From Akkermansia muciniphila (GTDB lineage Bacteria > Verrucomicrobiota > Verrucomicrobiia > Limisphaerales > SXTU01): DNA of 64,000 nucleotides. The DNA lies in the NCBI GenBank assembly GCA_945874145.1, contig CAMCFN010000011.1:1-64000 (forward strand), in the 5' to 3' direction. Under the pieces are notes generated by a model, which saw only the letters and a list, made by a program, of their open reading frames with translations, was not told the DNA's origin and ran no database searches. Both the position numbers and the translations under genes were made by a program. Of the stretch, positions 1 to 64,000 are shown in pieces (position 1 is the stretch's first letter; the number at the start of each line of letters is the position of its first letter).

Positions 1-157
1 GCAGGATGCACGACACGAGGCCGACCACCGGGCCAATGAATCGGAATCCTGCTTTGACGCTCCGCAGTCCGAGGGAGGTTTGCTTTTGCGTGGAGTTCAC
101 TGGCGTTGAGCTTACGAGTTCAAGGGCAGGGGCCAAGCGTCATTTGACCGGGCACCT

Positions 158-187
158 AAAAAGGAGCCACCCCTCGCGGGATGGCTC
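158..187 (-). terminator. Rho-independent terminator after the sigma-like gene
   Basis: On the minus strand the stem GAGCCA/TGGCTC, extended by a CCC/GGG pair with one bulged base, is followed directly by CCTTTTT. It starts 13 bases past the stop codon of the sigma-like gene, so it most likely ends that transcript. The first 157 bases of the window hold no gene I can support. Confidence 0.75.
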
Positions 188-199
188 GTTTCGCGGTGC

Positions 200-880
200 T
201 CACGCCGTGCGGCGATCCAACCGACACGCCATCTGCTCACGCAGGGCGGTCAGGTTTTCGCGCCAGCGCGGCGTGCGCTGAATCAGGTGCAGCACGTCGG
301 CGCCCATGAACGAGCGCACGAGCTCCGTGAGCTGGTTGCGCCAGCTCTGGACGGTGCTGCGACAAACGCCATGGCGCGTCGCCACTTCTTGCAGCCGGAT
401 GTCGTCAGCCATGCAGTGCAGGACTGCCAGCGCCTTTTCGTCCAGCGTGGCGACCAGCGCCTGCCAGTCGAGGTTTCGAGCGGCGGTCTCGGACGGGTCT
501 TCACAGTCACTGGCGAGGAGGTCGCCCAGCGTCATCGGATCATCCAAGGATTGCTCCTCAGCCGGGATGGGCGCGGCCAGTGAGGTGACGCGACTATTGC
601 CAACAATCTGCGTGCGACTGCCCATGGCGTCGCTGCGACTCGCACTGTGACTGCGCCGGCCGCAGCGGATGTGCAGCATCGTGTAGTAGGCGATGTTGCC
701 CGGTGTGACTTGCTTGCCGTTGGCCCGGGCGCGGGCGAGCAGGCGGGCGGCCATCAACGTGGCATCCTGCAGGACTTCCTCGGCGTCCTCGGCGCCAACG
801 AAGGAAACCTGGTGCGGGATCATGTGGCGGAGGCGGGGGACAATTTCATCGATGAGGACAGTATCGGCGTGGGAACTCAT
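200..880 (-). CDS. Sigma-70/ECF-like regulator
   Basis: 226 aa. The C-terminal half has a helix-turn-helix of sigma region 4 type (around residues 158-190, LQEVATRHGVCRSTVQSW), and the N-terminal half has a helical segment resembling region 2 (EDAEEVLQDATLMAARLL). A likely role is directing RNA polymerase to a small promoter set. The middle (about residues 75-135) is polar and poorly conserved-looking. The ATG has a good ribosome site (AGGAG, 4-5 bases upstream). No anti-sigma gene is visible nearby. Its position beside a tRNA-Leu fragment and tandem 12-mers suggests it belongs to the end of an integrated element. Alternative: a small DNA-binding protein that only resembles a sigma factor. 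Confidence 0.65.
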   Translation of the reverse strand: MSSHADTVLIDEIVPRLRHMIPHQVSFVGAEDAEEVLQDATLMAARLLARARANGKQVTPGNIAYYTMLHIRCGRRSHSASRSDAMGSRTQIVGNSRVTSLAAPIPAEEQSLDDPMTLGDLLASDCEDPSETAARNLDWQALVATLDEKALAVLHCMADDIRLQEVATRHGVCRSTVQSWRNQLTELVRSFMGADVLHLIQRTPRWRENLTALREQMACRLDRRTA

Positions 881-1369
881 AATCTCCTGGGGTGACCAAC
901 GTGGACCCGTGGAATGGCCGCTCCCGCCAGCGGCAGGAGATCACGGCCGTGGCGGGGAAGGGGCAGCTAGGCTTACCTTCAAGGGTTTATAGCCCCGGGG
1001 ATGGGGGCTGTTGCGGGGCGGCGGGCGGGGGGCTCAGGCAACAAGGTCAGCGACACACGATCGGAGCGAGGACTAGGTGGTGGACTCCCCTGCCCCGGTG
1101 ATGCGCTGCTCAGCCGCAGGTTCCGGCAGCGACCAAGAGGCTGCGACTAAGCGGAGCGATCCTGTCGTGGACGAGGGAAAAAGCTGCCACCGAAATCCGG
1201 CCAGAAAGTTGTGCCACTTTTTGTGCCACTTTTTGTGCCACTTTCATGGTTTTCTTGAAAGGGTTGTGAAACCTTAGTAACCCAGACAAAACCTGCATTT
1301 CGACCAATAAACACGGCACTATATGTGCACTTTATTGAAACGGAACGAAACCCCTTGAAACCGCTAAAA
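881..1369. other. Gene-poor stretch, probable element edge
   Basis: About 490 bases without a convincing gene on either strand. The right half is markedly less GC-rich than its surroundings. It holds three perfect tandem 12-mers (1209-1244) and, between 1255 and 1365, several copies of a TGAAAC/CGAAAC word. It ends exactly where a truncated tRNA-Leu begins. No integrase is present in the window. Confidence 0.5.
1209..1244. repeat. Three tandem 12-mers (TTGTGCCACTTT)
   Basis: Three perfect head-to-tail copies of TTGTGCCACTTT (AAAGTGGCACAA on the other strand). The 12-bp period is close to one helical turn, as in protein-binding iterons or integrase arm sites. It does not match the spacing of a sigma-54 promoter although TGGCAC is present. 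Confidence 0.85.
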
Positions 1370-1413
1370 GTGGAATTTTAAGTCCCGTGCGTCTGCCATT
1401 TCGCCACACCGGC
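1370..1413 (-). tRNA. Truncated tRNA-Leu(UAA), 5' fragment
   Basis: Read on the minus strand, 44 bases match the 5' part of a bacterial tRNA-Leu: acceptor strand GCCGGTG, a D-arm with GCG/CGC stem and GGCAGA loop, then anticodon loop CTTAAAA (anticodon UAA). The anticodon stem is imperfect (one C-A and one G-T pair). No long variable arm, T-arm or 3' acceptor strand follows, so it cannot be a functional tRNA. The break lies just past the anticodon arm, a common crossover point for tyrosine integrases. Confidence 0.7.
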
Positions 1414-1540
1414 TTGCTCCGAAAACCCAAGTCAGGAGGACTGACTGGAGAGGAACCTACAGCGAGCTAGATTCAAGAACCACCCCCAAAACTAGCTCAC
1501 CCATTAAAACTGGCCAACACCGCCCAGAATTCGTCCGGCA

Positions 1541-2164
1541 TCAAGGCAGCGGCTTCACGAAGATGTTCTTGTAGTGGATCTCGCTGCCCGGGTCGTGACC
1601 TTGGAGGGCGAAGGTGCCGCTGGCGATGAGCCGGCCCGGGTTCCCTTTCCGCTGCGGTTGCTCCTCCTCGGTGTAGTCCACGATCACCTTGCCGTTGACG
1701 CTGGTGGTGACGTGCTTGCCGACGACCTTGATGGTCATTGTGAACCATTCGCCGTCCTTCGCGGGCGCTTCCAGATTGTCCTTCACGTTGTAAAGGCCGG
1801 CCGTCTTCTTTGGGTCGCCGTGCGTGTTGTTGACCTGCACCTCGTAGCCTTTCGCCGGCCAGCCGTCCTTTTGGAACTCGGTGTGGAAATAGACGCCGGA
1901 GTTCGCCTTGGCCCGGGTGCTGATGTCCAGCTTCAGCTCGAAGTTCTTGAATTTGCCGCTGTTCACATCGCCCACATAGAACAGGTGCGCGCGCGGGCCT
2001 TTCACAATCAGCTCGCCGTTCTCGACCTTGAAGGTGTCGGGATTCTCGTTCGCCTTCCAGCCGGCGAGCGACTTGCCATCAAAGAGCGAAATCCAGCCGT
2101 GCTTGTCCGCCGCAGAGGCGACGCAGGCAACGGCGAGGAACAACGAGAACAGGGACTTTTTCAT
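1541..2164 (-). CDS. Secreted DUF1080 (3-keto-disaccharide hydrolase-like) protein
   Basis: 207 aa with a cleavable signal peptide (about residues 1-18, ending VASA). The rest is one DUF1080 domain, a concanavalin-like beta sandwich: the start WISLFDGKSLAGW, the central NSGVYFHTEF and the end GSEIHYKNIFVKPL are typical. Family members are linked to glycoside binding or 3-keto-glycoside hydrolysis outside the cytoplasm. It is transcribed divergently from the PSCyt1/DUF1501 pair across a 141-bp gap that probably carries both promoters. The substrate cannot be read from the sequence. Confidence 0.9.
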   Translation of the reverse strand: MKKSLFSLFLAVACVASAADKHGWISLFDGKSLAGWKANENPDTFKVENGELIVKGPRAHLFYVGDVNSGKFKNFELKLDISTRAKANSGVYFHTEFQKDGWPAKGYEVQVNNTHGDPKKTAGLYNVKDNLEAPAKDGEWFTMTIKVVGKHVTTSVNGKVIVDYTEEEQPQRKGNPGRLIASGTFALQGHDPGSEIHYKNIFVKPLP

Positions 2165-2305
2165 GAAATGATTGCTTTGAAACGGGTGAACTGCCCGGCC
2201 AACGTAGTCAAACGGTCAAGACGGCGTCAATCGCGCTCCCGCCCGCGCGAGGAGTCGCTGAAACAAACCGACCCTGACACACGTCCAACGCCAAGACTAA
2301 CTACC

Positions 2306-5300
2306 ATGGCCACGCACGCAACTCTCCTCGCCCTCCTGACTGGAGCCGCGCTCACGCTTTCGGCGGCGGAAGCCAAGAAGGCTCCTCTCGACTTGAGCAA
2401 GCTTCCACCCACCGCCAGCGCTCCGGTGGATTTTGCGCGCGACATCCAACCGCTCTTCGCCGCGAAGTGCTATTCCTGCCACGGCGCAGAGAAGCAGAAG
2501 GGCGGCCTGCGCCTCGACATCAAGGTCGCCGCGCTTGAAGGCGGCGACAACGGCAAGGTCTTCATCCCCGGCAAGAGCGCCGAGAGCAAGCTGGTCCACG
2601 CGCTCGCAGGCATTGGCGAGGCGGGCATCATGCCGCCCAAGGACAAACCGCTCACGCCCGCCGAGATCGGCAAAGTCCGCGCGTGGATTGATGCCGGTGC
2701 TGTTTGGCCGGACGACGGGATGCTCGCGGTGAAGAAGTCCGACCACTGGGCGTATCAGCCGGCGAAGCGGCCGGCGGTTCCCGGCACGGGCAATGCGATT
2801 GACGCTTTTGTTCGTGCCCGGCTCGCAAAGGAGAGGCTCCAGCCTTCGCCCGAGGCCAGCCGCCCCACGCTCATCCGCCGCCTTTCGCTCGACCTCCTCG
2901 GCCTGCCGCCCAAACCGGAGGAAGTCCGCGCGTTTGTCAGCGACACTTCACCCAACGCCTACGAGAAGCTGGTGGACCGACTGCTCGCGTCGCCGCACTT
3001 CGGTGAGCGCTGGGGGCGCCACTGGCTCGACCTCGCGCGCTATGCGGACAGCGACGGTTACGAGAAGGACAAGCCGCGCCCCTTTGCCTACACCTACCGA
3101 GACTGGGTCATTCAGGCCATCAACAGCGACCTGCCCTTCGACCAGTTCAGCATCCGGCAGCTCGCCGGCGACCTGCTCCCGAACGCGACGCACGCGCAGA
3201 AGGTTGCCACCGGCTTCCATCGCCAGACGCTCACGAACACCGAGGGCGGCACGGACCAGGAGGAGTTCCGCTGCAAAGCCGTCGTGGACCGCGTGAGCAC
3301 CACCGCGACCGTGTGGCTGGGCACGACGATGGGCTGCGCCGAGTGCCACTCGCACAAATACGACCCCTTCACGCAGCGCGAGTTCTATTCGCTCTTCGCC
3401 TTCTTCAACAACGCGAACGAGAAGGCCATTCCCGCGCCGAATGCCGAGGAACAAATGGCTTACGACAAAGCCAAACAAGCTCACGACGCCGAAACCGCCA
3501 AGCTCAAGACCGCGCTCGACGCCTACGCGAAGAGCGAGCTCACCTCCAAGCTCGATGCTTGGCTCAAAATCGCGTCGCTAGACGCCGTCCCTTGGCGCGC
3601 GCTCACGCCGGACAAGCTCGCCGCCAAGAACGGCACGACGCTCAAAGCCGACAAGGAAGCCGTCATCACTGCCAGTGGCACGCTCCCGGACAAGGACACT
3701 TACACGGTCGAGGCCAAGCTGGCGCTCAAACGCCTCACTGGCTTCCGGCTGGAAGCGATTGACGATCCCGATCCGAAGAAGGGCGCGGGCCGCTCGAAGG
3801 ACGGCAACTTCGTGCTGACCAAGTTCGGCGTGAAGCTGTTCGTGCCTGGCCAGTTCGAGGGGAAGGATTTGGAACTGGCAACCGCCAAGGCCGATTTCTC
3901 GCAGGCCAAGTTTCCGGTGGAGGCCGTGCTCAAGGGCGAGGACACGGCGGGTTGGGCCATTTCGCCGCAACAGCAGAAATCGCACGTCGCGGTCTTCGAG
4001 CTGAAGTCGCCGCTCGACGTGCCCGAGGGCACGCGGCTCGTCTTCACGCTCGACCACCAATACAAAGAGACTTACCTGCTCGGCCAGTTCCGCCTCGCCG
4101 CCACGGACGCGGCCGGCCCGCTGAAGCCTGATTTCACGCCGGATGCTGTGGCTGTCGCGCTCGCCGCCAAACCCGATCAGCGCACCGCGAAGCAGACCGA
4201 GGCACTCGCCAAATACTTCCGCGAGCAGGTGGACGAGCAGGGGAAGAAGCTGCAGGCCGTGATTGACGACCATGCCAAGAAAGCTCCCGCCCCGTCCGCC
4301 ACCACCGCCGCCGTGCTCGCCGAGGAACCGGGCGTGCGCAAGACCTTCACGCATGTGCGCGGCAACTTCCTTGACAAGGGCGTCGAAGTCCGGGCGGCTG
4401 TGCCCGCCGTGCTGCACGCGCTCAAGCCACGCGCCGCGCAACCGGACCGGCTCGACCTTGCGCAGTGGCTCTTCGCGCCGGAGAACCCGCTCACCGCGCG
4501 CGTCTCGGTGAACCATGTCTGGAAAATCCTCTTCGGCCGCGGTCTCGTCGGCACCGTAGAGGACTTCGGCAAGCAGGGCGAGAAGCCCACGCACCCGGAA
4601 TTGCTCGACTGGCTGGCCTCGGAGTTCCCGCGCCTCGGTTGGAGCCGCAAGGCGCTCATCAAGTCCATCGTCACCAGCGCGACTTACAAGCAAGCCTCGC
4701 TCAACCGCCCTGAGCTTCAGGAGCGCGACCCGAACAATCTTCTCCTCGCCCGCCAGAACCGCCTGCGCCTCGAAGCCGAGACCGTCCGCGATGCTTATCT
4801 CGCCGCGAGCGGCCTGCTCAACCCGAAGATTGGCGGCCCGAGCATCCGCCCGCCGCTGCCCGCCGACATCGCCGCGCTCGGCTATGCGAACTCGGTGAAG
4901 TGGATCGAGAGCAAGGGCGATGAGAAGAACCGGCGCGGCCTCTACATCTTCTTTCAGCGCACCGTGCCGTATCCGATGCTGATGACCTTCGATGCGCCCG
5001 ACTCAAACTCTACCTGCGCCCGCCGCGAACGCAGCAACACGCCGCTTCAAGCGCTCACGCTGCTCAACGACCCGGTCTTCTTCGAGTGCGCGCAGCAGCT
5101 CGGCGCGCGCATGGCCGAGGTGCCCACCGCCGATGCCGCCGAGCGCATCCGCCACGGCTTCGAGCGCGCCCTCGCCCGCCCGCCCAGCGCCGAGGAACTG
5201 GCCCGCCTGCTGAAACTCTACGAAGCCCAGCTCAAGCTCGCACAGGCCAACGCCGACGGCGCGGCGAAGATTGTCGGTGCGAAGCAAGCCGCCCCCGAGG

Positions 5301-5374
5301 TCCCGGAGAAAGCCACGCTTATCGCGCTGGGCCGGGTGATATTGAACCTGGATGAATTCTTCACGCGTGATTGA
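2306..5374 (+). CDS. PSCyt1/DUF1549/DUF1553 planctomycete-type cytochrome protein
   Basis: 1022 aa from the ATG at 2306; the frame stays open much further upstream, but only this start gives a signal peptide (residues 1-21) and it clears the divergent gene. A cytochrome c motif CYSCH lies at residues 55-59, followed by GGLRLD, typical of PSCyt1. DUF1549 follows at roughly 150-350 (WGRHWLDLARYADSDGYE) and DUF1553 at roughly 690-960 (NHVWKILFGRGLV). Such proteins occur next to DUF1501 proteins in Planctomycetes and Verrucomicrobia and are thought to act in oxidative breakdown of complex carbohydrates in the periplasm; the exact reaction is unknown. The DUF1501 gene follows after 3 bases, so they are one operon. 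Confidence 0.92.
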   Translation: MATHATLLALLTGAALTLSAAEAKKAPLDLSKLPPTASAPVDFARDIQPLFAAKCYSCHGAEKQKGGLRLDIKVAALEGGDNGKVFIPGKSAESKLVHALAGIGEAGIMPPKDKPLTPAEIGKVRAWIDAGAVWPDDGMLAVKKSDHWAYQPAKRPAVPGTGNAIDAFVRARLAKERLQPSPEASRPTLIRRLSLDLLGLPPKPEEVRAFVSDTSPNAYEKLVDRLLASPHFGERWGRHWLDLARYADSDGYEKDKPRPFAYTYRDWVIQAINSDLPFDQFSIRQLAGDLLPNATHAQKVATGFHRQTLTNTEGGTDQEEFRCKAVVDRVSTTATVWLGTTMGCAECHSHKYDPFTQREFYSLFAFFNNANEKAIPAPNAEEQMAYDKAKQAHDAETAKLKTALDAYAKSELTSKLDAWLKIASLDAVPWRALTPDKLAAKNGTTLKADKEAVITASGTLPDKDTYTVEAKLALKRLTGFRLEAIDDPDPKKGAGRSKDGNFVLTKFGVKLFVPGQFEGKDLELATAKADFSQAKFPVEAVLKGEDTAGWAISPQQQKSHVAVFELKSPLDVPEGTRLVFTLDHQYKETYLLGQFRLAATDAAGPLKPDFTPDAVAVALAAKPDQRTAKQTEALAKYFREQVDEQGKKLQAVIDDHAKKAPAPSATTAAVLAEEPGVRKTFTHVRGNFLDKGVEVRAAVPAVLHALKPRAAQPDRLDLAQWLFAPENPLTARVSVNHVWKILFGRGLVGTVEDFGKQGEKPTHPELLDWLASEFPRLGWSRKALIKSIVTSATYKQASLNRPELQERDPNNLLLARQNRLRLEAETVRDAYLAASGLLNPKIGGPSIRPPLPADIAALGYANSVKWIESKGDEKNRRGLYIFFQRTVPYPMLMTFDAPDSNSTCARRERSNTPLQALTLLNDPVFFECAQQLGARMAEVPTADAAERIRHGFERALARPPSAEELARLLKLYEAQLKLAQANADGAAKIVGAKQAAPEVPEKATLIALGRVILNLDEFFTRD

Positions 5375-5377
5375 GCC

Positions 5378-6859
5378 ATGAACCTCCGACCTGAAATGTC
5401 CCCGTCCGAAGTCGTCAACCTCACCCGCCGTGATTTCCTCGCCAGCACCGGCATGGGCACGCTTGCGCTCGCGTCGCTGCTGGCGGAGAAGGGTTACGCC
5501 GCGCCGTCCGCTGACCCGCTTGCGCCGCGCGCGTCGCATTTCGCCCCGCGCGCCAAGAACTGCATCCTCATCTATTTCGAGGGCGCGCCGAGCCACATTG
5601 ACCTCTACGACCCCAAGCCGAAGCTCAACACGATGACCGGCCAGAAACTGCCGGACGAGATGCTGGAGAAGGTGCGCTTCGCGTTCATCAAGAAGGAGGG
5701 CGTGCGGCTCATGGGCAGCCCGCGCAAATTCACCAAGCATGGCCAGTGCGGCACCGAGATGAGCGATTTGCTCCCGCACATCGGCTCCATCGCGGACGAC
5801 GTCTGCCTCGTGCGCTCGATGCACACGACGCAGTTCAACCACCATCCCGGGCAGCTGATGATGAACTGCGGCTCGCCGTTGTTCGGTCGGCCGACGCTTG
5901 GCTCGTGGCTCACCTACGGCCTCGGCAACGAGTCGCGCGACCTGCCTGCCTACGTCGTGCTTCACGCGGGGCGCGGCTCCAGCGCGGGCGCAAGCGCGTG
6001 GTCCAGCGGCTTCCTGCCCAGCAGTTACGCTGGCGTGCTCTTCCGCAACCAAGGCGACCCCGTGCTCAACCTCGGGAACCCACCCGGCTTCACCGACGAG
6101 ATGCAGCACCTCGGCCTCGATGCCATCGGTGACCTGAACCGCCTCCGCCACAAGCATGTGGCCGATCCGGAAATCGCCTCGCGCATCGGCGCGTATGAAC
6201 TCGCCGGCCGGATGCAGGCCGCGACGCCGGAGCTGATGGACTTGAGCAAGGAATCGCAGGCGACGCTCGACCTCTACGGCGTCGGGCGGAAGTCCCGCGA
6301 GAACCCCGGCGGACGCGGCGGCGGGCCGGAGACTTACTCGACCTTCTCGCGCAACTGCCTGCTTGCCCGTCGGATGGTCGAGCGCGGCGTGCGCTTCGTC
6401 ACGCTGCTGCACGCCTCGTGGGACCACCACAGCAACATCAACCAGGAACTCCCCTTCTGCGCCGGCATGGCGGACCAGCCCATCGCCGCACTGGTGCGCG
6501 ACCTGAAGCAGCGCGGGATGCTCGATGACACCATGATCATCTGGGCGAGCGAGTTTGGCCGCACACCACTCGGGGAAAACCGTAACAGTTCCGGCGTGGT
6601 CTCTGGTCGCGACCACCATCCGTTCGCCTTCTCCATGTGGCTGGCTGGCGGCGGCATCAAGGGCGGTCAGGTCATCGGCGAGACGGATGAAATCGGTTGG
6701 GGCATTGTCAAGGATCCGGTCGCCGTGCCGGACTTGCACGCAACCATTCTCAGGCAGTTCGGTTTCGACCACGAACGGCTGACGTATCGCTCCCAAGGGC
6801 TCGACTTCAAACTCACCGGCTTCGAGGGGGCCAGAGTTGTCAACCAGATGCTGGCTTGA
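5378..6859 (+). CDS. DUF1501 protein with Tat signal
   Basis: 493 aa. A twin-arginine motif (TRRDFLAST, Arg17-Arg18) and hydrophobic stretch mark Tat export of a folded protein. The body is one DUF1501 domain with alkaline phosphatase/sulfatase-like features: YFEGAPSHIDLYDPKP near the start, IIWASEFGRTP, and HHPFAFSMWLAGGGI near the end, which include candidate metal ligands. It starts 3 bases after the PSCyt1 gene, the usual pairing. It probably works with that cytochrome protein in the periplasm; the substrate is unknown. Confidence 0.92.
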   Translation: MNLRPEMSPSEVVNLTRRDFLASTGMGTLALASLLAEKGYAAPSADPLAPRASHFAPRAKNCILIYFEGAPSHIDLYDPKPKLNTMTGQKLPDEMLEKVRFAFIKKEGVRLMGSPRKFTKHGQCGTEMSDLLPHIGSIADDVCLVRSMHTTQFNHHPGQLMMNCGSPLFGRPTLGSWLTYGLGNESRDLPAYVVLHAGRGSSAGASAWSSGFLPSSYAGVLFRNQGDPVLNLGNPPGFTDEMQHLGLDAIGDLNRLRHKHVADPEIASRIGAYELAGRMQAATPELMDLSKESQATLDLYGVGRKSRENPGGRGGGPETYSTFSRNCLLARRMVERGVRFVTLLHASWDHHSNINQELPFCAGMADQPIAALVRDLKQRGMLDDTMIIWASEFGRTPLGENRNSSGVVSGRDHHPFAFSMWLAGGGIKGGQVIGETDEIGWGIVKDPVAVPDLHATILRQFGFDHERLTYRSQGLDFKLTGFEGARVVNQMLA

Positions 6860-6926
6860 CCCATCGCCTCCGCCCCGCCGTAATCCCGCGAATCCTTGAC
6901 CGGCCAGACTGGTCTGAACACACAAC

Positions 6927-7835
6927 ATGAAACTGCATCGTTCCTTACTCGCCCTTGCTGCCGCCGCCGTGCTGGCCGCGCTGCCCACGTTCGCCGCGCC
7001 GATTCCTGACGAGGCCAAAATCAACGGTTTCGCCATCGGCTGCCAAGCTTACACCTTCAACCGCTTCTCCGTCTTCGAGGCCATCGAGAAGACCGCCGAG
7101 GCGGGCGGGAAGAGCATCGAGTTTTATCCCGGCCAGTTCCTGACCAAGGAAGACAAGCTGGCCAAGAAGAACCCGTGGAACCACGATGCCTCGCCCGAGG
7201 TCATCGCTCAGGTGAAGGCCAAGCTCGCGCAGCACAAGGTCCGTGCGGTCAACTACGGCGTCGTCACCATCCCCAAGGACGAGGCGGCGGCGCGGAAGAT
7301 CTTTGAGTTCGCGAAGACGATGGGCCTCTACGGCATCACCACCGAGTCCGTGGATAACCTCGATCTCATCGAGAAGCTCGTGAAGGAATACGACATCCGC
7401 GTCGGGATTCACCAGCACGCCAAGCGGTTCAAGAAGGAGCGCGACGCGCAGGGCAATCAGGTCATTGATCCGAGCTACAAGGTCTGGGATCCGACCTTCA
7501 TCCGTGACCAGGTGGCGAAGCGCGACAAGCGCATCGGTGCGTGCGCGGACCTCGGCCACTGGCAGACCTCCGGCATGAAGGCGCTCGACTGTGTGAAGAT
7601 CCTTGAGGGCCGCATCATGAGCGTCCACATGAAGGAGCGTGCCGCACTCGGGTCCGGCCAGCACGACACCATCTTTGGCACCGGCATCACGGACATGGGG
7701 GCCATCCTCGCCGAACTGAAGCGGCAAAAATTCGATGGCAACATCTCCATCGAATACGAATACAACTGGGACAACTCCGTGCCGGACGTGAAGCAGTGCG
7801 TGGACTTCGTCCGCAACTGGAAGCCTAAGCAGTAA
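6927..7835 (+). CDS. Secreted sugar phosphate isomerase/epimerase-like (AP-endonuclease 2 fold)
   Basis: 302 aa with signal peptide (about residues 1-23, ending TFA). The remainder is a xylose-isomerase-like TIM barrel: strands containing GCQAYTFNRFSVFEAIEKTA, an acidic metal site (KSIEFYPGQ, CADLGHW, NISIEYEYNW) and histidines (GIHQHA, SVHMKE). Family members isomerise or epimerise keto-sugars using divalent metal. It follows the DUF1501 gene by 67 bp and is closed by a strong terminator, so it may be the last gene of the PSCyt1 operon and act on the oxidised sugar products. That link is inference. Confidence 0.88.
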   Translation: MKLHRSLLALAAAAVLAALPTFAAPIPDEAKINGFAIGCQAYTFNRFSVFEAIEKTAEAGGKSIEFYPGQFLTKEDKLAKKNPWNHDASPEVIAQVKAKLAQHKVRAVNYGVVTIPKDEAAARKIFEFAKTMGLYGITTESVDNLDLIEKLVKEYDIRVGIHQHAKRFKKERDAQGNQVIDPSYKVWDPTFIRDQVAKRDKRIGACADLGHWQTSGMKALDCVKILEGRIMSVHMKERAALGSGQHDTIFGTGITDMGAILAELKRQKFDGNISIEYEYNWDNSVPDVKQCVDFVRNWKPKQ

Positions 7836-7864
7836 CCGCCAGGCCCCGGCTGTCCGAGCGTTCA

Positions 7865-7900
7865 GGGTTGAAGGGAGCGCCCTTCAACCCCGCGTTTTTT
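7865..7900 (+). terminator. Rho-independent terminator
   Basis: Perfect 11-bp stem GGGTTGAAGGG/CCCTTCAACCC with a four-base loop, then CGCG and a run of seven T. It ends the sugar isomerase transcript 30 bases after the stop. Confidence 0.9.
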
Positions 7901-7970
7901 CTGGGTGTGACCTGTTATGCCCCAGCCCGGGTAAATTCAACTCCTCTCCGCCGCGTCGAACGCACCGCTC

Positions 7971-9095
7971 GTGAAACCAAACGGCCTCTTGATGCCAGCC
8001 ATCCGCTTGCTCGCCGCCTTGATGGCAGTCGGGATTACCGCCTGCCAGAAGCCAGCACCGGAAGTTAAAAAGCAGGTGCCTGCTGATGGGGTGATGGTGA
8101 CGGTTGCGCCCACCGAAACCATTCGTGCTGACCGGAGCCTGCCGATTGTTGGCACGCTCTTCCCCAAGGACGAGGCCACGCTCTGTGCCGAGGTTGAGGG
8201 GCGGGTCGAGAAGACCACGGTGGACTTCGGGGACCGGATCACGAATGGGCAGGCCATCGCCTTCATTGACACGACCGCTTATGCCGCCGTTGGCCTGCGG
8301 GCGACGGCTGAAGTGGCCCGGGCAAAAGCCACGCTGGCCAACGCCGAGCAAAACCTTCGGCGCACCGCCGAGCTGCGCAAGGCGAACATCGCCTCCGTCA
8401 GCGACTTTGACAAAGCCACGGCCGAGGCGGAGGAGGCGCGTGCCATCCTGAAATCGGCCGAGGCTTCACAGACCATCGCGGAGCTGAACGTCTCCCGCTC
8501 CCAGCTCAAGGTGCCGTTCGATGCGGCGGTGACGGAGCGCCTCGCCGGGCCAGGGGATTTCGTCCACGTCGGCACGCCTCTCTTCCGGATCGTGAACGAC
8601 CGGCTCATCAAATACATTACGAGCGTCCCGGAGCGCTTTGCCGGCGAAGTGAAGAAGGATCAGGAAGTGCTCTTCACGGTGGACCAGTATCCAGGCCGGA
8701 CTTTCGAGGGCCGGGTGCTGCTCATCAGTCCGGCGGTGAACACCAAGACCCGCGCCTTTCCCTTCGGCGTGCTGGTAAGAAACCCCGAGCTGACGCTCAA
8801 GGCGAACGCCTTTGCCCGGGGGGAACTGATCATTGAACGCGATGTGCCCGTCCTCGTGGTGCCAGTGGAAGCCGTTGTCAATTTTGCCGGCGTGACGAAG
8901 ATTTTCGTGGTGGAAAACGGCATTGCCCATGTGCGCGAAGTGCAGGTCGGGCGCATCAAGGACGGCAAACAACAAATTCTCAGCGGCCTGAAGGCCGGGG
9001 ATTCCGTCGTGGTCACCGGACACGGCAAACTGCGCGAGGGCAGCAAGGTGACGGTGCGGAGCGCGGAGGGCACGCCGGCAAAGGCCGGCCAGTAA
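7971..9095 (+). CDS. RND efflux periplasmic adaptor (HlyD/AcrA family lipoprotein)
   Basis: 374 aa. A lipobox (ITAC, Cys25) marks a lipoprotein. The order is that of membrane fusion proteins: barrel-sandwich half (AEVEGRVEKTTVDFGDRITNG), alpha-helical hairpin (about residues 100-165, Ala/Glu-rich), second sandwich half (LKVPFDAAVTERLAGPGDFV), beta-barrel, and a C-terminal domain with GLKAGDSVVVTGHGKL. It joins the inner-membrane pump encoded 4 bases downstream to an outer-membrane channel. No TolC-type gene is adjacent, so the channel must be encoded elsewhere. Confidence 0.93.
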   Translation: MKPNGLLMPAIRLLAALMAVGITACQKPAPEVKKQVPADGVMVTVAPTETIRADRSLPIVGTLFPKDEATLCAEVEGRVEKTTVDFGDRITNGQAIAFIDTTAYAAVGLRATAEVARAKATLANAEQNLRRTAELRKANIASVSDFDKATAEAEEARAILKSAEASQTIAELNVSRSQLKVPFDAAVTERLAGPGDFVHVGTPLFRIVNDRLIKYITSVPERFAGEVKKDQEVLFTVDQYPGRTFEGRVLLISPAVNTKTRAFPFGVLVRNPELTLKANAFARGELIIERDVPVLVVPVEAVVNFAGVTKIFVVENGIAHVREVQVGRIKDGKQQILSGLKAGDSVVVTGHGKLREGSKVTVRSAEGTPAKAGQ

Positions 9096-9099
9096 GCTC

Positions 9100-12000
9100 A
9101 TGGCCAAGCCCGATCCATCAGCCCCTGCCAGCCCGCCGCCGGACCTGATGACCAGAGGCATTGGCCTCGCCGACTTGTGCATCCGGCGGCCGGTGTTCGC
9201 GACGATGATGAACCTGCTGCTCGTCGTGCTCGGGCTGGTTTCCTTTTTCAGCATCGGCATCGATCAGTTTCCCAATGTCGAGCTGCCCATCGTCACGGTC
9301 ACAACCACCCTGCGCGGAGCGTCCCCGGAGGAGATGGAGACCAGCATCACCAAGCCGCTGGAGGAGATCATCAACACGGTGCAGGGCATTGACGAGCTGA
9401 CCAGTGTCACGCGCGAGGGGGTCTCCAGCATCACCGTCCAGTTCCTCTTTGAGCGCAACCGCGACGTGGCAGCGCAGGACGTGCGCGACAAAGTGAACAC
9501 CATCCTCTCGCGCCTGCCCGCCGGCACCGAGGCCCCCATCATCGACAAGTTCGACGTGGACGCCACGCCGGTGATCACCGTGAGCGTCAGCGCGCCCCGC
9601 GATTTGCGCGAGGTGACCTACCTCACGGACAAGGTCATCAAGCAAAGCCTCGAAACCGTGCTCGACGTCGGCTCTGTCAACATGGCCGGCAACCGCACCC
9701 GCGCGGTGCAGGTGTCGGTGGACATCGACCAGTTGCGCGCGCGTGGCCTGACGATTCAGGAGGTGAGCGCGGCGTTGCAGGCGCAGAACGTGGAGATTCC
9801 GGGCGGCCGGGTGGACCAGGGCTCCCGCGAACTCGTCGTGCGCACGCTCGGCCGGATGCGGGCGGTGGCTGAGTTTGAGGATCTCATCATCGGCAGCTTC
9901 GGCGGTCAGAACATTCACCTGAGAGAGGTGGCGAAGGTGGAGGATTCCGTGGAGGAACCGCGTTCGCTCGCGCGACTGAACGGCAACAACTCGGTGACGC
10001 TCGTCGTGCGCAAGCAGTCCGGCAGCAACACGGTGAAGGTGATCGACGGGGTGAAGGCGCGGCTCAAGGAGCTGGAACTGCAGGTGCCTGCGGACTTCAA
10101 GATGACGGTCATCCGGGATCAGTCCCGCTTCATCAAACGCTCGCTGGAGGAGGTGAACTTTCACCTGATTCTCGGCGCGGTGCTGGTGGCCATCACCGTG
10201 TTCGCGTTCCTGCATGACTGGCGCGGCACCATCATCGCGTCCATTGCGATCCCCGCGTCCATCATCGCCACCTTTGCGTTGATGCGGGCGATGAACTACT
10301 CGCTGAACAACTTCACCATGCTCGGTCTGGTCTTCGCCGTGGGCATCGTGATCGACGACGCGATTGTGGTGCTGGAGAACGTCCACCGGACCATGGAGGA
10401 GCGCGGGCTGGATGGCATCACCGCCGCCATCATCGGCACGCGGGAAATCGCCCTAGCCGTGATGGCGACAACGCTGTCGCTGGTCGTCATCTTCCTGCCG
10501 CTGGCCTTCATGAAGGGCCGCGTCGGGTTGTTCTTTTCAAGCTATGGCGTGGTGGTGGCGTTCTCGATCATGGTGTCGCTGTTCATCTCGTTCACGCTCA
10601 CGCCCATGCTGGCGGCCCGCTTCCTGCGGCACTCGGACAACGACAAGGAGCGGGAGAAAAAGGCGCACGGCGGCTGGCTCATGCGCCTGCTGGCGGACGG
10701 CTACACGGCCATCCTGGGCTGGAGCCTGCGGCATCGCTGGGTGGTGGTGGTCACCTCGCTCGCCTGCGTGGCCTCGCTCTGGTGGATCGTGCCCAAGGTG
10801 AAGTTCAACTACCTGCCGCAGGACGATGCGAGCGAGTTTGAAATCGCGCTGCAAACGCCCGAAGGGACGAGCCTGGAACGCAGCGCGCGACTGTGTGCGG
10901 AAATCGAGGCCGAGCTCAAGGGCATCCGCATGGACGGCCAGCCGGCCATCACTGACACGCTGGTGACCATTGGCGAGACCACCGGCCGCGTCGGCAAGGG
11001 CGAGGGCGACGTGACCATCGGGAACATTTACTGCCGCCTGCCGGAGCTGGGCGGACGCTATGAGACCATGACCGGCAGGACGCGGGCCTGGTCACAGTTT
11101 GAAGTGATGCGCCGCGCGCGGCAGGTACTGGCCCGCTATCCGGATATTCGCGGCAGCGTGCAGTTGATCTCCAACGTCGGGCAGACTGGGCGCAATGCCG
11201 ACCTGACCTTCAACCTAATCGGTCCGGAGCTGGACAAGCTCACGGAATACTCCGCGCAGATCCTCGAGAAGATGCGCGCCATCCCAGGCATGGCCGACCT
11301 CGACACCACGCTGGCCAACCGCAAGCCCGAGCTGCAAGTGCAGGTCGATCGTGAGAAGGCGAGCCAGCTTGGCGTGCGGGTGGCGGACGTGGCGAACACC
11401 CTGCGCACGCTGGTCGGGGGGCAGATCATCTCCAACTACAAGGAGGCTGACGACCAGTATGACGTGTGGCTCCGCGCCATGCCGCACGAGCGCAGCACGC
11501 AGGAGGCGCTGGAGCAGATCATGGTGCGGCCCACCTCGACGACGAATGACGCCCAGCTCGTGCAGCTCGCCAACTTCGTGACGCTCCGCGAGGCGCGCGG
11601 GCCAAACCAGATTGACCGTTTCCAGCGGCAGCGGAAGGTAACCCTCGTTGGCAATACCGTGGGTGTTTCCTTGAACGAGGCCATGACCGAGGTGCGCCGC
11701 ATCGTCGAGGAGATGAACCTGCCCGCGGGCTACTCGGTTTACTTCACGGGCCGGGCCAAGACGCTGGTCGAGACGGCGCAGAACTTCGCCATCGCCTTCG
11801 GGCTGGCGATGCTCTTCATGTATATAATTCTCGCCGCGCAGTTCGAGCACTTCGTCCATCCCATCTCCATCATGCTGGCGGTGCCGCTGTCGCTGCCCTT
11901 CGCGCTCATCAGCATGCTGGCGCTCAACGAGCCCTTCAACATCTACGCCATCTTCGGCCTGTTCATGCTCTTCGGCATCGTGAAGAAGAACGGCATCCTG

Positions 12001-12390
12001 CAGGTGGACTACACGAACACGCTGCGCGCGCAGGGCATGGAGCGCGAGGCCGCCATTTTGCAGGCCAACCGCGTGCGCCTGCGGCCCATCCTGATGACCA
12101 CCCTCATGCTCGTGGTGTCGATGATTCCCATCGCGCTCGGGACCGGTCCTGGATCGGGTGGCCGTGCCTCCATGGCGAAGGTCATCATTGGGGGACAGGT
12201 GCTTTGCCTCCTGCTCACCCTGCTGGTCACCCCGGTCACTTACGCCATTTTCGATGACTGGGGCAACGGCCGTTTCTTCACCCGCCGTCGTCGTGGTCCC
12301 GGCCCGGAGCCGGCAAAAGAACCGACGCCCTTGCTGGTGCCAGATGCTGGCGCGGCGACGAACTGTCTCGTTCCGCCGCCGGCGCAGTGA
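9100..12390 (+). CDS. RND multidrug efflux pump, inner-membrane subunit (AcrB/HAE1 family)
   Basis: 1096 aa, the family length (about 1030-1100). Two repeats each with an N-terminal TM helix, a large periplasmic loop and five or six further TM helices. TM4 carries the proton-relay aspartates (GIVIDDAIVVLENV, Asp419-Asp420). The start IRRPVFATMMNLLLVVLGLVS and the end GIVKKNGILQVDYTNT are family signatures. It exports hydrophobic compounds by proton antiport, together with the adaptor just upstream. The C-terminal tail is Pro/Ala-rich and non-conserved. Confidence 0.95.
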   Translation: MAKPDPSAPASPPPDLMTRGIGLADLCIRRPVFATMMNLLLVVLGLVSFFSIGIDQFPNVELPIVTVTTTLRGASPEEMETSITKPLEEIINTVQGIDELTSVTREGVSSITVQFLFERNRDVAAQDVRDKVNTILSRLPAGTEAPIIDKFDVDATPVITVSVSAPRDLREVTYLTDKVIKQSLETVLDVGSVNMAGNRTRAVQVSVDIDQLRARGLTIQEVSAALQAQNVEIPGGRVDQGSRELVVRTLGRMRAVAEFEDLIIGSFGGQNIHLREVAKVEDSVEEPRSLARLNGNNSVTLVVRKQSGSNTVKVIDGVKARLKELELQVPADFKMTVIRDQSRFIKRSLEEVNFHLILGAVLVAITVFAFLHDWRGTIIASIAIPASIIATFALMRAMNYSLNNFTMLGLVFAVGIVIDDAIVVLENVHRTMEERGLDGITAAIIGTREIALAVMATTLSLVVIFLPLAFMKGRVGLFFSSYGVVVAFSIMVSLFISFTLTPMLAARFLRHSDNDKEREKKAHGGWLMRLLADGYTAILGWSLRHRWVVVVTSLACVASLWWIVPKVKFNYLPQDDASEFEIALQTPEGTSLERSARLCAEIEAELKGIRMDGQPAITDTLVTIGETTGRVGKGEGDVTIGNIYCRLPELGGRYETMTGRTRAWSQFEVMRRARQVLARYPDIRGSVQLISNVGQTGRNADLTFNLIGPELDKLTEYSAQILEKMRAIPGMADLDTTLANRKPELQVQVDREKASQLGVRVADVANTLRTLVGGQIISNYKEADDQYDVWLRAMPHERSTQEALEQIMVRPTSTTNDAQLVQLANFVTLREARGPNQIDRFQRQRKVTLVGNTVGVSLNEAMTEVRRIVEEMNLPAGYSVYFTGRAKTLVETAQNFAIAFGLAMLFMYIILAAQFEHFVHPISIMLAVPLSLPFALISMLALNEPFNIYAIFGLFMLFGIVKKNGILQVDYTNTLRAQGMEREAAILQANRVRLRPILMTTLMLVVSMIPIALGTGPGSGGRASMAKVIIGGQVLCLLLTLLVTPVTYAIFDDWGNGRFFTRRRRGPGPEPAKEPTPLLVPDAGAATNCLVPPPAQ

Positions 12391-12392
12391 CC

Positions 12393-12873
12393 TTATTTCA
12401 GCCCCTTGAGCGGGTTGGTGTCGCCGAGCGAGGGCTTGGCGGTGGGCACGCGGCCGAGGATTTCGGGCAGCCCTTGCGCACCGCCCCTGCCGCGCGCGGC
12501 ACCTCGGCGAAGAGGCGGCGAACGTCCGTGCCGTCCGCCGTGGCGAGCCGGATGGCCGGGAAGCCGGCAAACGGCATGTCGTAGACGAGGCTGACGGGCG
12601 GCGGGGTGATGAGGCTTTGCGGCGCGGCCTGCCGGGCTGGAGCGCGACCAGCGGCATGATGGCGAACTGGTTTTGCCCGCTGCGCTGCCAGTTGTTGATG
12701 GTCAGCCGCAGTCCGCGAACCGGAGCCGCATTGATCGGCAGGGCGCGCGGGACGGGACCACTGGCAAGCAGACGCGCGGTGAGGTTCGTGTTCCACGCGG
12801 ATGCGGCCAAGGTGGCGGGGTGCGTGTCGTTGTCCGCCAAGGCCGCCGCCACGGTTGCGGAACGCGGCGTTCA
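12393..12873 (-). pseudogene. 5'-truncated, frameshifted gene remnant
   Basis: Three minus-strand frames read on from each other as one coherent protein end: about 12871-12640 (RLLASGPVPRALPIN, GLRLTINNWQRSGQNQFAI), about 12640-12480 (SLVYDMPFAGFPAIRLATAD, DVRRLFAEVP) and about 12480-12393 (QGLPEILGRVPTAKPSLGDT, ending NPLKGLK and TAA). Two frameshifts are needed. The upstream end stops at a TGA inside a palindromic repeat, so the 5' part is missing. I do not recognise the family. It lies between the convergent RND operon and the subtilase. Sequencing errors could explain the frameshifts but not the missing start. Confidence 0.5.
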
Positions 12874-12960
12874 CGCCGCTTCACCGTCCGCACGTCCACA
12901 GTCCCATCGTTTGCCCTCGTCCGTTCTCGGACGCTGAAGCGGCCTGAAGGCCGCGCTCCG
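12866..12960. repeat. Palindromic intergenic element
   Basis: Two small hairpins (GCGGCGTTCACGCCGC and GCGGCCTGAAGGCCGC) whose neighbouring sequences (CTTCACCGTCCG and CGGACGCTGAAG) also pair with each other, giving a cruciform of about 95 bp. One arm recurs at 33088-33116 with about 26 of 29 bases identical. It separates the decayed gene from the subtilase stop. Confidence 0.7.
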
Positions 12961-12975
12961 GGTCGGACTGCGCTG

Positions 12976-15621
12976 CTACTGCGTCCGCAAGTGGAAGAAC
13001 TGCGAACCGCCGTTGTAAGGCACGAACACCTCGCCGTCCGGGAAACGGCCCACGGCATTGGTGAGCGGGGCGGGGGCAGCGGCCGCACCGAGCCCGGAGC
13101 GCAATTCGTAGGCGCGCCCGGTCGCCGCTGGCCAGCTCACCCGCAGCAGTTGCGCACTCCAAGGCGACGCATCGAGGGCGAAGGGGAACGGCGAATTGAC
13201 CTGGTTTGGATGCGACCCAATAGCCTGCTCATGCACGTTGGAAAAGCCATCGCCATCCGGATCATCCCGCGGCCCAAAATTCAGCGAGCCGAGCCGAGCT
13301 AGTTCCCAATCGTCGTCCAGCCCATCGGCATCGGTGTCACGGATAGGCAGGCCGTTGAGGATGAGGCTGACGAAGTTCACGTTCCCGGTGCCCGCAGGTT
13401 CTTCATCGCCCACCTGGATCGTCCACGTTCCCACCGTGGATTCGTAGAAGTGATGCGTGCTGTAGTAAGTCCAGTCCGTGAGCGCCCCGCCCGACGAGAA
13501 CGAGTTGTAGCGCTGGAGAATGCTGCGGGTGCCGGACGGCGAGGTGAGCGTGATGCGCAAATCCCCGAGGAACGCGTGATCCGTCCGCAGCCGCACCCCG
13601 ACCTGCTCACAGCTCAGTTCGTTTGTCACCGCGAAGGTGTAGCGAGCGGTGTCCTGTTCCAGTTGCACGCGCAGGTTGTCGTTTGTCTGCGCGATGGCCG
13701 CGAGCAGTTGGCCATTGGTCTTGCCGATGAAAATGGAGGGGAGGCGGACGAAGTTCGTGAGGCTCATGCTCAACAACGCGTCGTTGTCATGGTTGTAAAT
13801 GATCGCAAAGGCGGCCCCGGCATTCTCCGCCTGCCTGAGCTTGTCGGAGAACGAAACCATGCCGCGTTCGATGAGCGCGCCCTTGCCGGTGAGGTTCGTG
13901 CCGAGCGGGCCGTCCGCCAAACCGACGAAGACCAGCGGAGCGCTGGCGGTGGGCTGATCCAGCCGCAGCCGCTCGCCGGGAGCTGTGTCCGGATGCAGGC
14001 TCTCGCCCGGCATCCAGCCGGGCAAGGTTTCCCCGCCCGGCAGCACTCCGACACCCGCCACGCGCACCAAAAATCCCAGGTCAGGAATGACTTTCGACAC
14101 CGTAGAGTTGAAGGAGACGCTCACCATAGGCGGGCGGTTGGACCAGCTCCGTGTCAGGCGCACCGCTAACCCTGCGTCCGGCACGCCAAAGCCGACATTG
14201 TGGCTCACGGCCAGCCCGGCGCTGTTCGTCGCCAAGTCGGGATCAGCGAAGTCGAAATGCCGCGCGGAGAGCAGGAGAATTTGCTGAACGTCGCGGATAG
14301 TGAGGTTCGTGTTGGCACCGAGCAGCAGCGCAGACAAGCCGGCGATCTGCGGCGCGGCAAAGGAAGTCCCCTGCGGACTGAGCGAATTGAAGGCATAGTC
14401 CGCCGAGTCATCCAGATAGGTCACGCCCCGGTTGTAGCCAAACGAGGAACCCGTGCGGTCCGTGGTGGGCGGCGCGTCCAGGCCGGTGTCACCCACGGGC
14501 GCGGCCACCAGCACCGGCGCCCCGGGAGTGCTGTAGCTCGCCACCCGGCCGGTGATGCGCACGCCCGCCGTCGTGATGACACGCGGATCGGCCGTGTAGA
14601 ACTGGTCGTTGGCATTGGCGGCGCTCTCCCGCTCGTTGCCCGCCGCCCGCACTATGACGACTCCCCGGCCCCCGCGTCCGAGTGTAAGCGCATTGGTGAA
14701 CCCGATCCCTTCGAGGGCGCTGACGCCGATCAAACCGGAGCCGCTGTTTAGCCAGCTATGGTTCTGCACTCCGACGCTGTTGGACATGAACTGAAACATG
14801 GTCATGAGCGCTTCCTCCGTCGCCCCCAGCATCTTCCAACTGGCGAGGCTCGCCGCCGGGGCCACGCCACTGATGCCAACGCCATTGTTGCCCTGTGCCA
14901 CCGCGTAACCAGCGACAGCGGTGCCGTGGTTGTCGAAGCTACCCAACTGCGCTCCGTTGGTGTTGCCGTTGTCGAAATTGTAGTGTGGCTGGCCGGCCGC
15001 CGGGACGAGGAAGTCCGGATGCGCTAGGTCCACGCCGGAATCCGCGATGGCCACCAGCACACCAGCCCCTTGAGAAAACGGCCACGCCGCCCGGACATTC
15101 AAATCGGCTCCCTGTGGCACCCCGTTGGCGTTACGGTTTTCCAGGTTCCACTGGTTCGGGATGAAGCGGTCGTTGAAACGCGCCGCGTAGGGGCCGGCAT
15201 TGCGCAGCGGGAACCGCCGCACCGGATGCGAGGCCAGCACTTCCGCCAGCGCCGCCAACCGCTCCGCCTCACGCGCGGCCGTCCATGCGTCGGGGGCCTG
15301 TAGCACGAACCATTGCGTTGCGATCTCGCGGTCCACCGTGAGCCGGGTGCCCTCGACCAACCGGCGCACGTCCACGCCTGCGGCTAGTTGGAGCGCGATG
15401 CGGCTGGTCAAATCCACCGTCTGCGCCGAGTCGTCCATCCGACGGGCCGCCAGCTCCGGCCGCAGCATGGCCGTGAGCCGGACTCCCAAGGGCAGCTCGA
15501 TGCGATAAGCGACCGGCTGGGGTTCACGGAAGCGAAATTCCACGAAGTCCGCCGCGCTGGACGCGGCGGCGAAGGCGAGGAGCAAACCCCAACGGGCCAG
15601 TTGTCGCAGGACGGACACCAC
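12976..15621 (-). CDS. Secreted subtilisin-like serine protease with PA and P domains
   Basis: 881 aa, signal peptide about residues 1-24. An N-terminal propeptide-like part precedes the S8 catalytic domain with triad Asp194 (ADSGVD), His232 (NHGTAVAG) and Ser420 (GTSFAAPQ); Asn329 (AAGNE) is the oxyanion residue. A PA-type insert follows at about 560-640, a proprotein-convertase P domain at about 645-755 (LRTDHAFLGDLRITLTSPSG, VGTWTIQVGDEE), then a calcium-binding type 3 repeat stretch rich in Asp (DTDADGLDDDW, DDPDGDGFS) and a C-terminal beta domain. It probably digests extracellular or cell-surface protein. It stands alone on the minus strand. Confidence 0.92.
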   Translation of the reverse strand: MVSVLRQLARWGLLLAFAAASSAADFVEFRFREPQPVAYRIELPLGVRLTAMLRPELAARRMDDSAQTVDLTSRIALQLAAGVDVRRLVEGTRLTVDREIATQWFVLQAPDAWTAAREAERLAALAEVLASHPVRRFPLRNAGPYAARFNDRFIPNQWNLENRNANGVPQGADLNVRAAWPFSQGAGVLVAIADSGVDLAHPDFLVPAAGQPHYNFDNGNTNGAQLGSFDNHGTAVAGYAVAQGNNGVGISGVAPAASLASWKMLGATEEALMTMFQFMSNSVGVQNHSWLNSGSGLIGVSALEGIGFTNALTLGRGGRGVVIVRAAGNERESAANANDQFYTADPRVITTAGVRITGRVASYSTPGAPVLVAAPVGDTGLDAPPTTDRTGSSFGYNRGVTYLDDSADYAFNSLSPQGTSFAAPQIAGLSALLLGANTNLTIRDVQQILLLSARHFDFADPDLATNSAGLAVSHNVGFGVPDAGLAVRLTRSWSNRPPMVSVSFNSTVSKVIPDLGFLVRVAGVGVLPGGETLPGWMPGESLHPDTAPGERLRLDQPTASAPLVFVGLADGPLGTNLTGKGALIERGMVSFSDKLRQAENAGAAFAIIYNHDNDALLSMSLTNFVRLPSIFIGKTNGQLLAAIAQTNDNLRVQLEQDTARYTFAVTNELSCEQVGVRLRTDHAFLGDLRITLTSPSGTRSILQRYNSFSSGGALTDWTYYSTHHFYESTVGTWTIQVGDEEPAGTGNVNFVSLILNGLPIRDTDADGLDDDWELARLGSLNFGPRDDPDGDGFSNVHEQAIGSHPNQVNSPFPFALDASPWSAQLLRVSWPAATGRAYELRSGLGAAAAPAPLTNAVGRFPDGEVFVPYNGGSQFFHLRTQ

Positions 15622-15694
15622 GCGTGAGCGAACACGAAAATGACCGCTTCCGCGAGCCGAAAGTCCCTGCGGACGCTCAGGGCTTTCCCTGAGT

Positions 15695-15749
15695 GCAGGG
15701 GGCCAACCTGCGTGCCGCCGGCCGCATGAACCGCAGGTTGGTCACCTGC
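15695..15749. repeat. Inverted repeat downstream of the NHL/subtilase boundary
   Basis: Arms 15695-15712 and 15732-15749 pair over 18 bases with two mismatches (core CCAACCTGCG/CGCAGGTTGG), loop of 19 bases. There is no T-run on either side, so it is more like a dispersed palindrome than a terminator. The gap 15622-15759 holds nothing else that I can see. Confidence 0.65.
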
Positions 15750-15759
15750 GCTCCGTCAA

Positions 15760-16806
15760 TCACTTCTCAATCCGCAGGATGCGGTTGTTGTAGCTGTCGG
15801 TGATGTAGAGCGTGCCGTCGCGGTGGACGGTGACGCCATGCGGGCGCGCGAGGTCACATTCCAACGGCGATCCGCCCAGCGCTCCCCTGCCCTGCTTCCC
15901 AGTGCCAGCCACGCGCGTGAGCTTGCCGTCCTTCGGCGTGAACTTACGGACCAGATGGCTCTCGGCATCGGCGATGATGACGTTGTCGTCGAGATCCACG
16001 CAGAGATGCTTCGGCCCGTTCATGGTGGCTTCGAGCGCAGGCCCGCCGTCGCCGGTGCCACCCTTCTTGCCGCTGGCGTTGACGACGGTCTTGATTTTGC
16101 CGTCCGGCGAGACGACGCGCAGCGCGTTGCCGCCGCGTTCGAGGATATAGACATTACCCTTCCGGTCCACCGCCACGGCACGCGGGTCGGACAACGGAGC
16201 TTCCGTCGCCACCGCGCCGTCCTCTGGGCGACCCTTCTTCCCATTGCCCGCGACGACGCGCGGCGTGCCGGTGGTGAGGTTCAGCTCGTGAATCCGGGTG
16301 AGGTCGGCGATGAAAAGCTTGGTGCCGGTGAAGTCGAGCGTGATGCAATACGGTCCGCTGCCGCGCGCCTTCTCGGCGGGGACGGTGTAGCCAGGCAGGC
16401 TCGTGACGGTGCCCGCCTGCGCATCCACCTTGCGCACCCGCCCGGCCCAAGTGTCGCCGATCAGCACGCTGCCGTCGGGGAGCACGGCGAGGTTGTGGGG
16501 GCCGTTGAACTCCGCCGCGAGTGCCGGGCCGCCATCGCCGGAGAAGCCCGCCTTGCCCGTGCCCGCGACGTGCGTGAGCAAGCCCTTGGCGTCCACTTTG
16601 AGTAGGCGGTTGCCCGAGGCCATTTCAATGATGAAGAGGCTGCCCGCGCGGTCGAAGTCCACGCCGAATGGCTCCTTGAGTTTGGCCTGCAAGGCGGGCA
16701 TCCCGACGCCCTCGGCAGTCCCGCCGGCGACCAGGACAATTTTCTCCGCGTGAAGCGACAGAGTGAGGCCAAAGGCAGCCAGCAGGAGGGACAAGCGCGT
16801 TTTCAT
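15760..16806 (-). CDS. Secreted NHL-repeat beta-propeller protein
   Basis: 348 aa with signal peptide (residues 1-20, ending LHA). The protein is built of NHL repeats: LFIIEMASGNRLLKVD, GPHNLAVLPDGSVLIGD, DPRAVAVDRKGNVYILE, GPKHLCVDLDDNVIIAD and RPHGVTVHRDGTLYITD each start a propeller blade, with two FSGDGGPA/GTGDGGPA linkers. Such six-bladed propellers usually bind ligands or proteins; some act as lactonases, but no catalytic set is obvious here. It may be transcribed before the subtilase (gap 138 bp, same strand). Confidence 0.88.
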   Translation of the reverse strand: MKTRLSLLLAAFGLTLSLHAEKIVLVAGGTAEGVGMPALQAKLKEPFGVDFDRAGSLFIIEMASGNRLLKVDAKGLLTHVAGTGKAGFSGDGGPALAAEFNGPHNLAVLPDGSVLIGDTWAGRVRKVDAQAGTVTSLPGYTVPAEKARGSGPYCITLDFTGTKLFIADLTRIHELNLTTGTPRVVAGNGKKGRPEDGAVATEAPLSDPRAVAVDRKGNVYILERGGNALRVVSPDGKIKTVVNASGKKGGTGDGGPALEATMNGPKHLCVDLDDNVIIADAESHLVRKFTPKDGKLTRVAGTGKQGRGALGGSPLECDLARPHGVTVHRDGTLYITDSYNNRILRIEK

Positions 16807-17033
16807 GGGCGGAAGATCTACTGTTGGAAGGCTTCCTGATCGAGGGGAAATTCAGGCGCGAACATCGCTGTCCACGCCGCGCCGCACGACCTTAAATCTG
16901 CTCCCCCGTGGGGCGTTTCAGCGACGCAGGATCGGGACGGAAATTTCCATTGCACCCGCCGGCCGGTTGCGCGCAGGATGCAGAGAGTTAGAAAAGGCGC
17001 TGCCCTTCCGCCCCGCTCGCCCCGGAGATTCCT

Positions 17034-18647
17034 ATGAAGCTCGACAAGAAACCAATTCGTCGCGCCCTCAAGAGGCCGACCCACACGCCAGCCTCCATTG
17101 CGACCGCGCTTGCCCACGCCCCGGCAGCAAAGCCCAAGCGAACCGCAAAAACCGCCACGGCGGCCAAGCCCAGCCAACCGGCCAAAGCGACCGCGACCCC
17201 GAAGTCAAAACGAACCGCCAGAGTCGCCACCGAGTCCCAACCGCAAGGAGCACCGAAGGCCGAACTGGCGACGAAATCCAAGCGACCCGTGCGCCATGCC
17301 CGGCCCGCCACCGCCACGGCGATGAAAGCCAAGCGACCCGCCGCGCCGCGCCCGGTTCGTCAGCCGAAACTAGACATCCCCCCCATCCTCCTCGCCGGCG
17401 ATGCACCCACGCGCGCAACTGTGAGCGGCCCGGGCCAGCGTTACGCGCTCGGACCGAGCGTGCCGCCACCCGCGAGCTGGGCGGAGACCGGTGGCGATTT
17501 GCCCGAATCTTACGGCACGGCCAAGCTCTGGCTTACCGCCCGCGACCCGCATTGGCTCTACGCTTATTGGGATCTCAGCAGCGAACAATTGCGCCGCTAC
17601 AACAGCGAGTCCGATGACGGTCACCTTGTGCTGCGCGTGTTTGAAAAAACGTTCGTCGGCGAACCGCTCGTCACACAGCACGTCCATCCGGAATCGCGGA
17701 ACTGGTTTGTCCACGTGGCCGGCGCCGCGACGAAGTATGTCGCGCAGCTCGGCTATTTCGACCGCCAGGAACGCTGGCAGAGCGTCGCGCTTTCCCCCGC
17801 CACGGTGACGCCGCCAGACAGTCTCTCCGATGACACCAGCGCGGACTTCGCCACCCTGCCGTCGGAAGTGCCCTTCGAGCAACTGGTCGAGATGGTCAAG
17901 ACCGTCATCAGCCAGAATGTGCCCCTGATGGAAGCGCTCGCCCAACTGCGCGCCGAAGGCCACGCCAACCTGCCCACGGCTGAAACCTTCGCCCCGCCCC
18001 CCGCCGTGGCGGATGCGCGCCCCAAACGCGGCGCGACTTCGGCCACACATGCCACCACCGTGGAGATTGCCGGCCCTGCGCCCACGCCTACCTGGACTCC
18101 GGCCCAAGCCCAGGCCCTCGCTGAAGTCATCACCATGGATGAAGTGCGCCGCGTGTGGATCGGTTCGCTCGAAATCACCGAGCTGATTCGCCGGTCCATG
18201 GTGAAGGAATTCTCGCAGCAAGCCGCCGCGCAACTTGCCGCCGCCCAGCAACTCGCCGCCGGCCAAGGCACGCTGGAGGCGAGCTCGCCCAGCAGCCCCT
18301 TTGGTGCGTTGGGCAGTCTGGCGGGAGCCATCGGCGGGGCCGGGCAACAGCACGGTTTCTGGTTCAACATCAACGCCGAGCTCATCATCTACGGTGCGAC
18401 CGAGCCCGATGCCGCCGTCACCATTGGAGGACGGAAAATTCGCCTCCGCCCGGATGGCAGCTTCAGCTATCGCTTTGCCTTGCCGGATGGAAAATTCGAC
18501 TTACCCGCTGTGGCGGTCTCCGCCGCGGGCGACGATCAGCGCAGCGCCGCACTGCACTTCGAGCGACAGACCTACTATTCCGGCGACGTGGGCACCCATC
18601 CGCAGGACACCAATCTGCGGCCGCCGAAGCCCGAGCACGTGGCGTAA
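17034..18647 (+). CDS. DUF4912 protein with histone-like basic N-terminus
   Basis: 537 aa. Residues 1-115 are Lys/Ala/Pro-rich (KRTAKTATAAKPSQPAKA-like), resembling histone H1-type or AlgP-type tails that bind nucleic acid. Residues about 150-265 form a DUF4912 domain (LWLTARDPHWLYAYWDLSSE, NWFVHVAGAATKYVAQLGYF). The C-terminal part (about 445-520) is another beta domain (ELIIYGATEPDAAVTIGG) common in such proteins. There is no signal peptide. The function of DUF4912 is unknown; the basic tail hints at DNA or ribosome association. Confidence 0.8.
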   Translation: MKLDKKPIRRALKRPTHTPASIATALAHAPAAKPKRTAKTATAAKPSQPAKATATPKSKRTARVATESQPQGAPKAELATKSKRPVRHARPATATAMKAKRPAAPRPVRQPKLDIPPILLAGDAPTRATVSGPGQRYALGPSVPPPASWAETGGDLPESYGTAKLWLTARDPHWLYAYWDLSSEQLRRYNSESDDGHLVLRVFEKTFVGEPLVTQHVHPESRNWFVHVAGAATKYVAQLGYFDRQERWQSVALSPATVTPPDSLSDDTSADFATLPSEVPFEQLVEMVKTVISQNVPLMEALAQLRAEGHANLPTAETFAPPPAVADARPKRGATSATHATTVEIAGPAPTPTWTPAQAQALAEVITMDEVRRVWIGSLEITELIRRSMVKEFSQQAAAQLAAAQQLAAGQGTLEASSPSSPFGALGSLAGAIGGAGQQHGFWFNINAELIIYGATEPDAAVTIGGRKIRLRPDGSFSYRFALPDGKFDLPAVAVSAAGDDQRSAALHFERQTYYSGDVGTHPQDTNLRPPKPEHVA

Positions 18648-18688
18648 CGCCCTCTCGCGGCAACGTGATCCGCTGATTCCAACCCGCC

Positions 18689-19315
18689 ATGCGTCGCGGT
18701 CATTGGCTCCTCCTCCTCGCAGTGCTGCTCGTTGGCGGCGGCCTCTGGCTGCGCTCCGGCAAAAGCGCGGACTACGCCAACTTTCCACCCTTGGCACGCG
18801 GCGACTGGCTGGCCTTCGGCGACAGCCTCACGCAAGGCTACGGGGCAACCGAGGGCCACGACTACCCGACGCAGCTTGGCCAGCGATTGCAGGTCAAGAT
18901 TCGCAACCACGGCGTCCCCGGCAACACCACCGCCGACGGACTTGCGCGCCTCGATCAAGCCCTGCAACCGCGGCCGCGCGTGGTGCTTCTATGTCTGGGT
19001 GGCAACGACGGCCTGCGCAGCGTGCCCGCAGAACAGACCTTCACCAATCTTGGTGCCATGATTGACCGTTGCCACCAAACCGGCGCGTTCGTCGTGCTGC
19101 TGGGCGTGCGCAGCGTCGGCCTCACGGACAAGAGCGCCAAACGTTTCGCGCAACTCGCCAAGGACAAGCGCGTGCTGCTGGTGCCCAACATCCTCGACAG
19201 CATCCTCTTCGATCCCCGCCTCATGTCGGACCAAATCCACCCCAACGATCAAGGCTACGCCAAGATCGTGGAGCGACTGGAAGCCGCGCTGCTGCCGGTG
19301 ATGCCGAAGCTGTAG
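18689..19315 (+). CDS. SGNH/GDSL esterase (TesA/arylesterase-like)
   Basis: 208 aa with an N-terminal membrane or signal segment (LLLLAVLLVGGGLWL). The four SGNH blocks are present: AFGDSLTQGYGA with the nucleophile Ser, GVPGNTTADG with Gly, CLGGNDGLR with Asn, and DQIHPNDQGY with the Asp/His pair. Length matches TesA-type acyl hydrolases. It likely acts at the cell envelope on acyl or aryl esters. It lies 41 bp behind the DUF4912 gene, probably co-transcribed. Confidence 0.92.
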   Translation: MRRGHWLLLLAVLLVGGGLWLRSGKSADYANFPPLARGDWLAFGDSLTQGYGATEGHDYPTQLGQRLQVKIRNHGVPGNTTADGLARLDQALQPRPRVVLLCLGGNDGLRSVPAEQTFTNLGAMIDRCHQTGAFVVLLGVRSVGLTDKSAKRFAQLAKDKRVLLVPNILDSILFDPRLMSDQIHPNDQGYAKIVERLEAALLPVMPKL

Positions 19316-19345
19316 CGGAGTCGTCGCAGCGTCATTTCCCAGCCC

Positions 19346-20176
19346 TCAAGCCGGACCGGGTGAAGCCGCGCCGCCAATCGCACGCACCACATCGTCGAGG
19401 AGCGGGGCTTCCATTTCCACCAGATGACCGCGCTCAGGGAAGCGTCCGGCGTGGACGTCGGCGATGTATTCGCGGAAGGCCGCGAGGCGTTCCTGCTGCA
19501 AGCGGGCGTGTTCGGCGGCGAAATTGCGGTAGGCTTTGGCGTGGCGTGGCGGACGCTCGTCGTAGTCGCCGAGGATGTCGTCGGAGAAGAGGAACTGCGT
19601 GTCGCAGCCGCTGCCGGAGCCGAGCGACATCAGGATCAGCTTGGTCTGCGCGGAGAGGAAGCGCGCGAGATTGTGCGGCACGACTTCAAGTTCGGCGGCG
19701 TAAGCACCGGCGTTCTCCAATTGCTTCATGCGGCGATGAAGCTCCTTGGCTTCCTCGACGGTGCGGCCAATGGCGCGGTAGCCGGTCCAGGTTACGTGAC
19801 GCGGAACGAGGCCGAGGTGCCCGACGACCGGAATGCCTTCGCGCGCCATCGCTTCAATGATGAAAGGGCTAGCCGAGCAGTAAACCGAGCTGGCCCCCAG
19901 TTCGAGCGCGCGAAAGGCGACGCGGATCGCCTCCTCCGGGGAGGCCAACCCGTGCGGCGTGGCACAGGAGAGAAAGCTGTTCGGGGCCGCCGCGACGAGC
20001 GCCGGCAAACGCGACTGCGCCTCGGGACTGTCGAAGCTGCAACTCATCAGGTCCACGCCGGCCGATTCCGCCGCCGCCGCTTCCTCCGGGGATTTGACGT
20101 GGATGTGCGTGAGGCAGCGTTTGCCCTTGAGCTGCTGGAGGTCGAAGATGGTGTATTTTTTGCGAGGGCGGAGCAT
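19346..20176 (-). CDS. PanB-like protein (ketopantoate hydroxymethyltransferase family, divergent)
   Basis: 276 aa. The barrel motifs of the PanB/PEP-mutase family are visible: LTHIHVKSPEEAAAAESAGV near the start, GIPVVGHLGLVPRHVTWTGY (compare the PanB GHLGLTPQ block), AELEVVPHNLARFLS with the catalytic-type Glu, and SLGSGSGCDTQFLFSDDILG near the end. The usual metal-site block near the N-terminus (VGDS in typical PanB) is replaced by LMSCSFDSPE, so the substrate may not be ketoisovalerate. No panC or panD is nearby. Confidence 0.65.
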   Translation of the reverse strand: MLRPRKKYTIFDLQQLKGKRCLTHIHVKSPEEAAAAESAGVDLMSCSFDSPEAQSRLPALVAAAPNSFLSCATPHGLASPEEAIRVAFRALELGASSVYCSASPFIIEAMAREGIPVVGHLGLVPRHVTWTGYRAIGRTVEEAKELHRRMKQLENAGAYAAELEVVPHNLARFLSAQTKLILMSLGSGSGCDTQFLFSDDILGDYDERPPRHAKAYRNFAAEHARLQQERLAAFREYIADVHAGRFPERGHLVEMEAPLLDDVVRAIGGAASPGPA

Positions 20177-20255
20177 TGGAGGCCGGAGTTTAGGTTAGGC
20201 AGCCAGTCTGTGGACCCGGCTGCTTGTCGTCCAGCCCGCACTCCTTTCTGATTGC

Positions 20256-20325
20256 TCGATGCCGCTGGCGCGGAGGCGACCCACTCGCGGTTGGAAAGGT
20301 GGAACTTGAAACCGTCGGTGGTGAC
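20256..20325 (-). pseudogene. Relic of a phosphohexomutase 3' region
   Basis: About 70 bases align with 22637-22707 inside the intact phosphohexomutase gene on the same strand, with about eight mismatches and a one-base deletion. The translation runs TTDGFKFHLSNREWVA and, after the frameshift, RASGIE, against TTDGFKFLLPNREWVA and RASGTE of the intact gene. It begins 4 bases past the stop of the DUF1501 gene. The piece is too short and frameshifted to function. Confidence 0.85.
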
Positions 20326-20328
20326 GCG

Positions 20329-21744
20329 CTATCCGAAGAGGCCCATGACCGGCTTGCCCGAGGAGAAGGGCGGACGGATGATACCGGTGTTCTTGCCAAG
20401 ATCGTTCAGCGGCACGCCCAACGCGTGCAGGATCGTGGCGTGGAGATCTTGAGGCGTCACGGGATTGCTCTTCGGCGCGGCACCGGTCTTGTCCGACTCG
20501 CCATAGACGGCTCCGCCGCGAATGCCACAGCCGGCCACGATCGCGGAGAAGCACTGGGGCCAGTGCTGCCGACCGGGCGGCCCTTGCGTGAGGATGATCG
20601 GCGTGCGCCCGAACTCGCCGACGGCGACCACCATCGTGTCTTGGAGCATGCCCCGCTCCTTGAGATCGGTCAGCAAGGCGGAGAGGGATTCATCCAAGCG
20701 CGGCAGGCAGTGGTTCATGCCGTAGGAACCATTGCTGAACGCATTGCCCATGCCCATGTTGCCGCCGTGCATGTCCCAACTGGAGGCGGGTGGTCCGCCA
20801 CCGGTCTCCCCCGGCGCAGGACCAACCCAGCCATTCACGGTCACGAAGCGCACGCCGGCCTCCACCATCCGCCGCGCGAGGAGCAGGTTCTGCCCCAGCG
20901 GATGCATGCCGTAGCGTTCGCGGACGGACAAAGGCTCTTGGTTCAAGTTGAAGGCCTCCCGCCCTTCCGGCCGGGTCATCGCGTCGTAAGCCAGTTCGCG
21001 CAGCTCATGCCAATCCTTGGCCTGCGGCTCTTCCGCGAGGCGGTTCGACTCCAGAGTGTCGAGCAGCTTGCGCCGCTCCTGCATCCGCGTGGGATCACCC
21101 GTCTCATAAATTTCCGGCAGCTTGAATTTCGGCATCGCCGGATGGTTGTCGGCGGAGCCGATGAACACCGGAGCGTAGCTCGATCCGAGATAACCGCCGG
21201 AGCCGATGTTCGGCGCGCAAAAGACCGGCGCGCCCACGCACTTGATGAGCCACGCGTTGGTGAGCAGGTTGCGCTCATTGGAGAGATGCTTGGCCACCAC
21301 TGAGCCGATGTAGGGCAGATCGTCGGGAACACCTTCCCGGACGCGCTCGACCACCTGCCCGCACAGCAGATTGTGCATCGCGTCGAAATGGTTGTTAATC
21401 GGGCGGGGGTGCGTCATCGAGCGAATGAGGCAAAACTGATCGGTGACCTGGGAGAGCTTGGGATGCAGTTCGCTCAACTGCATGCCGGGCACCTTGGAGC
21501 GGATGGGTTTGTAAGGCCCGCGAATCTCGGACGGCGCGTCCGGCTTCAAGTCCCACGTGTCAATGTGGCTCGGGCCGCCGCACAGGAGCACGAAGATGCA
21601 GCATTTCTTCGACGCCACGGCCTTGCCCGACGAATCGAACTTGTCCTTCCCGACGACCAAGCCGGGGATCCCGAGGTTGAGCAGGCCGACACCGCCGGCT
21701 TTAAGTGCCGTGCGCCGAGAAGTCTTGGGTAGGTTCATAGACAA
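20329..21744 (-). CDS. DUF1501 protein with Tat-like signal
   Basis: 471 aa. The N-terminus (TSRRTALKAGGVGLLNLG) has a twin Arg and hydrophobic stretch fitting Tat export. The DUF1501 body shows CIFVLLCGGPSHIDTWDLKP, QHWPQCFSAIVAGCGIRGG and GEFGRTPIIL. Unlike the first DUF1501 gene it has no PSCyt1 partner beside it. It is flanked by the phosphohexomutase relic on its 3' side and repeats on its 5' side, so it may have arrived as part of an insertion. Confidence 0.9.
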   Translation of the reverse strand: MSMNLPKTSRRTALKAGGVGLLNLGIPGLVVGKDKFDSSGKAVASKKCCIFVLLCGGPSHIDTWDLKPDAPSEIRGPYKPIRSKVPGMQLSELHPKLSQVTDQFCLIRSMTHPRPINNHFDAMHNLLCGQVVERVREGVPDDLPYIGSVVAKHLSNERNLLTNAWLIKCVGAPVFCAPNIGSGGYLGSSYAPVFIGSADNHPAMPKFKLPEIYETGDPTRMQERRKLLDTLESNRLAEEPQAKDWHELRELAYDAMTRPEGREAFNLNQEPLSVRERYGMHPLGQNLLLARRMVEAGVRFVTVNGWVGPAPGETGGGPPASSWDMHGGNMGMGNAFSNGSYGMNHCLPRLDESLSALLTDLKERGMLQDTMVVAVGEFGRTPIILTQGPPGRQHWPQCFSAIVAGCGIRGGAVYGESDKTGAAPKSNPVTPQDLHATILHALGVPLNDLGKNTGIIRPPFSSGKPVMGLFG

Positions 21745-22084
21745 TGCTTGGCTGAGCTGCGCTGAAAGGACTTGGACGCGAGCCTACCTCCCGCTAGCCC
21801 CGACGCAACGAGAATACTTCCGGAAGAATGCTGGGGAGGGCAAGCAAGTCCCCCCACGGGCATCGGACACTCCCCGAGGGAGGTATCCGATCCGGCGTGA
21901 ACCGACCGGCTCCACCAACGCGCCGGGTCAGAGACCGGCGCTCCGGCATGTTCCGGCAAATTTCGACACCTCACCCTCAATCCCGCTCCATGAACCTGCC
22001 GTGGGTAGGCGGGTTGTCCTCACCCCGCCATCGGCCACCCGGACGTCATGAAACCTAGCTGGGGCGCTTTCGCCCTTGAACCGG
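21745..22084. repeat. Gap with dispersed repeats
   Basis: 340 bases without a gene. Positions 21921-21944 hold a 24-mer that recurs inverted, with one mismatch, inside the glycosyltransferase gene at 51671-51694. About 21963-21989 (CTCAATCCCGCTCC region) resembles 22431-22455 in the next gap. The rest likely includes the promoter of the minus-strand DUF1501 gene. Confidence 0.55.
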
Positions 22085-22240
22085 CTAGCTTTTCGTGCGG
22101 AATCCGCCCATCATATAGACGACGAGGCAGACCACCAGAATGAGGCCCAGGCCTCCTCCGCCGAAGACGGGACCGCCAAAGTAAAACCCGCCGCCGCCGA
22201 ACAAGAGCATCAGAACAACGATGATGAGTAGTAGATTCAT
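22085..22240 (-). CDS. Small membrane protein, DUF3309-like
   Basis: 51 aa: two hydrophobic segments (NLLLIIVVLMLLF and GLGLILVVCLVVYMMGG) around a Gly/Phe-rich loop (GGGGFYFGGPVFGGGG). This is the layout of the short DUF3309 family, whose function is unknown. The ATG at 22238-22240 is preferred because upstream codons read through non-hydrophobic, unlikely sequence. Confidence 0.6.
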   Translation of the reverse strand: MNLLLIIVVLMLLFGGGGFYFGGPVFGGGGLGLILVVCLVVYMMGGFRTKS

Positions 22241-22551
22241 GGCTGCAAGATAGCGCGACGCCACACCCGCTCCAATGGGGTCTTTCCCCACCAACTCCAG
22301 GCCCATTCCGCGCCCTGAAAGCGGCGGGGGAGCGCGATCTTAACGCCGCAGAAGGCAGCGACGCAGCTACGTGTTGGGATTCACTGGAGCCGTCTATTGC
22401 ACTCCAGCTTGCTGCGGTCGGGAGACTTCGACACCCCAGCCTCAATCCCTCTCCCCACCCTCCCGGGGACACCTCATCCGGCCTACGGCCACCTTCTCCC
22501 CATCCGATGCGGAGAAGGGCATCGCGGCGGAGAGGGAGGCGGCACTCAGGC
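22241..22551. repeat. Gap with a CCTCTCCCC-type palindromic repeat
   Basis: 311 bases without a gene. From about 22447 to 22539 it carries a GC-rich element with CTCTCCCC near one end, CACCTTCTCCCCATCCGATG in the middle and GGAGAAGG folding back on it. This motif style is widespread in intergenic DNA of many GC-rich bacteria. It lies directly behind the phosphohexomutase stop. Confidence 0.55.
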
Positions 22552-23988
22552 TCAGGCCAGCAGCTTCCGGCACGCCGTCTCCAGCTTCTTCATCTGCTTG
22601 GCGGACTTGGCCTCGATGTAGCAGCGGATGAGCGGTTCGGTGCCGCTGGCGCGGAAGGCGACCCACTCGCGATTCGGGAGGAGGAACTTGAAGCCGTCGG
22701 TGGTGATGAACTTCTCCACCGGAATGCCGCCCACGTCCTTGAGGCCGGCCTTGAGCTTGCCGAGCAGCGCGTCCTTGGTCTCGGGGTTGATTTTGACGTT
22801 GATGCGCGTGGTGTGGAATTCGCCGGTCTGCTTCTCCAGCGCGGCGAGAATCTGGCCGAGGGATTTCTTTTCGGTGGCGACGAGTTCGGCCATGAGCAGA
22901 CAGGCGAGGATGCCGTCCTTCTCGGGCACGTGGCCTTTCACCGAGAGGCCACCGCTCTCCTCGCCGCCGACGATGATGGGTTCGCTCTCCATGAGCGCGC
23001 CGATGTATTTGAAGCCCACGGGCGTCTCGTGAAGTTTCACACCGAGCAACTCCGCCACGGCGTCCACCTGATGACTCGTGGGCACGGTGCGGACGACCGC
23101 ACCGGTCCAGCCGCGGTTCTTTTTCAGGTGATAGAGCGCGAGGGCGAGAATCTGGTTTGGGGTAAGCCACACGCCGCTCTTGTCAACGACGCCGAAGCGG
23201 TCGGCGTCGCCGTCGAGGCCGAGGCCGAACTGGGCCTTGCCGGCGAGGACGAACTTGCTGACCTCCTCCATGCCGTGCGCGTCCGGCTCCGGGTGGTGGC
23301 CGCCGAAGAGCGGGTTCAGCTCGTTGTGGAAGGTGGTGACCTTCGCGCCGCCGTCCTCGGTCAGCAGTGTGTCGAGGTAGCCGCGCCCGGTGCCATACAT
23401 CAGCTCGACGGCAATCTTGAGCTTCGCCTTCTTGATGGCGTCGAAGTCAATGAGCTTGCGAATCTGCTTAAAGTAGTCGGGCTGCGGGTCAATGGTTTTG
23501 CACGAGAAGGTGCCGACGACGGCGGCCTTGAAGGTCCAGCCCTCGGCTTGGCGCTTGGCGATGTTCGCCTCAACTTGTTTGGTGACCTCGGCGGTGGCGG
23601 GCGCGCCGTTGTAGGTGGAGAACTTGAGGCCCTGATACTCCGCCGGGTTGTGGCTGGCGGTCATGTTGATGCCGCCGATGGCCTTGCGATGGCGGATGGT
23701 GTGCGCGATGACGGGCGTGGGCGCGTCGCGCTGGCAGAGGAGGCAGGTGAGGCCGTTGGCCGTGAGCACTTCGGCGACGGCGAGGCTGAACTCGCGCCCG
23801 AGGAAGCGCGTGTCGTGGCCGATGATGACCACGGGCTTGCGCTTGGCGATGGCGGACTGGGGATTCCTGAGTTCGGCGTTGAGATAGTCCGCGATGCCCT
23901 GAGCCGCGAGGCGGACGCCGTCGAAGGTGAAGTCGCGCGCGATGAGACCGCGCCAGCCGGAGGTGCCGAATTTGATGGAGATGCTCAT
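22552..23988 (-). CDS. Phosphoglucomutase/phosphomannomutase (alpha-D-phosphohexomutase)
   Basis: 478 aa. All four domains are visible: IKFGTSGWRGL at the start, the phosphoserine loop in domain 1 (GINMTASHNPAEYQGLK), the metal loop GLDGDADRFGVVD, the sugar-specificity loop GGEESGGLSVKGH, and the phosphate-binding C-terminal domain with FRASGTEPLIRCYIEA. It interconverts hexose 1- and 6-phosphates for glycogen, cell-wall or LPS precursors. It lies downstream of nuoA on the same strand (88 bp gap). A relic of its 3' region lies at 20256-20325. Confidence 0.95.
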   Translation of the reverse strand: MSISIKFGTSGWRGLIARDFTFDGVRLAAQGIADYLNAELRNPQSAIAKRKPVVIIGHDTRFLGREFSLAVAEVLTANGLTCLLCQRDAPTPVIAHTIRHRKAIGGINMTASHNPAEYQGLKFSTYNGAPATAEVTKQVEANIAKRQAEGWTFKAAVVGTFSCKTIDPQPDYFKQIRKLIDFDAIKKAKLKIAVELMYGTGRGYLDTLLTEDGGAKVTTFHNELNPLFGGHHPEPDAHGMEEVSKFVLAGKAQFGLGLDGDADRFGVVDKSGVWLTPNQILALALYHLKKNRGWTGAVVRTVPTSHQVDAVAELLGVKLHETPVGFKYIGALMESEPIIVGGEESGGLSVKGHVPEKDGILACLLMAELVATEKKSLGQILAALEKQTGEFHTTRINVKINPETKDALLGKLKAGLKDVGGIPVEKFITTDGFKFLLPNREWVAFRASGTEPLIRCYIEAKSAKQMKKLETACRKLLA

Positions 23989-24056
23989 GAAGGGAAGGAG
24001 TAATTAGTTCCGGTGGTCAGCACTGACAAAAGGGCCGGGCGCCAGGCCCGGTGAAG

Positions 24057-24076
24057 ATTCCGCATTCCGCATTCAG
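24057..24076. repeat. ATTCCGC 7-mer repeats
   Basis: Two and a half copies of the 7-mer ATTCCGC right behind the nuoA stop codon. The same 7-mer is found four times in tandem at 49892-49919 before mutY. Confidence 0.7.
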
Positions 24077-24478
24077 CTAGCTCTTCCAGTCTAACGCGCC
24101 CTTCTTCAGCGCGTAGATGTAGCCGATGAAGAGGATGCCGACGAAGGAAGCCATCGAGCCAAGGACGAGCGGGGCGTTCTGGGCGAGGACTTCGCGATAA
24201 ACCACGGCCCACGGGTAGAGAAACACCACCTCGATGTCGAACAGGATGAAGAGCATCGCGACGAGGTAGAACTTCACCGAGAGCCGCGTGCTGCCCTCGC
24301 CAATGGGCAACATGCCGCACTCGTAGGCGGTGTCCTTCATCTGCGTCGTGCGCGCGGCGATCTTGCGGTTGAAGAAGCGCCCGGCCAGCTCGGACAGCAC
24401 GAGAATGCCGCCGGCGATGGCGAGCGCCACGAGAAGGAGGAACAGGACCGGCACGTATTGCTGCAACTGCGAATCCAT
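24077..24478 (-). CDS. nuoA: NADH-quinone oxidoreductase subunit A
   Basis: 133 aa with three TM helices, the normal length for NuoA. Signatures are the cytoplasmic loop YECGMLPIGEGSTRLSVKFY and the acidic helix LFILFDIEVVFLYPWA. It is a membrane subunit of the proton-pumping complex I. nuoB and the other nuo genes are absent on either side, so this copy is separated from the rest of the complex. Start ATG at 24476-24478. Confidence 0.93.
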   Translation of the reverse strand: MDSQLQQYVPVLFLLLVALAIAGGILVLSELAGRFFNRKIAARTTQMKDTAYECGMLPIGEGSTRLSVKFYLVAMLFILFDIEVVFLYPWAVVYREVLAQNAPLVLGSMASFVGILFIGYIYALKKGALDWKS

Positions 24479-24698
24479 GGGGCGAGACGGTAGAAATGCT
24501 CACCCTGCTTGGCAAGGGCAAAGGCCGAGCACAGGCCGACTCGTATTGCTGACTGCAATCAGTCCCCAGAATTTGCCTCGCACGCTGGGAAAAAGAGTTG
24601 AGGCAGTCGGCACGTTTGCTAGAGTGGCTTCCAAGCCACGGGTAAGCAGCCTCAGCTTGGGCAGTGTTCCTAGGCTCTCGGCGGTGGATCAGCCAGTC

Positions 24699-25073
24699 AT
24701 GCGGTTCGCGCAAACTTCACAAATCAGGGGGCGGCAGGTGGCCGCTGCCAGTGGCTTCACCCTGCTCGAGATCATGATCGTCGCGGGGGTCATCGGCATC
24801 ATGGCCTCGATTGCCCTGCCGAACTTCCTCAAAGCCCGGGCGACCGCCGAGCAACGGAGCTGCATCAAGAACCTCCGCGAGCTGGACCTGACCAAGCAGC
24901 AGTGGGGCTTCGAGAACAAGAAAAGCTCCACCTCCATCCCCTCCGTGGCCCAAATCCAAGCCTACTTCGGACAGAGCCGCATGCCCATCTGCCCCGGACG
25001 CGGCACCTACACACTGCAACGGCTCGACCGCAATCCCACCTGCACCCGCTCGGCCCTCGGGCACACGCTCTGA
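24699..25073 (+). CDS. Type II secretion/type IV pilin-like pseudopilin
   Basis: 124 aa. A short leader ends at the prepilin site with GFTLLEIMIVAGVIGIMASI: cleavage after Gly, +5 Glu, then a hydrophobic helix. The body (about 70 residues) contains CIKNLRELDLTKQQW, CPGRGTYT and ends GHTL, as do the two pseudopilins near 40 kb. Start taken at the ATG at 24699; GTG/TTG starts further up are possible. It probably assembles into a secretion or pilus-like fibre. Confidence 0.85.
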   Translation: MRFAQTSQIRGRQVAAASGFTLLEIMIVAGVIGIMASIALPNFLKARATAEQRSCIKNLRELDLTKQQWGFENKKSSTSIPSVAQIQAYFGQSRMPICPGRGTYTLQRLDRNPTCTRSALGHTL

Positions 25074-25142
25074 CGCGCAGGTTGACCGTCCGGCAAATTT
25101 CCGCTTCGCACCCGCCCGTCCATTGTGTTCGAATTGCCCCCT

Positions 25143-26033
25143 ATGAAACATCTGTTCGCCTGCCTCCTGCTTGCCGCGCTGCCCTCCCTCCACGCCGCCG
25201 CGCCAGGCAAACCGCTCCGTGCCCTCGTCATCTCGGGTGGATGCTGCCATGACTACGCCCTCCAGCACGTCATCCTGAAGGAAGGCCTCGAAGCCCGGGC
25301 CCACATCGAAGTGGACACCATCCACTCCCCCGACCGCTCCACCAAGGCCAAGTTCGAGAAGTATGAGAAGCCCGACTGGGCCAAGGGCTACGACGTCATC
25401 ATCCACGACGAATGCAGCGCCGACGTGAAGGACCTCGACTACGTGAACAACATCCTCGCCGCGCACAAGGCCGGCGTCGCCGCCGTGAACCTCCACTGCG
25501 CCATGCACAGCTACCGCGTCGGCCAGTTCCGCGAGCCCGTCCAGCCCGGCTCCCCCGACGCGCTGTGGTTCGACCTCCTCGGCCTCCAGTCCACCGGCCA
25601 CGGCCCGCAACTGCCCATCGCCATCACCGTCGTGAACCAAGCTCACCCCGCCATGAAAACCCTCGGCAACTGGACCACCATCAACGAGGAGCTCTACAAC
25701 AACGTCAAAATCTTCCCCAGCGCCATCCCCATGATGAAGGGCAAGCAAGTCATCAAGCAGAAGGACGGCACCACCAAGGACGTCGAGTCCGTCGTCACCT
25801 GGGGCAACCTCTACGGCCAGACCCGCGTCTTCAGCAGCACCCTCGGCCACAACAACGCCACCGTCGGCGACCCCCGCTACCTCGACATGGTCACGCGCGG
25901 CCTCCTCTGGAGCTGCGACAAGCTCAACGACACCTACCTCAAGCCCACGCCCAAAGACCCCGTGCCCCCCTCCGCGAAGCCCTTCGTGGAGAAGGCCGCC
26001 GCCGACGCGAAGAAAGCGACGGAGAAGAAGTAA
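25143..26033 (+). CDS. Secreted ThuA-domain protein
   Basis: 296 aa from ATG 25143 (an ATG six codons earlier would spoil the signal peptide). Signal peptide about residues 1-20 (LLAALPSLHAA). A ThuA/glutamine-amidotransferase-like flavodoxin fold: LVISGGCCHDYALQHVILKE, DVIIHDECSADV, GVAAVNLHCAMHSYR, VTWGNLYGQTRVFSSTLGHN. ThuA proteins are linked to trehalose or other sugar use; biochemical role unclear. The acidic/basic C-terminal tail ends in lysines. Confidence 0.9.
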   Translation: MKHLFACLLLAALPSLHAAAPGKPLRALVISGGCCHDYALQHVILKEGLEARAHIEVDTIHSPDRSTKAKFEKYEKPDWAKGYDVIIHDECSADVKDLDYVNNILAAHKAGVAAVNLHCAMHSYRVGQFREPVQPGSPDALWFDLLGLQSTGHGPQLPIAITVVNQAHPAMKTLGNWTTINEELYNNVKIFPSAIPMMKGKQVIKQKDGTTKDVESVVTWGNLYGQTRVFSSTLGHNNATVGDPRYLDMVTRGLLWSCDKLNDTYLKPTPKDPVPPSAKPFVEKAAADAKKATEKK

Positions 26034-26040
26034 GCTGCGG

Positions 26041-26064
26041 AGCGCCGGTCGCTGGACTGGCGCT
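26041..26064. terminator. Hairpin between convergent genes
   Basis: AGCGCCGGTC/GACTGGCGCT form a 10-bp stem (one G-T pair) around a 4-base loop, between the ThuA stop and the stop of the opposing lipoprotein gene. There is no T-run. It resembles the dispersed GGAGCGCCGGTC repeats at 21921 and 51671, so it may be a repeat half rather than a true terminator. Confidence 0.45.
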
Positions 26065-26836
26065 ACAACACGACTTCCACGCCCACGGCCGAGCCGCTGG
26101 CGGCAGCCTCTTCGGACAGCGTGAACGCCCGCGTCCCCCGATCATACGTCAACTGCACCGGCTGGCCCGGCCGCAGCGGATCATGGGCCGCGAAGCGCAC
26201 ACTGCCCTTGTCATCCTCCACCCCGAAGACCAGCAGCGACCGCGCATAGCGCAACGCGTGCTGGCGGTAGAGCCGCACCACCGCCGGACGGTTCGCCGCC
26301 ACCGCGGGCAGCAGTTGGGCGAACGCCTGCGACTGACTGCCCGCCCGGGCAAAGGCCTTGGCGAACAGCGACGCCTGATGCGCGTGCGGCCACACGATGG
26401 CCGACTCCGCCCTCACCACATGGCCCTGTAACCGGCTGAACTCCCGCAGATTCGCGTAGCCCGGGATGACCACCGGCGACCCACCGGCCCCCTGCCCCGT
26501 CAGCTCCCGCCGCAGAACTTCGCGCACCAAGGCCAGCCGCGTCGCGGCGTCCGGCGGCGGCTGCGTGGGGGCAAACTGCGCCTGCACAAAAAACTGCCGC
26601 GTGACGAGCGCCGTCACATGCGCGCGCAGCTCGGGCGCAGCGAGCGGCTCCATGCCGGAGACTGACTCAAGCTCCGGCAGCACCGCCGCCAGCGTATCCG
26701 TAGCCAGATCAAACGCGCGCGGCCCCGCCGGCATCACCCGCTTGCCGGCGGACCAGTTGGTCAGGCTGGAACAACCCGCCGCCCCCGTGGCCAGGGACAG
26801 GGCAGCAAGGCGGAGCAAGACAGAGCGGCGTTTCAT
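26063..26836 (-). CDS. Predicted lipoprotein of unknown function
   Basis: 257 aa. A lipobox (GAAGC, Cys22) shows it is a lipoprotein. The rest has a helical half (about 45-190, containing RREL, RLQGHVVRAESAIVWPHAHQ, AFAQLLPAVAANRPAVVRLY) and a short C-terminal beta half (SVRFAAHDPLRPGQPVQLTY). I do not recognise the family. It lies 39 bp behind the CotH gene on the same strand and may be its operon partner. Confidence 0.65.
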   Translation of the reverse strand: MKRRSVLLRLAALSLATGAAGCSSLTNWSAGKRVMPAGPRAFDLATDTLAAVLPELESVSGMEPLAAPELRAHVTALVTRQFFVQAQFAPTQPPPDAATRLALVREVLRRELTGQGAGGSPVVIPGYANLREFSRLQGHVVRAESAIVWPHAHQASLFAKAFARAGSQSQAFAQLLPAVAANRPAVVRLYRQHALRYARSLLVFGVEDDKGSVRFAAHDPLRPGQPVQLTYDRGTRAFTLSEEAAASGSAVGVEVVL

Positions 26837-26875
26837 GGGCCCAAAGTATAACGGGCACCAGGTGCCGCGCAGCTT

Positions 26876-29800
26876 CTATTTGGCAGCGGACTTGGCGGGC
26901 GGGGCGGGCTTGGTGACGGTGAACTTGGCTTCTTTCTTGGCGTTGCCCCATTGGTCCACGCCGCGCACCACCAGCTCGTTGACGCCGGGGCTGAGGCCCA
27001 CGTCTCTCAGGCGCCATTTGGTGTCGTCGAGCCATTCGAGCTTGGCGCGGGGCTGGCCGTCCAGGACGACGGTGTAGACGCCATAGGGGCACTCCCCTTC
27101 GAGGTTCACGGTGAGCGCGTCGGTGGTGAGGGGCTGGCCGCCGTTGGTGGTGACCTTGAGGTCCAGCTTGTATTTCGCGCCCATCTGCTCGATGGCGTGG
27201 GGCTCGCGGGCGGCGAGGAAGGTGAGGAAGGTCTGGGCGGGGACGGTGTAGGCGTTGCTGGCTTCTTCCTCGGCGCGGAGGTAGGCGGTGAGCTTGGGGG
27301 AGTTGCGGCCGTAGTTCTCGAGGATCTCGGCGATGTAGTAGAAGAAGAGGCGGCGGGCCCAGGGCTTGTCCATGAGGGCCTGGACGTTGCCGCCCCAGTA
27401 GCCTTCTTGTTTCTTGGGGTCGAAGCCGCCGAAGGCGAAGTCGGCATCCCAGAGGAAGCACATGAATTTGCCGTCGTGCGGCTTGCGGAAGAAGAAGCAG
27501 TTGTGGCTGGTGCCCATGCTGAAGGTGTCGGAGTCCTTGGCGTAGCCGCGCAAGGCCCAGTTCTTGAAGGTCATTTCCAGATCGAAGTGGCGGCGGGCTT
27601 CAGCCTCGTTGAAGTTGCCACCGCCCATGGTGCGGAGCATGTCGAGGAGGGCGGAGTAATCGTCTTCCGCCTCGCGGGTGCGCTTGGACCAGATGATTTT
27701 GTAGTCAATCTGCTTGTCGCCGTAGTTGGGGGCCAGGACGCTATTCCGCAGGGAGCCGCTGGCGCCGCTGTCCTGGTAGAAGAACATGTAGGTAGTGCGG
27801 TAGAGCTCGCCCTGGGAGCCGTCCTTGAAGACGCGGTTGAGGAAGTCGTTGCCGATGGGCTCGACGTCTTCAAACATGTTGATGGGGCCGGCGTTGATGA
27901 CGTGGCGGACCATCTCGCTCTCGTTCACGGGGTGGCCAAGCTGGTAGAGCATCCAGCGGGCAAGGCGGGTGTTGAGGGAGTTGTTGTCCCAGGAGAGCTT
28001 GGTGTGGCCACGGAAGGCGCGGTCCGGGGGGATTTTCCACTTGGCGCGGTTGAGGGTGGTGTCGCGCGTGAAGGAGCTGCCCGCCGGATGCACGCGGCAG
28101 TTGTAGTAGATGTCGCGTTCATTGTTGATGAACGTCATGTTGAAGTAGCGGTTCGAGAGGCGGGGGTAGCGGAACTGGTGTTTGTTCGTGTTGCCCTGGG
28201 TGAGGGCGTCCATGTCGAAGGGGGAGATGACAAAGCGCTCGCTGCGGAGGTCGCGGGGCACGGCCTGGTTGTCCACGATGAAGAGGGCGGGCAGCTCCGG
28301 CCCGCGGCGGGGCAGGAGGTTGGCGCTGCCGCTGGCAGTCTGGGCGCGGACGTAGAACTCCACGACCTGGCCGTTGCCCTTGTATTCGGGGAGGAGCGCG
28401 GAATAGACGCCGTCGCCCGCCACGTCGTCGCCGCCGGCCCCGCTGTCGCTCATGGGCTTGGAGAGCCACGGGGCCTTGCCATCCGGCGTGGGGGCGCGGT
28501 GGAACAGCGTGAGGGTGGCGGGCATCACGGAGCTGCCGTGCGCGGTGATCTTCACGGTATCCGTGCTGCGCGGCACGGCGGGGTAGTGGGCGAGGTTCTC
28601 GACCTGCGGCGCCGGCGTGGTGAGGAGGCGGGAGTTGGGCTTGCCCGGAGTGCCGAGGTTGGAGGGCACGTCGAGCTGGAAGACTTTGGCGATGCTCCAG
28701 TCCCAGGTGTGCGCGACGAGCAGGTGGGAGCCGTTCATCCAGCGGGCGTTGAACTTGAGCTCGTAGGTGTTGCCCTTCACCAGGCCGGGGGCGTCAATCT
28801 CGGCGCGGTTGACGCGGTTGTCGCCGTGGCCCTCGCTGATCAGGTGGAGCTGGTTGCCTTCGAGCTTGCTGGCCCAGTGGTTGCCCTGCCAGAGCCAGCC
28901 GGTGTCACTCAGACCGGTGACGGAGAACTTGTTCAAGTTGGTGAGGACGTTGGGCCCGGTGCCGTCCTGACGCAGCTCGACGTCCGAGATGATGGAGTAG
29001 CCGCTGGTGTTCAGGTAGAAGTGCAGCTCCCGGTAGTCGCTGGGGCCGCCCATCGTGTATTGCTCGGTGTAGGGAGCCTTGTAGGTATAAGTGCGCGGCT
29101 TGGATTTGTTCGACTCGTCGCTGGCAGCCCACGCGGAGGAGAGGCTGTTGTCCATGTTGGGGTGGATTAGTTCCAAGCTGCTGCCCCGGCCGGCGGCCAG
29201 CTCCGGCCAGTCGCCACCCGGCTTGTAATCCACCACATCGGCGAGGTTGCCCTTGTCATCGAGCAGGCGGAGGAGGTCGCCGTCGTTGCTCAGTTTGCCG
29301 TGGAAATTGCCCAGCACGTTGATGGCCCCGTGGAAGGAACGAATCAGCCCGGCGTCCGCCGCGACCACGAGGTAGGCCCCGGCCTTGAGCTTCGTGCCGG
29401 GCGGGAACGTGAAGTCGATGCCGCCGGTGATCACCCAGTCGCCGAGGTTCACGGTCTTGGTGCCCCGGTTGAACAGCTCGACATACTCGCCTTTGCCCTG
29501 CGTGTCCGGCGGCTTATACATGATCTCGTTGATCACGATGTCGGTGTGGCGCGTCGGGGCGTTGGTGGCGTCGCGGGTGTGCTTGGTGTCCACCAGCCAT
29601 TCCCCGCTGCCATCGGGAAAGGCTTGGTGAAACTCGCCGTGCTTGGAAAGGTGGAAGACATGCGCGTCCGAGACGATGCTCTCTTGGTTGCAGAGGAACA
29701 CGGTGGCTTCGCCGGCGTGGGCGGCGAACTTCACCGGGAACGACTTCGCGGCCTTGGGCGGGAGCTCCCCGCTCAGGCTCACGCGGTCGGCGAAGCCATT

Positions 29801-31510
29801 CTTGCTGGCCACGAAATAGCCGTTGAGCAGCACGCGGTTGGTGCCGGCGTTGTAGATCTCGACCCAGTCAATGTCGCCGCTCTTGAGCAGGTGGACCTCG
29901 TTCAATTTCAGCGTGCCCGTCAGACCGGACTTGAGGGCGTTCGCCGCGTCGGGCGTGGGCTGGGCCAGTTGAAACCACTGGCCGCTGCCATCTGGCCGCT
30001 GGCCAATCGAGCGCCCATCCGTCGGCACCGTGGAACTAACGGCGTGCAGGACCGTCAGACCGTCCGGGGCCACGAGATACGCGACCACCGGCTGCTTGGG
30101 CCAGACCCCGGCGGGGATCATGTCCAGCGTCGCAAAGCTCTTGGGCCGGATGACCAAGTCCTGCTGGATTTGAAACTTCCGCGCCTGCGGGGGCATTGCG
30201 GAGGGGGAAGCGGGCAGGAGGAAATGCCCCTTCAGATTTACCTGCACAGAGCCGGCGTTGAAGAACTCGATGAAGTTGACCCCTTCCGGGCCGGGGAAGA
30301 TTTCATTGATGACGATTTGCCGCGCCGGACTGGCCGCGCCGGACTTCACCTTGAGCCGCAGGGCGAACGCGATGTCCGGGCTGTTGAGCGCCTGTTGATG
30401 CAACTCCACGGCGAAGACATTGGTGCCCCGCACGAGCGAGTTGGGCGGCAACTGGATCACCCCCGGCTCGACGATCGCATCGCCGACGTTGCGGTTCGCC
30501 GCCGTGTTGTAGCCCACCGCGCCGCCGGGCATGCCCACCCGGCCGATCTCGCGGCCGTTCAGGTAGAACACCGCGCCATCGTCCACAATCGCGTCAATGG
30601 TGGCCGGCACATTCGTGGCCCCGTTGTAGATGAAGCGATGGCGGAAATAGTAGGTCATCGCGCCGTTCCGCAGCGGCGTGCGAATGCCCGGCGGCGGAAG
30701 TTTCGTGCCGCCAAATCCCAGCAAGCCCCCCGTGCCCACGCGGAAAACGCGGTCAGGAAAAGCGGGCGCAAACCACGGGGGCTGGCCCGGCTGCGGGCGG
30801 GAAAGATCCACGCGCCCGTCGTTCACGAGCCAGTTCGCGTCGAAGTCGATCACCACCTGCTCGCCGGACTGGGTGACCATCTCCGGGTTGCTGAGTGATT
30901 GTTCGTTCGCGCCTCCGGCTTCACTGCCGGGCGAGCCGCCGGGCTTGTTGCTCACGGTCCAGTTGCGCCAGTCGTCCACCTCACGGTCAGGGTTTTTGAT
31001 CACCAGCGCATGGCCGCCGCCATTGGCCGCCGCTGGCCACGGCGCACGGTCCAGATAACGCACCGCCGAAACCGTCAGCCCGTTCTTGTCGAGGAGCTTG
31101 ATGCGGTCCCCGGACTTGTTCAGCCGCCCCACCCACGGGCCAAGAATCCGCACGCTGGGCGGGATCTTGTAGGCGGCGCGCGTAGTCCGATCATCCGCCA
31201 TCGAGATGACGATGCGCTCGAAGGGCTTCATCCATGAGCCCATGCTGTTGGCGGCGGAAAACGCTGGCAGGCGATACTCAATGTGCCCCTTGATCCGCCA
31301 GTCCGCGATGTCGATGGGATTGGCGGTGTTGTTGTAAATCTCAATGTATTCCGGCAGGTCGCCCGGCGGGTGATACATGATCTTGCTCAACAGCACCTGA
31401 TCGCCGCGCGCCGCCAGCGCCAGTCCCCAGCCACCGAGGATGGCCAGCCAGACTCCAGCTTTTACGTGCAGGCGGCGAAGTAATGATTCCATGCGACGAC
31501 GACTCACCAA
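26876..31510 (-). CDS. Large secreted lamin-tail/CotH-kinase-like protein
   Basis: 1544 aa with an N-terminal signal/TM segment (LAILGGWGLALAARG). Lamin-tail-type beta domains appear near residues 35-130 (KIMYHPPGDLPEYIEIYN), 400-450 (IVINEIFPGPEGVNFIEFFN), 530-580 (KLNEVHLLKSGDIDWVEIYN) and 640-730 (IVINEIMYKPPD). A further carbohydrate-binding-like beta region sits around 780-960. The CotH domain (about 1090-1440) contains WKIPPDRAFRGHTKLSWDN and the acidic site MCFLWDADFAFGG. CotH proteins are atypical surface-associated kinases. Such chimeras are frequent in Verrucomicrobia and Planctomycetes; they are probably cell-surface or exported. Confidence 0.88.
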   Translation of the reverse strand: MVSRRRMESLLRRLHVKAGVWLAILGGWGLALAARGDQVLLSKIMYHPPGDLPEYIEIYNNTANPIDIADWRIKGHIEYRLPAFSAANSMGSWMKPFERIVISMADDRTTRAAYKIPPSVRILGPWVGRLNKSGDRIKLLDKNGLTVSAVRYLDRAPWPAAANGGGHALVIKNPDREVDDWRNWTVSNKPGGSPGSEAGGANEQSLSNPEMVTQSGEQVVIDFDANWLVNDGRVDLSRPQPGQPPWFAPAFPDRVFRVGTGGLLGFGGTKLPPPGIRTPLRNGAMTYYFRHRFIYNGATNVPATIDAIVDDGAVFYLNGREIGRVGMPGGAVGYNTAANRNVGDAIVEPGVIQLPPNSLVRGTNVFAVELHQQALNSPDIAFALRLKVKSGAASPARQIVINEIFPGPEGVNFIEFFNAGSVQVNLKGHFLLPASPSAMPPQARKFQIQQDLVIRPKSFATLDMIPAGVWPKQPVVAYLVAPDGLTVLHAVSSTVPTDGRSIGQRPDGSGQWFQLAQPTPDAANALKSGLTGTLKLNEVHLLKSGDIDWVEIYNAGTNRVLLNGYFVASKNGFADRVSLSGELPPKAAKSFPVKFAAHAGEATVFLCNQESIVSDAHVFHLSKHGEFHQAFPDGSGEWLVDTKHTRDATNAPTRHTDIVINEIMYKPPDTQGKGEYVELFNRGTKTVNLGDWVITGGIDFTFPPGTKLKAGAYLVVAADAGLIRSFHGAINVLGNFHGKLSNDGDLLRLLDDKGNLADVVDYKPGGDWPELAAGRGSSLELIHPNMDNSLSSAWAASDESNKSKPRTYTYKAPYTEQYTMGGPSDYRELHFYLNTSGYSIISDVELRQDGTGPNVLTNLNKFSVTGLSDTGWLWQGNHWASKLEGNQLHLISEGHGDNRVNRAEIDAPGLVKGNTYELKFNARWMNGSHLLVAHTWDWSIAKVFQLDVPSNLGTPGKPNSRLLTTPAPQVENLAHYPAVPRSTDTVKITAHGSSVMPATLTLFHRAPTPDGKAPWLSKPMSDSGAGGDDVAGDGVYSALLPEYKGNGQVVEFYVRAQTASGSANLLPRRGPELPALFIVDNQAVPRDLRSERFVISPFDMDALTQGNTNKHQFRYPRLSNRYFNMTFINNERDIYYNCRVHPAGSSFTRDTTLNRAKWKIPPDRAFRGHTKLSWDNNSLNTRLARWMLYQLGHPVNESEMVRHVINAGPINMFEDVEPIGNDFLNRVFKDGSQGELYRTTYMFFYQDSGASGSLRNSVLAPNYGDKQIDYKIIWSKRTREAEDDYSALLDMLRTMGGGNFNEAEARRHFDLEMTFKNWALRGYAKDSDTFSMGTSHNCFFFRKPHDGKFMCFLWDADFAFGGFDPKKQEGYWGGNVQALMDKPWARRLFFYYIAEILENYGRNSPKLTAYLRAEEEASNAYTVPAQTFLTFLAAREPHAIEQMGAKYKLDLKVTTNGGQPLTTDALTVNLEGECPYGVYTVVLDGQPRAKLEWLDDTKWRLRDVGLSPGVNELVVRGVDQWGNAKKEAKFTVTKPAPPAKSAAK

Positions 31511-31617
31511 CTGCCACGCCGGGGAAAGCCCTTGCCCCGATGCGAAGTCAACGTGAGCCGAAGCAAACTAGGTTTAACCCGCACAGGCGTCAATGGCGGC
31601 GGGAGGCTCAAAACGCC

Positions 31618-33018
31618 TCAACCTTTGAGGGCCTTTTCAATCGCCGCGTGCATCCGGGCCTCGCTGCCGGGCTCGACCCAGCACCAGTCGTGGAGATTGC
31701 CATCCTTCTCCTCCCACGCGCGCTCGACGGGAATGTAGCCCGGCGCGCTCTCCCCGTAGCCCGCAACCATCACGAAGGACTCCGGTCGCACCTTCTGCGC
31801 ATGGAGCTGGAACTCGACGTAAGCCTCGGCGGGCAGGAGGAGAAATTGCGCCGGGCCAAAGTCCACGGCAGGCACGTCAATCGGCTGGCCGGCAGCGGCG
31901 CGCTTGCGCCACGAAAGGTTCATCGCGGCCAGACATTGCGCGAAGGGCTTGCTCTCCGGGACAAGGATCTTCTTCGATCCTTCCACGGTGAAGCCCACCG
32001 GATCATTGCGCGGCTCCAACGTGAGCGGCACGGAACGGAAGGCGATCTTCTCCAGCGGAGACTTCCTCGTATCACGCCACGCTTCCGCCATCGCTTGATA
32101 AAGCCGGCCGGCGAGCACCACGCGGTTCTCGCGCGCACCAGTGTTGTATTTGCCCGCCGTGACATTGCCGCTGCAACCGGAGAAATACACCTGCGCGACG
32201 TTCGGCAGATCCTCCTGCCGCCGCCGCCGTGCGACGCCGGGGAAGTCGGCGGAAACCTCGCCCCCGCCATAATAGCTCATGGGGTGCACGGCGTAATTGC
32301 TCAGGGCCGCCAGCGGAGTGTTTCCGTTCCAGAAACTCAACGTCTTGAGCATCGGGTCGATGTCGCCGTCGTCCGCCTGCGCGGCGAGCACGTTGCTGTT
32401 CCGGCTCATCCGGTTGTAGGCGACCTTGCCATCGGGCAGCAGGTAGCGGCGGTTGGAAGCGACTTTGTCCACCTTCGCCTGGCCAAGACCAAGGTGCGTG
32501 ACGGGCGTAGCGGCCTTGAGACTTTCGCGCAGGGCGGCGGCAACGCGCTGGACCGCGACTTCGTGGAACTCCACATCACAAACCGTCCCGGCGCACTTGT
32601 GCTCCTTCAGGATGCGCTCCGCTTCGAGGTCGGCGACCGGTGCGTCATGCACGTGGGTGCTGGAGACGAGCACGCACTGCCGTTCCGTGCCCGCCGCCTC
32701 GGCCAGCACCGTGCGCCAGCGGTCGAAGGCATCGTTCCGAATTTCGCACCAGTCCACGGAGACGAGCACGACCGGCTTCGCCCCGCCCGTCAGCACCACG
32801 CCCTTGGCGAACAACGGGTCGGCGACCGACTTGGAAAGCCACGCCCCGCCCATCATGCCATGCCCCGCCGGCACCGTGACATCGGCGGAAAAGGCCCCGA
32901 GCTGGAAACCTTTCCCCGCCTGAGCCTGGCTGGCGAGCGGACGCGCCGCAGCGAGCAAGGCGGTGGAAGCCAGCGTGCGGGCTACGAACTGGCGGCGGGT
33001 GGAAGTGGCGTTGGGCAT
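31618..33018 (-). CDS. Neutral/alkaline ceramidase-like secreted hydrolase
   Basis: 466 aa from ATG 33016-33018, which gives a Tat-type signal (TRRQFVARTLASTALLAAAR); the longer open frame lacks any signal at its start. The body begins GAFSADVTVPAGHGMMGG and carries STHVHDAP, the His-rich metal site of the neutral ceramidase N-terminal family, plus FSGCSGNVTAGKYN, another family block. The family hydrolyses amide-linked lipids, but many bacterial members in carbohydrate-degrading phyla have unknown substrates. It precedes the CotH gene on the same strand by 107 bp. Confidence 0.8.
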   Translation of the reverse strand: MPNATSTRRQFVARTLASTALLAAARPLASQAQAGKGFQLGAFSADVTVPAGHGMMGGAWLSKSVADPLFAKGVVLTGGAKPVVLVSVDWCEIRNDAFDRWRTVLAEAAGTERQCVLVSSTHVHDAPVADLEAERILKEHKCAGTVCDVEFHEVAVQRVAAALRESLKAATPVTHLGLGQAKVDKVASNRRYLLPDGKVAYNRMSRNSNVLAAQADDGDIDPMLKTLSFWNGNTPLAALSNYAVHPMSYYGGGEVSADFPGVARRRRQEDLPNVAQVYFSGCSGNVTAGKYNTGARENRVVLAGRLYQAMAEAWRDTRKSPLEKIAFRSVPLTLEPRNDPVGFTVEGSKKILVPESKPFAQCLAAMNLSWRKRAAAGQPIDVPAVDFGPAQFLLLPAEAYVEFQLHAQKVRPESFVMVAGYGESAPGYIPVERAWEEKDGNLHDWCWVEPGSEARMHAAIEKALKG

Positions 33019-33087
33019 GGATGAATTCAGGCGAATCCCTTGGGCAAGTCGAGGGGAAATTGCGCGAACTTGACGGGAACAGGGCGC

Positions 33088-33116
33088 GGCGTTCACGCCA
33101 CTTCAATGTCCGCAAG
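33088..33116. repeat. Half-copy of the 12866-12960 palindrome
   Basis: GCGGCGTTCACGCCACTTCA followed by TGTCCGCA matches the arm at 12866-12895 in about 26 of 29 positions. The partner arm is absent here. Confidence 0.65.
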
Positions 33117-33203
33117 CCCTCCGACCAATCGTTGTCCAAGCTGGACCGATTGATTGGGAACCACAATGGTCACGAAGAAAACGAAGACCGCCGCCTCAAC
33201 CCG

Positions 33204-33274
33204 GTAGCTGCCGACGTGAGGAGGCAGATTTGGAGGGGACGCTCCGGAGTCCGCCTCTTCACGTCGGCGGCTAC
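33204..33274. repeat. 71-bp inverted repeat element
   Basis: Arms 33204-33225 (GTAGCTGCCGACGTGAGGAG, then GC) and 33253-33274 pair over 22 bases with two mismatches, separated by 27 bases. No T-run follows, so a terminator role is doubtful. Confidence 0.75.
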
Positions 33275-33346
33275 GAGATCGGGAGAACGCTGGCCAAAAA
33301 ACGACAACCCGTCCAATTCGCCGCAGTGTCTGGCTCATGGAAATGA

Positions 33347-33886
<540 letters not shown>

Positions 33887-33923
33887 AAACCGCCAACCCC
33901 AACCCCCTGAACAAAAACTGATC

Positions 33924-35450
33924 ATGAAGAAGCTGATTCTCTCCCTCACCCTGTTCTCGTTGCTGGCGACCACCGCGCAGCCACTGCTGGCCCAAGCTCC
34001 GCCCGCCGCGCCGGCTGCCCCCGCCGCCGCGCCCGCCGCGAAAGCGCCGGAACCGCCCAAGAAAGCCGACCCCAGCGTCGAGCAACGCGTGGCGGACCTC
34101 GAAGCCTACATCGGCAACGGTGCCCGTGGCTCCGCCGACGCCAAGGCCAACGTCACCTCGAAACTCGATGACGTCGCTGGCCCCGGCCACAACGGCTTCA
34201 TGATGATTTGCGCCGCGCTGGTGCTCTTCATGACCCTGCCGGGCCTCGCGCTCTTCTACGGCGGCTTGGTCCGCAAGAAGAACATTCTGTCCGTCGTCGC
34301 CCAGTGCTTCGGGATCGCCGGGCTCGTTACCATCCTCTGGTTCGTGTGCGGCTACAGCTTGGTGTTCTCGGCCGGTTCGCCCTACCTCGGCAGCTTCAGC
34401 AAGTTTGCCTTCCTGAACGGCGTCACCTCCGCGCCCAACACGGACTACTCCGCTTGGGTGTCGCAGAACGTGTTCGCGATGTATCAGCTCATGTTCGCCA
34501 TCATCACCCCGGCGCTCATCATCGGCGCGGTCGCGGAGCGCATGAAGTTCTCGGCCGTCCTCCTGTTCGTGGCCATCTGGATGTTCGCAGTTTACTTCCC
34601 GCTCGCGCACATGGTGTGGGGCGTGGACGGCCTGATGAACGGCGTGTGGAACGGTGATGCCAAAATCCGCGCGATTGATTTCGCCGGCGGCACGGTCGTT
34701 CACATGAGCTCGGGCTGGAGCGCCTTGGTGCTCTGCTTGATCCTCGGACCGCGCCTCGGCCACGGCAAGACCGCGATGCAGCCCCACAGCATGACCATGT
34801 GCGCCATCGGCACCGGGATGCTCTGGGTCGGCTGGTATGGTTTCAACGCCGGTTCGGCGGTGGCGGCGGACGGCATTGCGGCCAATGCGTTCATGACCAC
34901 CACGCTGGCGGCGGCGGTTGCGGCCTTCGTCTGGCCGGTGCTCGAGTGGCTCGTGCGCGGCAAGCCCTCCATCCTCGGCTTCTGCTCCGGTGCGGTCGCG
35001 GGCCTGGTGGTCATCACTCCCGCTGCTGGTTTCGTGAACGCGAAGGGCGCGATGATTATCGGCGTGCTCGCCGGTGTGGTGCCCTACCTCGCCTGCACCA
35101 AGCTCAAGCAAATCTTCAAGTATGACGACGCGCTCGACACCTTCGGCGTCCACGCCGTCGGCGGCACGCTCGGTGCGCTCGTGACGGGCATCCTCGCCAC
35201 CAAGGACGTGAATGCGAACCTCACCGATGCCAACAGCTACGCGAAGGCCAACAAGCTCTTCGAACTCATCGGCAACGGCCTCTGGATCGAGCAGGTCAAG
35301 GCCATGGCCCTCACCGTCGTCCTCGCGGTGATCGCCACGGCGGTCATTGCTTACATCGTGAAGGCCGTCGTTGGCCTCCGCCCGACTGAAGAAGTCGAAA
35401 CCGTCGGTCTGGACCTCGCCGAACACGGCGAGGAAGGCTACCACGGCTAA
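33924..35450 (+). CDS. amtB: Ammonium transporter
   Basis: 508 aa, longer than typical AmtB (about 400-430) because of a signal peptide (residues 1-24) and an Ala/Pro-rich segment (about 25-60) with a short coiled part before the first core helix (GFMMICAALVLFMTLPGLAL). Eleven TM helices follow; pore histidines lie in FPLAHMVWGVD and TFGVHAVGGTLGAL. ATG at 33924 follows a CCCCTGAAC spacer. It conducts ammonium and is gated by the P-II protein encoded upstream. Confidence 0.95.
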   Translation: MKKLILSLTLFSLLATTAQPLLAQAPPAAPAAPAAAPAAKAPEPPKKADPSVEQRVADLEAYIGNGARGSADAKANVTSKLDDVAGPGHNGFMMICAALVLFMTLPGLALFYGGLVRKKNILSVVAQCFGIAGLVTILWFVCGYSLVFSAGSPYLGSFSKFAFLNGVTSAPNTDYSAWVSQNVFAMYQLMFAIITPALIIGAVAERMKFSAVLLFVAIWMFAVYFPLAHMVWGVDGLMNGVWNGDAKIRAIDFAGGTVVHMSSGWSALVLCLILGPRLGHGKTAMQPHSMTMCAIGTGMLWVGWYGFNAGSAVAADGIAANAFMTTTLAAAVAAFVWPVLEWLVRGKPSILGFCSGAVAGLVVITPAAGFVNAKGAMIIGVLAGVVPYLACTKLKQIFKYDDALDTFGVHAVGGTLGALVTGILATKDVNANLTDANSYAKANKLFELIGNGLWIEQVKAMALTVVLAVIATAVIAYIVKAVVGLRPTEEVETVGLDLAEHGEEGYHG

Positions 35451-35468
35451 GCGCACAACCCCTCAAAT

Positions 35469-35525
35469 CGCCGCGCCAATAAATGCGACCTGCGAGTCGC
35501 ACTTGGCGCGGCGGTTTGCTTTTTG
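35469..35525 (+). terminator. Terminator of glnB-amtB
   Basis: Outer stem CGCCGCGCCAA/TTGGCGCGGCG encloses an inner stem TGCGAC/GTCGCA; GTTTGCTTTTT follows. It starts 19 bases after the amtB stop. Confidence 0.88.
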
Positions 35526-35557
35526 GGGGCAAGTTTCGGCTGCCCGCTCCCTGAAAC

Positions 35558-35647
35558 CTGTAGCGCCGCTCTGTGACCGCCAAGTTGCGTCCCAAAAGCC
35601 TTCCACAGCTGCCACCGCAACTCGTTTCTCACAGACCGCCGCTACAG
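35558..35647. repeat. 90-bp inverted repeat element
   Basis: Arms 35558-35589 and 35616-35647 start CTGTAGCGCCGCTCTGTGA and CTGTAGCGGCGGTCTGTGA (second read in reverse) and stay similar for about 32 bases, with a 26-base centre. It overlaps the last codons of the small gene at 35642. Confidence 0.75.
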
Positions 35648-35854
35648 TGGCTCGTGATGTTCCACCTTGATGACAAGGTTTGGCTTGATGCCGGCGAGCG
35701 CCGGCAGGAGGTGATTCAGCACCTGCTCGGCCGTCGTCCGGAATTTGCGGCCCCGCGCGCTGACCTTGCACCAGCCAGCCTGGTCGCGGTAGTAGCGCTC
35801 CGTAAAATTCTTGGTGCCCATCAAGATGACATAGCTGTCATTGGTCAGTTTCAT
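35642..35854 (-). CDS. Small conserved-looking protein of unknown function
   Basis: 70 aa, no TM segment. It begins MKLTNDSYVILMGTKNFTER and contains YYRDQAGWCKVSARGRKFRT and AEQVLNHLLPAL. Codon use looks coding and the sequence has ordinary globular composition. I do not recognise a characterised family. Its last residues are encoded by the arm of a palindromic repeat. It lies 59 bp upstream of, and divergent in function from, no clear partner; the PP2C gene lies on the same strand further upstream. Confidence 0.55.
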   Translation of the reverse strand: MKLTNDSYVILMGTKNFTERYYRDQAGWCKVSARGRKFRTTAEQVLNHLLPALAGIKPNLVIKVEHHEPL

Positions 35855-35913
35855 AGCAAAAGCACCTGCCTTGCCCGATTGGGCAGGTGGCGGAGGAGTG
35901 CATCAGAACGGGT

Positions 35914-36756
35914 TCACACCGCCTGGATCACGAGCGCCGTGGTGTTGTCGCGGCCGTCGTTCTTCACCGCCTCGGTCACCAAGTGCTGCGCGGGGTTGGG
36001 CGCACGAACAGCCGGCGGCGCGGGCCGCAGCATTTCGAGCAGGTGGTGATTGTAAAGCCCCTCCGTCAACCCGTCCGTGCAGAGCAGAAACATGTCCCCC
36101 GGCTCGCAGGACACGGAGCCCACCTGCGGGTCCACGAATTGGTTGCCACCGCCCAGCGCTTTTTGCAGCACGTTGCGGCGCGGGTGGGCCCGGGCTTCGC
36201 GTTCGTTGATCTGGCCATTGCGAAAGAGCCAGCCGACATGGGTGTCGTCCTGGCTAAGCTGGCGGATCTCGCCGCCCTGCGCGGGCAGGTAGTAGATCCG
36301 GCTGTCCCCAATGTGGCCATAGTGCATCCACCCCGGCGTGAACCAACACAGGCTCAAGGTGGTCTCCATCCCCGCGCATTCATCGTAGGCGTTACCCACG
36401 TAAACCAGCGCCCGGTGAATCTGGGTGAACAGCTCACCAAGAACATCCGCCCGCCCGCTGTCCAGTCCCTGCGCCGCCTGCTGGAAGGAGCGCGGCAGCA
36501 GCTTGGTAATCTTCTCCACGGCAATCCGGCTAGCCAGCTCGCCAGCCATCGCACCGCCCATCCCGTCGCTCACCGCAAAGGCGAAGTCCATGCTGCTCGT
36601 GGGTGCTTCGCCGAACTTGCCCAGATGGTGAACGTCCCGGGCATCAAACCGCAGGCCAAGGAAGGAGTCTTCGTTGTTCTTGCGGACTTTGCCGCGATCC
36701 GTCCAACCGAACCATTTCAAACCTCCGGCCGGAGTGGTGTGCTTGGGTTTGTCCAT
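35914..36756 (-). CDS. PP2C-type protein phosphatase
   Basis: 280 aa from ATG 36754-36756 (an upstream ATG would overlap the kinase-like gene). PP2C motifs in order: GWTDRGKVRKNNEDSFLGL, VSDGMGGAMAGELAS, MHYGHIGDSRIYYL, FLLCTDGLTEGL and the end KNDGRDNTTALVIQ with the metal-binding Asp residues. It removes phosphate from Ser/Thr in the cytoplasm. The gene just upstream (10-bp gap) encodes a small kinase-like protein, so the two may form a regulatory pair. Confidence 0.93.
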   Translation of the reverse strand: MDKPKHTTPAGGLKWFGWTDRGKVRKNNEDSFLGLRFDARDVHHLGKFGEAPTSSMDFAFAVSDGMGGAMAGELASRIAVEKITKLLPRSFQQAAQGLDSGRADVLGELFTQIHRALVYVGNAYDECAGMETTLSLCWFTPGWMHYGHIGDSRIYYLPAQGGEIRQLSQDDTHVGWLFRNGQINEREARAHPRRNVLQKALGGGNQFVDPQVGSVSCEPGDMFLLCTDGLTEGLYNHHLLEMLRPAPPAVRAPNPAQHLVTEAVKNDGRDNTTALVIQAV

Positions 36757-36766
36757 ATCGGCGGTG

Positions 36767-37150
36767 CTATTCGGAACCGGGCAGGAGCGTGGCGAATTCG
36801 AAGTCAATGATGCAAAAGCGCCCATCAGACTGACGGTAGGTCACATTGCGCAAATCGGGGTCATCATGGCGCACCCCGAACTTCTCCAGCTCGGCAAACA
36901 GCTCGCGCGTGCGCTCCGCGTCCAGGTGCTCCACGCGGCCGCCGCAGTTGGAGGTGATGACCCGCAGCTTGTCCGCGTCGGCCTCCAGCAGCCGCGGCAC
37001 AAAGCCGCAACCGCGCGCCTCCAAATGGCGCAGCAGCTTGACCTCATTGGTAAAGCGCTCCCCGGCATTGGGTCCGTGGTAAACCTTGAAGACTCGGCCA
37101 TCGAAGCTGAGATGCACGGTGGACCGCAGGGTGTCCTTCACTTTCAGCAT
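36767..37150 (-). CDS. Small protein kinase-like fold protein
   Basis: 127 aa from ATG 37148-37150, or 157 aa from a GTG at 37238-37240; the shorter start begins where the fold begins (TVHLSFDGRVFKVYHG). It has a nucleotide-loop-like start with a Lys in VFKVYHG, a Glu helix (RFTNEVKLLRHLEARG), a catalytic-loop-like HDDPDLRNVTYR and a metal-loop-like IIDFEFATLL. This is a minimal lipopolysaccharide-kinase/RIO-like fold lacking most of the large lobe. It is followed 10 bp later by the PP2C gene. Confidence 0.7.
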   Translation of the reverse strand: MLKVKDTLRSTVHLSFDGRVFKVYHGPNAGERFTNEVKLLRHLEARGCGFVPRLLEADADKLRVITSNCGGRVEHLDAERTRELFAELEKFGVRHDDPDLRNVTYRQSDGRFCIIDFEFATLLPGSE

Positions 37151-37264
37151 GGCACGGATGGCTGGCGGATGGCTGAACGCATGGTGTTTGTGTAAAGCAG
37201 CGTAGCGTCCTGATCGTAGTTTGCCCAGCGAGTTTCGCACCGCAAACCACCGCCGGGAAAGCCA

Positions 37265-38113
37265 TCACGGCGGTTTCACCACTGGGGCCGCAGACTTAAA
37301 ACGCATTTCATCAATCCGCTGCTGCACGGCCGCCGGGTTGGGAGAAACCCGGTGCAGGCGGGTGTAATGAGCCAGGGCGCGTTCGTAGTTGCCGGCCCGC
37401 TCTTCCAGCGCTGCGAGCTGCCCCATGATCTGGCGATAGGAAACATGGTCAGGACTGGGCAGGCTTGCTTCCTGGCGAATCCATTTCGCTATGGCCAGCT
37501 CCAGCACGATGCGAGCACGAAGGACATCGCGTTCGTTCTCGGCATAGAGGCGGCCGAGTTCGAAGAGGATCTCGTGGCTGTCCGGATTGGCGCGCAGGCC
37601 TTCGCGCAGAAAGGCTTCGGCCTCTTTGACTTGGTTGAGCTGCTCCCGCAGCCAATAGGCCGTGACGGTGTAGGTGTCCACTCGCTGTGGGTCCAAGGCC
37701 GCAGCCAGCCGGAGCCAGGGGAGAATCTCTCGCGCCTGACCGAGGCCCTCAAGGTGGCGATGCTCGGCCGGTTGAAAGTTGCAGCCAAACGCTTCGAGCC
37801 AGTCGCGGTGCCGGTCATGCGCATGGCCGCGGGAGTGATCGTGGTGATGCGCCTCCTCCGTCGCCTCCGCCAAGTGGGTCTTGCTGACGGGAGCGGGGGC
37901 GTCGAAGACGGACGGGTAAAAACCTTGATGAAAATAGGCGTCAGCTTTGAGGAAAACATGGTTGGCAAACGCCCGCCGGCTCTCGCCGAGCAGGAGTCGG
38001 AGCACGGAACCTTTGTCCTGCCGATGGGCCTGCTCCCACAGCAGCAAGCGTCCCCCCGCCGCGAAGGCCACAGCCAGCGCGAGTGCGGAAAGGAGCAGCG
38101 GGAGGGAGGGCAT
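37265..38113 (-). CDS. Membrane-anchored TPR protein with His-rich stretch
   Basis: 282 aa from ATG 38111-38113, which overlaps the stop of the ABC permease gene (TGATG). One N-terminal TM helix (LPLLLSALALAVAFAAGG), a His-rich segment at about residues 85-108 (EEAHHHDHSRGHAHDRHRD), then TPR-like helices (AAALDPQRVDTYTVTAYWL, GLRANPDSHEILFELGRLYA, EERAGNYERALAHYTRLHR). TPRs mediate protein contacts. The overlap means it is co-translated with the ABC-2 exporter. The His run may bind metal. Confidence 0.82.
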   Translation of the reverse strand: MPSLPLLLSALALAVAFAAGGRLLLWEQAHRQDKGSVLRLLLGESRRAFANHVFLKADAYFHQGFYPSVFDAPAPVSKTHLAEATEEAHHHDHSRGHAHDRHRDWLEAFGCNFQPAEHRHLEGLGQAREILPWLRLAAALDPQRVDTYTVTAYWLREQLNQVKEAEAFLREGLRANPDSHEILFELGRLYAENERDVLRARIVLELAIAKWIRQEASLPSPDHVSYRQIMGQLAALEERAGNYERALAHYTRLHRVSPNPAAVQQRIDEMRFKSAAPVVKPP

Positions 38114-38889
38114 CAGTTGAGCGGCCGGCGGCGGAAGACCCACCAAGCACCGAACAGGAAAAAGGCAGCGTAAGCCGCCGCGTAGAGCGTGGCCAGGGCC
38201 ACCATTTCCCAGCGGATCAGCTCCCAGTTATGGATGATGAGGTCTCGCACGTCGAACAGCTCCAAGTGCGGAATCACGAAGTAAACTCCATAGAGCAACG
38301 ACTGCCACGGCTGGGCCAAGTCGAGGGCGACCTTGTTCAGATGTCGCCCCAACAGCAGAATCCCGACGGAAACCACGAAGCAAATGGTGCCGTTGGAGGA
38401 GGGGGCCGCGAAGACGATCGACCCCAGCAGCGTAAAGGCGACCACCACCCCCAGCATCATCCAGTGCAGCCAAGCGGCCTGGAGGTAATTCAGCACCGGC
38501 CAATGCTGCTCCCGCGTAGCGCTGATCAGACCGAAAAACAGGTAAAAAACCGCGAGCGCCAGACCGGTCGCCAGCCAGCAGCCGAGGAATTTTCCCAGTA
38601 AGAACTGCCCGCGCGTCACAGGTTTGGCGAGCAGCGGAAAAATCGTCCGCTGCTCACGCTCGGCGGGGATTTGCCGCGCGGTGCAGGTGATGGCGATAAC
38701 TAGGCCGGAGAGCCAGATGAGCAGCAGGCAGATTTCCTTCAGGTAGCGGACGATACTGCGATCGTTGAACAGGTTCACGCTGCCCGCCGTGCCTGTGAGC
38801 AGCACGGTGAGGATGAACAGCACGTAGAAGTCCTTGCGCCGGACCATTTCGAGCACCACGACTTTCGCCAACGCCCAGATGGTGTTCAT
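38113..38889 (-). CDS. ABC-2 type transporter permease
   Basis: 258 aa with about six TM helices (LLLIWLSGLVIAITC, GCWLATGLALAVFYLFF, MLGVVVAFTLLGSIVFAA among them) and a coupling-type segment ERRTIFPLLAKPVTRGQFLLGK seen in short form (REQRTIFPLLAKPVTR). It is the membrane half of an ABC exporter with the ATPase encoded directly upstream (ATGA overlap) and a TPR protein directly downstream. Substrate unknown. Confidence 0.88.
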   Translation of the reverse strand: MNTIWALAKVVVLEMVRRKDFYVLFILTVLLTGTAGSVNLFNDRSIVRYLKEICLLLIWLSGLVIAITCTARQIPAEREQRTIFPLLAKPVTRGQFLLGKFLGCWLATGLALAVFYLFFGLISATREQHWPVLNYLQAAWLHWMMLGVVVAFTLLGSIVFAAPSSNGTICFVVSVGILLLGRHLNKVALDLAQPWQSLLYGVYFVIPHLELFDVRDLIIHNWELIRWEMVALATLYAAAYAAFFLFGAWWVFRRRPLN

Positions 38890-39635
38890 GACTGGGAAGC
38901 GTAGCCGACGAGCTTGAGGAAGACTTGCTCCAAATTCGCCGCGTGTTGCGCGACCAAGTCCGTCACCCGGCCCTCGGCCTTGAGGTGGCCTTGATGCAGA
39001 ATAGCCACGCGATCACAGACCGTTTCGACTTCCCCCAATTCGTGCGACGAGAAAAAGACAGTTTTACCCTCGTTTTTGAGGCGTTGAATGATCTCGCGGA
39101 CCTTCATGCGACCGAGGGGATCCAAGCCGCTGGTCGGCTCATCCAAGATGAGCAGGTCGGGATTGTTGATCAGCGCCTGGGCCAAGCCGACGCGCTGCTG
39201 CATGCCCTTGGAGTAGGTCTTGATTTGCCGGTTCCGGGCGTGTTCCAACTCAACGAGCTTCAACACCGCGCCCACGCGTGCCTCGCGCTCGGCCACGGGG
39301 ATGTGGAAAATCCCAGCATACAACCGTAGCAATTCCTCCGCCGTGAGAAACTTGTAGTAATAGGTCTGCTCCGGCAGGTAGCCAATCCGCTGCCGGGCGA
39401 TCGGCTCACGCACATCCACTCCGAAGATGCGTGCGGTGCCAGAGCTGGGGGGAACGAAGCCCAGCAACACGTTCATGGTGGAGGTTTTCCCTGCGCCATT
39501 GGGCCCAAGGAAACCGAAGACCTCCCCCCGTCCGACTACTAGATTTAACCCGTTGACGGCCACCTTCGAAGCCTCACCCAAGTCGCGGCTGCGGTATTCG
39601 ATCCGCAGATCTTCAATGGCAACGGTGGGTTCCAT
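38886..39635 (-). CDS. ABC transporter ATP-binding protein
   Basis: 249 aa with Walker A GPNGAGKTST, signature YSKGMQQRVGLAQAL, Walker B LLILDEPTSGLDPLGR and the switch His in SSHELGEVE. The type fits ABC-2 exporters (CcmA/NatA-like). It overlaps the permease gene by four bases. A terminator for the neighbouring pseudopilin gene ends just upstream, so this is probably the first gene of the three-gene operon. Confidence 0.95.
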   Translation of the reverse strand: MEPTVAIEDLRIEYRSRDLGEASKVAVNGLNLVVGRGEVFGFLGPNGAGKTSTMNVLLGFVPPSSGTARIFGVDVREPIARQRIGYLPEQTYYYKFLTAEELLRLYAGIFHIPVAEREARVGAVLKLVELEHARNRQIKTYSKGMQQRVGLAQALINNPDLLILDEPTSGLDPLGRMKVREIIQRLKNEGKTVFFSSHELGEVETVCDRVAILHQGHLKAEGRVTDLVAQHAANLEQVFLKLVGYASQS

Positions 39636-39655
39636 CCAAACAGAAATGCACCATC

Positions 39656-39690
39656 AAAACAAAAGGCCGCACCGTCTTGCGACGGTGCGG
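39656..39690 (-). terminator. Terminator after the first pseudopilin
   Basis: Read on the minus strand: CCGCACCGTC, loop GCAA, GACGGTGCGG, then CCTTTTGTTTT. It lies 31 bases past the stop of the pseudopilin gene at 39722. Confidence 0.88.
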
Positions 39691-39721
39691 ATTCGATCTC
39701 GCTGCACAGGCTGGTGCATCC

Positions 39722-40075
39722 TCAGAGGGTGTGCCCCAAGCTGGAGAGACTGCATGTGGGAACGACGGCGACCACGCTACCGGGGGAATAGGTGCCGCTG
39801 GCCGGACAGTAGGGCATGGCGGAGCCTTTGAAGTAGCCCAGCAAAGTCGTGTCCGACAGCGCATACGTGTCCGTTGACTGCTTCTTATTTTCCAAGGCCC
39901 ACTGCTGAATCGTGCTGTCAATCAATCGAAGATTGGCGATGCAGGAGTTCTTCTGAGCGTTGGTGCGGGCCTTCAGGAAGTTAGGGACGGCGACGGCAGC
40001 CAGCAGTCCGATGATCGCCACAACGATCATGATTTCCACCAGGGTAAACCCACGGAGGTTTGTTTTTGGGCTCAT
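39722..40075 (-). CDS. Pseudopilin-like protein
   Basis: 117 aa. Prepilin leader ending RG/FTLVEIMIVVAIIGLLAAV: processed after Gly, +5 Glu, long hydrophobic helix. The body has two Cys pairs (CIANL, CPASG, TCSLSS) and ends GHTL. It is a close paralogue of the gene next upstream (40167) and more distant from that at 24699. Likely part of a type II secretion/pilus-like assembly. Confidence 0.92.
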   Translation of the reverse strand: MSPKTNLRGFTLVEIMIVVAIIGLLAAVAVPNFLKARTNAQKNSCIANLRLIDSTIQQWALENKKQSTDTYALSDTTLLGYFKGSAMPYCPASGTYSPGSVVAVVPTCSLSSLGHTL

Positions 40076-40112
40076 AAATGGCCTTGGGCGGCATTTTTAG
40101 AGAAAACATGAG

Positions 40113-40148
40113 TAAAAAAAAGGCTTGGAGCATTGCTGCCCCAAGCCT
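40113..40148 (-). terminator. Terminator after the second pseudopilin
   Basis: Minus strand: AGGCTTGG, 12-base loop, CCAAGCCT, then eight T. It ends the gene at 40167 and separates the two pseudopilin paralogues into individual transcripts. Confidence 0.9.
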
Positions 40149-40166
40149 CGATAAGGTGCCAGCCGA

Positions 40167-40523
40167 TTAGAGAGTGTGGCCACTGCCAGAGAGGCTGCAG
40201 GTGGGGGCTCCCGACACAGTCGCACCAGCGGAATAAGCGCCACCACCAGGGCAAGTCGGCAGGAGTGAACCCTTCAGATATCCCAGCAGGGTGGCGTCGG
40301 TGACCGCATAAGTGTCCGTGGCGACTTTCTTCTGCTCGAGCGCCCACTGCTGCACCGCACCGTCAATCTGCTTGAGGTTGGCGATGCAGGAGTTTTTCTG
40401 CGCCGTGGCCCGTGCTTTCACGAAGTTCGGGATGGCGATGGCCGCGAGCAGACCGATGATGGCCACCACGATCATGATTTCCACGAGCGTGAAGCCTGCT
40501 TTACCTTGTTTCTGTGTTTTCAT
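40167..40523 (-). CDS. Pseudopilin-like protein (paralogue of the neighbour)
   Basis: 118 aa from ATG 40521-40523. GKAGFTLVEIMIVVAIIGLL is a standard prepilin site and helix. The body (SCIANLKQIDGAVQQWALEQ, ATDTYAVTDATLLGYLKGS) aligns residue for residue with the gene at 39722, and both end GHTL. A one-gene duplication with separate terminators is the simplest explanation. Confidence 0.92.
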   Translation of the reverse strand: MKTQKQGKAGFTLVEIMIVVAIIGLLAAIAIPNFVKARATAQKNSCIANLKQIDGAVQQWALEQKKVATDTYAVTDATLLGYLKGSLLPTCPGGGAYSAGATVSGAPTCSLSGSGHTL

Positions 40524-40830
40524 TTTTGACTTTTGAGCACGGTGTGAACGCACAGAAGGCGGGTTATAATAATTGCTGACGTGTCCACGAGTTGCCTTCT
40601 GCAACCATGCTGACGAGTTGACCGTAGCAGAATGAATACCAGTGTCAACTTTGCGGACGTGTCGAACGGGCGCACCGGAAGCTGGAATGAACGCGGGCGG
40701 AGGATCGCTCTTGTCAGTTGCCCAAAACTCGATCTGACCGCCGCTCGCTATCTCGAAGTTGTATGCCGCAATGAGTGCAGAACTTTGAGCAAAAGGGGCT
40801 GCGCCGCCGAAACAACAGTGCGTAGTTTCG
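40524..40830. other. 307-bp gap without a supported gene
   Basis: It includes the upstream region of the pseudopilin gene (an AT-rich patch near 40564-40574) and an inverted word GTTGC-AGAAG-GCAAC near 40592. Minus-strand translation has a few protein-like stretches but no start or known motif, so I call no gene. Confidence 0.5.
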
Positions 40831-41208
40831 CTAGCAATGCGAGCACTTGGGCGCACTAATCGCCCACTGGTGCTGCTCCGGGTATTGAGCCTTGCAGAAG
40901 GGGCAATAGCCTCCGTGCTCCCGGCTGCCCACCATCCGATGGCAGGCGGGGCAACCAGCCAGCATCTCGCGGAGCATCGCAATGCCGCCCCAGAAAACCC
41001 AAACGAGCGGCAATAGCCCACCCCAGACCAACCAGCCCGAGGATGTCATCTGGAGCCAGAGCGCAAGGAACGGGCCGGTCGCCACCGCCCCAATGATGAA
41101 GGTGCGTCCCGCTCGCGAGCCGCGCCGATCCTGTTCAGCCATCTGCCTTCGGAAAGCTGCCAGCTCATCTGCCGTATAGTTCGCGTCTTGCTTCGACGTG
41201 AGGTGCAT
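40831..41208 (-). CDS. Membrane protein with C-terminal zinc-ribbon
   Basis: 125 aa. Two TM helices (TFIIGAVATGPFLALWL and WLVWGGLLPLVWVFWGGIAM) are followed by CPACHRMVGSREHGGYCPFC, two CxxC knuckles that form a zinc ribbon, and a final CSHC. The N-terminus is polar and cytoplasmic-looking. No characterised family is recognised. It is transcribed divergently from the opp operon. Confidence 0.7.
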   Translation of the reverse strand: MHLTSKQDANYTADELAAFRRQMAEQDRRGSRAGRTFIIGAVATGPFLALWLQMTSSGWLVWGGLLPLVWVFWGGIAMLREMLAGCPACHRMVGSREHGGYCPFCKAQYPEQHQWAISAPKCSHC

Positions 41209-41264
41209 GGCCTGGAGAAAAAATGCGCTTCCCTCGACCGGTTGAAAACTAAAAACTCCCCGTC

Positions 41265-42920
41265 ATGAAAGCACTGTTCGCTGCGGTCTGTCTGGCCGCC
41301 CTCCTCTTTGGCTGCAAGAAGTCTGCGGACCAACCCGCAGAGCCCGGTGGCGGCGGCGCGAAGGCCGACCCCGGCTTTGGCTCTGGCCCTGCCGTCTCGC
41401 CGGGAAAGATGATTCTCCACCGCGGCAACGGCTCCGAGCCATCGGACCTCGACCCGCAGATTGTCACCGGCGTGCCGGAGCACATGATTCTCATGGGCGT
41501 GTTCGAGGGCCTCACGGACGAAGACCCGAAGGACTTGCACCCCATTCCCGGTGTCGCCGAGCGTTGGGAGATTTCGCCGGACCTGCTCACTTACACTTTC
41601 TTCCTCCGCAAGAACGCCAAGTGGTCCAACGGCGACGCCTTCACCGCGCGGGATTTCCTCGAATCCTACAAACGCATCCTAGAGCCGACGCTCGCCGCGC
41701 AATACGCCTACATGCACCACGTCGTGAAGAACGCGCAGGCTTACAACGAGGGCAAGCTGAAGGACTTTTCGCAGGTCGGCTACAAGGTCATTGATGAACA
41801 CACGTTTCAAATCTCGCTCATCGGCCCCACGCCTTACTTCCTCTCGCTCATCAACCACACGTCGTGGATGCCCGTCCACCTGCCGACCATCGCCAAGCAC
41901 GGCAAGCCCTACGAGCGCGGCGGCAAGTGGACGCGCCCCGAAAATTTCGTCGGCAACGGCCCCTTCACGCTCGACCAGTGGAAGGTCAACGAGGTCATCA
42001 CCCTCAAGCGCAACCCGCACCATTGGGACGCCATGACCGTGAAGCTCGACGGCCTCGCGTTCTATCCCATCTCCAGCTCCGAGACCGAGGAGCGCATGTT
42101 CCGCGCGAACCAGCTCCACGTCACCGACACCGTGCCGCTCTCGAAAATCCCCGGCTACCGGAAGAACAACCCCGACCTCATCCGCATCGAGCCATATCTC
42201 TCGGCCTACTTCTACCGCGTCAACACCACCAAGCCGCCGCTGAACGACAAGCGCGTGCGCAAGGCCCTCGCCCTCGCCATTGACCGCGCGGCCATCACCG
42301 AGAACATCCTCAAGGCCGGGCAGCTCCCCGCGTTCAACCTCACACCGCCCGGCACCGCCGGCTACACCGCGCGGGGCAAGTTCAGTGGCGGCCTGGCCGA
42401 GGCCAAGAAACTCCTCGCCGAAGCCGGCTTCCCCGACGGCAAGGGCTTTCCCTCCTTCGAGCTGCTCTACAACACGCAGGAATCCCACCGCATCATCGCC
42501 GAGGCCATCCAGCAGATGTGGAAGAAGAACCTCGGCATTGACGCGCGGCTGCTGAACCAGGAGTGGAAGGTGTATCTGGATTCGCAGCGCCAGTTGAACT
42601 ACCAGATTTGCCGCGCCGGCTGGACGGGCGACTACGTGGACCCGAACACGTTCCTCGACATGTGGCTCACCGACGGCGGCCAGAACGAGACCGGCTGGAG
42701 CAACAAGGAATACGACCGCCTCATCGCCGAGGCCGCCCGCACCGGTGACGCCGCCGCCCGCCTCGAACTCTTCCAGAAAGCCGAGACCATCCTGATGGAC
42801 GAGCTGCCCATCATCCCCATCTACCATTACACCCGCCAACACCTCATAACCCCAAAGCTCAAGGGCTGGAACCCGACCCTGCTCGACCACCATCCTTACA
42901 AGCACCTGTGGTTTGAGTAG
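41265..42920 (+). CDS. oppA: Oligopeptide ABC transporter substrate-binding lipoprotein
   Basis: 551 aa with a lipobox (LLFGC, Cys17). SBP family 5 features: GSEPSDLDPQIVTGVPEHMI, GVAERWEISPDLLTYTFFLR, KWSNGDAFTARDFLESYKRI, NGPFTLDQWKVNEVITLKRN and DELPIIPIYHYTRQ near the end. It captures peptides in the periplasm for the OppBCD importer encoded next. The 140-bp gap to oppB is filled by a palindromic repeat. Confidence 0.93.
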   Translation: MKALFAAVCLAALLFGCKKSADQPAEPGGGGAKADPGFGSGPAVSPGKMILHRGNGSEPSDLDPQIVTGVPEHMILMGVFEGLTDEDPKDLHPIPGVAERWEISPDLLTYTFFLRKNAKWSNGDAFTARDFLESYKRILEPTLAAQYAYMHHVVKNAQAYNEGKLKDFSQVGYKVIDEHTFQISLIGPTPYFLSLINHTSWMPVHLPTIAKHGKPYERGGKWTRPENFVGNGPFTLDQWKVNEVITLKRNPHHWDAMTVKLDGLAFYPISSSETEERMFRANQLHVTDTVPLSKIPGYRKNNPDLIRIEPYLSAYFYRVNTTKPPLNDKRVRKALALAIDRAAITENILKAGQLPAFNLTPPGTAGYTARGKFSGGLAEAKKLLAEAGFPDGKGFPSFELLYNTQESHRIIAEAIQQMWKKNLGIDARLLNQEWKVYLDSQRQLNYQICRAGWTGDYVDPNTFLDMWLTDGGQNETGWSNKEYDRLIAEAARTGDAAARLELFQKAETILMDELPIIPIYHYTRQHLITPKLKGWNPTLLDHHPYKHLWFE

Positions 42921-42947
42921 CCGCAGAGGTCAGGAGGTGGACTTTTT

Positions 42948-43033
42948 GCCACAGATGAAACACGGATTGAACACGGATAAGAATTTTGAACTGTTGTCTC
43001 CCATCAGTGTTTGCTCCGTGTTTCATCCGTGGC
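42948..43033. repeat. Inverted repeat between oppA and oppB
   Basis: Arms 42948-42978 and 43003-43033 pair over 31 bases with about six mismatches (GCCACAGATGAAACACGGA against GCCACGGATGAAACACGGA read in reverse). Each arm contains the word ACACGGAT or ACACGGAG repeated. Different sequence family from the elements in the next two gaps. Confidence 0.8.
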
Positions 43034-43060
43034 TAATAATCGGTTCGTCGTAGAAAAATA

Positions 43061-43975
43061 GTGGCCCGCTTCCTCTTCATCCGCCTGCTGCAGACGCTCC
43101 CGGTCCTCTGGGCGGTGGCCACGCTCACCTTCTTCATGGTGCGCTACGCGCCGGGCGGACCGTTCACGGGGGAGCGGGCAATTCCGCCCGAAATCCTCAA
43201 ACGGCTTGATGCTCATTACGGGCGGGACAAGCCGCTGGGCGTGCAATACGTGGTCTTCCTGAAAGACCTCCTCACCGGCGCAGCGCCGTCCACCCGGCAC
43301 GCGACGCGCACTGTGGGCGAGATCATCCGCGAGTCGTTCCCCGTGTCGCTGGAGCTGGGCGCGTGGTCGTTGCTCATCGCGCTGGCCATCGGGCTGCCCG
43401 CCGGGATGCTCGCCGCGCAAAAGCCCAACACCGCGCAGGACTACGTGCCCATGTCCGCCGCGATGGTCGGCGTGTGCCTGCCCACGTTCGTGCTCGGGCC
43501 GATGGTGGTGCTCTTCTTCGCGCTCAAGCTTGGCTGGTTCCACACCTCCGGCTGGAACACGCCCGGCGACCGCGTGCTGCCCGCGCTCACGCTGGGCTTC
43601 CACCTCGCCGCCTACATCGCGCGGCTCACGCGCGGCGGGATGCTGGAAATCATGGGCCAGGACTTCATCCGCACCGCGCGGGCGAAGGGCGCGTCCGGCC
43701 TGCGCATCCTGACGCGACACGCGTTGCGCGGCGGGCTGCTGCCGGTCGTGACCTACCTCGGCCCGGCGGCGGCGGGCCTCATCACCGGTTCGTTCGTCAT
43801 CGAGACCGTCTTCAACATCCCCGGCCTGGGCAAATACTTCGTCGGCTCCGTCTTCGACCGCGACACCACGGTGGTGGGCGGCACCGTCTTCTTCTTCTCC
43901 GCCATCATCCTGTTCTTCAACCTGCTGGTGGACGTGGCGCAGGCTTGGCTCAACCCGAAGGTGCGATTGGAATGA
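43061..43975 (+). CDS. oppB: Oligopeptide ABC transporter permease (OppB-type)
   Basis: 304 aa starting at GTG 43061 (VARFLFIRLLQTLPVLWAVA), six TM helices and the inner-membrane permease EAA loop in the third quarter (FIRTARAKGASGLRILTRHA). Standard OppB/DppB length. It forms the channel with OppC. The start region has no good ribosome site, probably because a repeat element lies just upstream. Confidence 0.93.
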   Translation: MARFLFIRLLQTLPVLWAVATLTFFMVRYAPGGPFTGERAIPPEILKRLDAHYGRDKPLGVQYVVFLKDLLTGAAPSTRHATRTVGEIIRESFPVSLELGAWSLLIALAIGLPAGMLAAQKPNTAQDYVPMSAAMVGVCLPTFVLGPMVVLFFALKLGWFHTSGWNTPGDRVLPALTLGFHLAAYIARLTRGGMLEIMGQDFIRTARAKGASGLRILTRHALRGGLLPVVTYLGPAAAGLITGSFVIETVFNIPGLGKYFVGSVFDRDTTVVGGTVFFFSAIILFFNLLVDVAQAWLNPKVRLE

Positions 43976-43980
43976 GAAGA

Positions 43981-44077
43981 CAACGCCCAACTTTCAACGC
44001 TCAACGTTCAACGTCCAAAGCGGCTCCGAACGCGCGCCCTTTGAATGTTGAGCGTTGGACGTTGGACGTTGGACGTT
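43981..44077. repeat. CAACGTCCAACG-type inverted repeat between oppB and oppC
   Basis: Left arm 43981-44018 and right arm 44041-44077 are built from 7- to 10-base words (CAACGCTCAACGTTCAA, TTGGACGTTGGACGTTGGAC) and pair over about 30 bases with four mismatches. The loop is about 22 bases. Confidence 0.85.
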
Positions 44078-44098
44078 TTCCTCCCTGCTGACGCGTTC

Positions 44099-44986
44099 AT
44101 GAATCCCGCCACCATTCCCATCACCGAGCCAGTCGAGGCCGGCCACTCGCTGTGGCAGGATGCCTGGGCGCGTTTGCGGAAGAACAAGCTCGCGCTGGCC
44201 AGTGCGTTCATCGTCACCGTGCTGGGCCTGCTCTGCGTCGCCGCACCGTGGGTGTCGCCTTTCACTTACGAGGAACAAGACCTCGCGCTCGGCGCGGCCC
44301 CGCCGTCCGCGAAGCACTGGCTCGGCACCGACCATCTCGGGCGCGACCAGTTCACGCGGCTGCTCTACGGCGGGCGCGTGTCGCTCATGGTCGGCGCGTG
44401 CGCGACGAGCGTGGCGCTCACCATCGGCGTGCTCTATGGTGCCATCTCCGGCTTCATCGGCGGCAAGCTCGACGCGCTCATGATGCGGCTTGTGGACATC
44501 CTTTACGCGCTGCCGTTCACCCTCTTCGTCATCCTGCTCACCGTCTGGCTCGGGCGCGAGCTGTGGCTGCTCTTCGCCGCCATCGGCGCGGTGGAATGGC
44601 TCACCATGGCACGCATCGTGCGCGGGCAGGTGGCGTCCCTGAAGCGGATGGAATTCGTCGAGGCCGCGCACGCGCTGGGCTTGCGCAAGCGCCGCATCAT
44701 CCTGCGCCACATGATTCCCAACGTGCTCGGCCCGGTCATGGTTTACACCACGCTCACGGTGCCGGCGGTGATGCTGCTCGAAGCCTTCCTCAGCTTCCTC
44801 GGCCTCGGCGTGCAGCCGCCGATGAGCTCGTGGGGCTCGATGATTAAAGACGGCGCGGACCGCATGGAGGAGTATTGGTGGATGCTCGTCTTCCCCGCCG
44901 GCGCGTTCAGCACGACGCTCTTTTGCCTGAACTTCCTCGGCGACGGCCTGCGCGACGCGCTCGATGTGCGGGCGAGCAAGGACTGA
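44099..44986 (+). CDS. oppC: Oligopeptide ABC transporter permease (OppC-type)
   Basis: 295 aa from ATG 44099; an ATG at 44045 lies inside the repeat and gives an unrelated N-terminus. OppC hallmarks: N-terminal TM before a periplasmic loop with HWLGTDHLGRDQFTRLLYGG, EAA loop KRMEFVEAAHALGLRKRRII and the end GDGLRDALDVR. Pairs with OppB. Confidence 0.94.
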   Translation: MNPATIPITEPVEAGHSLWQDAWARLRKNKLALASAFIVTVLGLLCVAAPWVSPFTYEEQDLALGAAPPSAKHWLGTDHLGRDQFTRLLYGGRVSLMVGACATSVALTIGVLYGAISGFIGGKLDALMMRLVDILYALPFTLFVILLTVWLGRELWLLFAAIGAVEWLTMARIVRGQVASLKRMEFVEAAHALGLRKRRIILRHMIPNVLGPVMVYTTLTVPAVMLLEAFLSFLGLGVQPPMSSWGSMIKDGADRMEEYWWMLVFPAGAFSTTLFCLNFLGDGLRDALDVRASKD

Positions 44987-44988
44987 AA

Positions 44989-45427
44989 CCACGAATGGAC
45001 ACAAATGAACACGAATCCAGAGAACAAACTGCTGCTGAAGGATGAAGTGTTCGCGATCGTGGGCAGTGCGATGGAAGTCTTGAACGAACTTGGTCACGGA
45101 TTGCACGAGAAGCCTTATGAGAACGCGCTTGTGGTGGAATTCGGCCTGCGCAACATCCGCTTCCGGCAACAGCAGCAATTTGATGTGCTCTACAAAGGTC
45201 ACTCAGTCGGCCTATTCGTTCCCGATCTCATCGCTTTTGATGCCGTGGTCGTGGACACCAAGGTCATTGACCGCATTACCGATGTGGAACGCGGACAGAT
45301 GCTGAACTACCTCCGCATCACCAAGCTCCGCGTTGGCGTCATCCTGAACTTCAAGCATCCTAAGCTCGAATGGGAGCGCCTCGTCCTATGAAACTCTTCA
45401 TTCGTGTCCATTCGTGTTCATTCGTGG
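44989..45427. mobile_element. GxxExxY gene enclosed by inverted CACGAATGGACAC-type repeats
   Basis: Left arm 44989-45016 and right arm 45400-45427 are inverted copies matching in about 25 of 28 bases (CCACGAATGAACACGAATGG read from each outside edge with small changes). They enclose one complete gene, whose ATG (45005) lies inside the left arm. The unit sits between oppC and oppD and interrupts the normal opp order. No transposase is present. Confidence 0.65.
45005..45391 (+). CDS. GxxExxY protein
   Basis: 128 aa, the typical length. The name-giving motif is GLHEKPY within LNELGHGLHEKPYENAL. A PDDEXK-like nuclease core is suggested by LFVPDLIAFDAVVVDTKVID. The family is small, of unknown function, and common in Verrucomicrobia, Planctomycetes and Bacteroidetes. 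The first codons (MNTNPE) are encoded by the repeat arm itself. It has nothing in common with peptide transport, so its place in the opp operon is best seen as an insertion. Confidence 0.9.
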   Translation: MNTNPENKLLLKDEVFAIVGSAMEVLNELGHGLHEKPYENALVVEFGLRNIRFRQQQQFDVLYKGHSVGLFVPDLIAFDAVVVDTKVIDRITDVERGQMLNYLRITKLRVGVILNFKHPKLEWERLVL

Positions 45428-45434
45428 TTTCCCC

Positions 45435-46415
45435 ATGTCTTTGCTAGAAGTTCAAAACCTACGGGCCTACTTCCACACGCGCAACGGCATCGTCCGCGCG
45501 GTGGATGGCGTGTCGTTCAGTGTGGAAAAGGGCGAGACGCTGGGCATCGTGGGCGAGAGCGGCTCAGGCAAGTCCGTGACGTGTTACTCGCTGATGGGCC
45601 TCATCCCCAAGCCGCCGGGACGCATCGAGTCCGGCACGGCGCGCTTCGACGGCGCGGACTTGCTCGCGATGGGCGAGGCGGAGCTCAACAAGATTCGCGG
45701 CAAGCGCATCGCGATGATTTTCCAGGACCCGATGACCTCGCTGAACCCGTATCTGCGCATCGAGGAACAACTCATCGAGCCGCTGCTCATCCACGAGAAC
45801 CTGCCGCGCGCCGCGGCCGTGAAGCGCGCCATCCGTGCGCTGGAGGAAGTCGGCGTGCCGGACGCCGCGCGGCGCATCCGCAGCCACCCGCACGAGTTCA
45901 GCGGCGGGATGCGGCAGCGCGTGATGATCGCGATGGCGCTCATCACGCAGCCGGATTTGCTCATCGCCGACGAGCCGACCACCGCGCTGGACGTGACGGT
46001 GCAGGCGCAAATCCTCGACCTCATCGCGCGGCTTCAGCGTGAGCGCGGCATGGCGGTCATCTGGATTTCGCACGACCTCGGCGTGGTGGCGGGCTTCTGC
46101 CGGCGCGTGCTGGTGATGTATGCGGGCCGCGTGGTGGAGTCGGGCCGGGTGGAAGACATCTTCGCGCGTCCGCTGCACCCCTACAACCGCGCGCTCCAGC
46201 GCAGCATCCCCGCGCTGCAAGGCAAGGGCGCGGAGCTCTACACCATCCCCGGCCTGCCGCCCGACGTGTCCAAGCCGCTCCCCGCCTGTGCCTTCGCCGA
46301 CCGGTGTGAGTTTGCCCAAGCGGGCTGCCGGACTGGAGAAGCCACACTGAAAGAGATTGAGCCCGGCCACGCCAGCGCGTGCGTGCGGGTGGAGCAAGGA
46401 GAATTAGCGCTTTAG
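45435..46415 (+). CDS. oppD: Oligopeptide ABC transporter ATP-binding protein (OppD-type)
   Basis: 326 aa from ATG 45435. Walker A GESGSGKSVTCY, signature SGGMRQRVMIAMAL, Walker B LLIADEPTTALDVT, switch His in WISHDLGVVAG. The C-terminal oligopeptide extension (PLPACAFADRCEFAQAGC) has the Cys set of OppD-type ATPases. An oppF gene should follow but the next gene is dnaA on the other strand, so the transporter either uses an OppD homodimer or an OppF encoded elsewhere. Confidence 0.94.
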   Translation: MSLLEVQNLRAYFHTRNGIVRAVDGVSFSVEKGETLGIVGESGSGKSVTCYSLMGLIPKPPGRIESGTARFDGADLLAMGEAELNKIRGKRIAMIFQDPMTSLNPYLRIEEQLIEPLLIHENLPRAAAVKRAIRALEEVGVPDAARRIRSHPHEFSGGMRQRVMIAMALITQPDLLIADEPTTALDVTVQAQILDLIARLQRERGMAVIWISHDLGVVAGFCRRVLVMYAGRVVESGRVEDIFARPLHPYNRALQRSIPALQGKGAELYTIPGLPPDVSKPLPACAFADRCEFAQAGCRTGEATLKEIEPGHASACVRVEQGELAL

Positions 46416-46468
46416 CGCAACGCGGAAACCCAAGCGTTCGTCACCCGCTGGTTGAGAGCAGGAGGACG

Positions 46469-47887
<1,419 letters not shown>

Positions 47888-48336
47888 GCCTCACTGTTAC
47901 AGCCCGGCAACACCGATAAAGCCACAGTTTTCTGCGCGCTTTTGGGTGCGGTTCGGGTTTGAGGCATGGTGGTTCATGGGGCCGGATTGGGCGGTCTTAA
48001 TTCAGCGCAAGATGCTTAAAATCAATTAGTTGCAGACTCAAAACTTGAATTATCGAGGAAAAACGTTCCTCCCATGCGGAACAAGTGAATGAGCCATATC
48101 TGCGGATGCTTGTAGGGCACGGTCCCGGTGGCGGGAAGGACTTTTTATTGGGACTTGTCCGCAAGTTATTCACAACTTGCTTTTGGCCCGTATTATCAGG
48201 GGTTTTCTGGATTTTCAGGGTTCCGGCAGGAGGCCTTTCAGAGCCTCTGAAAAAGGGTGGTTTGCGGTGGCTCTAGTAAAGAGAAAATGCAGTCTATTTT
48301 TCGAGGTGACTGAAAGTTTTAGGTTGCCAAGCGCGA
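47888..48336. other. Candidate replication origin region
   Basis: About 450 bases without a gene between dnaA and glnB-2, with AT-rich stretches (about 47998-48070) unlike the surroundings. It holds one perfect DnaA box (48166-48174) and lies against dnaA. Only one perfect box was found, fewer than in most origins, so the call is tentative. Confidence 0.45.
48166..48174 (+). promoter_or_regulatory. DnaA box in a palindrome
   Basis: TTATTCACA matches the consensus TTATNCACA exactly. It sits in the centre of the inverted repeat GCAAGTT/AACTTGC (48161-48180). A second, one-mismatch box TTATTCACG lies at 47880-47888 over the dnaA start. Confidence 0.6.
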
Positions 48337-48361
48337 CAAAAAAAGACGCGCCAATTTGGCG
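48337..48361 (-). terminator. Terminator of the second P-II gene
   Basis: Minus strand: CGCCAA-A-TTGGCG stem followed by CGTC and seven T. It lies 22 bases past the P-II stop. Confidence 0.8.
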
Positions 48362-48382
48362 AGGGTCAAAATCAGAAAACTC

Positions 48383-48751
<369 letters not shown>

Positions 48752-48802
48752 CTAACAACGAACCCCTGCCTGTAAACTGGAAACTCCGAAGGCTGTGGCG
48801 GC

Positions 48803-49747
48803 TTATTTGCGCCACTGCACCTTCGGCGGCTCCGGCAGGCCCTGCGCGCGCAGCGCCGTGCGGAAGTGCATCTTCGCCACACGCGCCAGCGTTCCAACAC
48901 CGTGCTGCGCGACGATTTGCTTTGCCGCTTTGTCCACGGCGGCGGATGCGCCCTTGGGCAGTTCCACGCCAATCTCCCGGCCCAGTGCTGCCAACCCCGT
49001 GACGAACGCGTGCCGGGCGAGAATGGAAGCTGCCGCCACCGCCAAGTCTTCTTCCGCCTTGTGCCGCTGGACAATCTTCAGCTTCAAGCCGCGCGCCTTC
49101 GCCTCGCGCGCCACCGTAGCCTCGGTCGCGGCGAACTGGTCAATGATCGCGTGCTCCGGCGGCGGGTTCAGATGATGCGCGGGGGCGAGCACCGCGAGAA
49201 TGGAGTTCACGTGCCCTTTCGCGAGCAGTGGGTTCAGGCTGCCGATGTCGCGGTAGCGCTGGTTGTAATTCACCCCGCCGAGCGTGAGCACCTCGCTGTG
49301 ACAACCGGGCGTCTCACGAATCACCGTTGCCAAGTCCGCGATGCGCCGGTCGCTGCCGATGTTCTTCGAGTCTTGGATGCCGGCATCCTGCCACGCGCGC
49401 ACCACCGCCTCGTTCACATACACCGCTGCCACGCACAGCGGCCCGAAGAAATCGCCCTTGCCCGACTCGTCCACGCCGATGCGCGCCACGAACATCTCCG
49501 GGTGCAAGACCTCCTCGTAGCCCACCTCCGCTCGCTTCAGAATCTCCGGCTCCAGCACGAACTCGACAAACTCCTGCGTGCCCTTGCCCTGCACGACCAG
49601 CTTACCGCTTTCGTAAAACACCACGTTGAGCTTGTCCTTCTCCCCCGCGAACCGCGCGTAAGGCACCGTGCGCGGCTTGAAACCGTGCTTGCGCAGATGC
49701 GCGTCCAGCGCGGCGGCCTGCTCGTCCGTCAGCTTGCATGTGTGCAT
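48803..49747 (-). CDS. rnhC: Ribonuclease HIII
   Basis: 314 aa from ATG 49745-49747; a longer reading exists but is encoded by repeat DNA upstream. The N-terminal TBP-like domain (about 1-80, KLTDEQAAALDAHLRKHGFK) marks type HIII rather than HII. The active site begins IGVDESGKGDFFGPL (Asp93, Glu94), with further acids in HAIIDQFAATEA and the helix KAEEDLAVAAASILAR. It removes RNA from RNA/DNA hybrids. Confidence 0.93.
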   Translation of the reverse strand: MHTCKLTDEQAAALDAHLRKHGFKPRTVPYARFAGEKDKLNVVFYESGKLVVQGKGTQEFVEFVLEPEILKRAEVGYEEVLHPEMFVARIGVDESGKGDFFGPLCVAAVYVNEAVVRAWQDAGIQDSKNIGSDRRIADLATVIRETPGCHSEVLTLGGVNYNQRYRDIGSLNPLLAKGHVNSILAVLAPAHHLNPPPEHAIIDQFAATEATVAREAKARGLKLKIVQRHKAEEDLAVAAASILARHAFVTGLAALGREIGVELPKGASAAVDKAAKQIVAQHGVGTLARVAKMHFRTALRAQGLPEPPKVQWRK

Positions 49748-49767
49748 CGTCAGCGGTTTCACGAGGG

Positions 49768-49800
49768 GAGTTTCGGGTTTGGCGTTTTGGGTTTCGAGTG
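49768..49800. repeat. TTTCGGGTTT-type repeat before rnhC
   Basis: Degenerate repeats of a GTTTCGGGTTTGG word between rnhC and mutY. They would encode part of an N-terminal extension of RNase HIII if an earlier start were used, which is unlikely. Confidence 0.5.
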
Positions 49801-49891
49801 CAAACTGCGCGGCGTGCCGCGTCCGCCAGCAAGTTCGAAGCTCAAGATTCACGGTTCAAAGTCGCTCCCTGCTGCCACCGAGCGCTCCGTC

Positions 49892-49919
49892 ATTCCGCAT
49901 TCCGCATTCCGCATTCCGC
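49892..49919. repeat. Four tandem ATTCCGC 7-mers before mutY
   Basis: Four perfect head-to-tail copies of ATTCCGC, 18 bases ahead of the proposed mutY start. The same 7-mer is repeated at 24057-24076. The reading frame of mutY stays open through it. Confidence 0.85.
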
Positions 49920-49936
49920 ACTCCCTCGTTCCTGCC

Positions 49937-51010
49937 TTGCTCGACTGGTTCGCCACCGCCGCCCGCGACCTGCCGTGGCGGCGCACACTCGACCCTTACG
50001 CGATTTGGGTTTCGGAAATCATGCTTCAGCAGACGCAGGTGAAGACGGTGATTCCGTATTGGGAGCGCTGGACGCGCGAACTGCCCGACGTGGCCGCGCT
50101 CTCCGCCGCGCCGGAGCAACGGCTCCTGAAACTCTGGGAGGGGCTCGGCTACTACACGCGCGTCCGTAACCTCCAAAAGGCCGCGCTGCACATCGTCGCC
50201 GCTCACAACGGCCAGTTCCCCCGCGAGTTCGACGCCGTGCTCGCGCTGCCCGGCGTGGGGCGCTACACGGCGGGCGCGATTTCCAGTATCGCCTTCAACG
50301 CTCCGGCGCCCATCCTCGACGGCAACGTCATCCGCGTCCTGACCCGTATTTTCGCCATCGGCGGGGACCCGCGCCAGAAGGCCACGAACTCAGTGCTGTG
50401 GAGCCTCGCAACAGCACTGGCGGAACGAGCCGCCGGCTCTCCACTCTCCACTCTCCACTCTCCACTCCTCCTTTCCGGTCCCTGCTCCGCACTGAACCAG
50501 TCGCTCATGGAACTCGGCGCAACCGTCTGCACACCGCAGAACGCACAATGCCTCCTCTGCCCCGTGCGCGCCCACTGCGTCGCGCACCGCGAAGGCCGCG
50601 TGGATGAACTGCCCAACCTCGGCCCGCGCGCGACTGCGACCAGCCGCGAGTTCCACACTTTCGTCGTGGAGCGCGATGGAAAGTTTCTCGTGGCGCAACG
50701 GCCTGCTGGCATCGTGAACGCGGGCCTGTGGGAGTTTCCGAATCTCGAAGTCACGGGCCGGAACAGCTCCCCGGCGGCATCGCTGAAGCAGCTTCTGCAA
50801 GTCACCGCCCGCTGCGAAATACTATGCGAGGTCAAACACTCCATCACCCGCTACCGGATTACGCAGCGTGCCTTCCGTGTTGTCCTGAATGCGAAGCCGC
50901 CACTGGTGGAAGAACGGTTCCATTGGCTCGCGCTAGCCGAGTTGCACCGGCGGCCTTTCACGAGCGCGCACAAGCGCATCCTTGCCCACATCTCTCAGCC
51001 CTCCAACTAA
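49937..51010 (+). CDS. mutY: A/G-specific adenine glycosylase
   Basis: 357 aa from a TTG at 49937; no ATG exists near the conserved start, and a GTG about 40 codons earlier is the alternative. Catalytic Glu27 in SEIMLQQTQV, helix-hairpin-helix LPGVGRYTAGAI, catalytic Asp in ILDGNVIRVLTR, and the [4Fe-4S] set C-x6-C-x2-C-x5-C (VCTPQNAQCLLCPVRAHC). A C-terminal NUDIX-like domain recognises 8-oxoG. Removes A opposite 8-oxoG. An in-frame 7-mer repeat (50437-50468) lies between the catalytic domain and the cluster. Its stop overlaps the stop of the opposing waaF-like gene. Confidence 0.92.
   Translation: MLDWFATAARDLPWRRTLDPYAIWVSEIMLQQTQVKTVIPYWERWTRELPDVAALSAAPEQRLLKLWEGLGYYTRVRNLQKAALHIVAAHNGQFPREFDAVLALPGVGRYTAGAISSIAFNAPAPILDGNVIRVLTRIFAIGGDPRQKATNSVLWSLATALAERAAGSPLSTLHSPLLLSGPCSALNQSLMELGATVCTPQNAQCLLCPVRAHCVAHREGRVDELPNLGPRATATSREFHTFVVERDGKFLVAQRPAGIVNAGLWEFPNLEVTGRNSSPAASLKQLLQVTARCEILCEVKHSITRYRITQRAFRVVLNAKPPLVEERFHWLALAELHRRPFTSAHKRILAHISQPSN
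50437..50468. repeat. Four tandem CTCTCCA 7-mers inside mutY
   Basis: CTCTCCA four times in a row, read in frame as part of SPLSTLHSPLLLSG between ALAERA and the CSALNQSLMELG helix of MutY. Confidence 0.88.
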
Positions 51011-52158
51011 GCCGCCCGTTGCACCGCTTGAACGACCCGCTCGACCGTCAGGCTCTTCATGCAGCGGAAATCAATCGGGCATTCGCGCAAGAAGCACGGC
51101 GCACAGGGCGCTTCGCCACGCAGGAGGATGTGGCGGGAGTCGCCGGGCAGTCCCGGACCGGTCAGCTCAATCGAGGTGCTTCCGAACAGCCCGACCAGCC
51201 GCGCGCCCACGGCGGCGGCCAAGTGCATCGGCCCCGTGTCGTTCGTGAGCACGACGCGACAGGCGCGCAGTGCCGCGCAAAGCTCGCGCAGCGAGGTGTG
51301 GCCCGCGAGATTCGTGACGCTGACCGCTGACGACTGAACGCCAACCGCTGGCGTGGCGATGAGTGCAGCCGCGATTTCGGCGGCGAGCGCGCTGTCCGCC
51401 GGGCCGCCAAAGATGACGAAGGAGCAGTTGAGCCGCGCGCGCAGTTTCTTTGCCGTGGCGATGAAACGGTCGGCGGGCCAGCGCTTGGCCGGGCCGTATT
51501 CCGCGCCGGCGTTCAAGCCGATGAGCAAGCCAGCGGACAAGTTGAACTTCGCCTTCACCGCCTCGACCTCGGCGTCCGAGACAGCGATGAACGGTGCCAG
51601 CGGTTCCAATTTCGCACCGAGCGAGGTAGCGAGCTGGAGGTAGTGGAAGATGTGGTGACTCGTTGCCGGCGGAGCGCCGGTCTCCGACCCGGCGCATTGC
51701 GGGTCAGCCACCAGCCGCCGCACTTCCCCCGCTGTCCGCTTCCGCATTTTCACCACGTCCGCGCGCCAAGGGACCGCCTCGGTGAGCAGCCAGTTTCGCC
51801 AGCTTCCCGCATAGCCGATGCGCCGGGGAATCCCGGCCAAGCGCACTTCCAGTCCGGTGCGGAGGGAGTTGGGCATCACGAGTGCGGTGTCGAGGTTCCC
51901 CGCGCGTAGTCGGCGCGCGATGCTGAAAACGCCCTGCTTCGGGGTGAAGGTGATGACCTCGTTCACCGCCGGATGTCCCGCCCACAATCCCGCCAACTTC
52001 TCGTGCGTGAGCAGCGCGATGTGCGTGTCTGGCAGCGCCTCACGCAGTCGCAACAGCGCCGGCGTGGTCATCACGGCGTCGCCAATCCAGTTCACCCCGC
52101 GCACTAGGAGGCGGCGAGGATAGAGGGTAGAGGATAACGGATAGAGGGGCGTCGTCAT
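51007..52158 (-). CDS. waaF: Glycosyltransferase family 9 (heptosyltransferase II-like)
   Basis: 383 aa. GT9 blocks: VRGVNWIGDAVMTTPALLRL at the start, LIGLNAGAEYGPAKRWPADR, VVLTNDTGPMHLAAAVGARL, and the end with CAPCFLRECPIDFRCMKSLT. It adds heptose or a similar sugar to the LPS inner core. Residues 3-15 (PLYPLSSTLYPRR) come from a short tandem repeat, and a second, unrelated in-frame repeat encodes AGSETGAPPAT. The ATG overlaps the upstream acyltransferase stop (ATGA). The exact acceptor sugar is uncertain. Confidence 0.88.
   Translation of the reverse strand: MTTPLYPLSSTLYPRRLLVRGVNWIGDAVMTTPALLRLREALPDTHIALLTHEKLAGLWAGHPAVNEVITFTPKQGVFSIARRLRAGNLDTALVMPNSLRTGLEVRLAGIPRRIGYAGSWRNWLLTEAVPWRADVVKMRKRTAGEVRRLVADPQCAGSETGAPPATSHHIFHYLQLATSLGAKLEPLAPFIAVSDAEVEAVKAKFNLSAGLLIGLNAGAEYGPAKRWPADRFIATAKKLRARLNCSFVIFGGPADSALAAEIAAALIATPAVGVQSSAVSVTNLAGHTSLRELCAALRACRVVLTNDTGPMHLAAAVGARLVGLFGSTSIELTGPGLPGDSRHILLRGEAPCAPCFLRECPIDFRCMKSLTVERVVQAVQRAA
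51671..51694. repeat. GGAGCGCCGGTCTC repeat inside the GT9 gene
   Basis: A 24-mer that recurs, inverted and with one mismatch, in the intergenic gap at 21921-21944. Here it is read in frame within the GT9 protein. Confidence 0.8.
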
Positions 52159-52198
52159 GCTGCTTGGCTATCTTCTATCTTCTCTGCTCTATCCTCTC
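52116..52198. repeat. Inverted repeat spanning the lpxL/waaF junction
   Basis: Arms 52116-52150 and 52168-52198 are inverted copies of GAGGATAGAG-type words. The centre is the ATGA overlap. One arm encodes the last residues of the acyltransferase (RAEKIEDSQAA), the other the first residues of the GT9 protein. Confidence 0.8.
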
Positions 52199-53090
52199 CC
52201 GCGCCACCCCGCCACTTCCCTTCCTTCCACCGGTTGTGCACCCAGAACCAGTTCGCCGGGTCGCGACGGATGGCAGCCTCGAACGCACGGTTCATGTCGC
52301 GGGCCATGTCCTGCGCCGGACGCGGCTGGCCGTTGGCGTGCGTGGGGATTTCGTCGCCCACCTCGATGCGCCAGCGGCCCGGTGCGACGCGATAGCAGAT
52401 GACGGTGAAGAGCGGGCAGCCATAACGCAGCGCCAAGACGCCCGGCGCGACGCTGGTGGAGCAATCGCGTCCGAAGAACGGCAGGCGCACGCCACGGTCG
52501 CCCGCGTGCTGGTCGGTGAAGAGGCCGAGCAACATCCCTGGCTGGCTCATCGCGGTCTTGAGCGCGTCGGCGTCCTTGCGGCGCTCGAAGAACAGGCTGC
52601 CGGACTTCTCGCGCAGCTCCTGCATCACGCGCGTCAGCCCCGCCTGCTTCAGGCCGCGATACGTGGTCGCCACCTGATAGCCCGGCACCCACAACGCCGA
52701 GCGGCCCAGCAGCTCGAAGTTCGCAAAGTGCCCGACCGCGCAGACCACGCTGCGCGGCTTCCCGCCCACCGCCGCCTTGGGAAACTTCTCTGCGCCCACG
52801 AACTCGGTCACAGCGAGGATGCCGTTGGCGTCAAAGCTCGCGGTCTTGACCGCGCAGGCAAAGCTCTCGCCGATACGCTGAAAATTCTCGCGGGCGAGCG
52901 CGCTGACCTCGGCAGCGGACTTTTCCGGGAAACACGCCGCAATGTTCCGCTGGGCGACCTTACGATGCCGCCCGTCCAGCACATACGCCAAGGCGCCGAA
53001 CACCCGCCCAAGTCGCGCCACGGCTCCGAGCGGCAGCGCTTGCAAGAGCGCGACCACGACGCGGGCGAGGATGGTGAGGAGAAAATCCAT
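52155..53090 (-). CDS. lpxL: Lipid A biosynthesis lauroyl/myristoyl acyltransferase-like
   Basis: 311 aa from ATG 53088-53090, which overlaps the pseudopilin stop (TGATG). One N-terminal TM segment (FLLTILARVVVALLQALPLG), then the LpxL/HtrB domain: VCAVGHFANFELLG with the catalytic H-x4-E, LREKSGSLFFERRKDADALK, VRLPFFGRDCSTSVAPGVLA and NWFWVHNRWKEGK near the end. It transfers acyl chains to the lipid A precursor at the inner membrane. The extreme C-terminus is repeat-derived. Confidence 0.9.
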   Translation of the reverse strand: MDFLLTILARVVVALLQALPLGAVARLGRVFGALAYVLDGRHRKVAQRNIAACFPEKSAAEVSALARENFQRIGESFACAVKTASFDANGILAVTEFVGAEKFPKAAVGGKPRSVVCAVGHFANFELLGRSALWVPGYQVATTYRGLKQAGLTRVMQELREKSGSLFFERRKDADALKTAMSQPGMLLGLFTDQHAGDRGVRLPFFGRDCSTSVAPGVLALRYGCPLFTVICYRVAPGRWRIEVGDEIPTHANGQPRPAQDMARDMNRAFEAAIRRDPANWFWVHNRWKEGKWRGGAGEDRAEKIEDSQAA

Positions 53091-53749
53091 CAGGGGAATT
53101 CCAGTCGGTTGGTGAAGGCGTTTGTAACGCCAATCAGCAAATAGCGCGTCAGCCCGGGGCCAGCAAGTTGGTGGGCGCTTCCGTCGGAAAGGCCCACGTT
53201 GCCAACCATCATTCCGCCGTGCAATTCCGGCCCCCAAGTCAGGCTTGTATTGGTCGTTGAAAGCAGAAGGTTCCGTGCCTTCGGCGGCGTGCCATCGAGA
53301 TGCCGGTCTCCCGCCAACAAAAACTGAGGGGAAGTTTCATCAGCGTCGAGGCCGATGAAGTAGCTGACATTGCTGTTATTCAGCGTCGGCCAGTCTCGGG
53401 CACGTCTGCGGGAATCCGAAGGACAGGTTAGGGTCTCGGTTGAGTAGGTTTCGTTCGAGGCCGCCTGAAAATGGCGGAAGACCTGCCCCGTTTCCGCGAA
53501 ATCAAGCGAGCCGCGCGTGTTGGTCGAAGCCCTCATCGGAAACTTGTCACCGTGGTCGTTGGCCCAGACTTTCATGCTGATGCCAATGCCTTTCAGATGG
53601 CTAGCGCAGCGGATGCGCTGGGCCTTGGCGCGGGCGTTTGAGAATGCGGGGATCAAGAGCACCACAAGCACCGCCAGAATTAGGATGACGATGACGAGTT
53701 CAAGCCGGGAGAAGGCAGATGACTTTCCGAGTTGGTGCCGAAAGTTCAC
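53090..53749 (-). CDS. Prepilin-type pseudopilin in the lipid A operon
   Basis: 219 aa from a GTG at 53747-53749. This GTG forms GTGA with the TGA of the lpxK 3'-end copy at 53744-53796, as expected if lpxK was once directly upstream. The prepilin-type helix SRLELVIVILILAVLVVLLI follows a short leader (the usual Gly before the cleavage is replaced by Ser, Phe and Thr by Ser/Arg), then a globular body with CASHLKGIGISMKVWANDHG, CPSDSRRR and GNVGLSDGSAHQL, the H-X9-DG-like ending of this family. It lies between lpxK and lpxL without an obvious role in lipid A. Confidence 0.85.
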   Translation of the reverse strand: MNFRHQLGKSSAFSRLELVIVILILAVLVVLLIPAFSNARAKAQRIRCASHLKGIGISMKVWANDHGDKFPMRASTNTRGSLDFAETGQVFRHFQAASNETYSTETLTCPSDSRRRARDWPTLNNSNVSYFIGLDADETSPQFLLAGDRHLDGTPPKARNLLLSTTNTSLTWGPELHGGMMVGNVGLSDGSAHQLAGPGLTRYLLIGVTNAFTNRLEFP

Positions 53750-53796
53750 TTGAAACAAATCTGCCGCACGCAGTCCTGAAAGTCCTTCGCGCCGGA
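53744..53796. repeat. 53-bp direct repeat, distal copy (lpxK 3' end)
   Basis: Perfectly identical to 54507-54559 over 53 bases with no similarity beyond either end. It encodes (minus strand) the last 16 residues SGAKDFQDCVRQICFK, the stop, and the GTG start of the pseudopilin gene. Confidence 0.97.
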
Positions 53797-53810
53797 ATGG
53801 TCTTGGCTGT

Positions 53811-54227
53811 TCACGAAGTAGGCGGCGGATGCCGATGTCGATGAGATTCCTCTTCGCGGATTGCCAGCACGAGGGGACGGTTCATTTGCAAGGCACCCAC
53901 AGCGGCCCGTCCCGCCGGGGTCAGGCCGACAACTCTGAAACCGTCCCATTTAAAGTGGCTGTGCCACGAGTCACGTCGTGGATGAAACAAACTCACTAGT
54001 TTTCCGGTTTGCGGGTCCACCACTTCCTCTCTTGCTCCTTTCCGCAGCGAGCAGGACACGCAGGCGAGCGCCAGATTATCGAGAGTCGTCTGGCCTCCCG
54101 CTGCAACGGGCACAATGTGGTCCACATGGAAGAGCGCCTCCTGACCCGCTTGTGACAGCCCACAATACTCGCAGCGGTTGTCCGCCCGTTCCACGACTTG
54201 CCGCCGCAGACTGGCCGAGATGGTCAT
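53811..54227 (-). CDS. HNH endonuclease
   Basis: 138 aa. Zinc cysteines Cys19/Cys22 (RCEYCGLS) and Cys56/Cys59 (LACVSCSLRKG) frame the HNH core FHVDHIVPVAAGG (His37) and TTLDNLAL. The C-terminal part (LFHPRRDSWHSHFKWDGFRV, VGLTPAGRAAVGALQMNRP) is typical of a family of small stand-alone HNH proteins seen in Cyanobacteria and other phyla. It probably cuts DNA; the target is unknown. The start overlaps the stop of the 74-aa gene (ATGA). Confidence 0.93.
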   Translation of the reverse strand: MTISASLRRQVVERADNRCEYCGLSQAGQEALFHVDHIVPVAAGGQTTLDNLALACVSCSLRKGAREEVVDPQTGKLVSLFHPRRDSWHSHFKWDGFRVVGLTPAGRAAVGALQMNRPLVLAIREEESHRHRHPPPTS

Positions 54228-54448
54228 GCCGCCAGTCCGCCCAGCCGCTCCGCGCGCGCGCGCAGGACGGACAGCAATTCTGCCAAGTCAACCAGCCCTT
54301 CAGCCTCGTGACGCTCTTCGTCAGTCAAGGGTTTGCCGGCGTCCTGCTGGTCGAGTAGCTGGGTCAGGCGGTGCTGGACTCCTGCCGGAAGCCGAATCCG
54401 GGCGAGTTCATCTGGCACTTCGAGTTCGAGATGCACTGCTTGTGGCAT
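54224..54448 (-). CDS. Small acidic partner of the HNH nuclease
   Basis: 74 aa. Starts HLELEVPDELARIRLPAGVQ, a beta strand plus helix as in small antitoxins, then LTDEERHEAEGLVDLAELLS, a Glu-rich helix. It is translationally coupled to the HNH gene. Similar small proteins precede HNH genes in other bacteria in my recollection; an antitoxin or nuclease-control role is inference. Confidence 0.75.
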   Translation of the reverse strand: MPQAVHLELEVPDELARIRLPAGVQHRLTQLLDQQDAGKPLTDEERHEAEGLVDLAELLSVLRARAERLGGLAA

Positions 54449-54506
54449 GGTTGGAAACTAGCTGAAGGCCCGTGCCGCGACAATCGGTGTTTTGCGTATG
54501 GCCTGC

Positions 54507-54559
54507 GTTCACTTGAAACAAATCTGCCGCACGCAGTCCTGAAAGTCCTTCGCGCCGGA
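54507..54559. repeat. 53-bp direct repeat, lpxK-proximal copy
   Basis: This copy is the true 3' end of lpxK (codons for the last 16 residues and the stop). Identical to 53744-53796. Confidence 0.97.
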
Positions 54560-55681
54560 GAGGATTTTAATTTCCACGCGCATGAAGCAGATGGGCAGAT
54601 CGCGGCGGTCAATCTTCGGGAAGCGCACGGCGTCCTTCTGCGTGGTGACGATGATCTCGGCCTGCCGCTTCTTGGCGCGATTGATGGCGTTGAGGACTTC
54701 CTGCTGCGTGAAGCGGTGGTGGTCGGCGAAGCGCTTGGAATAGACGAGTTCCCCACCCTGCTTAACGAGGCTGGCCTCGAAGCTCTCCGGTTGTGCGATG
54801 CCGCTGAAGCTCGCGACCTTCTTGCCCTTGAGGAAGCTCAGGTCCATGCGCTCGCCGGTGAACACGTCCTCGAAGTAGAGCGGGTGGTGGACGCACTCAA
54901 CCACGCTTGCCTTCGGGTTGTGCTTGGCGATGCGGGCGCGGAGGCGCGCGGTGTCGCCGTCGCTCTTGGTGAGGAAGATGACGCTGGCGCGGTCGAGGTG
55001 CGAAGGCGGCTCGCGCAACGTGCCGCGCGGGAGCAGGTGCTCGTTGCCGAAGGGCTGCTGGCAGTCCACGAGCACAATGTCCTTCCGGCGACCGCGCAGG
55101 TTCCAATACTGGTAGCCATCGTCGAGCAGGAGAGTGTCGCAGCCGAACTTCGCGATGGCGTAGCGGCCGGCCTTCACGCGGTCCTTGTCCACGAGCACGA
55201 CCACGTCCTTCAAGTTGCTTGCGAGCATGTAAGGCTCGTCGCCGGCGGTCTCGGAGTTGAGCAGCAGGTTCTTGCCATCCGAGACGATGCGAGGCGGCGT
55301 GGTGTCCTCGCGGAGGAGCAGCTTGTTCAACAGGCGCGGACCAAGCGGGCCGGGGTTGGAGCGATAGCCGCGCGAGAGGATGGCGACCTTACGACCTGCA
55401 TCGGTGAGCTCACGCGCGAACTTCTCGACGACCGGTGTCTTGCCCGTGCCGCCGACGGTGACATTGCCGACGGCGATGACCTGCACGCCGAGCGTGGCGT
55501 CGCGGAGGATGCGGACGTTATAGAGGAAGAGGCGGAGCTTCACGAGGACCGTGAAGACTTTCGAGAGGCCGAGCAACGTGGTGCGCAGCAGTGCGGCGCG
55601 CTTGCCCTTGCGTTGCTCGAAGATGACTTCGAGCACGAAGGTCTCGGCGGTTTCCGTCCAGTTGCGGAGCGTCTCGCGCAT
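54509..55681 (-). CDS. lpxK: Tetraacyldisaccharide 4'-kinase
   Basis: 390 aa, somewhat longer than E. coli LpxK (328). Walker A GNVTVGGTGKTP with the preceding membrane segment (SKVFTVLVKLRLFLYNVRIL), ILSRGYRSNPGPL, the DDGYQYW block, KSDGDTARL and a late IIVTTQKDAVRFP. It phosphorylates the lipid A precursor at the inner membrane. The final 16 codons are duplicated beyond the HNH cassette, so the gene is intact despite the insertion. Confidence 0.96.
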   Translation of the reverse strand: MRETLRNWTETAETFVLEVIFEQRKGKRAALLRTTLLGLSKVFTVLVKLRLFLYNVRILRDATLGVQVIAVGNVTVGGTGKTPVVEKFARELTDAGRKVAILSRGYRSNPGPLGPRLLNKLLLREDTTPPRIVSDGKNLLLNSETAGDEPYMLASNLKDVVVLVDKDRVKAGRYAIAKFGCDTLLLDDGYQYWNLRGRRKDIVLVDCQQPFGNEHLLPRGTLREPPSHLDRASVIFLTKSDGDTARLRARIAKHNPKASVVECVHHPLYFEDVFTGERMDLSFLKGKKVASFSGIAQPESFEASLVKQGGELVYSKRFADHHRFTQQEVLNAINRAKKRQAEIIVTTQKDAVRFPKIDRRDLPICFMRVEIKILSGAKDFQDCVRQICFK

Positions 55682-55777
55682 GTGGGCGCGGATTGTGCCT
55701 GCAAGGGGAAGTCAGGGCAAGGCGGGGAACCAAGGCGGGGAACCAAGGTTCCTCACCGACAATGCTGAACCGTTCCG

Positions 55778-58228
55778 TCACTCCCGCACTGTCGCCTGGA
55801 GCTTCTGCTTCAGCGCGTCCACGGCCTTCGTATGCGCGGCGTTCACGTCGGTGTCGGTGAGCGTCTTGTCGGCGGCGCGGTAGGTGAAGGCGTAGGCGAG
55901 GCTCTTCTGAGCGGCGGGCACGTTCTTGCCCCGGAACACGTCGAACAGCTCCACGCTCTCCAGATTCGCCGGCTTGGCCTGCTTCACGGCGGACAGCACG
56001 GAGTCGTGCGTGGTGGCCTCGGGCACGAGCATCGCCACGTCACGGCGGCTGGCGGGGAACTGCGGGAGCGCCTTGAAGGACTTGCTGCGGTTGCCGCGCG
56101 CGATGAGTTCATCCAGCCGCAATTCGGCGAGGAAGACGGCGTCGCGCAGGTCGTATTGTTTCGCGAGCGCGGGCAGGAGTTGGCCGAGTTCGCCCAGTTG
56201 CACCTTACCACCGAGCGTGACGGCGGCGGATTCGAGGAACAGCGCGGTCGGCTCGGCGCGCTTGCCAAACTGAATGCCGCGCAAGCCGAAGTGCTCCAGC
56301 AGGTCTTCGACAAGTCCCTTGAGGTCCATCGCATCGAACTTCGCGTCGCGGTCGTCGCCGCTCCAGAACGCGAGCGCACGCTGGCCGGTCAGGGCGATGG
56401 CCACGCGGCGTTCCTCCTTCGGCTGGCCGTTCACGTTGGTGAACACGCGACCAATCTCGAACAGCGCCACGTCGTAGTTCTTCCGGTTCAGGTTGTGCCG
56501 GAGCGTATCGAGCAGGCCGGGCAGCAGGCTCGGGCGCAACACGTCCATGTCCGCGCTGAGGGGGTTCGCCAGCTTCATGACTTCGGCTTCGGGCAGGCGG
56601 CAGTTCGCGCCGCTCACGAGCGTCTGGCCTTGCGCTTCATTGAGGCCCAGGCCCGTAAGCAGCCGGCGCACGTCGGCGAGTTGGTCATACACGGCGTCGA
56701 ACGCATTAGTGCCGACTGCACCGCGCGGGGTCGTGCTGGGAATCTTGTCCACACCGTGCAAGCGCGCGATTTCCTCGATGAGGTCCACCTCGCGCTTGAG
56801 ATCCACGCGGAACGAAGGGATGCGGAAGCTAGTGGCGACAGCGCCTTTGTCGTCGTGGCCAAGCTGCGCATGGAATTCCAAGCCGAGGCTTTGCAACATC
56901 TGAACTTGTTTGTCGCCGGGGATTTCCACGCCGAGCAATGCGCCGGTCTTCTCGTGCCGCAGCGAAATCTCCTTCGGCTGGGCGGGGTTCGGATACTCAT
57001 CCACCACGCCGGGGATGATCGTGCCGCCCGCCGTTTCAAGAATGAGCTGCGCCGCACGTTGGCTGGCGTAGTCCGCAATGCTGACATCGCAGCCGCGCTC
57101 GAAGCGGTAGCTGGACTCGCTGCGCAGGCCGAGCGCCTTGCTGGTGCGGCGGACATTTGTTGGGGTGAAGTAAGCACTCTCGATGAGCACGTCCTTCGTG
57201 TCGTCGCGAATTTCGGTGTTCGCACCGCCCATGAGGCCGGCGAGGGCGATGCCCTTCTGTTCGTCGGCGATGAGGAGCATGTCGCTGGTAAGCGTGCGCT
57301 CCTGGTTATCGAGCGTCTTGAACTTCTCCTCTGCGGCAGCGCGACGCACAACGATGGTGGGTTTGCCGTCCGTGCCCTTGGCGATGAGATGGTAATCGAA
57401 CGCGTGCAGCGGCTGGCCGGTTTCGAGCATCACGTAGTTCGTCACGTCCACAACGTTGCTGATGCTGCGGATGCCGACTTTCTCCAGCATGATGCGGAGC
57501 CAGTCGGGGCTCGGGCCAACCTTCACGCCGGTCACGACACGTGCGGTATAGCGCGGACACAGCTCCGGCTCCTGCAGGTTCACCGCGACGAACTTGCCGA
57601 CTTCCCCACTGATTACTGAACACTGATTACTGATTGCTGGCAGCTTCAGAGGATTCCCCGTCAACGCCGCGATCTCCCGCGCGATGCCGATGACGCTGTT
57701 GAGGTCCGGTCGGTTCGGCGTGACTTCGAGGTCATACACCACGTCGCTGCCTGCGCGGCCGAGATGCTCGGCGAAGGGCTGACCGACCTTCGCGTCCGCC
57801 GGCAGGATTATGATGCCATCGCCGTCTTCGCCGAGGCCGAGTTCCTTGTTGGAGCACATCATGCCCTGGCTCACGACGCCGAAGACCTTGCGCTCCTTGA
57901 TGACGAACGGCTCTTTCTCGCCAGCTTTCAGGGGCAGGGCGTAGTTCGGCAGGATGACCGCGACCTTGTCGCCCGGCTGGTGGTTTTGCGCCCCGCAGAT
58001 GATGGTGCGCTCGCCCGTGCCGTCGGCGACGCGGTTGACGGAGAGCTTGTCCGAGCCGGCGACCTTGTCCTTGGCGAGCACCTGCCCAACGACGACGCCC
58101 GCGAACTCGCCGCCGAGCTTCTGCACGCCCTCGACCTCGAGGCCGAGCATGGTAAGCCGCTCCGCGAGTTCCTCGGGCGACCAGTTGAAATCAACGTATT
58201 GCTTGAGCCAGTTCAGGGTGACTTTCAT
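55778..58228 (-). CDS. pheT: Phenylalanyl-tRNA synthetase beta chain
   Basis: 816 aa, family length. Domain order: EMAP/OB-type tRNA-binding region (VGQVLAKDKVAGSDKLSVNR), B3/4 editing domain (LRSESSYRFERGCDVSIADY), B5 (VDLKREVDLIEEIARLHGVD), catalytic-like core (ANPLSADMDVLRPSLLPGLL) and the C-terminal ferredoxin-fold anticodon-binding domain (FPASRRDVAMLVPEATTHDS). It pairs with PheS, encoded 2.5 kb upstream beyond an accessory insertion. A repeat (57607-57637) adds SNQCSVISGE in frame. Confidence 0.97.
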   Translation of the reverse strand: MKVTLNWLKQYVDFNWSPEELAERLTMLGLEVEGVQKLGGEFAGVVVGQVLAKDKVAGSDKLSVNRVADGTGERTIICGAQNHQPGDKVAVILPNYALPLKAGEKEPFVIKERKVFGVVSQGMMCSNKELGLGEDGDGIIILPADAKVGQPFAEHLGRAGSDVVYDLEVTPNRPDLNSVIGIAREIAALTGNPLKLPAISNQCSVISGEVGKFVAVNLQEPELCPRYTARVVTGVKVGPSPDWLRIMLEKVGIRSISNVVDVTNYVMLETGQPLHAFDYHLIAKGTDGKPTIVVRRAAAEEKFKTLDNQERTLTSDMLLIADEQKGIALAGLMGGANTEIRDDTKDVLIESAYFTPTNVRRTSKALGLRSESSYRFERGCDVSIADYASQRAAQLILETAGGTIIPGVVDEYPNPAQPKEISLRHEKTGALLGVEIPGDKQVQMLQSLGLEFHAQLGHDDKGAVATSFRIPSFRVDLKREVDLIEEIARLHGVDKIPSTTPRGAVGTNAFDAVYDQLADVRRLLTGLGLNEAQGQTLVSGANCRLPEAEVMKLANPLSADMDVLRPSLLPGLLDTLRHNLNRKNYDVALFEIGRVFTNVNGQPKEERRVAIALTGQRALAFWSGDDRDAKFDAMDLKGLVEDLLEHFGLRGIQFGKRAEPTALFLESAAVTLGGKVQLGELGQLLPALAKQYDLRDAVFLAELRLDELIARGNRSKSFKALPQFPASRRDVAMLVPEATTHDSVLSAVKQAKPANLESVELFDVFRGKNVPAAQKSLAYAFTYRAADKTLTDTDVNAAHTKAVDALKQKLQATVRE
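57607..57637. repeat. CACTGATTACTGA repeat inside pheT
   Basis: CACTGATTACTGAA followed by CACTGATTACTGATT: two copies of a 14-base word, read in frame as SNQCSVISG between KLPAI and GKFVAVNL of PheT. Confidence 0.85.
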
Positions 58229-58234
58229 GGGAAA

Positions 58235-58951
58235 CTATTCGGTGTAGCCGGGCAGATGATGCTTGGCCCAGTGCTTGAGCGCGCGGTGTTCGCGGGCCTG
58301 GAGTTGACGAATGGCCGCGCCGAGTCGGTCAGCCAGCCGGGTATCGTGTTGGAAAAACTCCATCTCCGCCGTCTTCACCGTGCGGGCACGCTCAATCCAT
58401 TCATCCGCATCCAGCATGTCGGGCGACTCCGCTTCGCGGCAGAACTCGCACTTCAGAAAAGCTTCCAGCACCCGGAGATGCAGCCGGTCCTGCGGGCGTT
58501 CCTTTCGGCGCAACACGGCCAGCTTTTCAGCAAACAAGTCACCCGCGTCGGCCACCCGGAAAATGACCTCTGGCGTGCGCACCTGCCGGGCGTTGCGGGT
58601 CGCCACGCGGGCCGTGAGCTGGACGCCCTCTTCCAGGAAATCCACCTCGATGCCTTGGAACGAAATCGTGTGCGACTCGGCTTTGAACGGAGCGGCAAGG
58701 AGGGCTTCCCCCGCCTGCACGGTCAGACCCATGAAATCAATGTCTTTGCTCAACCACGCCGCGTCTTCTTCGGGGGAAAATGCGGGTGCCGGAAAGTCCG
58801 CGTCAGCCCAGCGTTCGAGCGTTGTGCGATAGAACCAGCAAGCCCCGCCGCCAATGAGCACCCAGCCGGTGAACGCTTCCGGAAACGCGTCTGCGAGCCG
58901 CTTCAAGTGCCGCCGGAAGGCCGGCCAGTCGTTGACTTTTGGCAGAGCCAT
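58235..58951 (-). CDS. Nucleotidyltransferase-fold protein (AbiEii/DUF6036-like)
   Basis: 238 aa. The fold is shown by VLIGGGACWFY (glycine turn), LSKDIDFMG with the metal pair Asp70/Asp72, and IEVDFLEE with Asp104, followed by a helical tail. Related proteins act as toxins that modify tRNA or as abortive-infection enzymes. Its stop is 6 bases before the pheT start, so it is transcribed with pheT. The small protein upstream may control it; this is inference. Confidence 0.8.
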   Translation of the reverse strand: MALPKVNDWPAFRRHLKRLADAFPEAFTGWVLIGGGACWFYRTTLERWADADFPAPAFSPEEDAAWLSKDIDFMGLTVQAGEALLAAPFKAESHTISFQGIEVDFLEEGVQLTARVATRNARQVRTPEVIFRVADAGDLFAEKLAVLRRKERPQDRLHLRVLEAFLKCEFCREAESPDMLDADEWIERARTVKTAEMEFFQHDTRLADRLGAAIRQLQAREHRALKHWAKHHLPGYTE

Positions 58952-58953
58952 GG

Positions 58954-59157
58954 TCAGTCGAGGAACATTACTTTGGTGCGGCGCTTGTGCATCGTGCAGT
59001 CGGCGAACTCGCCGCTCATCTGCCGCAATTCCTCCGGCGTGTAGCGGTTGCCGGGCAACTCCTTCCAGCGTTGCTTGCGCTCGAAGCCGGCGGCGCGCGC
59101 GGCCTCTGCCGCTTCGTCTTTCGGGGGCGGTGGCAACTTGTTGTGGTCCGGGCGCAT
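58954..59157 (-). CDS. Small hydrophilic protein paired with the nucleotidyltransferase
   Basis: 67 aa from ATG 59155-59157, charged: PPPPKDEAAEAARAAGFERK, then RYTPEELRQMSGEFADCTMH. No TM segment. The gene ends 2 bases before the nucleotidyltransferase ATG, an arrangement typical of antitoxin-toxin pairs. I do not recognise the family. Confidence 0.65.
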   Translation of the reverse strand: MRPDHNKLPPPPKDEAAEAARAAGFERKQRWKELPGNRYTPEELRQMSGEFADCTMHKRRTKVMFLD

Positions 59158-59173
59158 GGTGGCTGAAAGTGGA

Positions 59174-59296
59174 CTAGCAGCGGGTGACTTGCACGCACTC
59201 CCCATCGAGGCCGAGCATGGTGAGCCGCTCCGCGAGTTCCTCGGGCGACCAGTTGAAATCAACGTATTGCTTGAGCCAGTTAAGGGTGACTTTCAT
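59174..59296 (-). pseudogene. Relic of the pheT 5' end
   Basis: From its ATG (59294-59296) 92 bases match the start of pheT (58137-58228) with two differences, both synonymous (CTG/CTT and CTT/CTC for Leu). After Gly-Leu-Asp the similarity fades and the frame ends at 40 codons (GECVQVTRC, TAG). It begins 2 bases after the stop of the Mrr gene, the position pheT itself must once have had. Confidence 0.95.
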
Positions 59297-59298
59297 GA

Positions 59299-60165
59299 CT
59301 AAATTGTTTCAAACCAAGGAGCGTCCACGGACACCGATTCAATCATTATGGTCGCAACTCCGAGCCTCAACTCCTTCAATTTGTCAGCCAGCAAATTGCC
59401 GTCCACTAGGTCAATTGGCGGTGCCCCATCGCGAGTCGCTTCCTTAATGGCATCACGGGAGAAAGTTCCGGTCGTGATGAACAATCCCTTGTCGGCACGC
59501 CCCACCATCGCACCACGGAAATCTCGAATCTCGCCTGAACCCACGACGCCCTGCCAGCGTTTGCATTGGAAGACGACATGGAAACTCATGAAACCGTGGA
59601 TTCGAGCAATACCCTTGCCGTCAATGCCACCGTCGCCAGTGCGACCAACGACTTCAATTCGGATGAAACCAGACTCACGCAGAACTCGCTGTATCAGGCG
59701 TTCAAACGCAGCGAGGGAGAGCTTCTTTGTCAGGATGGTATGCAATGCCGACCGCCAGCTTTTTGCCTCTTCAGGTTTCTCTGACTCGGCTTGCTCGCCA
59801 TTGTCTTCTGTCGCTGGTTTCGCCTGCCGCTGCTTGCGGTCGAGTTCGCGGACGAACCGCTGAACCTCTTTGGCATCCACCTCGGAGACAGACTCCGACT
59901 TCTTGGTCAGCGACCAGAGTCCGCGTTGAGGAGTTTCCAGAAATCCAAACTTCTTCAAATAAGTCCGCGCCCACGCCATGCGATACTGAACCTCGGTCTG
60001 ATTGCTCGTCTCCGGGTCGTGAAGGATGCTCAACACGCTTTCTGGGAGCTTTAGATTCTCGGCGACACGTTGATAGATTTCGTCGGTTGAGCCAGAGCCG
60101 CCAAGCTCCCGCAGCGCTTGGAGCACCGGGTTCATCAGCCGGTCGTAAGCTGGAAGTTGGCTCAT
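59299..60165 (-). CDS. Mrr-type restriction endonuclease
   Basis: 288 aa from ATG 60163-60165. Residues 1-95 form a winged-helix Mrr N-terminal domain (LQALRELGGSGSTDEIYQRV, RGLWSLTKKS). A charged linker (about 96-140) leads to the Mrr catalytic domain: Glu155 in AAFERLIQRVL, Asp182 in GRTGDGGIDGKG, and QCK (200-202) in VVFQCKRW, the (D/E)-(D)-QxK nuclease site, then GLFITTGTFSRDA. Mrr enzymes cut methylated or foreign DNA. Its stop lies 2 bases before the pheT relic. Confidence 0.93.
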   Translation of the reverse strand: MSQLPAYDRLMNPVLQALRELGGSGSTDEIYQRVAENLKLPESVLSILHDPETSNQTEVQYRMAWARTYLKKFGFLETPQRGLWSLTKKSESVSEVDAKEVQRFVRELDRKQRQAKPATEDNGEQAESEKPEEAKSWRSALHTILTKKLSLAAFERLIQRVLRESGFIRIEVVGRTGDGGIDGKGIARIHGFMSFHVVFQCKRWQGVVGSGEIRDFRGAMVGRADKGLFITTGTFSRDAIKEATRDGAPPIDLVDGNLLADKLKELRLGVATIMIESVSVDAPWFETI

Positions 60166-60221
60166 GGTGTTTGGATTGGGGCAGACTCCGAGCACTATTC
60201 TCGCAGGAATGTTCGTTCGAC

Positions 60222-60431
60222 TCAGGCGAACACGAGTCGCCCCTTCGGCTCTGGAATTGAGCGCCCCAGCGACTTCGCCGTCTCAATCCACTCCTTGATG
60301 ATGACATCCACGTTTTTCAGCGCGGCGGCACGGGTGGGGCCGTCGGCGGCGCAGCCGGGGAGTTCCGGCACTTCGGCGATAAAGGCGTCGTCGTCCTTGC
60401 TCCAGTAGATGATGACTTCGTATTTGCTCAT
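60222..60431 (-). CDS. hicB: HicB-type antitoxin
   Basis: 69 aa. Single HicB fold: YEVIIYWSKDDDAFIAEVPE, LPGCAADGPTRAAALKNVDV and a helix IIKEWIETAKSLGR. Short form without a C-terminal DNA-binding domain. It follows hicA by one base. It should bind and silence HicA. Confidence 0.9.
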   Translation of the reverse strand: MSKYEVIIYWSKDDDAFIAEVPELPGCAADGPTRAAALKNVDVIIKEWIETAKSLGRSIPEPKGRLVFA

Positions 60432-60432
60432 G

Positions 60433-60684
60433 TCAGTCCTCCGCGAGTTTGTATTTCAGAATCACGCCGCGCACTTGCTTTGCCTGATACGGTTTCGCAT
60501 TCGCGCCGCGCGGCTGCAAGTTCAGGATTTCCTCCACGCCATCGCGGGAGAAGATGCGGTGACTGCCCTTCACTCGCAGAGCGAAACCCAGCCGCCGGAG
60601 CAGATAGCACAGTCCATCGAACGGGATGTTCGCGTCCGACGTGCCGCGCAGCAGCTTGTCGAGGAGTTTGTCGTGCTTGCTCAT
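60433..60684 (-). CDS. hicA: HicA-type mRNA interferase toxin
   Basis: 83 aa. The family motif GSHRIFSRDG with catalytic His42 and the end KPYQAKQVRGVILKYKL are present, after a helix FDGLCYLLRRLGF. It blocks translation by cutting mRNA when HicB is lost. The ATG is separated by one base from the pheS stop, so it is read from the pheS transcript. Confidence 0.9.
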   Translation of the reverse strand: MSKHDKLLDKLLRGTSDANIPFDGLCYLLRRLGFALRVKGSHRIFSRDGVEEILNLQPRGANAKPYQAKQVRGVILKYKLAED

Positions 60685-60685
60685 C

Positions 60686-61690
60686 TCAAAACTGCCTCAG
60701 AAACCGCGCGTCGTTCTCGTAGAAGAGGCGGATGTCCATGATGCCGTAGCGGAGCATGGCGATGCGCTCGATGCCGAAGCCGAACGCCCAGCCGGTCCAG
60801 ACTTCGGGATCGTAGCCGACGTTCTCAAAGACTTGCGGGTGCACCATGCCGCAGCCGGCGATCTCCAGCCAGTCCTTGCCAAGCTTCTTCACGAGCGCGT
60901 TGGTGAAATCAATCTCCAGACTCGGCTCGGTGTAGCTGAAGTAGTGCGGACGGAAGCGGAGCTTAACATCGCTGCCGAGGACGTCCTTGAACACAGCCTC
61001 GACGGTGCCCTTGAGGTCGCTAACGGTGACGTTTTTGTCCACGTAAAGGCCCTCGATTTGGTGGAAGGTCGGGTTGTGCGTGGCGTCGGCGTTGTCGCGA
61101 CGATAAACCCGGCCCGGCACGATGATGCGAATGGGCGGAGGTTGGGACTTCATCACGCGGATTTGCACCGAACTGGTGTGCGTGCGAAGCAGTGGACGTT
61201 TGTCAGAGGCCACGTAGAAAGTGTCCTGCGAGTCGCGTGCCGGATGGTCTGCGGGGGTGTTCAGGGCGTCGAAGCAGTGATACTCGTCCTCAATCTCCGG
61301 GCCATCGGCGACGGCGAAGCCGACTTTGCGGAACGCACGCACGATATCGTCGGTGACTTGTGTGAGCGGGTGGAGCTTGCCGATGGCGCGGCGGCGACCG
61401 GGAAGCGTCCAGTCGGTCGGCTCTTTGGGGAGCGCGGCCTTGAGTTCGAGTTCGCTGCGGCGGGCGGCGAGGGCGGTTTCGAGTTCGATCTTCGCGGCGT
61501 TGATGGCCTTGCCGGCGGCGGGCTTTTCCTCTTTCGGAAGCGTGCCGAGCTGCTTCATCAACGCGGTGAACTTGCCGTCGCCGCCGAGGAACGCGCCCTT
61601 GGTCTGCTCCAATGCGGGCAGGTCGGTGGCGGCGGCGAGGGCGGCGAGCGCCTCGGCTTTCAAGGGATCGAGCTGGGCCAGTAGTGACAT
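60686..61690 (-). CDS. pheS: Phenylalanyl-tRNA synthetase alpha chain
   Basis: 334 aa. N-terminal coiled-coil (about 1-90), then class II catalytic core: motif 2 RPLLRTHTSSVQIRVM, FHQIEGLYVDKNVTVSDLKG, YFSYTEPSLEID and motif 3 GFGIERIAMLRYGI. Charges tRNA-Phe with PheT. In most bacteria pheT follows directly; here five accessory genes or relics come first. Confidence 0.97.
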   Translation of the reverse strand: MSLLAQLDPLKAEALAALAAATDLPALEQTKGAFLGGDGKFTALMKQLGTLPKEEKPAAGKAINAAKIELETALAARRSELELKAALPKEPTDWTLPGRRRAIGKLHPLTQVTDDIVRAFRKVGFAVADGPEIEDEYHCFDALNTPADHPARDSQDTFYVASDKRPLLRTHTSSVQIRVMKSQPPPIRIIVPGRVYRRDNADATHNPTFHQIEGLYVDKNVTVSDLKGTVEAVFKDVLGSDVKLRFRPHYFSYTEPSLEIDFTNALVKKLGKDWLEIAGCGMVHPQVFENVGYDPEVWTGWAFGFGIERIAMLRYGIMDIRLFYENDARFLRQF

Positions 61691-61730
61691 GGGGCGTGAG
61701 AATTCAGGAGTCGGAATTCAGAATCCAGTA

Positions 61731-61766
61731 GAAAGCAAAACGGGCGGCCTTCGAGGGGCCGCCCGT
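61731..61766 (-). terminator. Terminator after rplT
   Basis: Minus strand: ACGGGCGGCC, loop CCTCGA (with A-G edge), GGCCGCCCGT, then TTTGCTTT. It lies 25 bases past the rplT stop and separates ribosomal genes from pheS. Confidence 0.85.
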
Positions 61767-61791
61767 GGGTTGAAACTGATGAGACTAGGGC

Positions 61792-62175
61792 TCAGGCCTT
61801 GGCCAGCGTGGCGGCGGGCTTGGCCGCAAGGGCGGTCTTCGCGGCACTAATCAGCTCGCCAAACGCGGTGGCGTCGGTGGCGGCAAGGTCGGAGAGCACC
61901 TTGCGGTCGAGGCCGATCTTGGCGGCCTTAAGGCCCTCCATGAAGCGGCTGTAGGTGAGGCCGGCGGCACGGGTGGCGGCGTTGATGCGCACCTGCCAGA
62001 GGCGGCGGTAGATGCGCTTTTTGGTCTTGCGGTCGCGGTAGGCGTATTGCCGGCCGTGGTCAACTGCGTCGGCGGCGTAGCGATACAGCTTGGAGCGCTT
62101 CAGGCGGTAGCCCTTGGCGGCGGTTAAGACTTTTTTACGGCGTTTACGGGAAGCGGGGGCGTTAGTTACGCGCAT
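61792..62175 (-). CDS. rplT: 50S ribosomal protein L20
   Basis: 127 aa. VTNAPASRKRRKKVLTAAKG, RLWQVRINAATRAAGLTYSR and FMEGLKAAKIGLDRKVLSDL are L20 signatures; the Ala-rich tail is slightly longer than usual. It folds 23S rRNA early in assembly. Preceded by rpmI, the usual order, but infC is missing upstream. Confidence 0.97.
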   Translation of the reverse strand: MRVTNAPASRKRRKKVLTAAKGYRLKRSKLYRYAADAVDHGRQYAYRDRKTKKRIYRRLWQVRINAATRAAGLTYSRFMEGLKAAKIGLDRKVLSDLAATDATAFGELISAAKTALAAKPAATLAKA

Positions 62176-62216
62176 GGGTCAGGGAGGGTTAAAAGTTATG
62201 GGAAAGCTAAAGAGTC

Positions 62217-62426
62217 TCAGTGGCTAGTCGGCAGGTTGGCCTTGATGCGATGTTCGTCGGTCTTGGAGACGAGGGCGCGCTTGCCCAAGCCACGGCGGCG
62301 GCTGGCGCTCTTGCCACTCAACAGATGGCGACGGCCAGCGCGGGAACGGAGCACCTTGCCGGTGCCCGTAATCTTAAACCGCTTGGCGACGGATTTCTTG
62401 GTCTTGATGCCTTTGGGACGACGCAT
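62217..62426 (-). CDS. rpmI: 50S ribosomal protein L35
   Basis: 69 aa. KGIKTKKSVAKRFKITGTGK and RHLLSGKSASRRRGLGKR are typical L35. Located 41 bp before rplT in the same direction. Confidence 0.96.
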   Translation of the reverse strand: MRRPKGIKTKKSVAKRFKITGTGKVLRSRAGRRHLLSGKSASRRRGLGKRALVSKTDEHRIKANLPTSH

Positions 62427-62586
62427 AATATCAACTCGTTCTTAAAAAAGAGGGCGCACTGTAGGCAATGGCCCGGGGCGGTGCAAGGGGTAATTTCGCC
62501 GCATGGACGCATTGATGTCACCGAGTCGCAGCCGGGCTTTTCAGCAGGCAGGCTGGCTGGGCAGGTAAGGCTCTGCGGCTTTAACC

Positions 62587-63882
62587 TTACCTCTCCAAGG
62601 GAGTCACTGGATCGATGAACAGCCACGCGATGGCACCGATCAGGTAAATGCCGGCCGCAACGAGAAAACAGGTCACCCAACTCTCAAACGAAGGCTTGGC
62701 GTCCGCCGCTGATTTGCCCGCGTCGAGGATCAACCCCACGACGAAGGGGCCCACCGCACCCCCGAGGTTGCCCATCATGTTCATGCTACCGGAGAGCGCA
62801 CCGGCATGGCGTCCGCCAACATCCATGCAGGCTCCCCAGCCGCTGGCCATCGCCAGGTCATTGGAGAAGCTGGCCATGCCCAGCGCGACTATCGCCCAGA
62901 CTGGATCGCCCAAGCGCGTGGCCACGACCAGCATTCCGCCCGCCGCCACCAAGCCCGCGCAGGCCACCAACCGCCGCGCCCAAATCACGCTGCCCCAGGA
63001 TTCGGCAAACCGCTTTGCCAGCCAACCACCCACAAAGCATCCGATGCCGCCGAAGAATAGCGGCAGGCCCGCGAGCAATGCACTTTTCTCCAGCGAGACA
63101 GACCGCGCCTCGCGGAGATAGGTGGGCAGCCAGGTGATGTAAAAATACCAGCCGTAGCTCATGCAGAAGTATTGGAGCCAGAGCAGCCAGACGGTGGGAC
63201 TGGCTACGAGCTTGGCCCACGGCATCGAGCCATGCCCGGGGGCGTTGATCTCCGCGCCATCCATGAGCGCCAGCTCGGCGGCATTCACAGATGGATGCTC
63301 GCTGGGCTTGTCCCGGAACCACCGGTAAAATGCCACCGCCCAAATAACGCCCAGCAGGCCAAAGAGCACAAAGGCCACCCGCCAGCTCACCACGGTCAGC
63401 ACCGCCGCCACGAGCAAGGGCGTGAAAGCCCCGCCCCAACGCGCGCTCAACCACAGGATGCCCTGTGCCCGCACCCGTTCGCGCGAGGGCAGCCAGATGG
63501 TGAAGATCTTGGTGACGTTCGGAAAACAGCCGGCTTCTCCCACTCCGAAAAGGAACCGGCAGGCGAGCATCGAGGTGTAGCTCCACGCCGCCCCCGTGGC
63601 GGCGGTGAACACGGACCACATCGCCACCACCTTCATCAGCACGCTGCGCGGACCGAAGCGGTCCCCCAGCCAGCCACCGGGAATTTCAAATAGTGCGTAG
63701 GCCAGGGTGAACACAGAAAAGACCGCGCCCATCTGTAGTTCGGAGAGGCCGAGATCCTTCCGGATCTCCGGTGCGGCTTGGGAAATGCACACCCGATCAA
63801 TGTAAGTGATGATGGCGAGGATAATCACAAACGCCATCATGACGTGCCGGGCGCGGCTGGGCGGAGGAAGCGGGGCTGACAT
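62587..63882 (-). CDS. MFS transporter, anion:cation symporter-type
   Basis: 431 aa from ATG 63880-63882. Twelve TM helices. ACS-family marks: TYIDRVCISQAAPEIRKDLG in TM1, GGWLGDRFGPRSVL after TM2, GVGEAGCFPNVTKIFTIWLP with the family RG/GEA block. Substrates of the family include hexuronates, phthalate and other organic anions. It has no catabolic neighbours here, so the substrate stays open. The last 118 bases of the window hold no gene. Confidence 0.92.
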   Translation of the reverse strand: MSAPLPPPSRARHVMMAFVIILAIITYIDRVCISQAAPEIRKDLGLSELQMGAVFSVFTLAYALFEIPGGWLGDRFGPRSVLMKVVAMWSVFTAATGAAWSYTSMLACRFLFGVGEAGCFPNVTKIFTIWLPSRERVRAQGILWLSARWGGAFTPLLVAAVLTVVSWRVAFVLFGLLGVIWAVAFYRWFRDKPSEHPSVNAAELALMDGAEINAPGHGSMPWAKLVASPTVWLLWLQYFCMSYGWYFYITWLPTYLREARSVSLEKSALLAGLPLFFGGIGCFVGGWLAKRFAESWGSVIWARRLVACAGLVAAGGMLVVATRLGDPVWAIVALGMASFSNDLAMASGWGACMDVGGRHAGALSGSMNMMGNLGGAVGPFVVGLILDAGKSAADAKPSFESWVTCFLVAAGIYLIGAIAWLFIDPVTPLER

Positions 63883-64000
63883 GCCCGGAGTTAAGCCGTT
63901 GGGTGGTCTGGGCGCAAAGGGGGAATCCACTTCGCGGCAAAGAAAACCCGGACCACAGGCGGGCTCCGGAAAGGCACGTGGGGCTGTCCCCGGCTAATCG

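Follow-up and report, generated by a model that had tools for sequence, protein, structure and literature searches.

How can a pair of small genes enter a row of overlapping genes and leave both neighbours whole? The question is raised by a stretch of 64,000 nucleotides, here called the window, in which an HNH nuclease gene and a small companion gene lie between lpxK and lpxL, enclosed by two copies of the lpxK end. The genome of the window is called G000.

All genes concerned are on the minus strand. Read in their own direction, the order is lpxK, the proximal copy of a 53-bp repeat, a leader, a 74-aa ORF, the HNH gene, 14 bp, the distal copy of the repeat, a pilin-like gene and lpxL. The gene of the tetraacyldisaccharide 4'-kinase, lpxK (54509..55681), is complete (Pfam LpxK, E 2.4e-77; TIGR00682). 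The proximal copy (54507..54559) is its true 3' end including the TGA and thus completes the gene, as the first-pass annotation had claimed. The distal copy (53744..53796) is identical to it. The copies are 763 bp apart from start to start, with 710 bp between them (53797-54506). This interval comprises the 58-bp leader (54449..54506), which is similar in two other genomes of the genus, G005 and G010, the 74-aa ORF (54224..54448) and the HNH ORF of 138 aa (53811..54227; PF01844, E 1.5e-13), which overlaps the small ORF by ATGA. These are the only supported ORFs between the repeat copies, of which the proximal one has its inner edge 58 bp away from the small ORF and the distal one 14 bp away from the HNH stop. 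Sequence comparison and ORF list therefore agree with the earlier description of two identical lpxK ends around a 710-bp unit. The distal copy closes with GTGA, in which the lpxK-type stop, TGA, overlaps a GTG start codon. This overlap had been described correctly, but the gene that starts there had been taken for lpxL. It is a pilin-like gene (53090..53749) with a prepilin-type N-terminus and a weak ComGC match (E 5.3e-6, below its cut-off). Only then follows the gene of an lpxL-type lipid A acyltransferase (52155..53090; Pfam Lip_A_acyltrans, E 4.4e-40), which overlaps the pilin-like gene as TGATG.

The history of the junction can be read from its relatives. Eleven genomes of the genus, G000 among them, were inspected at the lpxK end and for about 1.5 kb beyond. 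Six of them (G001, G003, G006, G007, G008 and G009) have an empty junction, lpxK being directly followed by lpxL. In two (G002, G004), lpxK and lpxL are separated by a pilin-like gene alone, similar to that of the window. The HNH pair is found in three: G000, where it is accompanied by the second lpxK end and the pilin gene; G005, whose second lpxK end measures 47 bp (98%) and which lacks the pilin gene; and G010, where the second lpxK end is absent. In all eight genomes without the pair, the stretch read contains just one lpxK end. These empty and pilin-only junctions mark the cassette as an insertion; the first-pass annotation had suggested looking for empty sites in relatives. It had also stated that both neighbours were left whole, and so they are. 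A cassette-free genome with two lpxK ends, which it had named as evidence to the contrary, was not seen among the eight in the stretch read. The two-gene cassette is an insertion with a long target duplication at the lpxK end. The occupancy pattern of the 11 genomes further indicates separate arrivals of the pilin gene and of the HNH pair, which makes the junction a repeated insertion site. No flank duplication is visible beside the pilin-like gene in G002 or G004. The pilin-like genes (window 53090-53749; loci L004 and L010) are an observation in their own right: here an insertion site inside an overlapping gene pair has been used repeatedly.

G000 is a draft of 157 contigs, and one might think of an artefact of assembly or binning in a metagenome-assembled genome, with strain variants joined at the repeat. 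The stretch is, however, internal to its contig, within the 64-kb window, and G005, a separately assembled genome, has a like arrangement with sequence variants of its own. An error of this kind is therefore extremely improbable.

What was inserted? The clearest aligned pairs of cassettes at different loci (L153/L155 with 93.8% over 787 bp, L072/L098, L114/L125 and L073/L083) show similarity only within a region that opens some tens of bp ahead of the small ORF and closes near the HNH stop. These limits define a discrete unit. By eye, its leader in the window contains TTGTCG-17-TAGTTT, then CCAACC-ATG; a strict promoter scan of the 58 bp yielded no match. By position and length only, an ORF of 45-140 aa lies directly upstream of the HNH gene at 94 of 113 loci of the order and at 77 of 80 loci of the genome_contigs set (cyanobacteria, planctomycetes, chloroflexi and others), and the 74-aa ORF is thus of the usual partner type. 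An alignment of 32 homologues of its product reveals strong conservation from cyanobacteria to planctomycetes (L252-L330). The protein is predicted to be all-helical (pLDDT 86). It has no convincing family match in Pfam, NCBIfam, PADLOC or PHROGs, and a fold search against the PDB gave no match with E <= 0.001. The HNH protein displays the conserved pattern C-C...H...N...C-C...K. Its best PADLOC match is PtuB of the Septu system (E 1.4e-9, residues 4-126 of 138); the PHROGs matches are to generic HNH only, and those in NCBIfam are below their cut-offs. In the HNH protein at the lpxK site of G005 (L052), arginine replaces a zinc-type cysteine that is otherwise conserved (LARVSC versus LACVSC), and the flank repeats are still present there; to judge from this exchange, the protein may be inactive.

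The unit resembles several known systems. Despite the PtuB match, the 710-bp cassette lacks the PtuA-type ATPase gene of Septu. With the small ORF first, the nuclease second and ATGA coupling, it has the two-gene operon layout of type II toxin-antitoxin systems. With VapBC it also shares the similar size and a similar flank duplication (see below), but it has HNH instead of PIN, and its small, predicted all-helical protein belongs to no Pfam or PADLOC family. Homing endonucleases occur only at their cognate site, and their insertion destroys that site. The cassette resembles free-standing HNH homing endonucleases in being a small HNH gene between genes with undisrupted neighbours. It seems to differ from them by its paralogues at many unrelated loci, each possibly with its own site, and by a target junction rebuilt intact on one side; in the window the lpxK end is intact to the left and to the right of the unit, which speaks against destruction of the site. 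Unlike a transposon or IS element, it has no transposase in its 710 bp (ORF list, Pfam) and no short fixed target duplication. The lengths of the repeats vary from 18 to 469 bp across loci, and the earlier view that the 53-bp duplication is not the footprint of a transposase is thereby upheld.

Is the duplication peculiar to lpxK? The HNH search had matches in 57 of 320 genomes; 14 listed places were left out, and a second match in G071:C13 was not scored apart. Of the 116 stretches used, 113 contain a scorable HNH gene (none in L048, L050 and L051). A bridging direct repeat was defined as a blastn hit with E<=1e-4 across the pair, with flanks of either 1.5 kb or 400 bp. As background served 259 pseudo-cassettes from 20 stretches of 14 HNH-bearing genomes of the order and from window positions 1-50000. 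With 1.5-kb flanks, a bridging repeat was found at 41/113 HNH loci and 9/259 pseudo-cassettes, with 400-bp flanks at 25/113 and 2/259. The latter background makes a chance origin of the repeat in the window unlikely. A strict count, which required adjacency and left out five duplicates (L136, L052, L053, L129 and L092) and four loci with less than 150 bp of flank, yielded 19 of the remaining 104 HNH loci against 2/388 random places (p 5e-12). L092 is, in fact, no true duplicate, the site that matches L095 being on another contig of G160; it has no bridging repeat, and restoring it gives 19/105. Six of the 19 are weak, three for having 3-4 local copies (L083, L099, L133) and three for low complexity by eye (L073, L090, L103), which leaves 13/104.

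The expectation that the pair is bordered elsewhere, too, by copies of a neighbouring gene is thus borne out as an excess over background and not as a rule: 85 of the 104 loci have no bordering repeat. The first-pass annotation had regarded pairs without flanking duplications as fatal to its reading. They exist, at these loci as well as at lpxK in G010; yet the insertion stands, since such repeats can decay and their lack does not refute it.

Several of the repeats are gene ends or gene starts by eye. Gene-end reconstitution of this kind resembles the att sites of a tyrosine recombinase, and three or more similar repeats are present at some other loci, as site-specific integration or an integron-type cassette might produce them. 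The unit, however, contains no recombinase, and the repeats mostly differ by site, 32 of 41 matching no other locus of the set; we consider such integration very improbable. Repeat edges fall exactly on stop codons, by eye, in the window and in L079, L086, L123 and L138. A shuffle test of such edges was not significant (3/41 against a mean of 1.44, with 96 of 500 shuffles as high). The test has little sharpness, since gene calls in these GC-rich genomes are disturbed by long antisense ORFs, and these cases are therefore kept as examples only.

In the genome_contigs set 13/79 loci were positive with 400-bp flanks, against 13/431 pseudo-cassettes (p 2e-5), and 21/79 with 1.5-kb flanks. We give this set little weight, since several of its positives are cyanobacterial GCGATCGC repeats. 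The nearest relatives of the window's pair in it (L252, L257, L262, L290) are not among the positives.

The first-pass annotation had proposed that the HNH enzyme itself makes the cut. On this reading the cassette would be a self-inserting unit: the nuclease would nick or cut the target at spaced positions, the cassette would be copied in, and the spacing would set the length of the duplication. A discrete unit with only two genes and the excess of repeats at HNH loci fit it well. A matched control, however, speaks against it. It consisted of VapC/PIN toxin-antitoxin loci of 22 genomes (28 of 30 first places plus 40 further ones, 68 in all, of which 66 entered the strict count). Bridging repeats occurred at 13/68 of them with 1.5-kb flanks and at 7/68 with 400-bp flanks; with adjacency required, the count was 6/66 against 2/388 random places (p 1.7e-4). 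Cassettes whose nuclease is a PIN-domain toxin thus leave a like footprint in the same genomes, and the HNH enzyme does not seem to be required for it. HNH loci exceed VapC loci in the two looser counts (25/113 versus 7/68, p=0.046; 41/113 versus 13/68, p=0.019), which speaks for the self-inserting unit, but in the strict count the difference is not significant (19/104 versus 6/66, p = 0.12). The wide range of repeat lengths, the site-by-site difference of the repeats and the many HNH loci without any also disagree with a nuclease that sets the spacing. The claim that the enzyme makes the cut is thus not sustained, and a self-inserting nuclease unit appears unlikely, though the HNH enzyme may raise the frequency of insertion by cutting DNA. 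Its broader version, a family of about 700 bp made of small helical protein and HNH enzyme that would be self-mobile in several phyla, the nuclease opening the target at spaced positions and the long duplication rebuilding one gene end, strikes us as doubtful.

Two further sites have single-copy counterparts in relatives. In G103, 64-bp copies of a gene start (DUF1501-type by eye) flank the HNH pair; this gene start is present once, without HNH, in G160 and G016. In G005, a VapBC cassette is bordered by 76-bp copies of a gene end (SDR-type by eye), present once and without VapBC in G001, G003 and G004. The latter site has two blemishes: VapC is separated from the right copy by a dispersed palindrome of 75 bp, and there is a further gene ahead of the left copy. 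Together with the VapC loci, this site indicates a footprint that is shared more widely among small two-gene cassettes. The 75-bp palindromic repeat itself (L190 region) is REP-like; it occurs at about 28 places in G005 and at fewer in G000, G001, G003 and G006.

For L123 and L098 no clean empty site was found in relatives. For L087, the relative G046 was considered as an empty site and rejected, since a truncated cassette stands there, together with a single copy of the repeat. At L123 (G046:C49), a gene end (DUF1501-type by eye) appears again within a few kb, as do parts of the cassette, with a third copy, which looks like tandem-stacked insertions. A different picture is seen in L048, L049 and L050, where small ORFs of the 74-aa family lie antisense in microcompartment-like operons between EutN-type and aldehyde dehydrogenase genes (all these names given by eye). 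The HNH gene is truncated in L049 and was not found in L048 or L050. The start of the aldehyde dehydrogenase gene is seemingly duplicated on the far side of the decayed pair in L048 and L049; we set this aside as evidence, since encapsulation peptides could mimic such a duplication.

How old is the insertion at lpxK? For the pairs G000-G005, G000-G010 and G005-G010, the identities are 78.0, 82.8 and 77.7% for the cassette, 76.5, 85.2 and 77.8% for lpxL, and 92.9, 92.3 and 92.5% for lpxK. By these values the cassette looks about as old as the split of the carrier species, and its insertion is probably older than the split of G000, G005 and G010. The lpxK tree does not resolve and does not group the three carriers; losses through recombination of one repeat with the other are accordingly possible, as is exchange among strains. 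The two lpxK-end copies tell a different time. They differ at 0/45 sites within G000 and at 1/45 within G005, which at the rate of the cassette would have probabilities of about 1e-5 and 1.5e-4, respectively. The distal copies of G000 and G005 differ from each other at 3/45 sites (P(<=3/45) at the cassette's rate = 0.005). As the cassette has diverged like lpxL and the repeats are near-identical within each genome, the copies, judged by their divergence, are either homogenised by recombination or remade in each lineage.

Such likeness could also mean that the cassette first inserted cleanly and that the second lpxK end was acquired afterwards through recombination with DNA of a relative carrying the empty or pilin-occupied junction, homologous on the lpxL/pilin side and illegitimate at the cassette end. 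G010 has just such a cassette without a copy, the tail copies resemble each other much more closely than the cassettes do, and in the window a pilin-like gene comes after the distal copy, just as one comes after the lpxK end in G002 and G004. There is also a precedent: for a 1577-bp duplication around an inserted element in Helicobacter pylori ELS37, one homologous and one non-homologous junction have been proposed in the portion of that report drawn on here (PMC4615327). Other details are at odds with a later origin. The distal copy starts at nearly the same distance past the HNH stop in G000 (14 bp) and G005 (16 bp), which indicates one ancestral duplication. A TGC change that is unique to G005 among the 11 genomes is found in both G005 copies, so that its distal copy appears to be of local origin. 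Finally, the like footprint is seen at unrelated sites. We regard this later acquisition as improbable.

The reading that we prefer, and consider likely, is an insertion by off-pathway repair, in which a flank was copied, the neighbours were kept whole and the copies were later homogenised. Its observed part comprises the insertion, known from the empty sites, the duplication, and the recurrence at HNH and VapBC sites; the break and the copying are steps that we infer. In an off-pathway repair event, cassette DNA would be joined to a broken gene junction. The flank would be copied onto the other side, whereby both lpxK and the downstream gene would be whole. Selection would then retain those insertions in which both neighbours are intact. 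Afterwards the two lpxK ends would be homogenised, or the copy remade, lineage by lineage, and in G010 the copy would have been lost.

To our knowledge, no mechanism of long target duplication has been established. The phenomenon was reportedly described in 2000, by Nobusato et al., for restriction-modification genes of H. pylori. In the excerpts of the literature used here, "insertion with long target duplication" is the name of the pattern seen with these genes (Nobusato 2000, cited in PMC1643837 and PMC4978471; see also PMC7494987), recognised by comparison of related genomes (PMC1643837), and the duplicated host DNA is given as "in the order of 100 bp" (review PMC3874152). A review on toxin-antitoxin systems cites Nobusato 2000, in the part drawn on here, for restriction-modification systems (PMC2654758). 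The present cassette agrees with the pattern: a nuclease-bearing gene pair lies between long direct copies of host DNA of variable length, and relatives without the insert have a single copy, at the lpxK junction and at the two further sites. It deviates from the H. pylori inserts in that no methyltransferase lies between the repeats (ORF list, Pfam, NCBIfam), the unit has only about 700 bp, the host is one of the Verrucomicrobiota, and VapBC cassettes behave likewise. The term is thus applied here to the kind of insertion and not to a restriction-modification element, since the cargo is none. Among the papers found to use it, none is by its title devoted to an HNH and small-protein pair. The literature on toxin-antitoxin systems and target duplication, judged by title and beginning of the abstract of the matches listed, holds no report of it for toxin-antitoxin cassettes. 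The kind of insertion is already known; within the literature searched, the novelty appears to lie in its cargo, in the lineage, in the within-genome controls and in its extension to VapBC.

The footprint of long duplication thus marks a widespread pair of HNH enzyme and small protein as well as VapBC cassettes, and the case includes empty sites, discrete boundaries of the unit and a control within the genome. The sites described here are natural places for testing the mechanism of long target duplication. If the HNH unit were self-mobile after all, it could enter even overlapping essential operons harmlessly. The findings, as they stand, suggest that small gene pairs of a selfish or addictive nature share one general way into tight operons, on which their neighbours are left unharmed.
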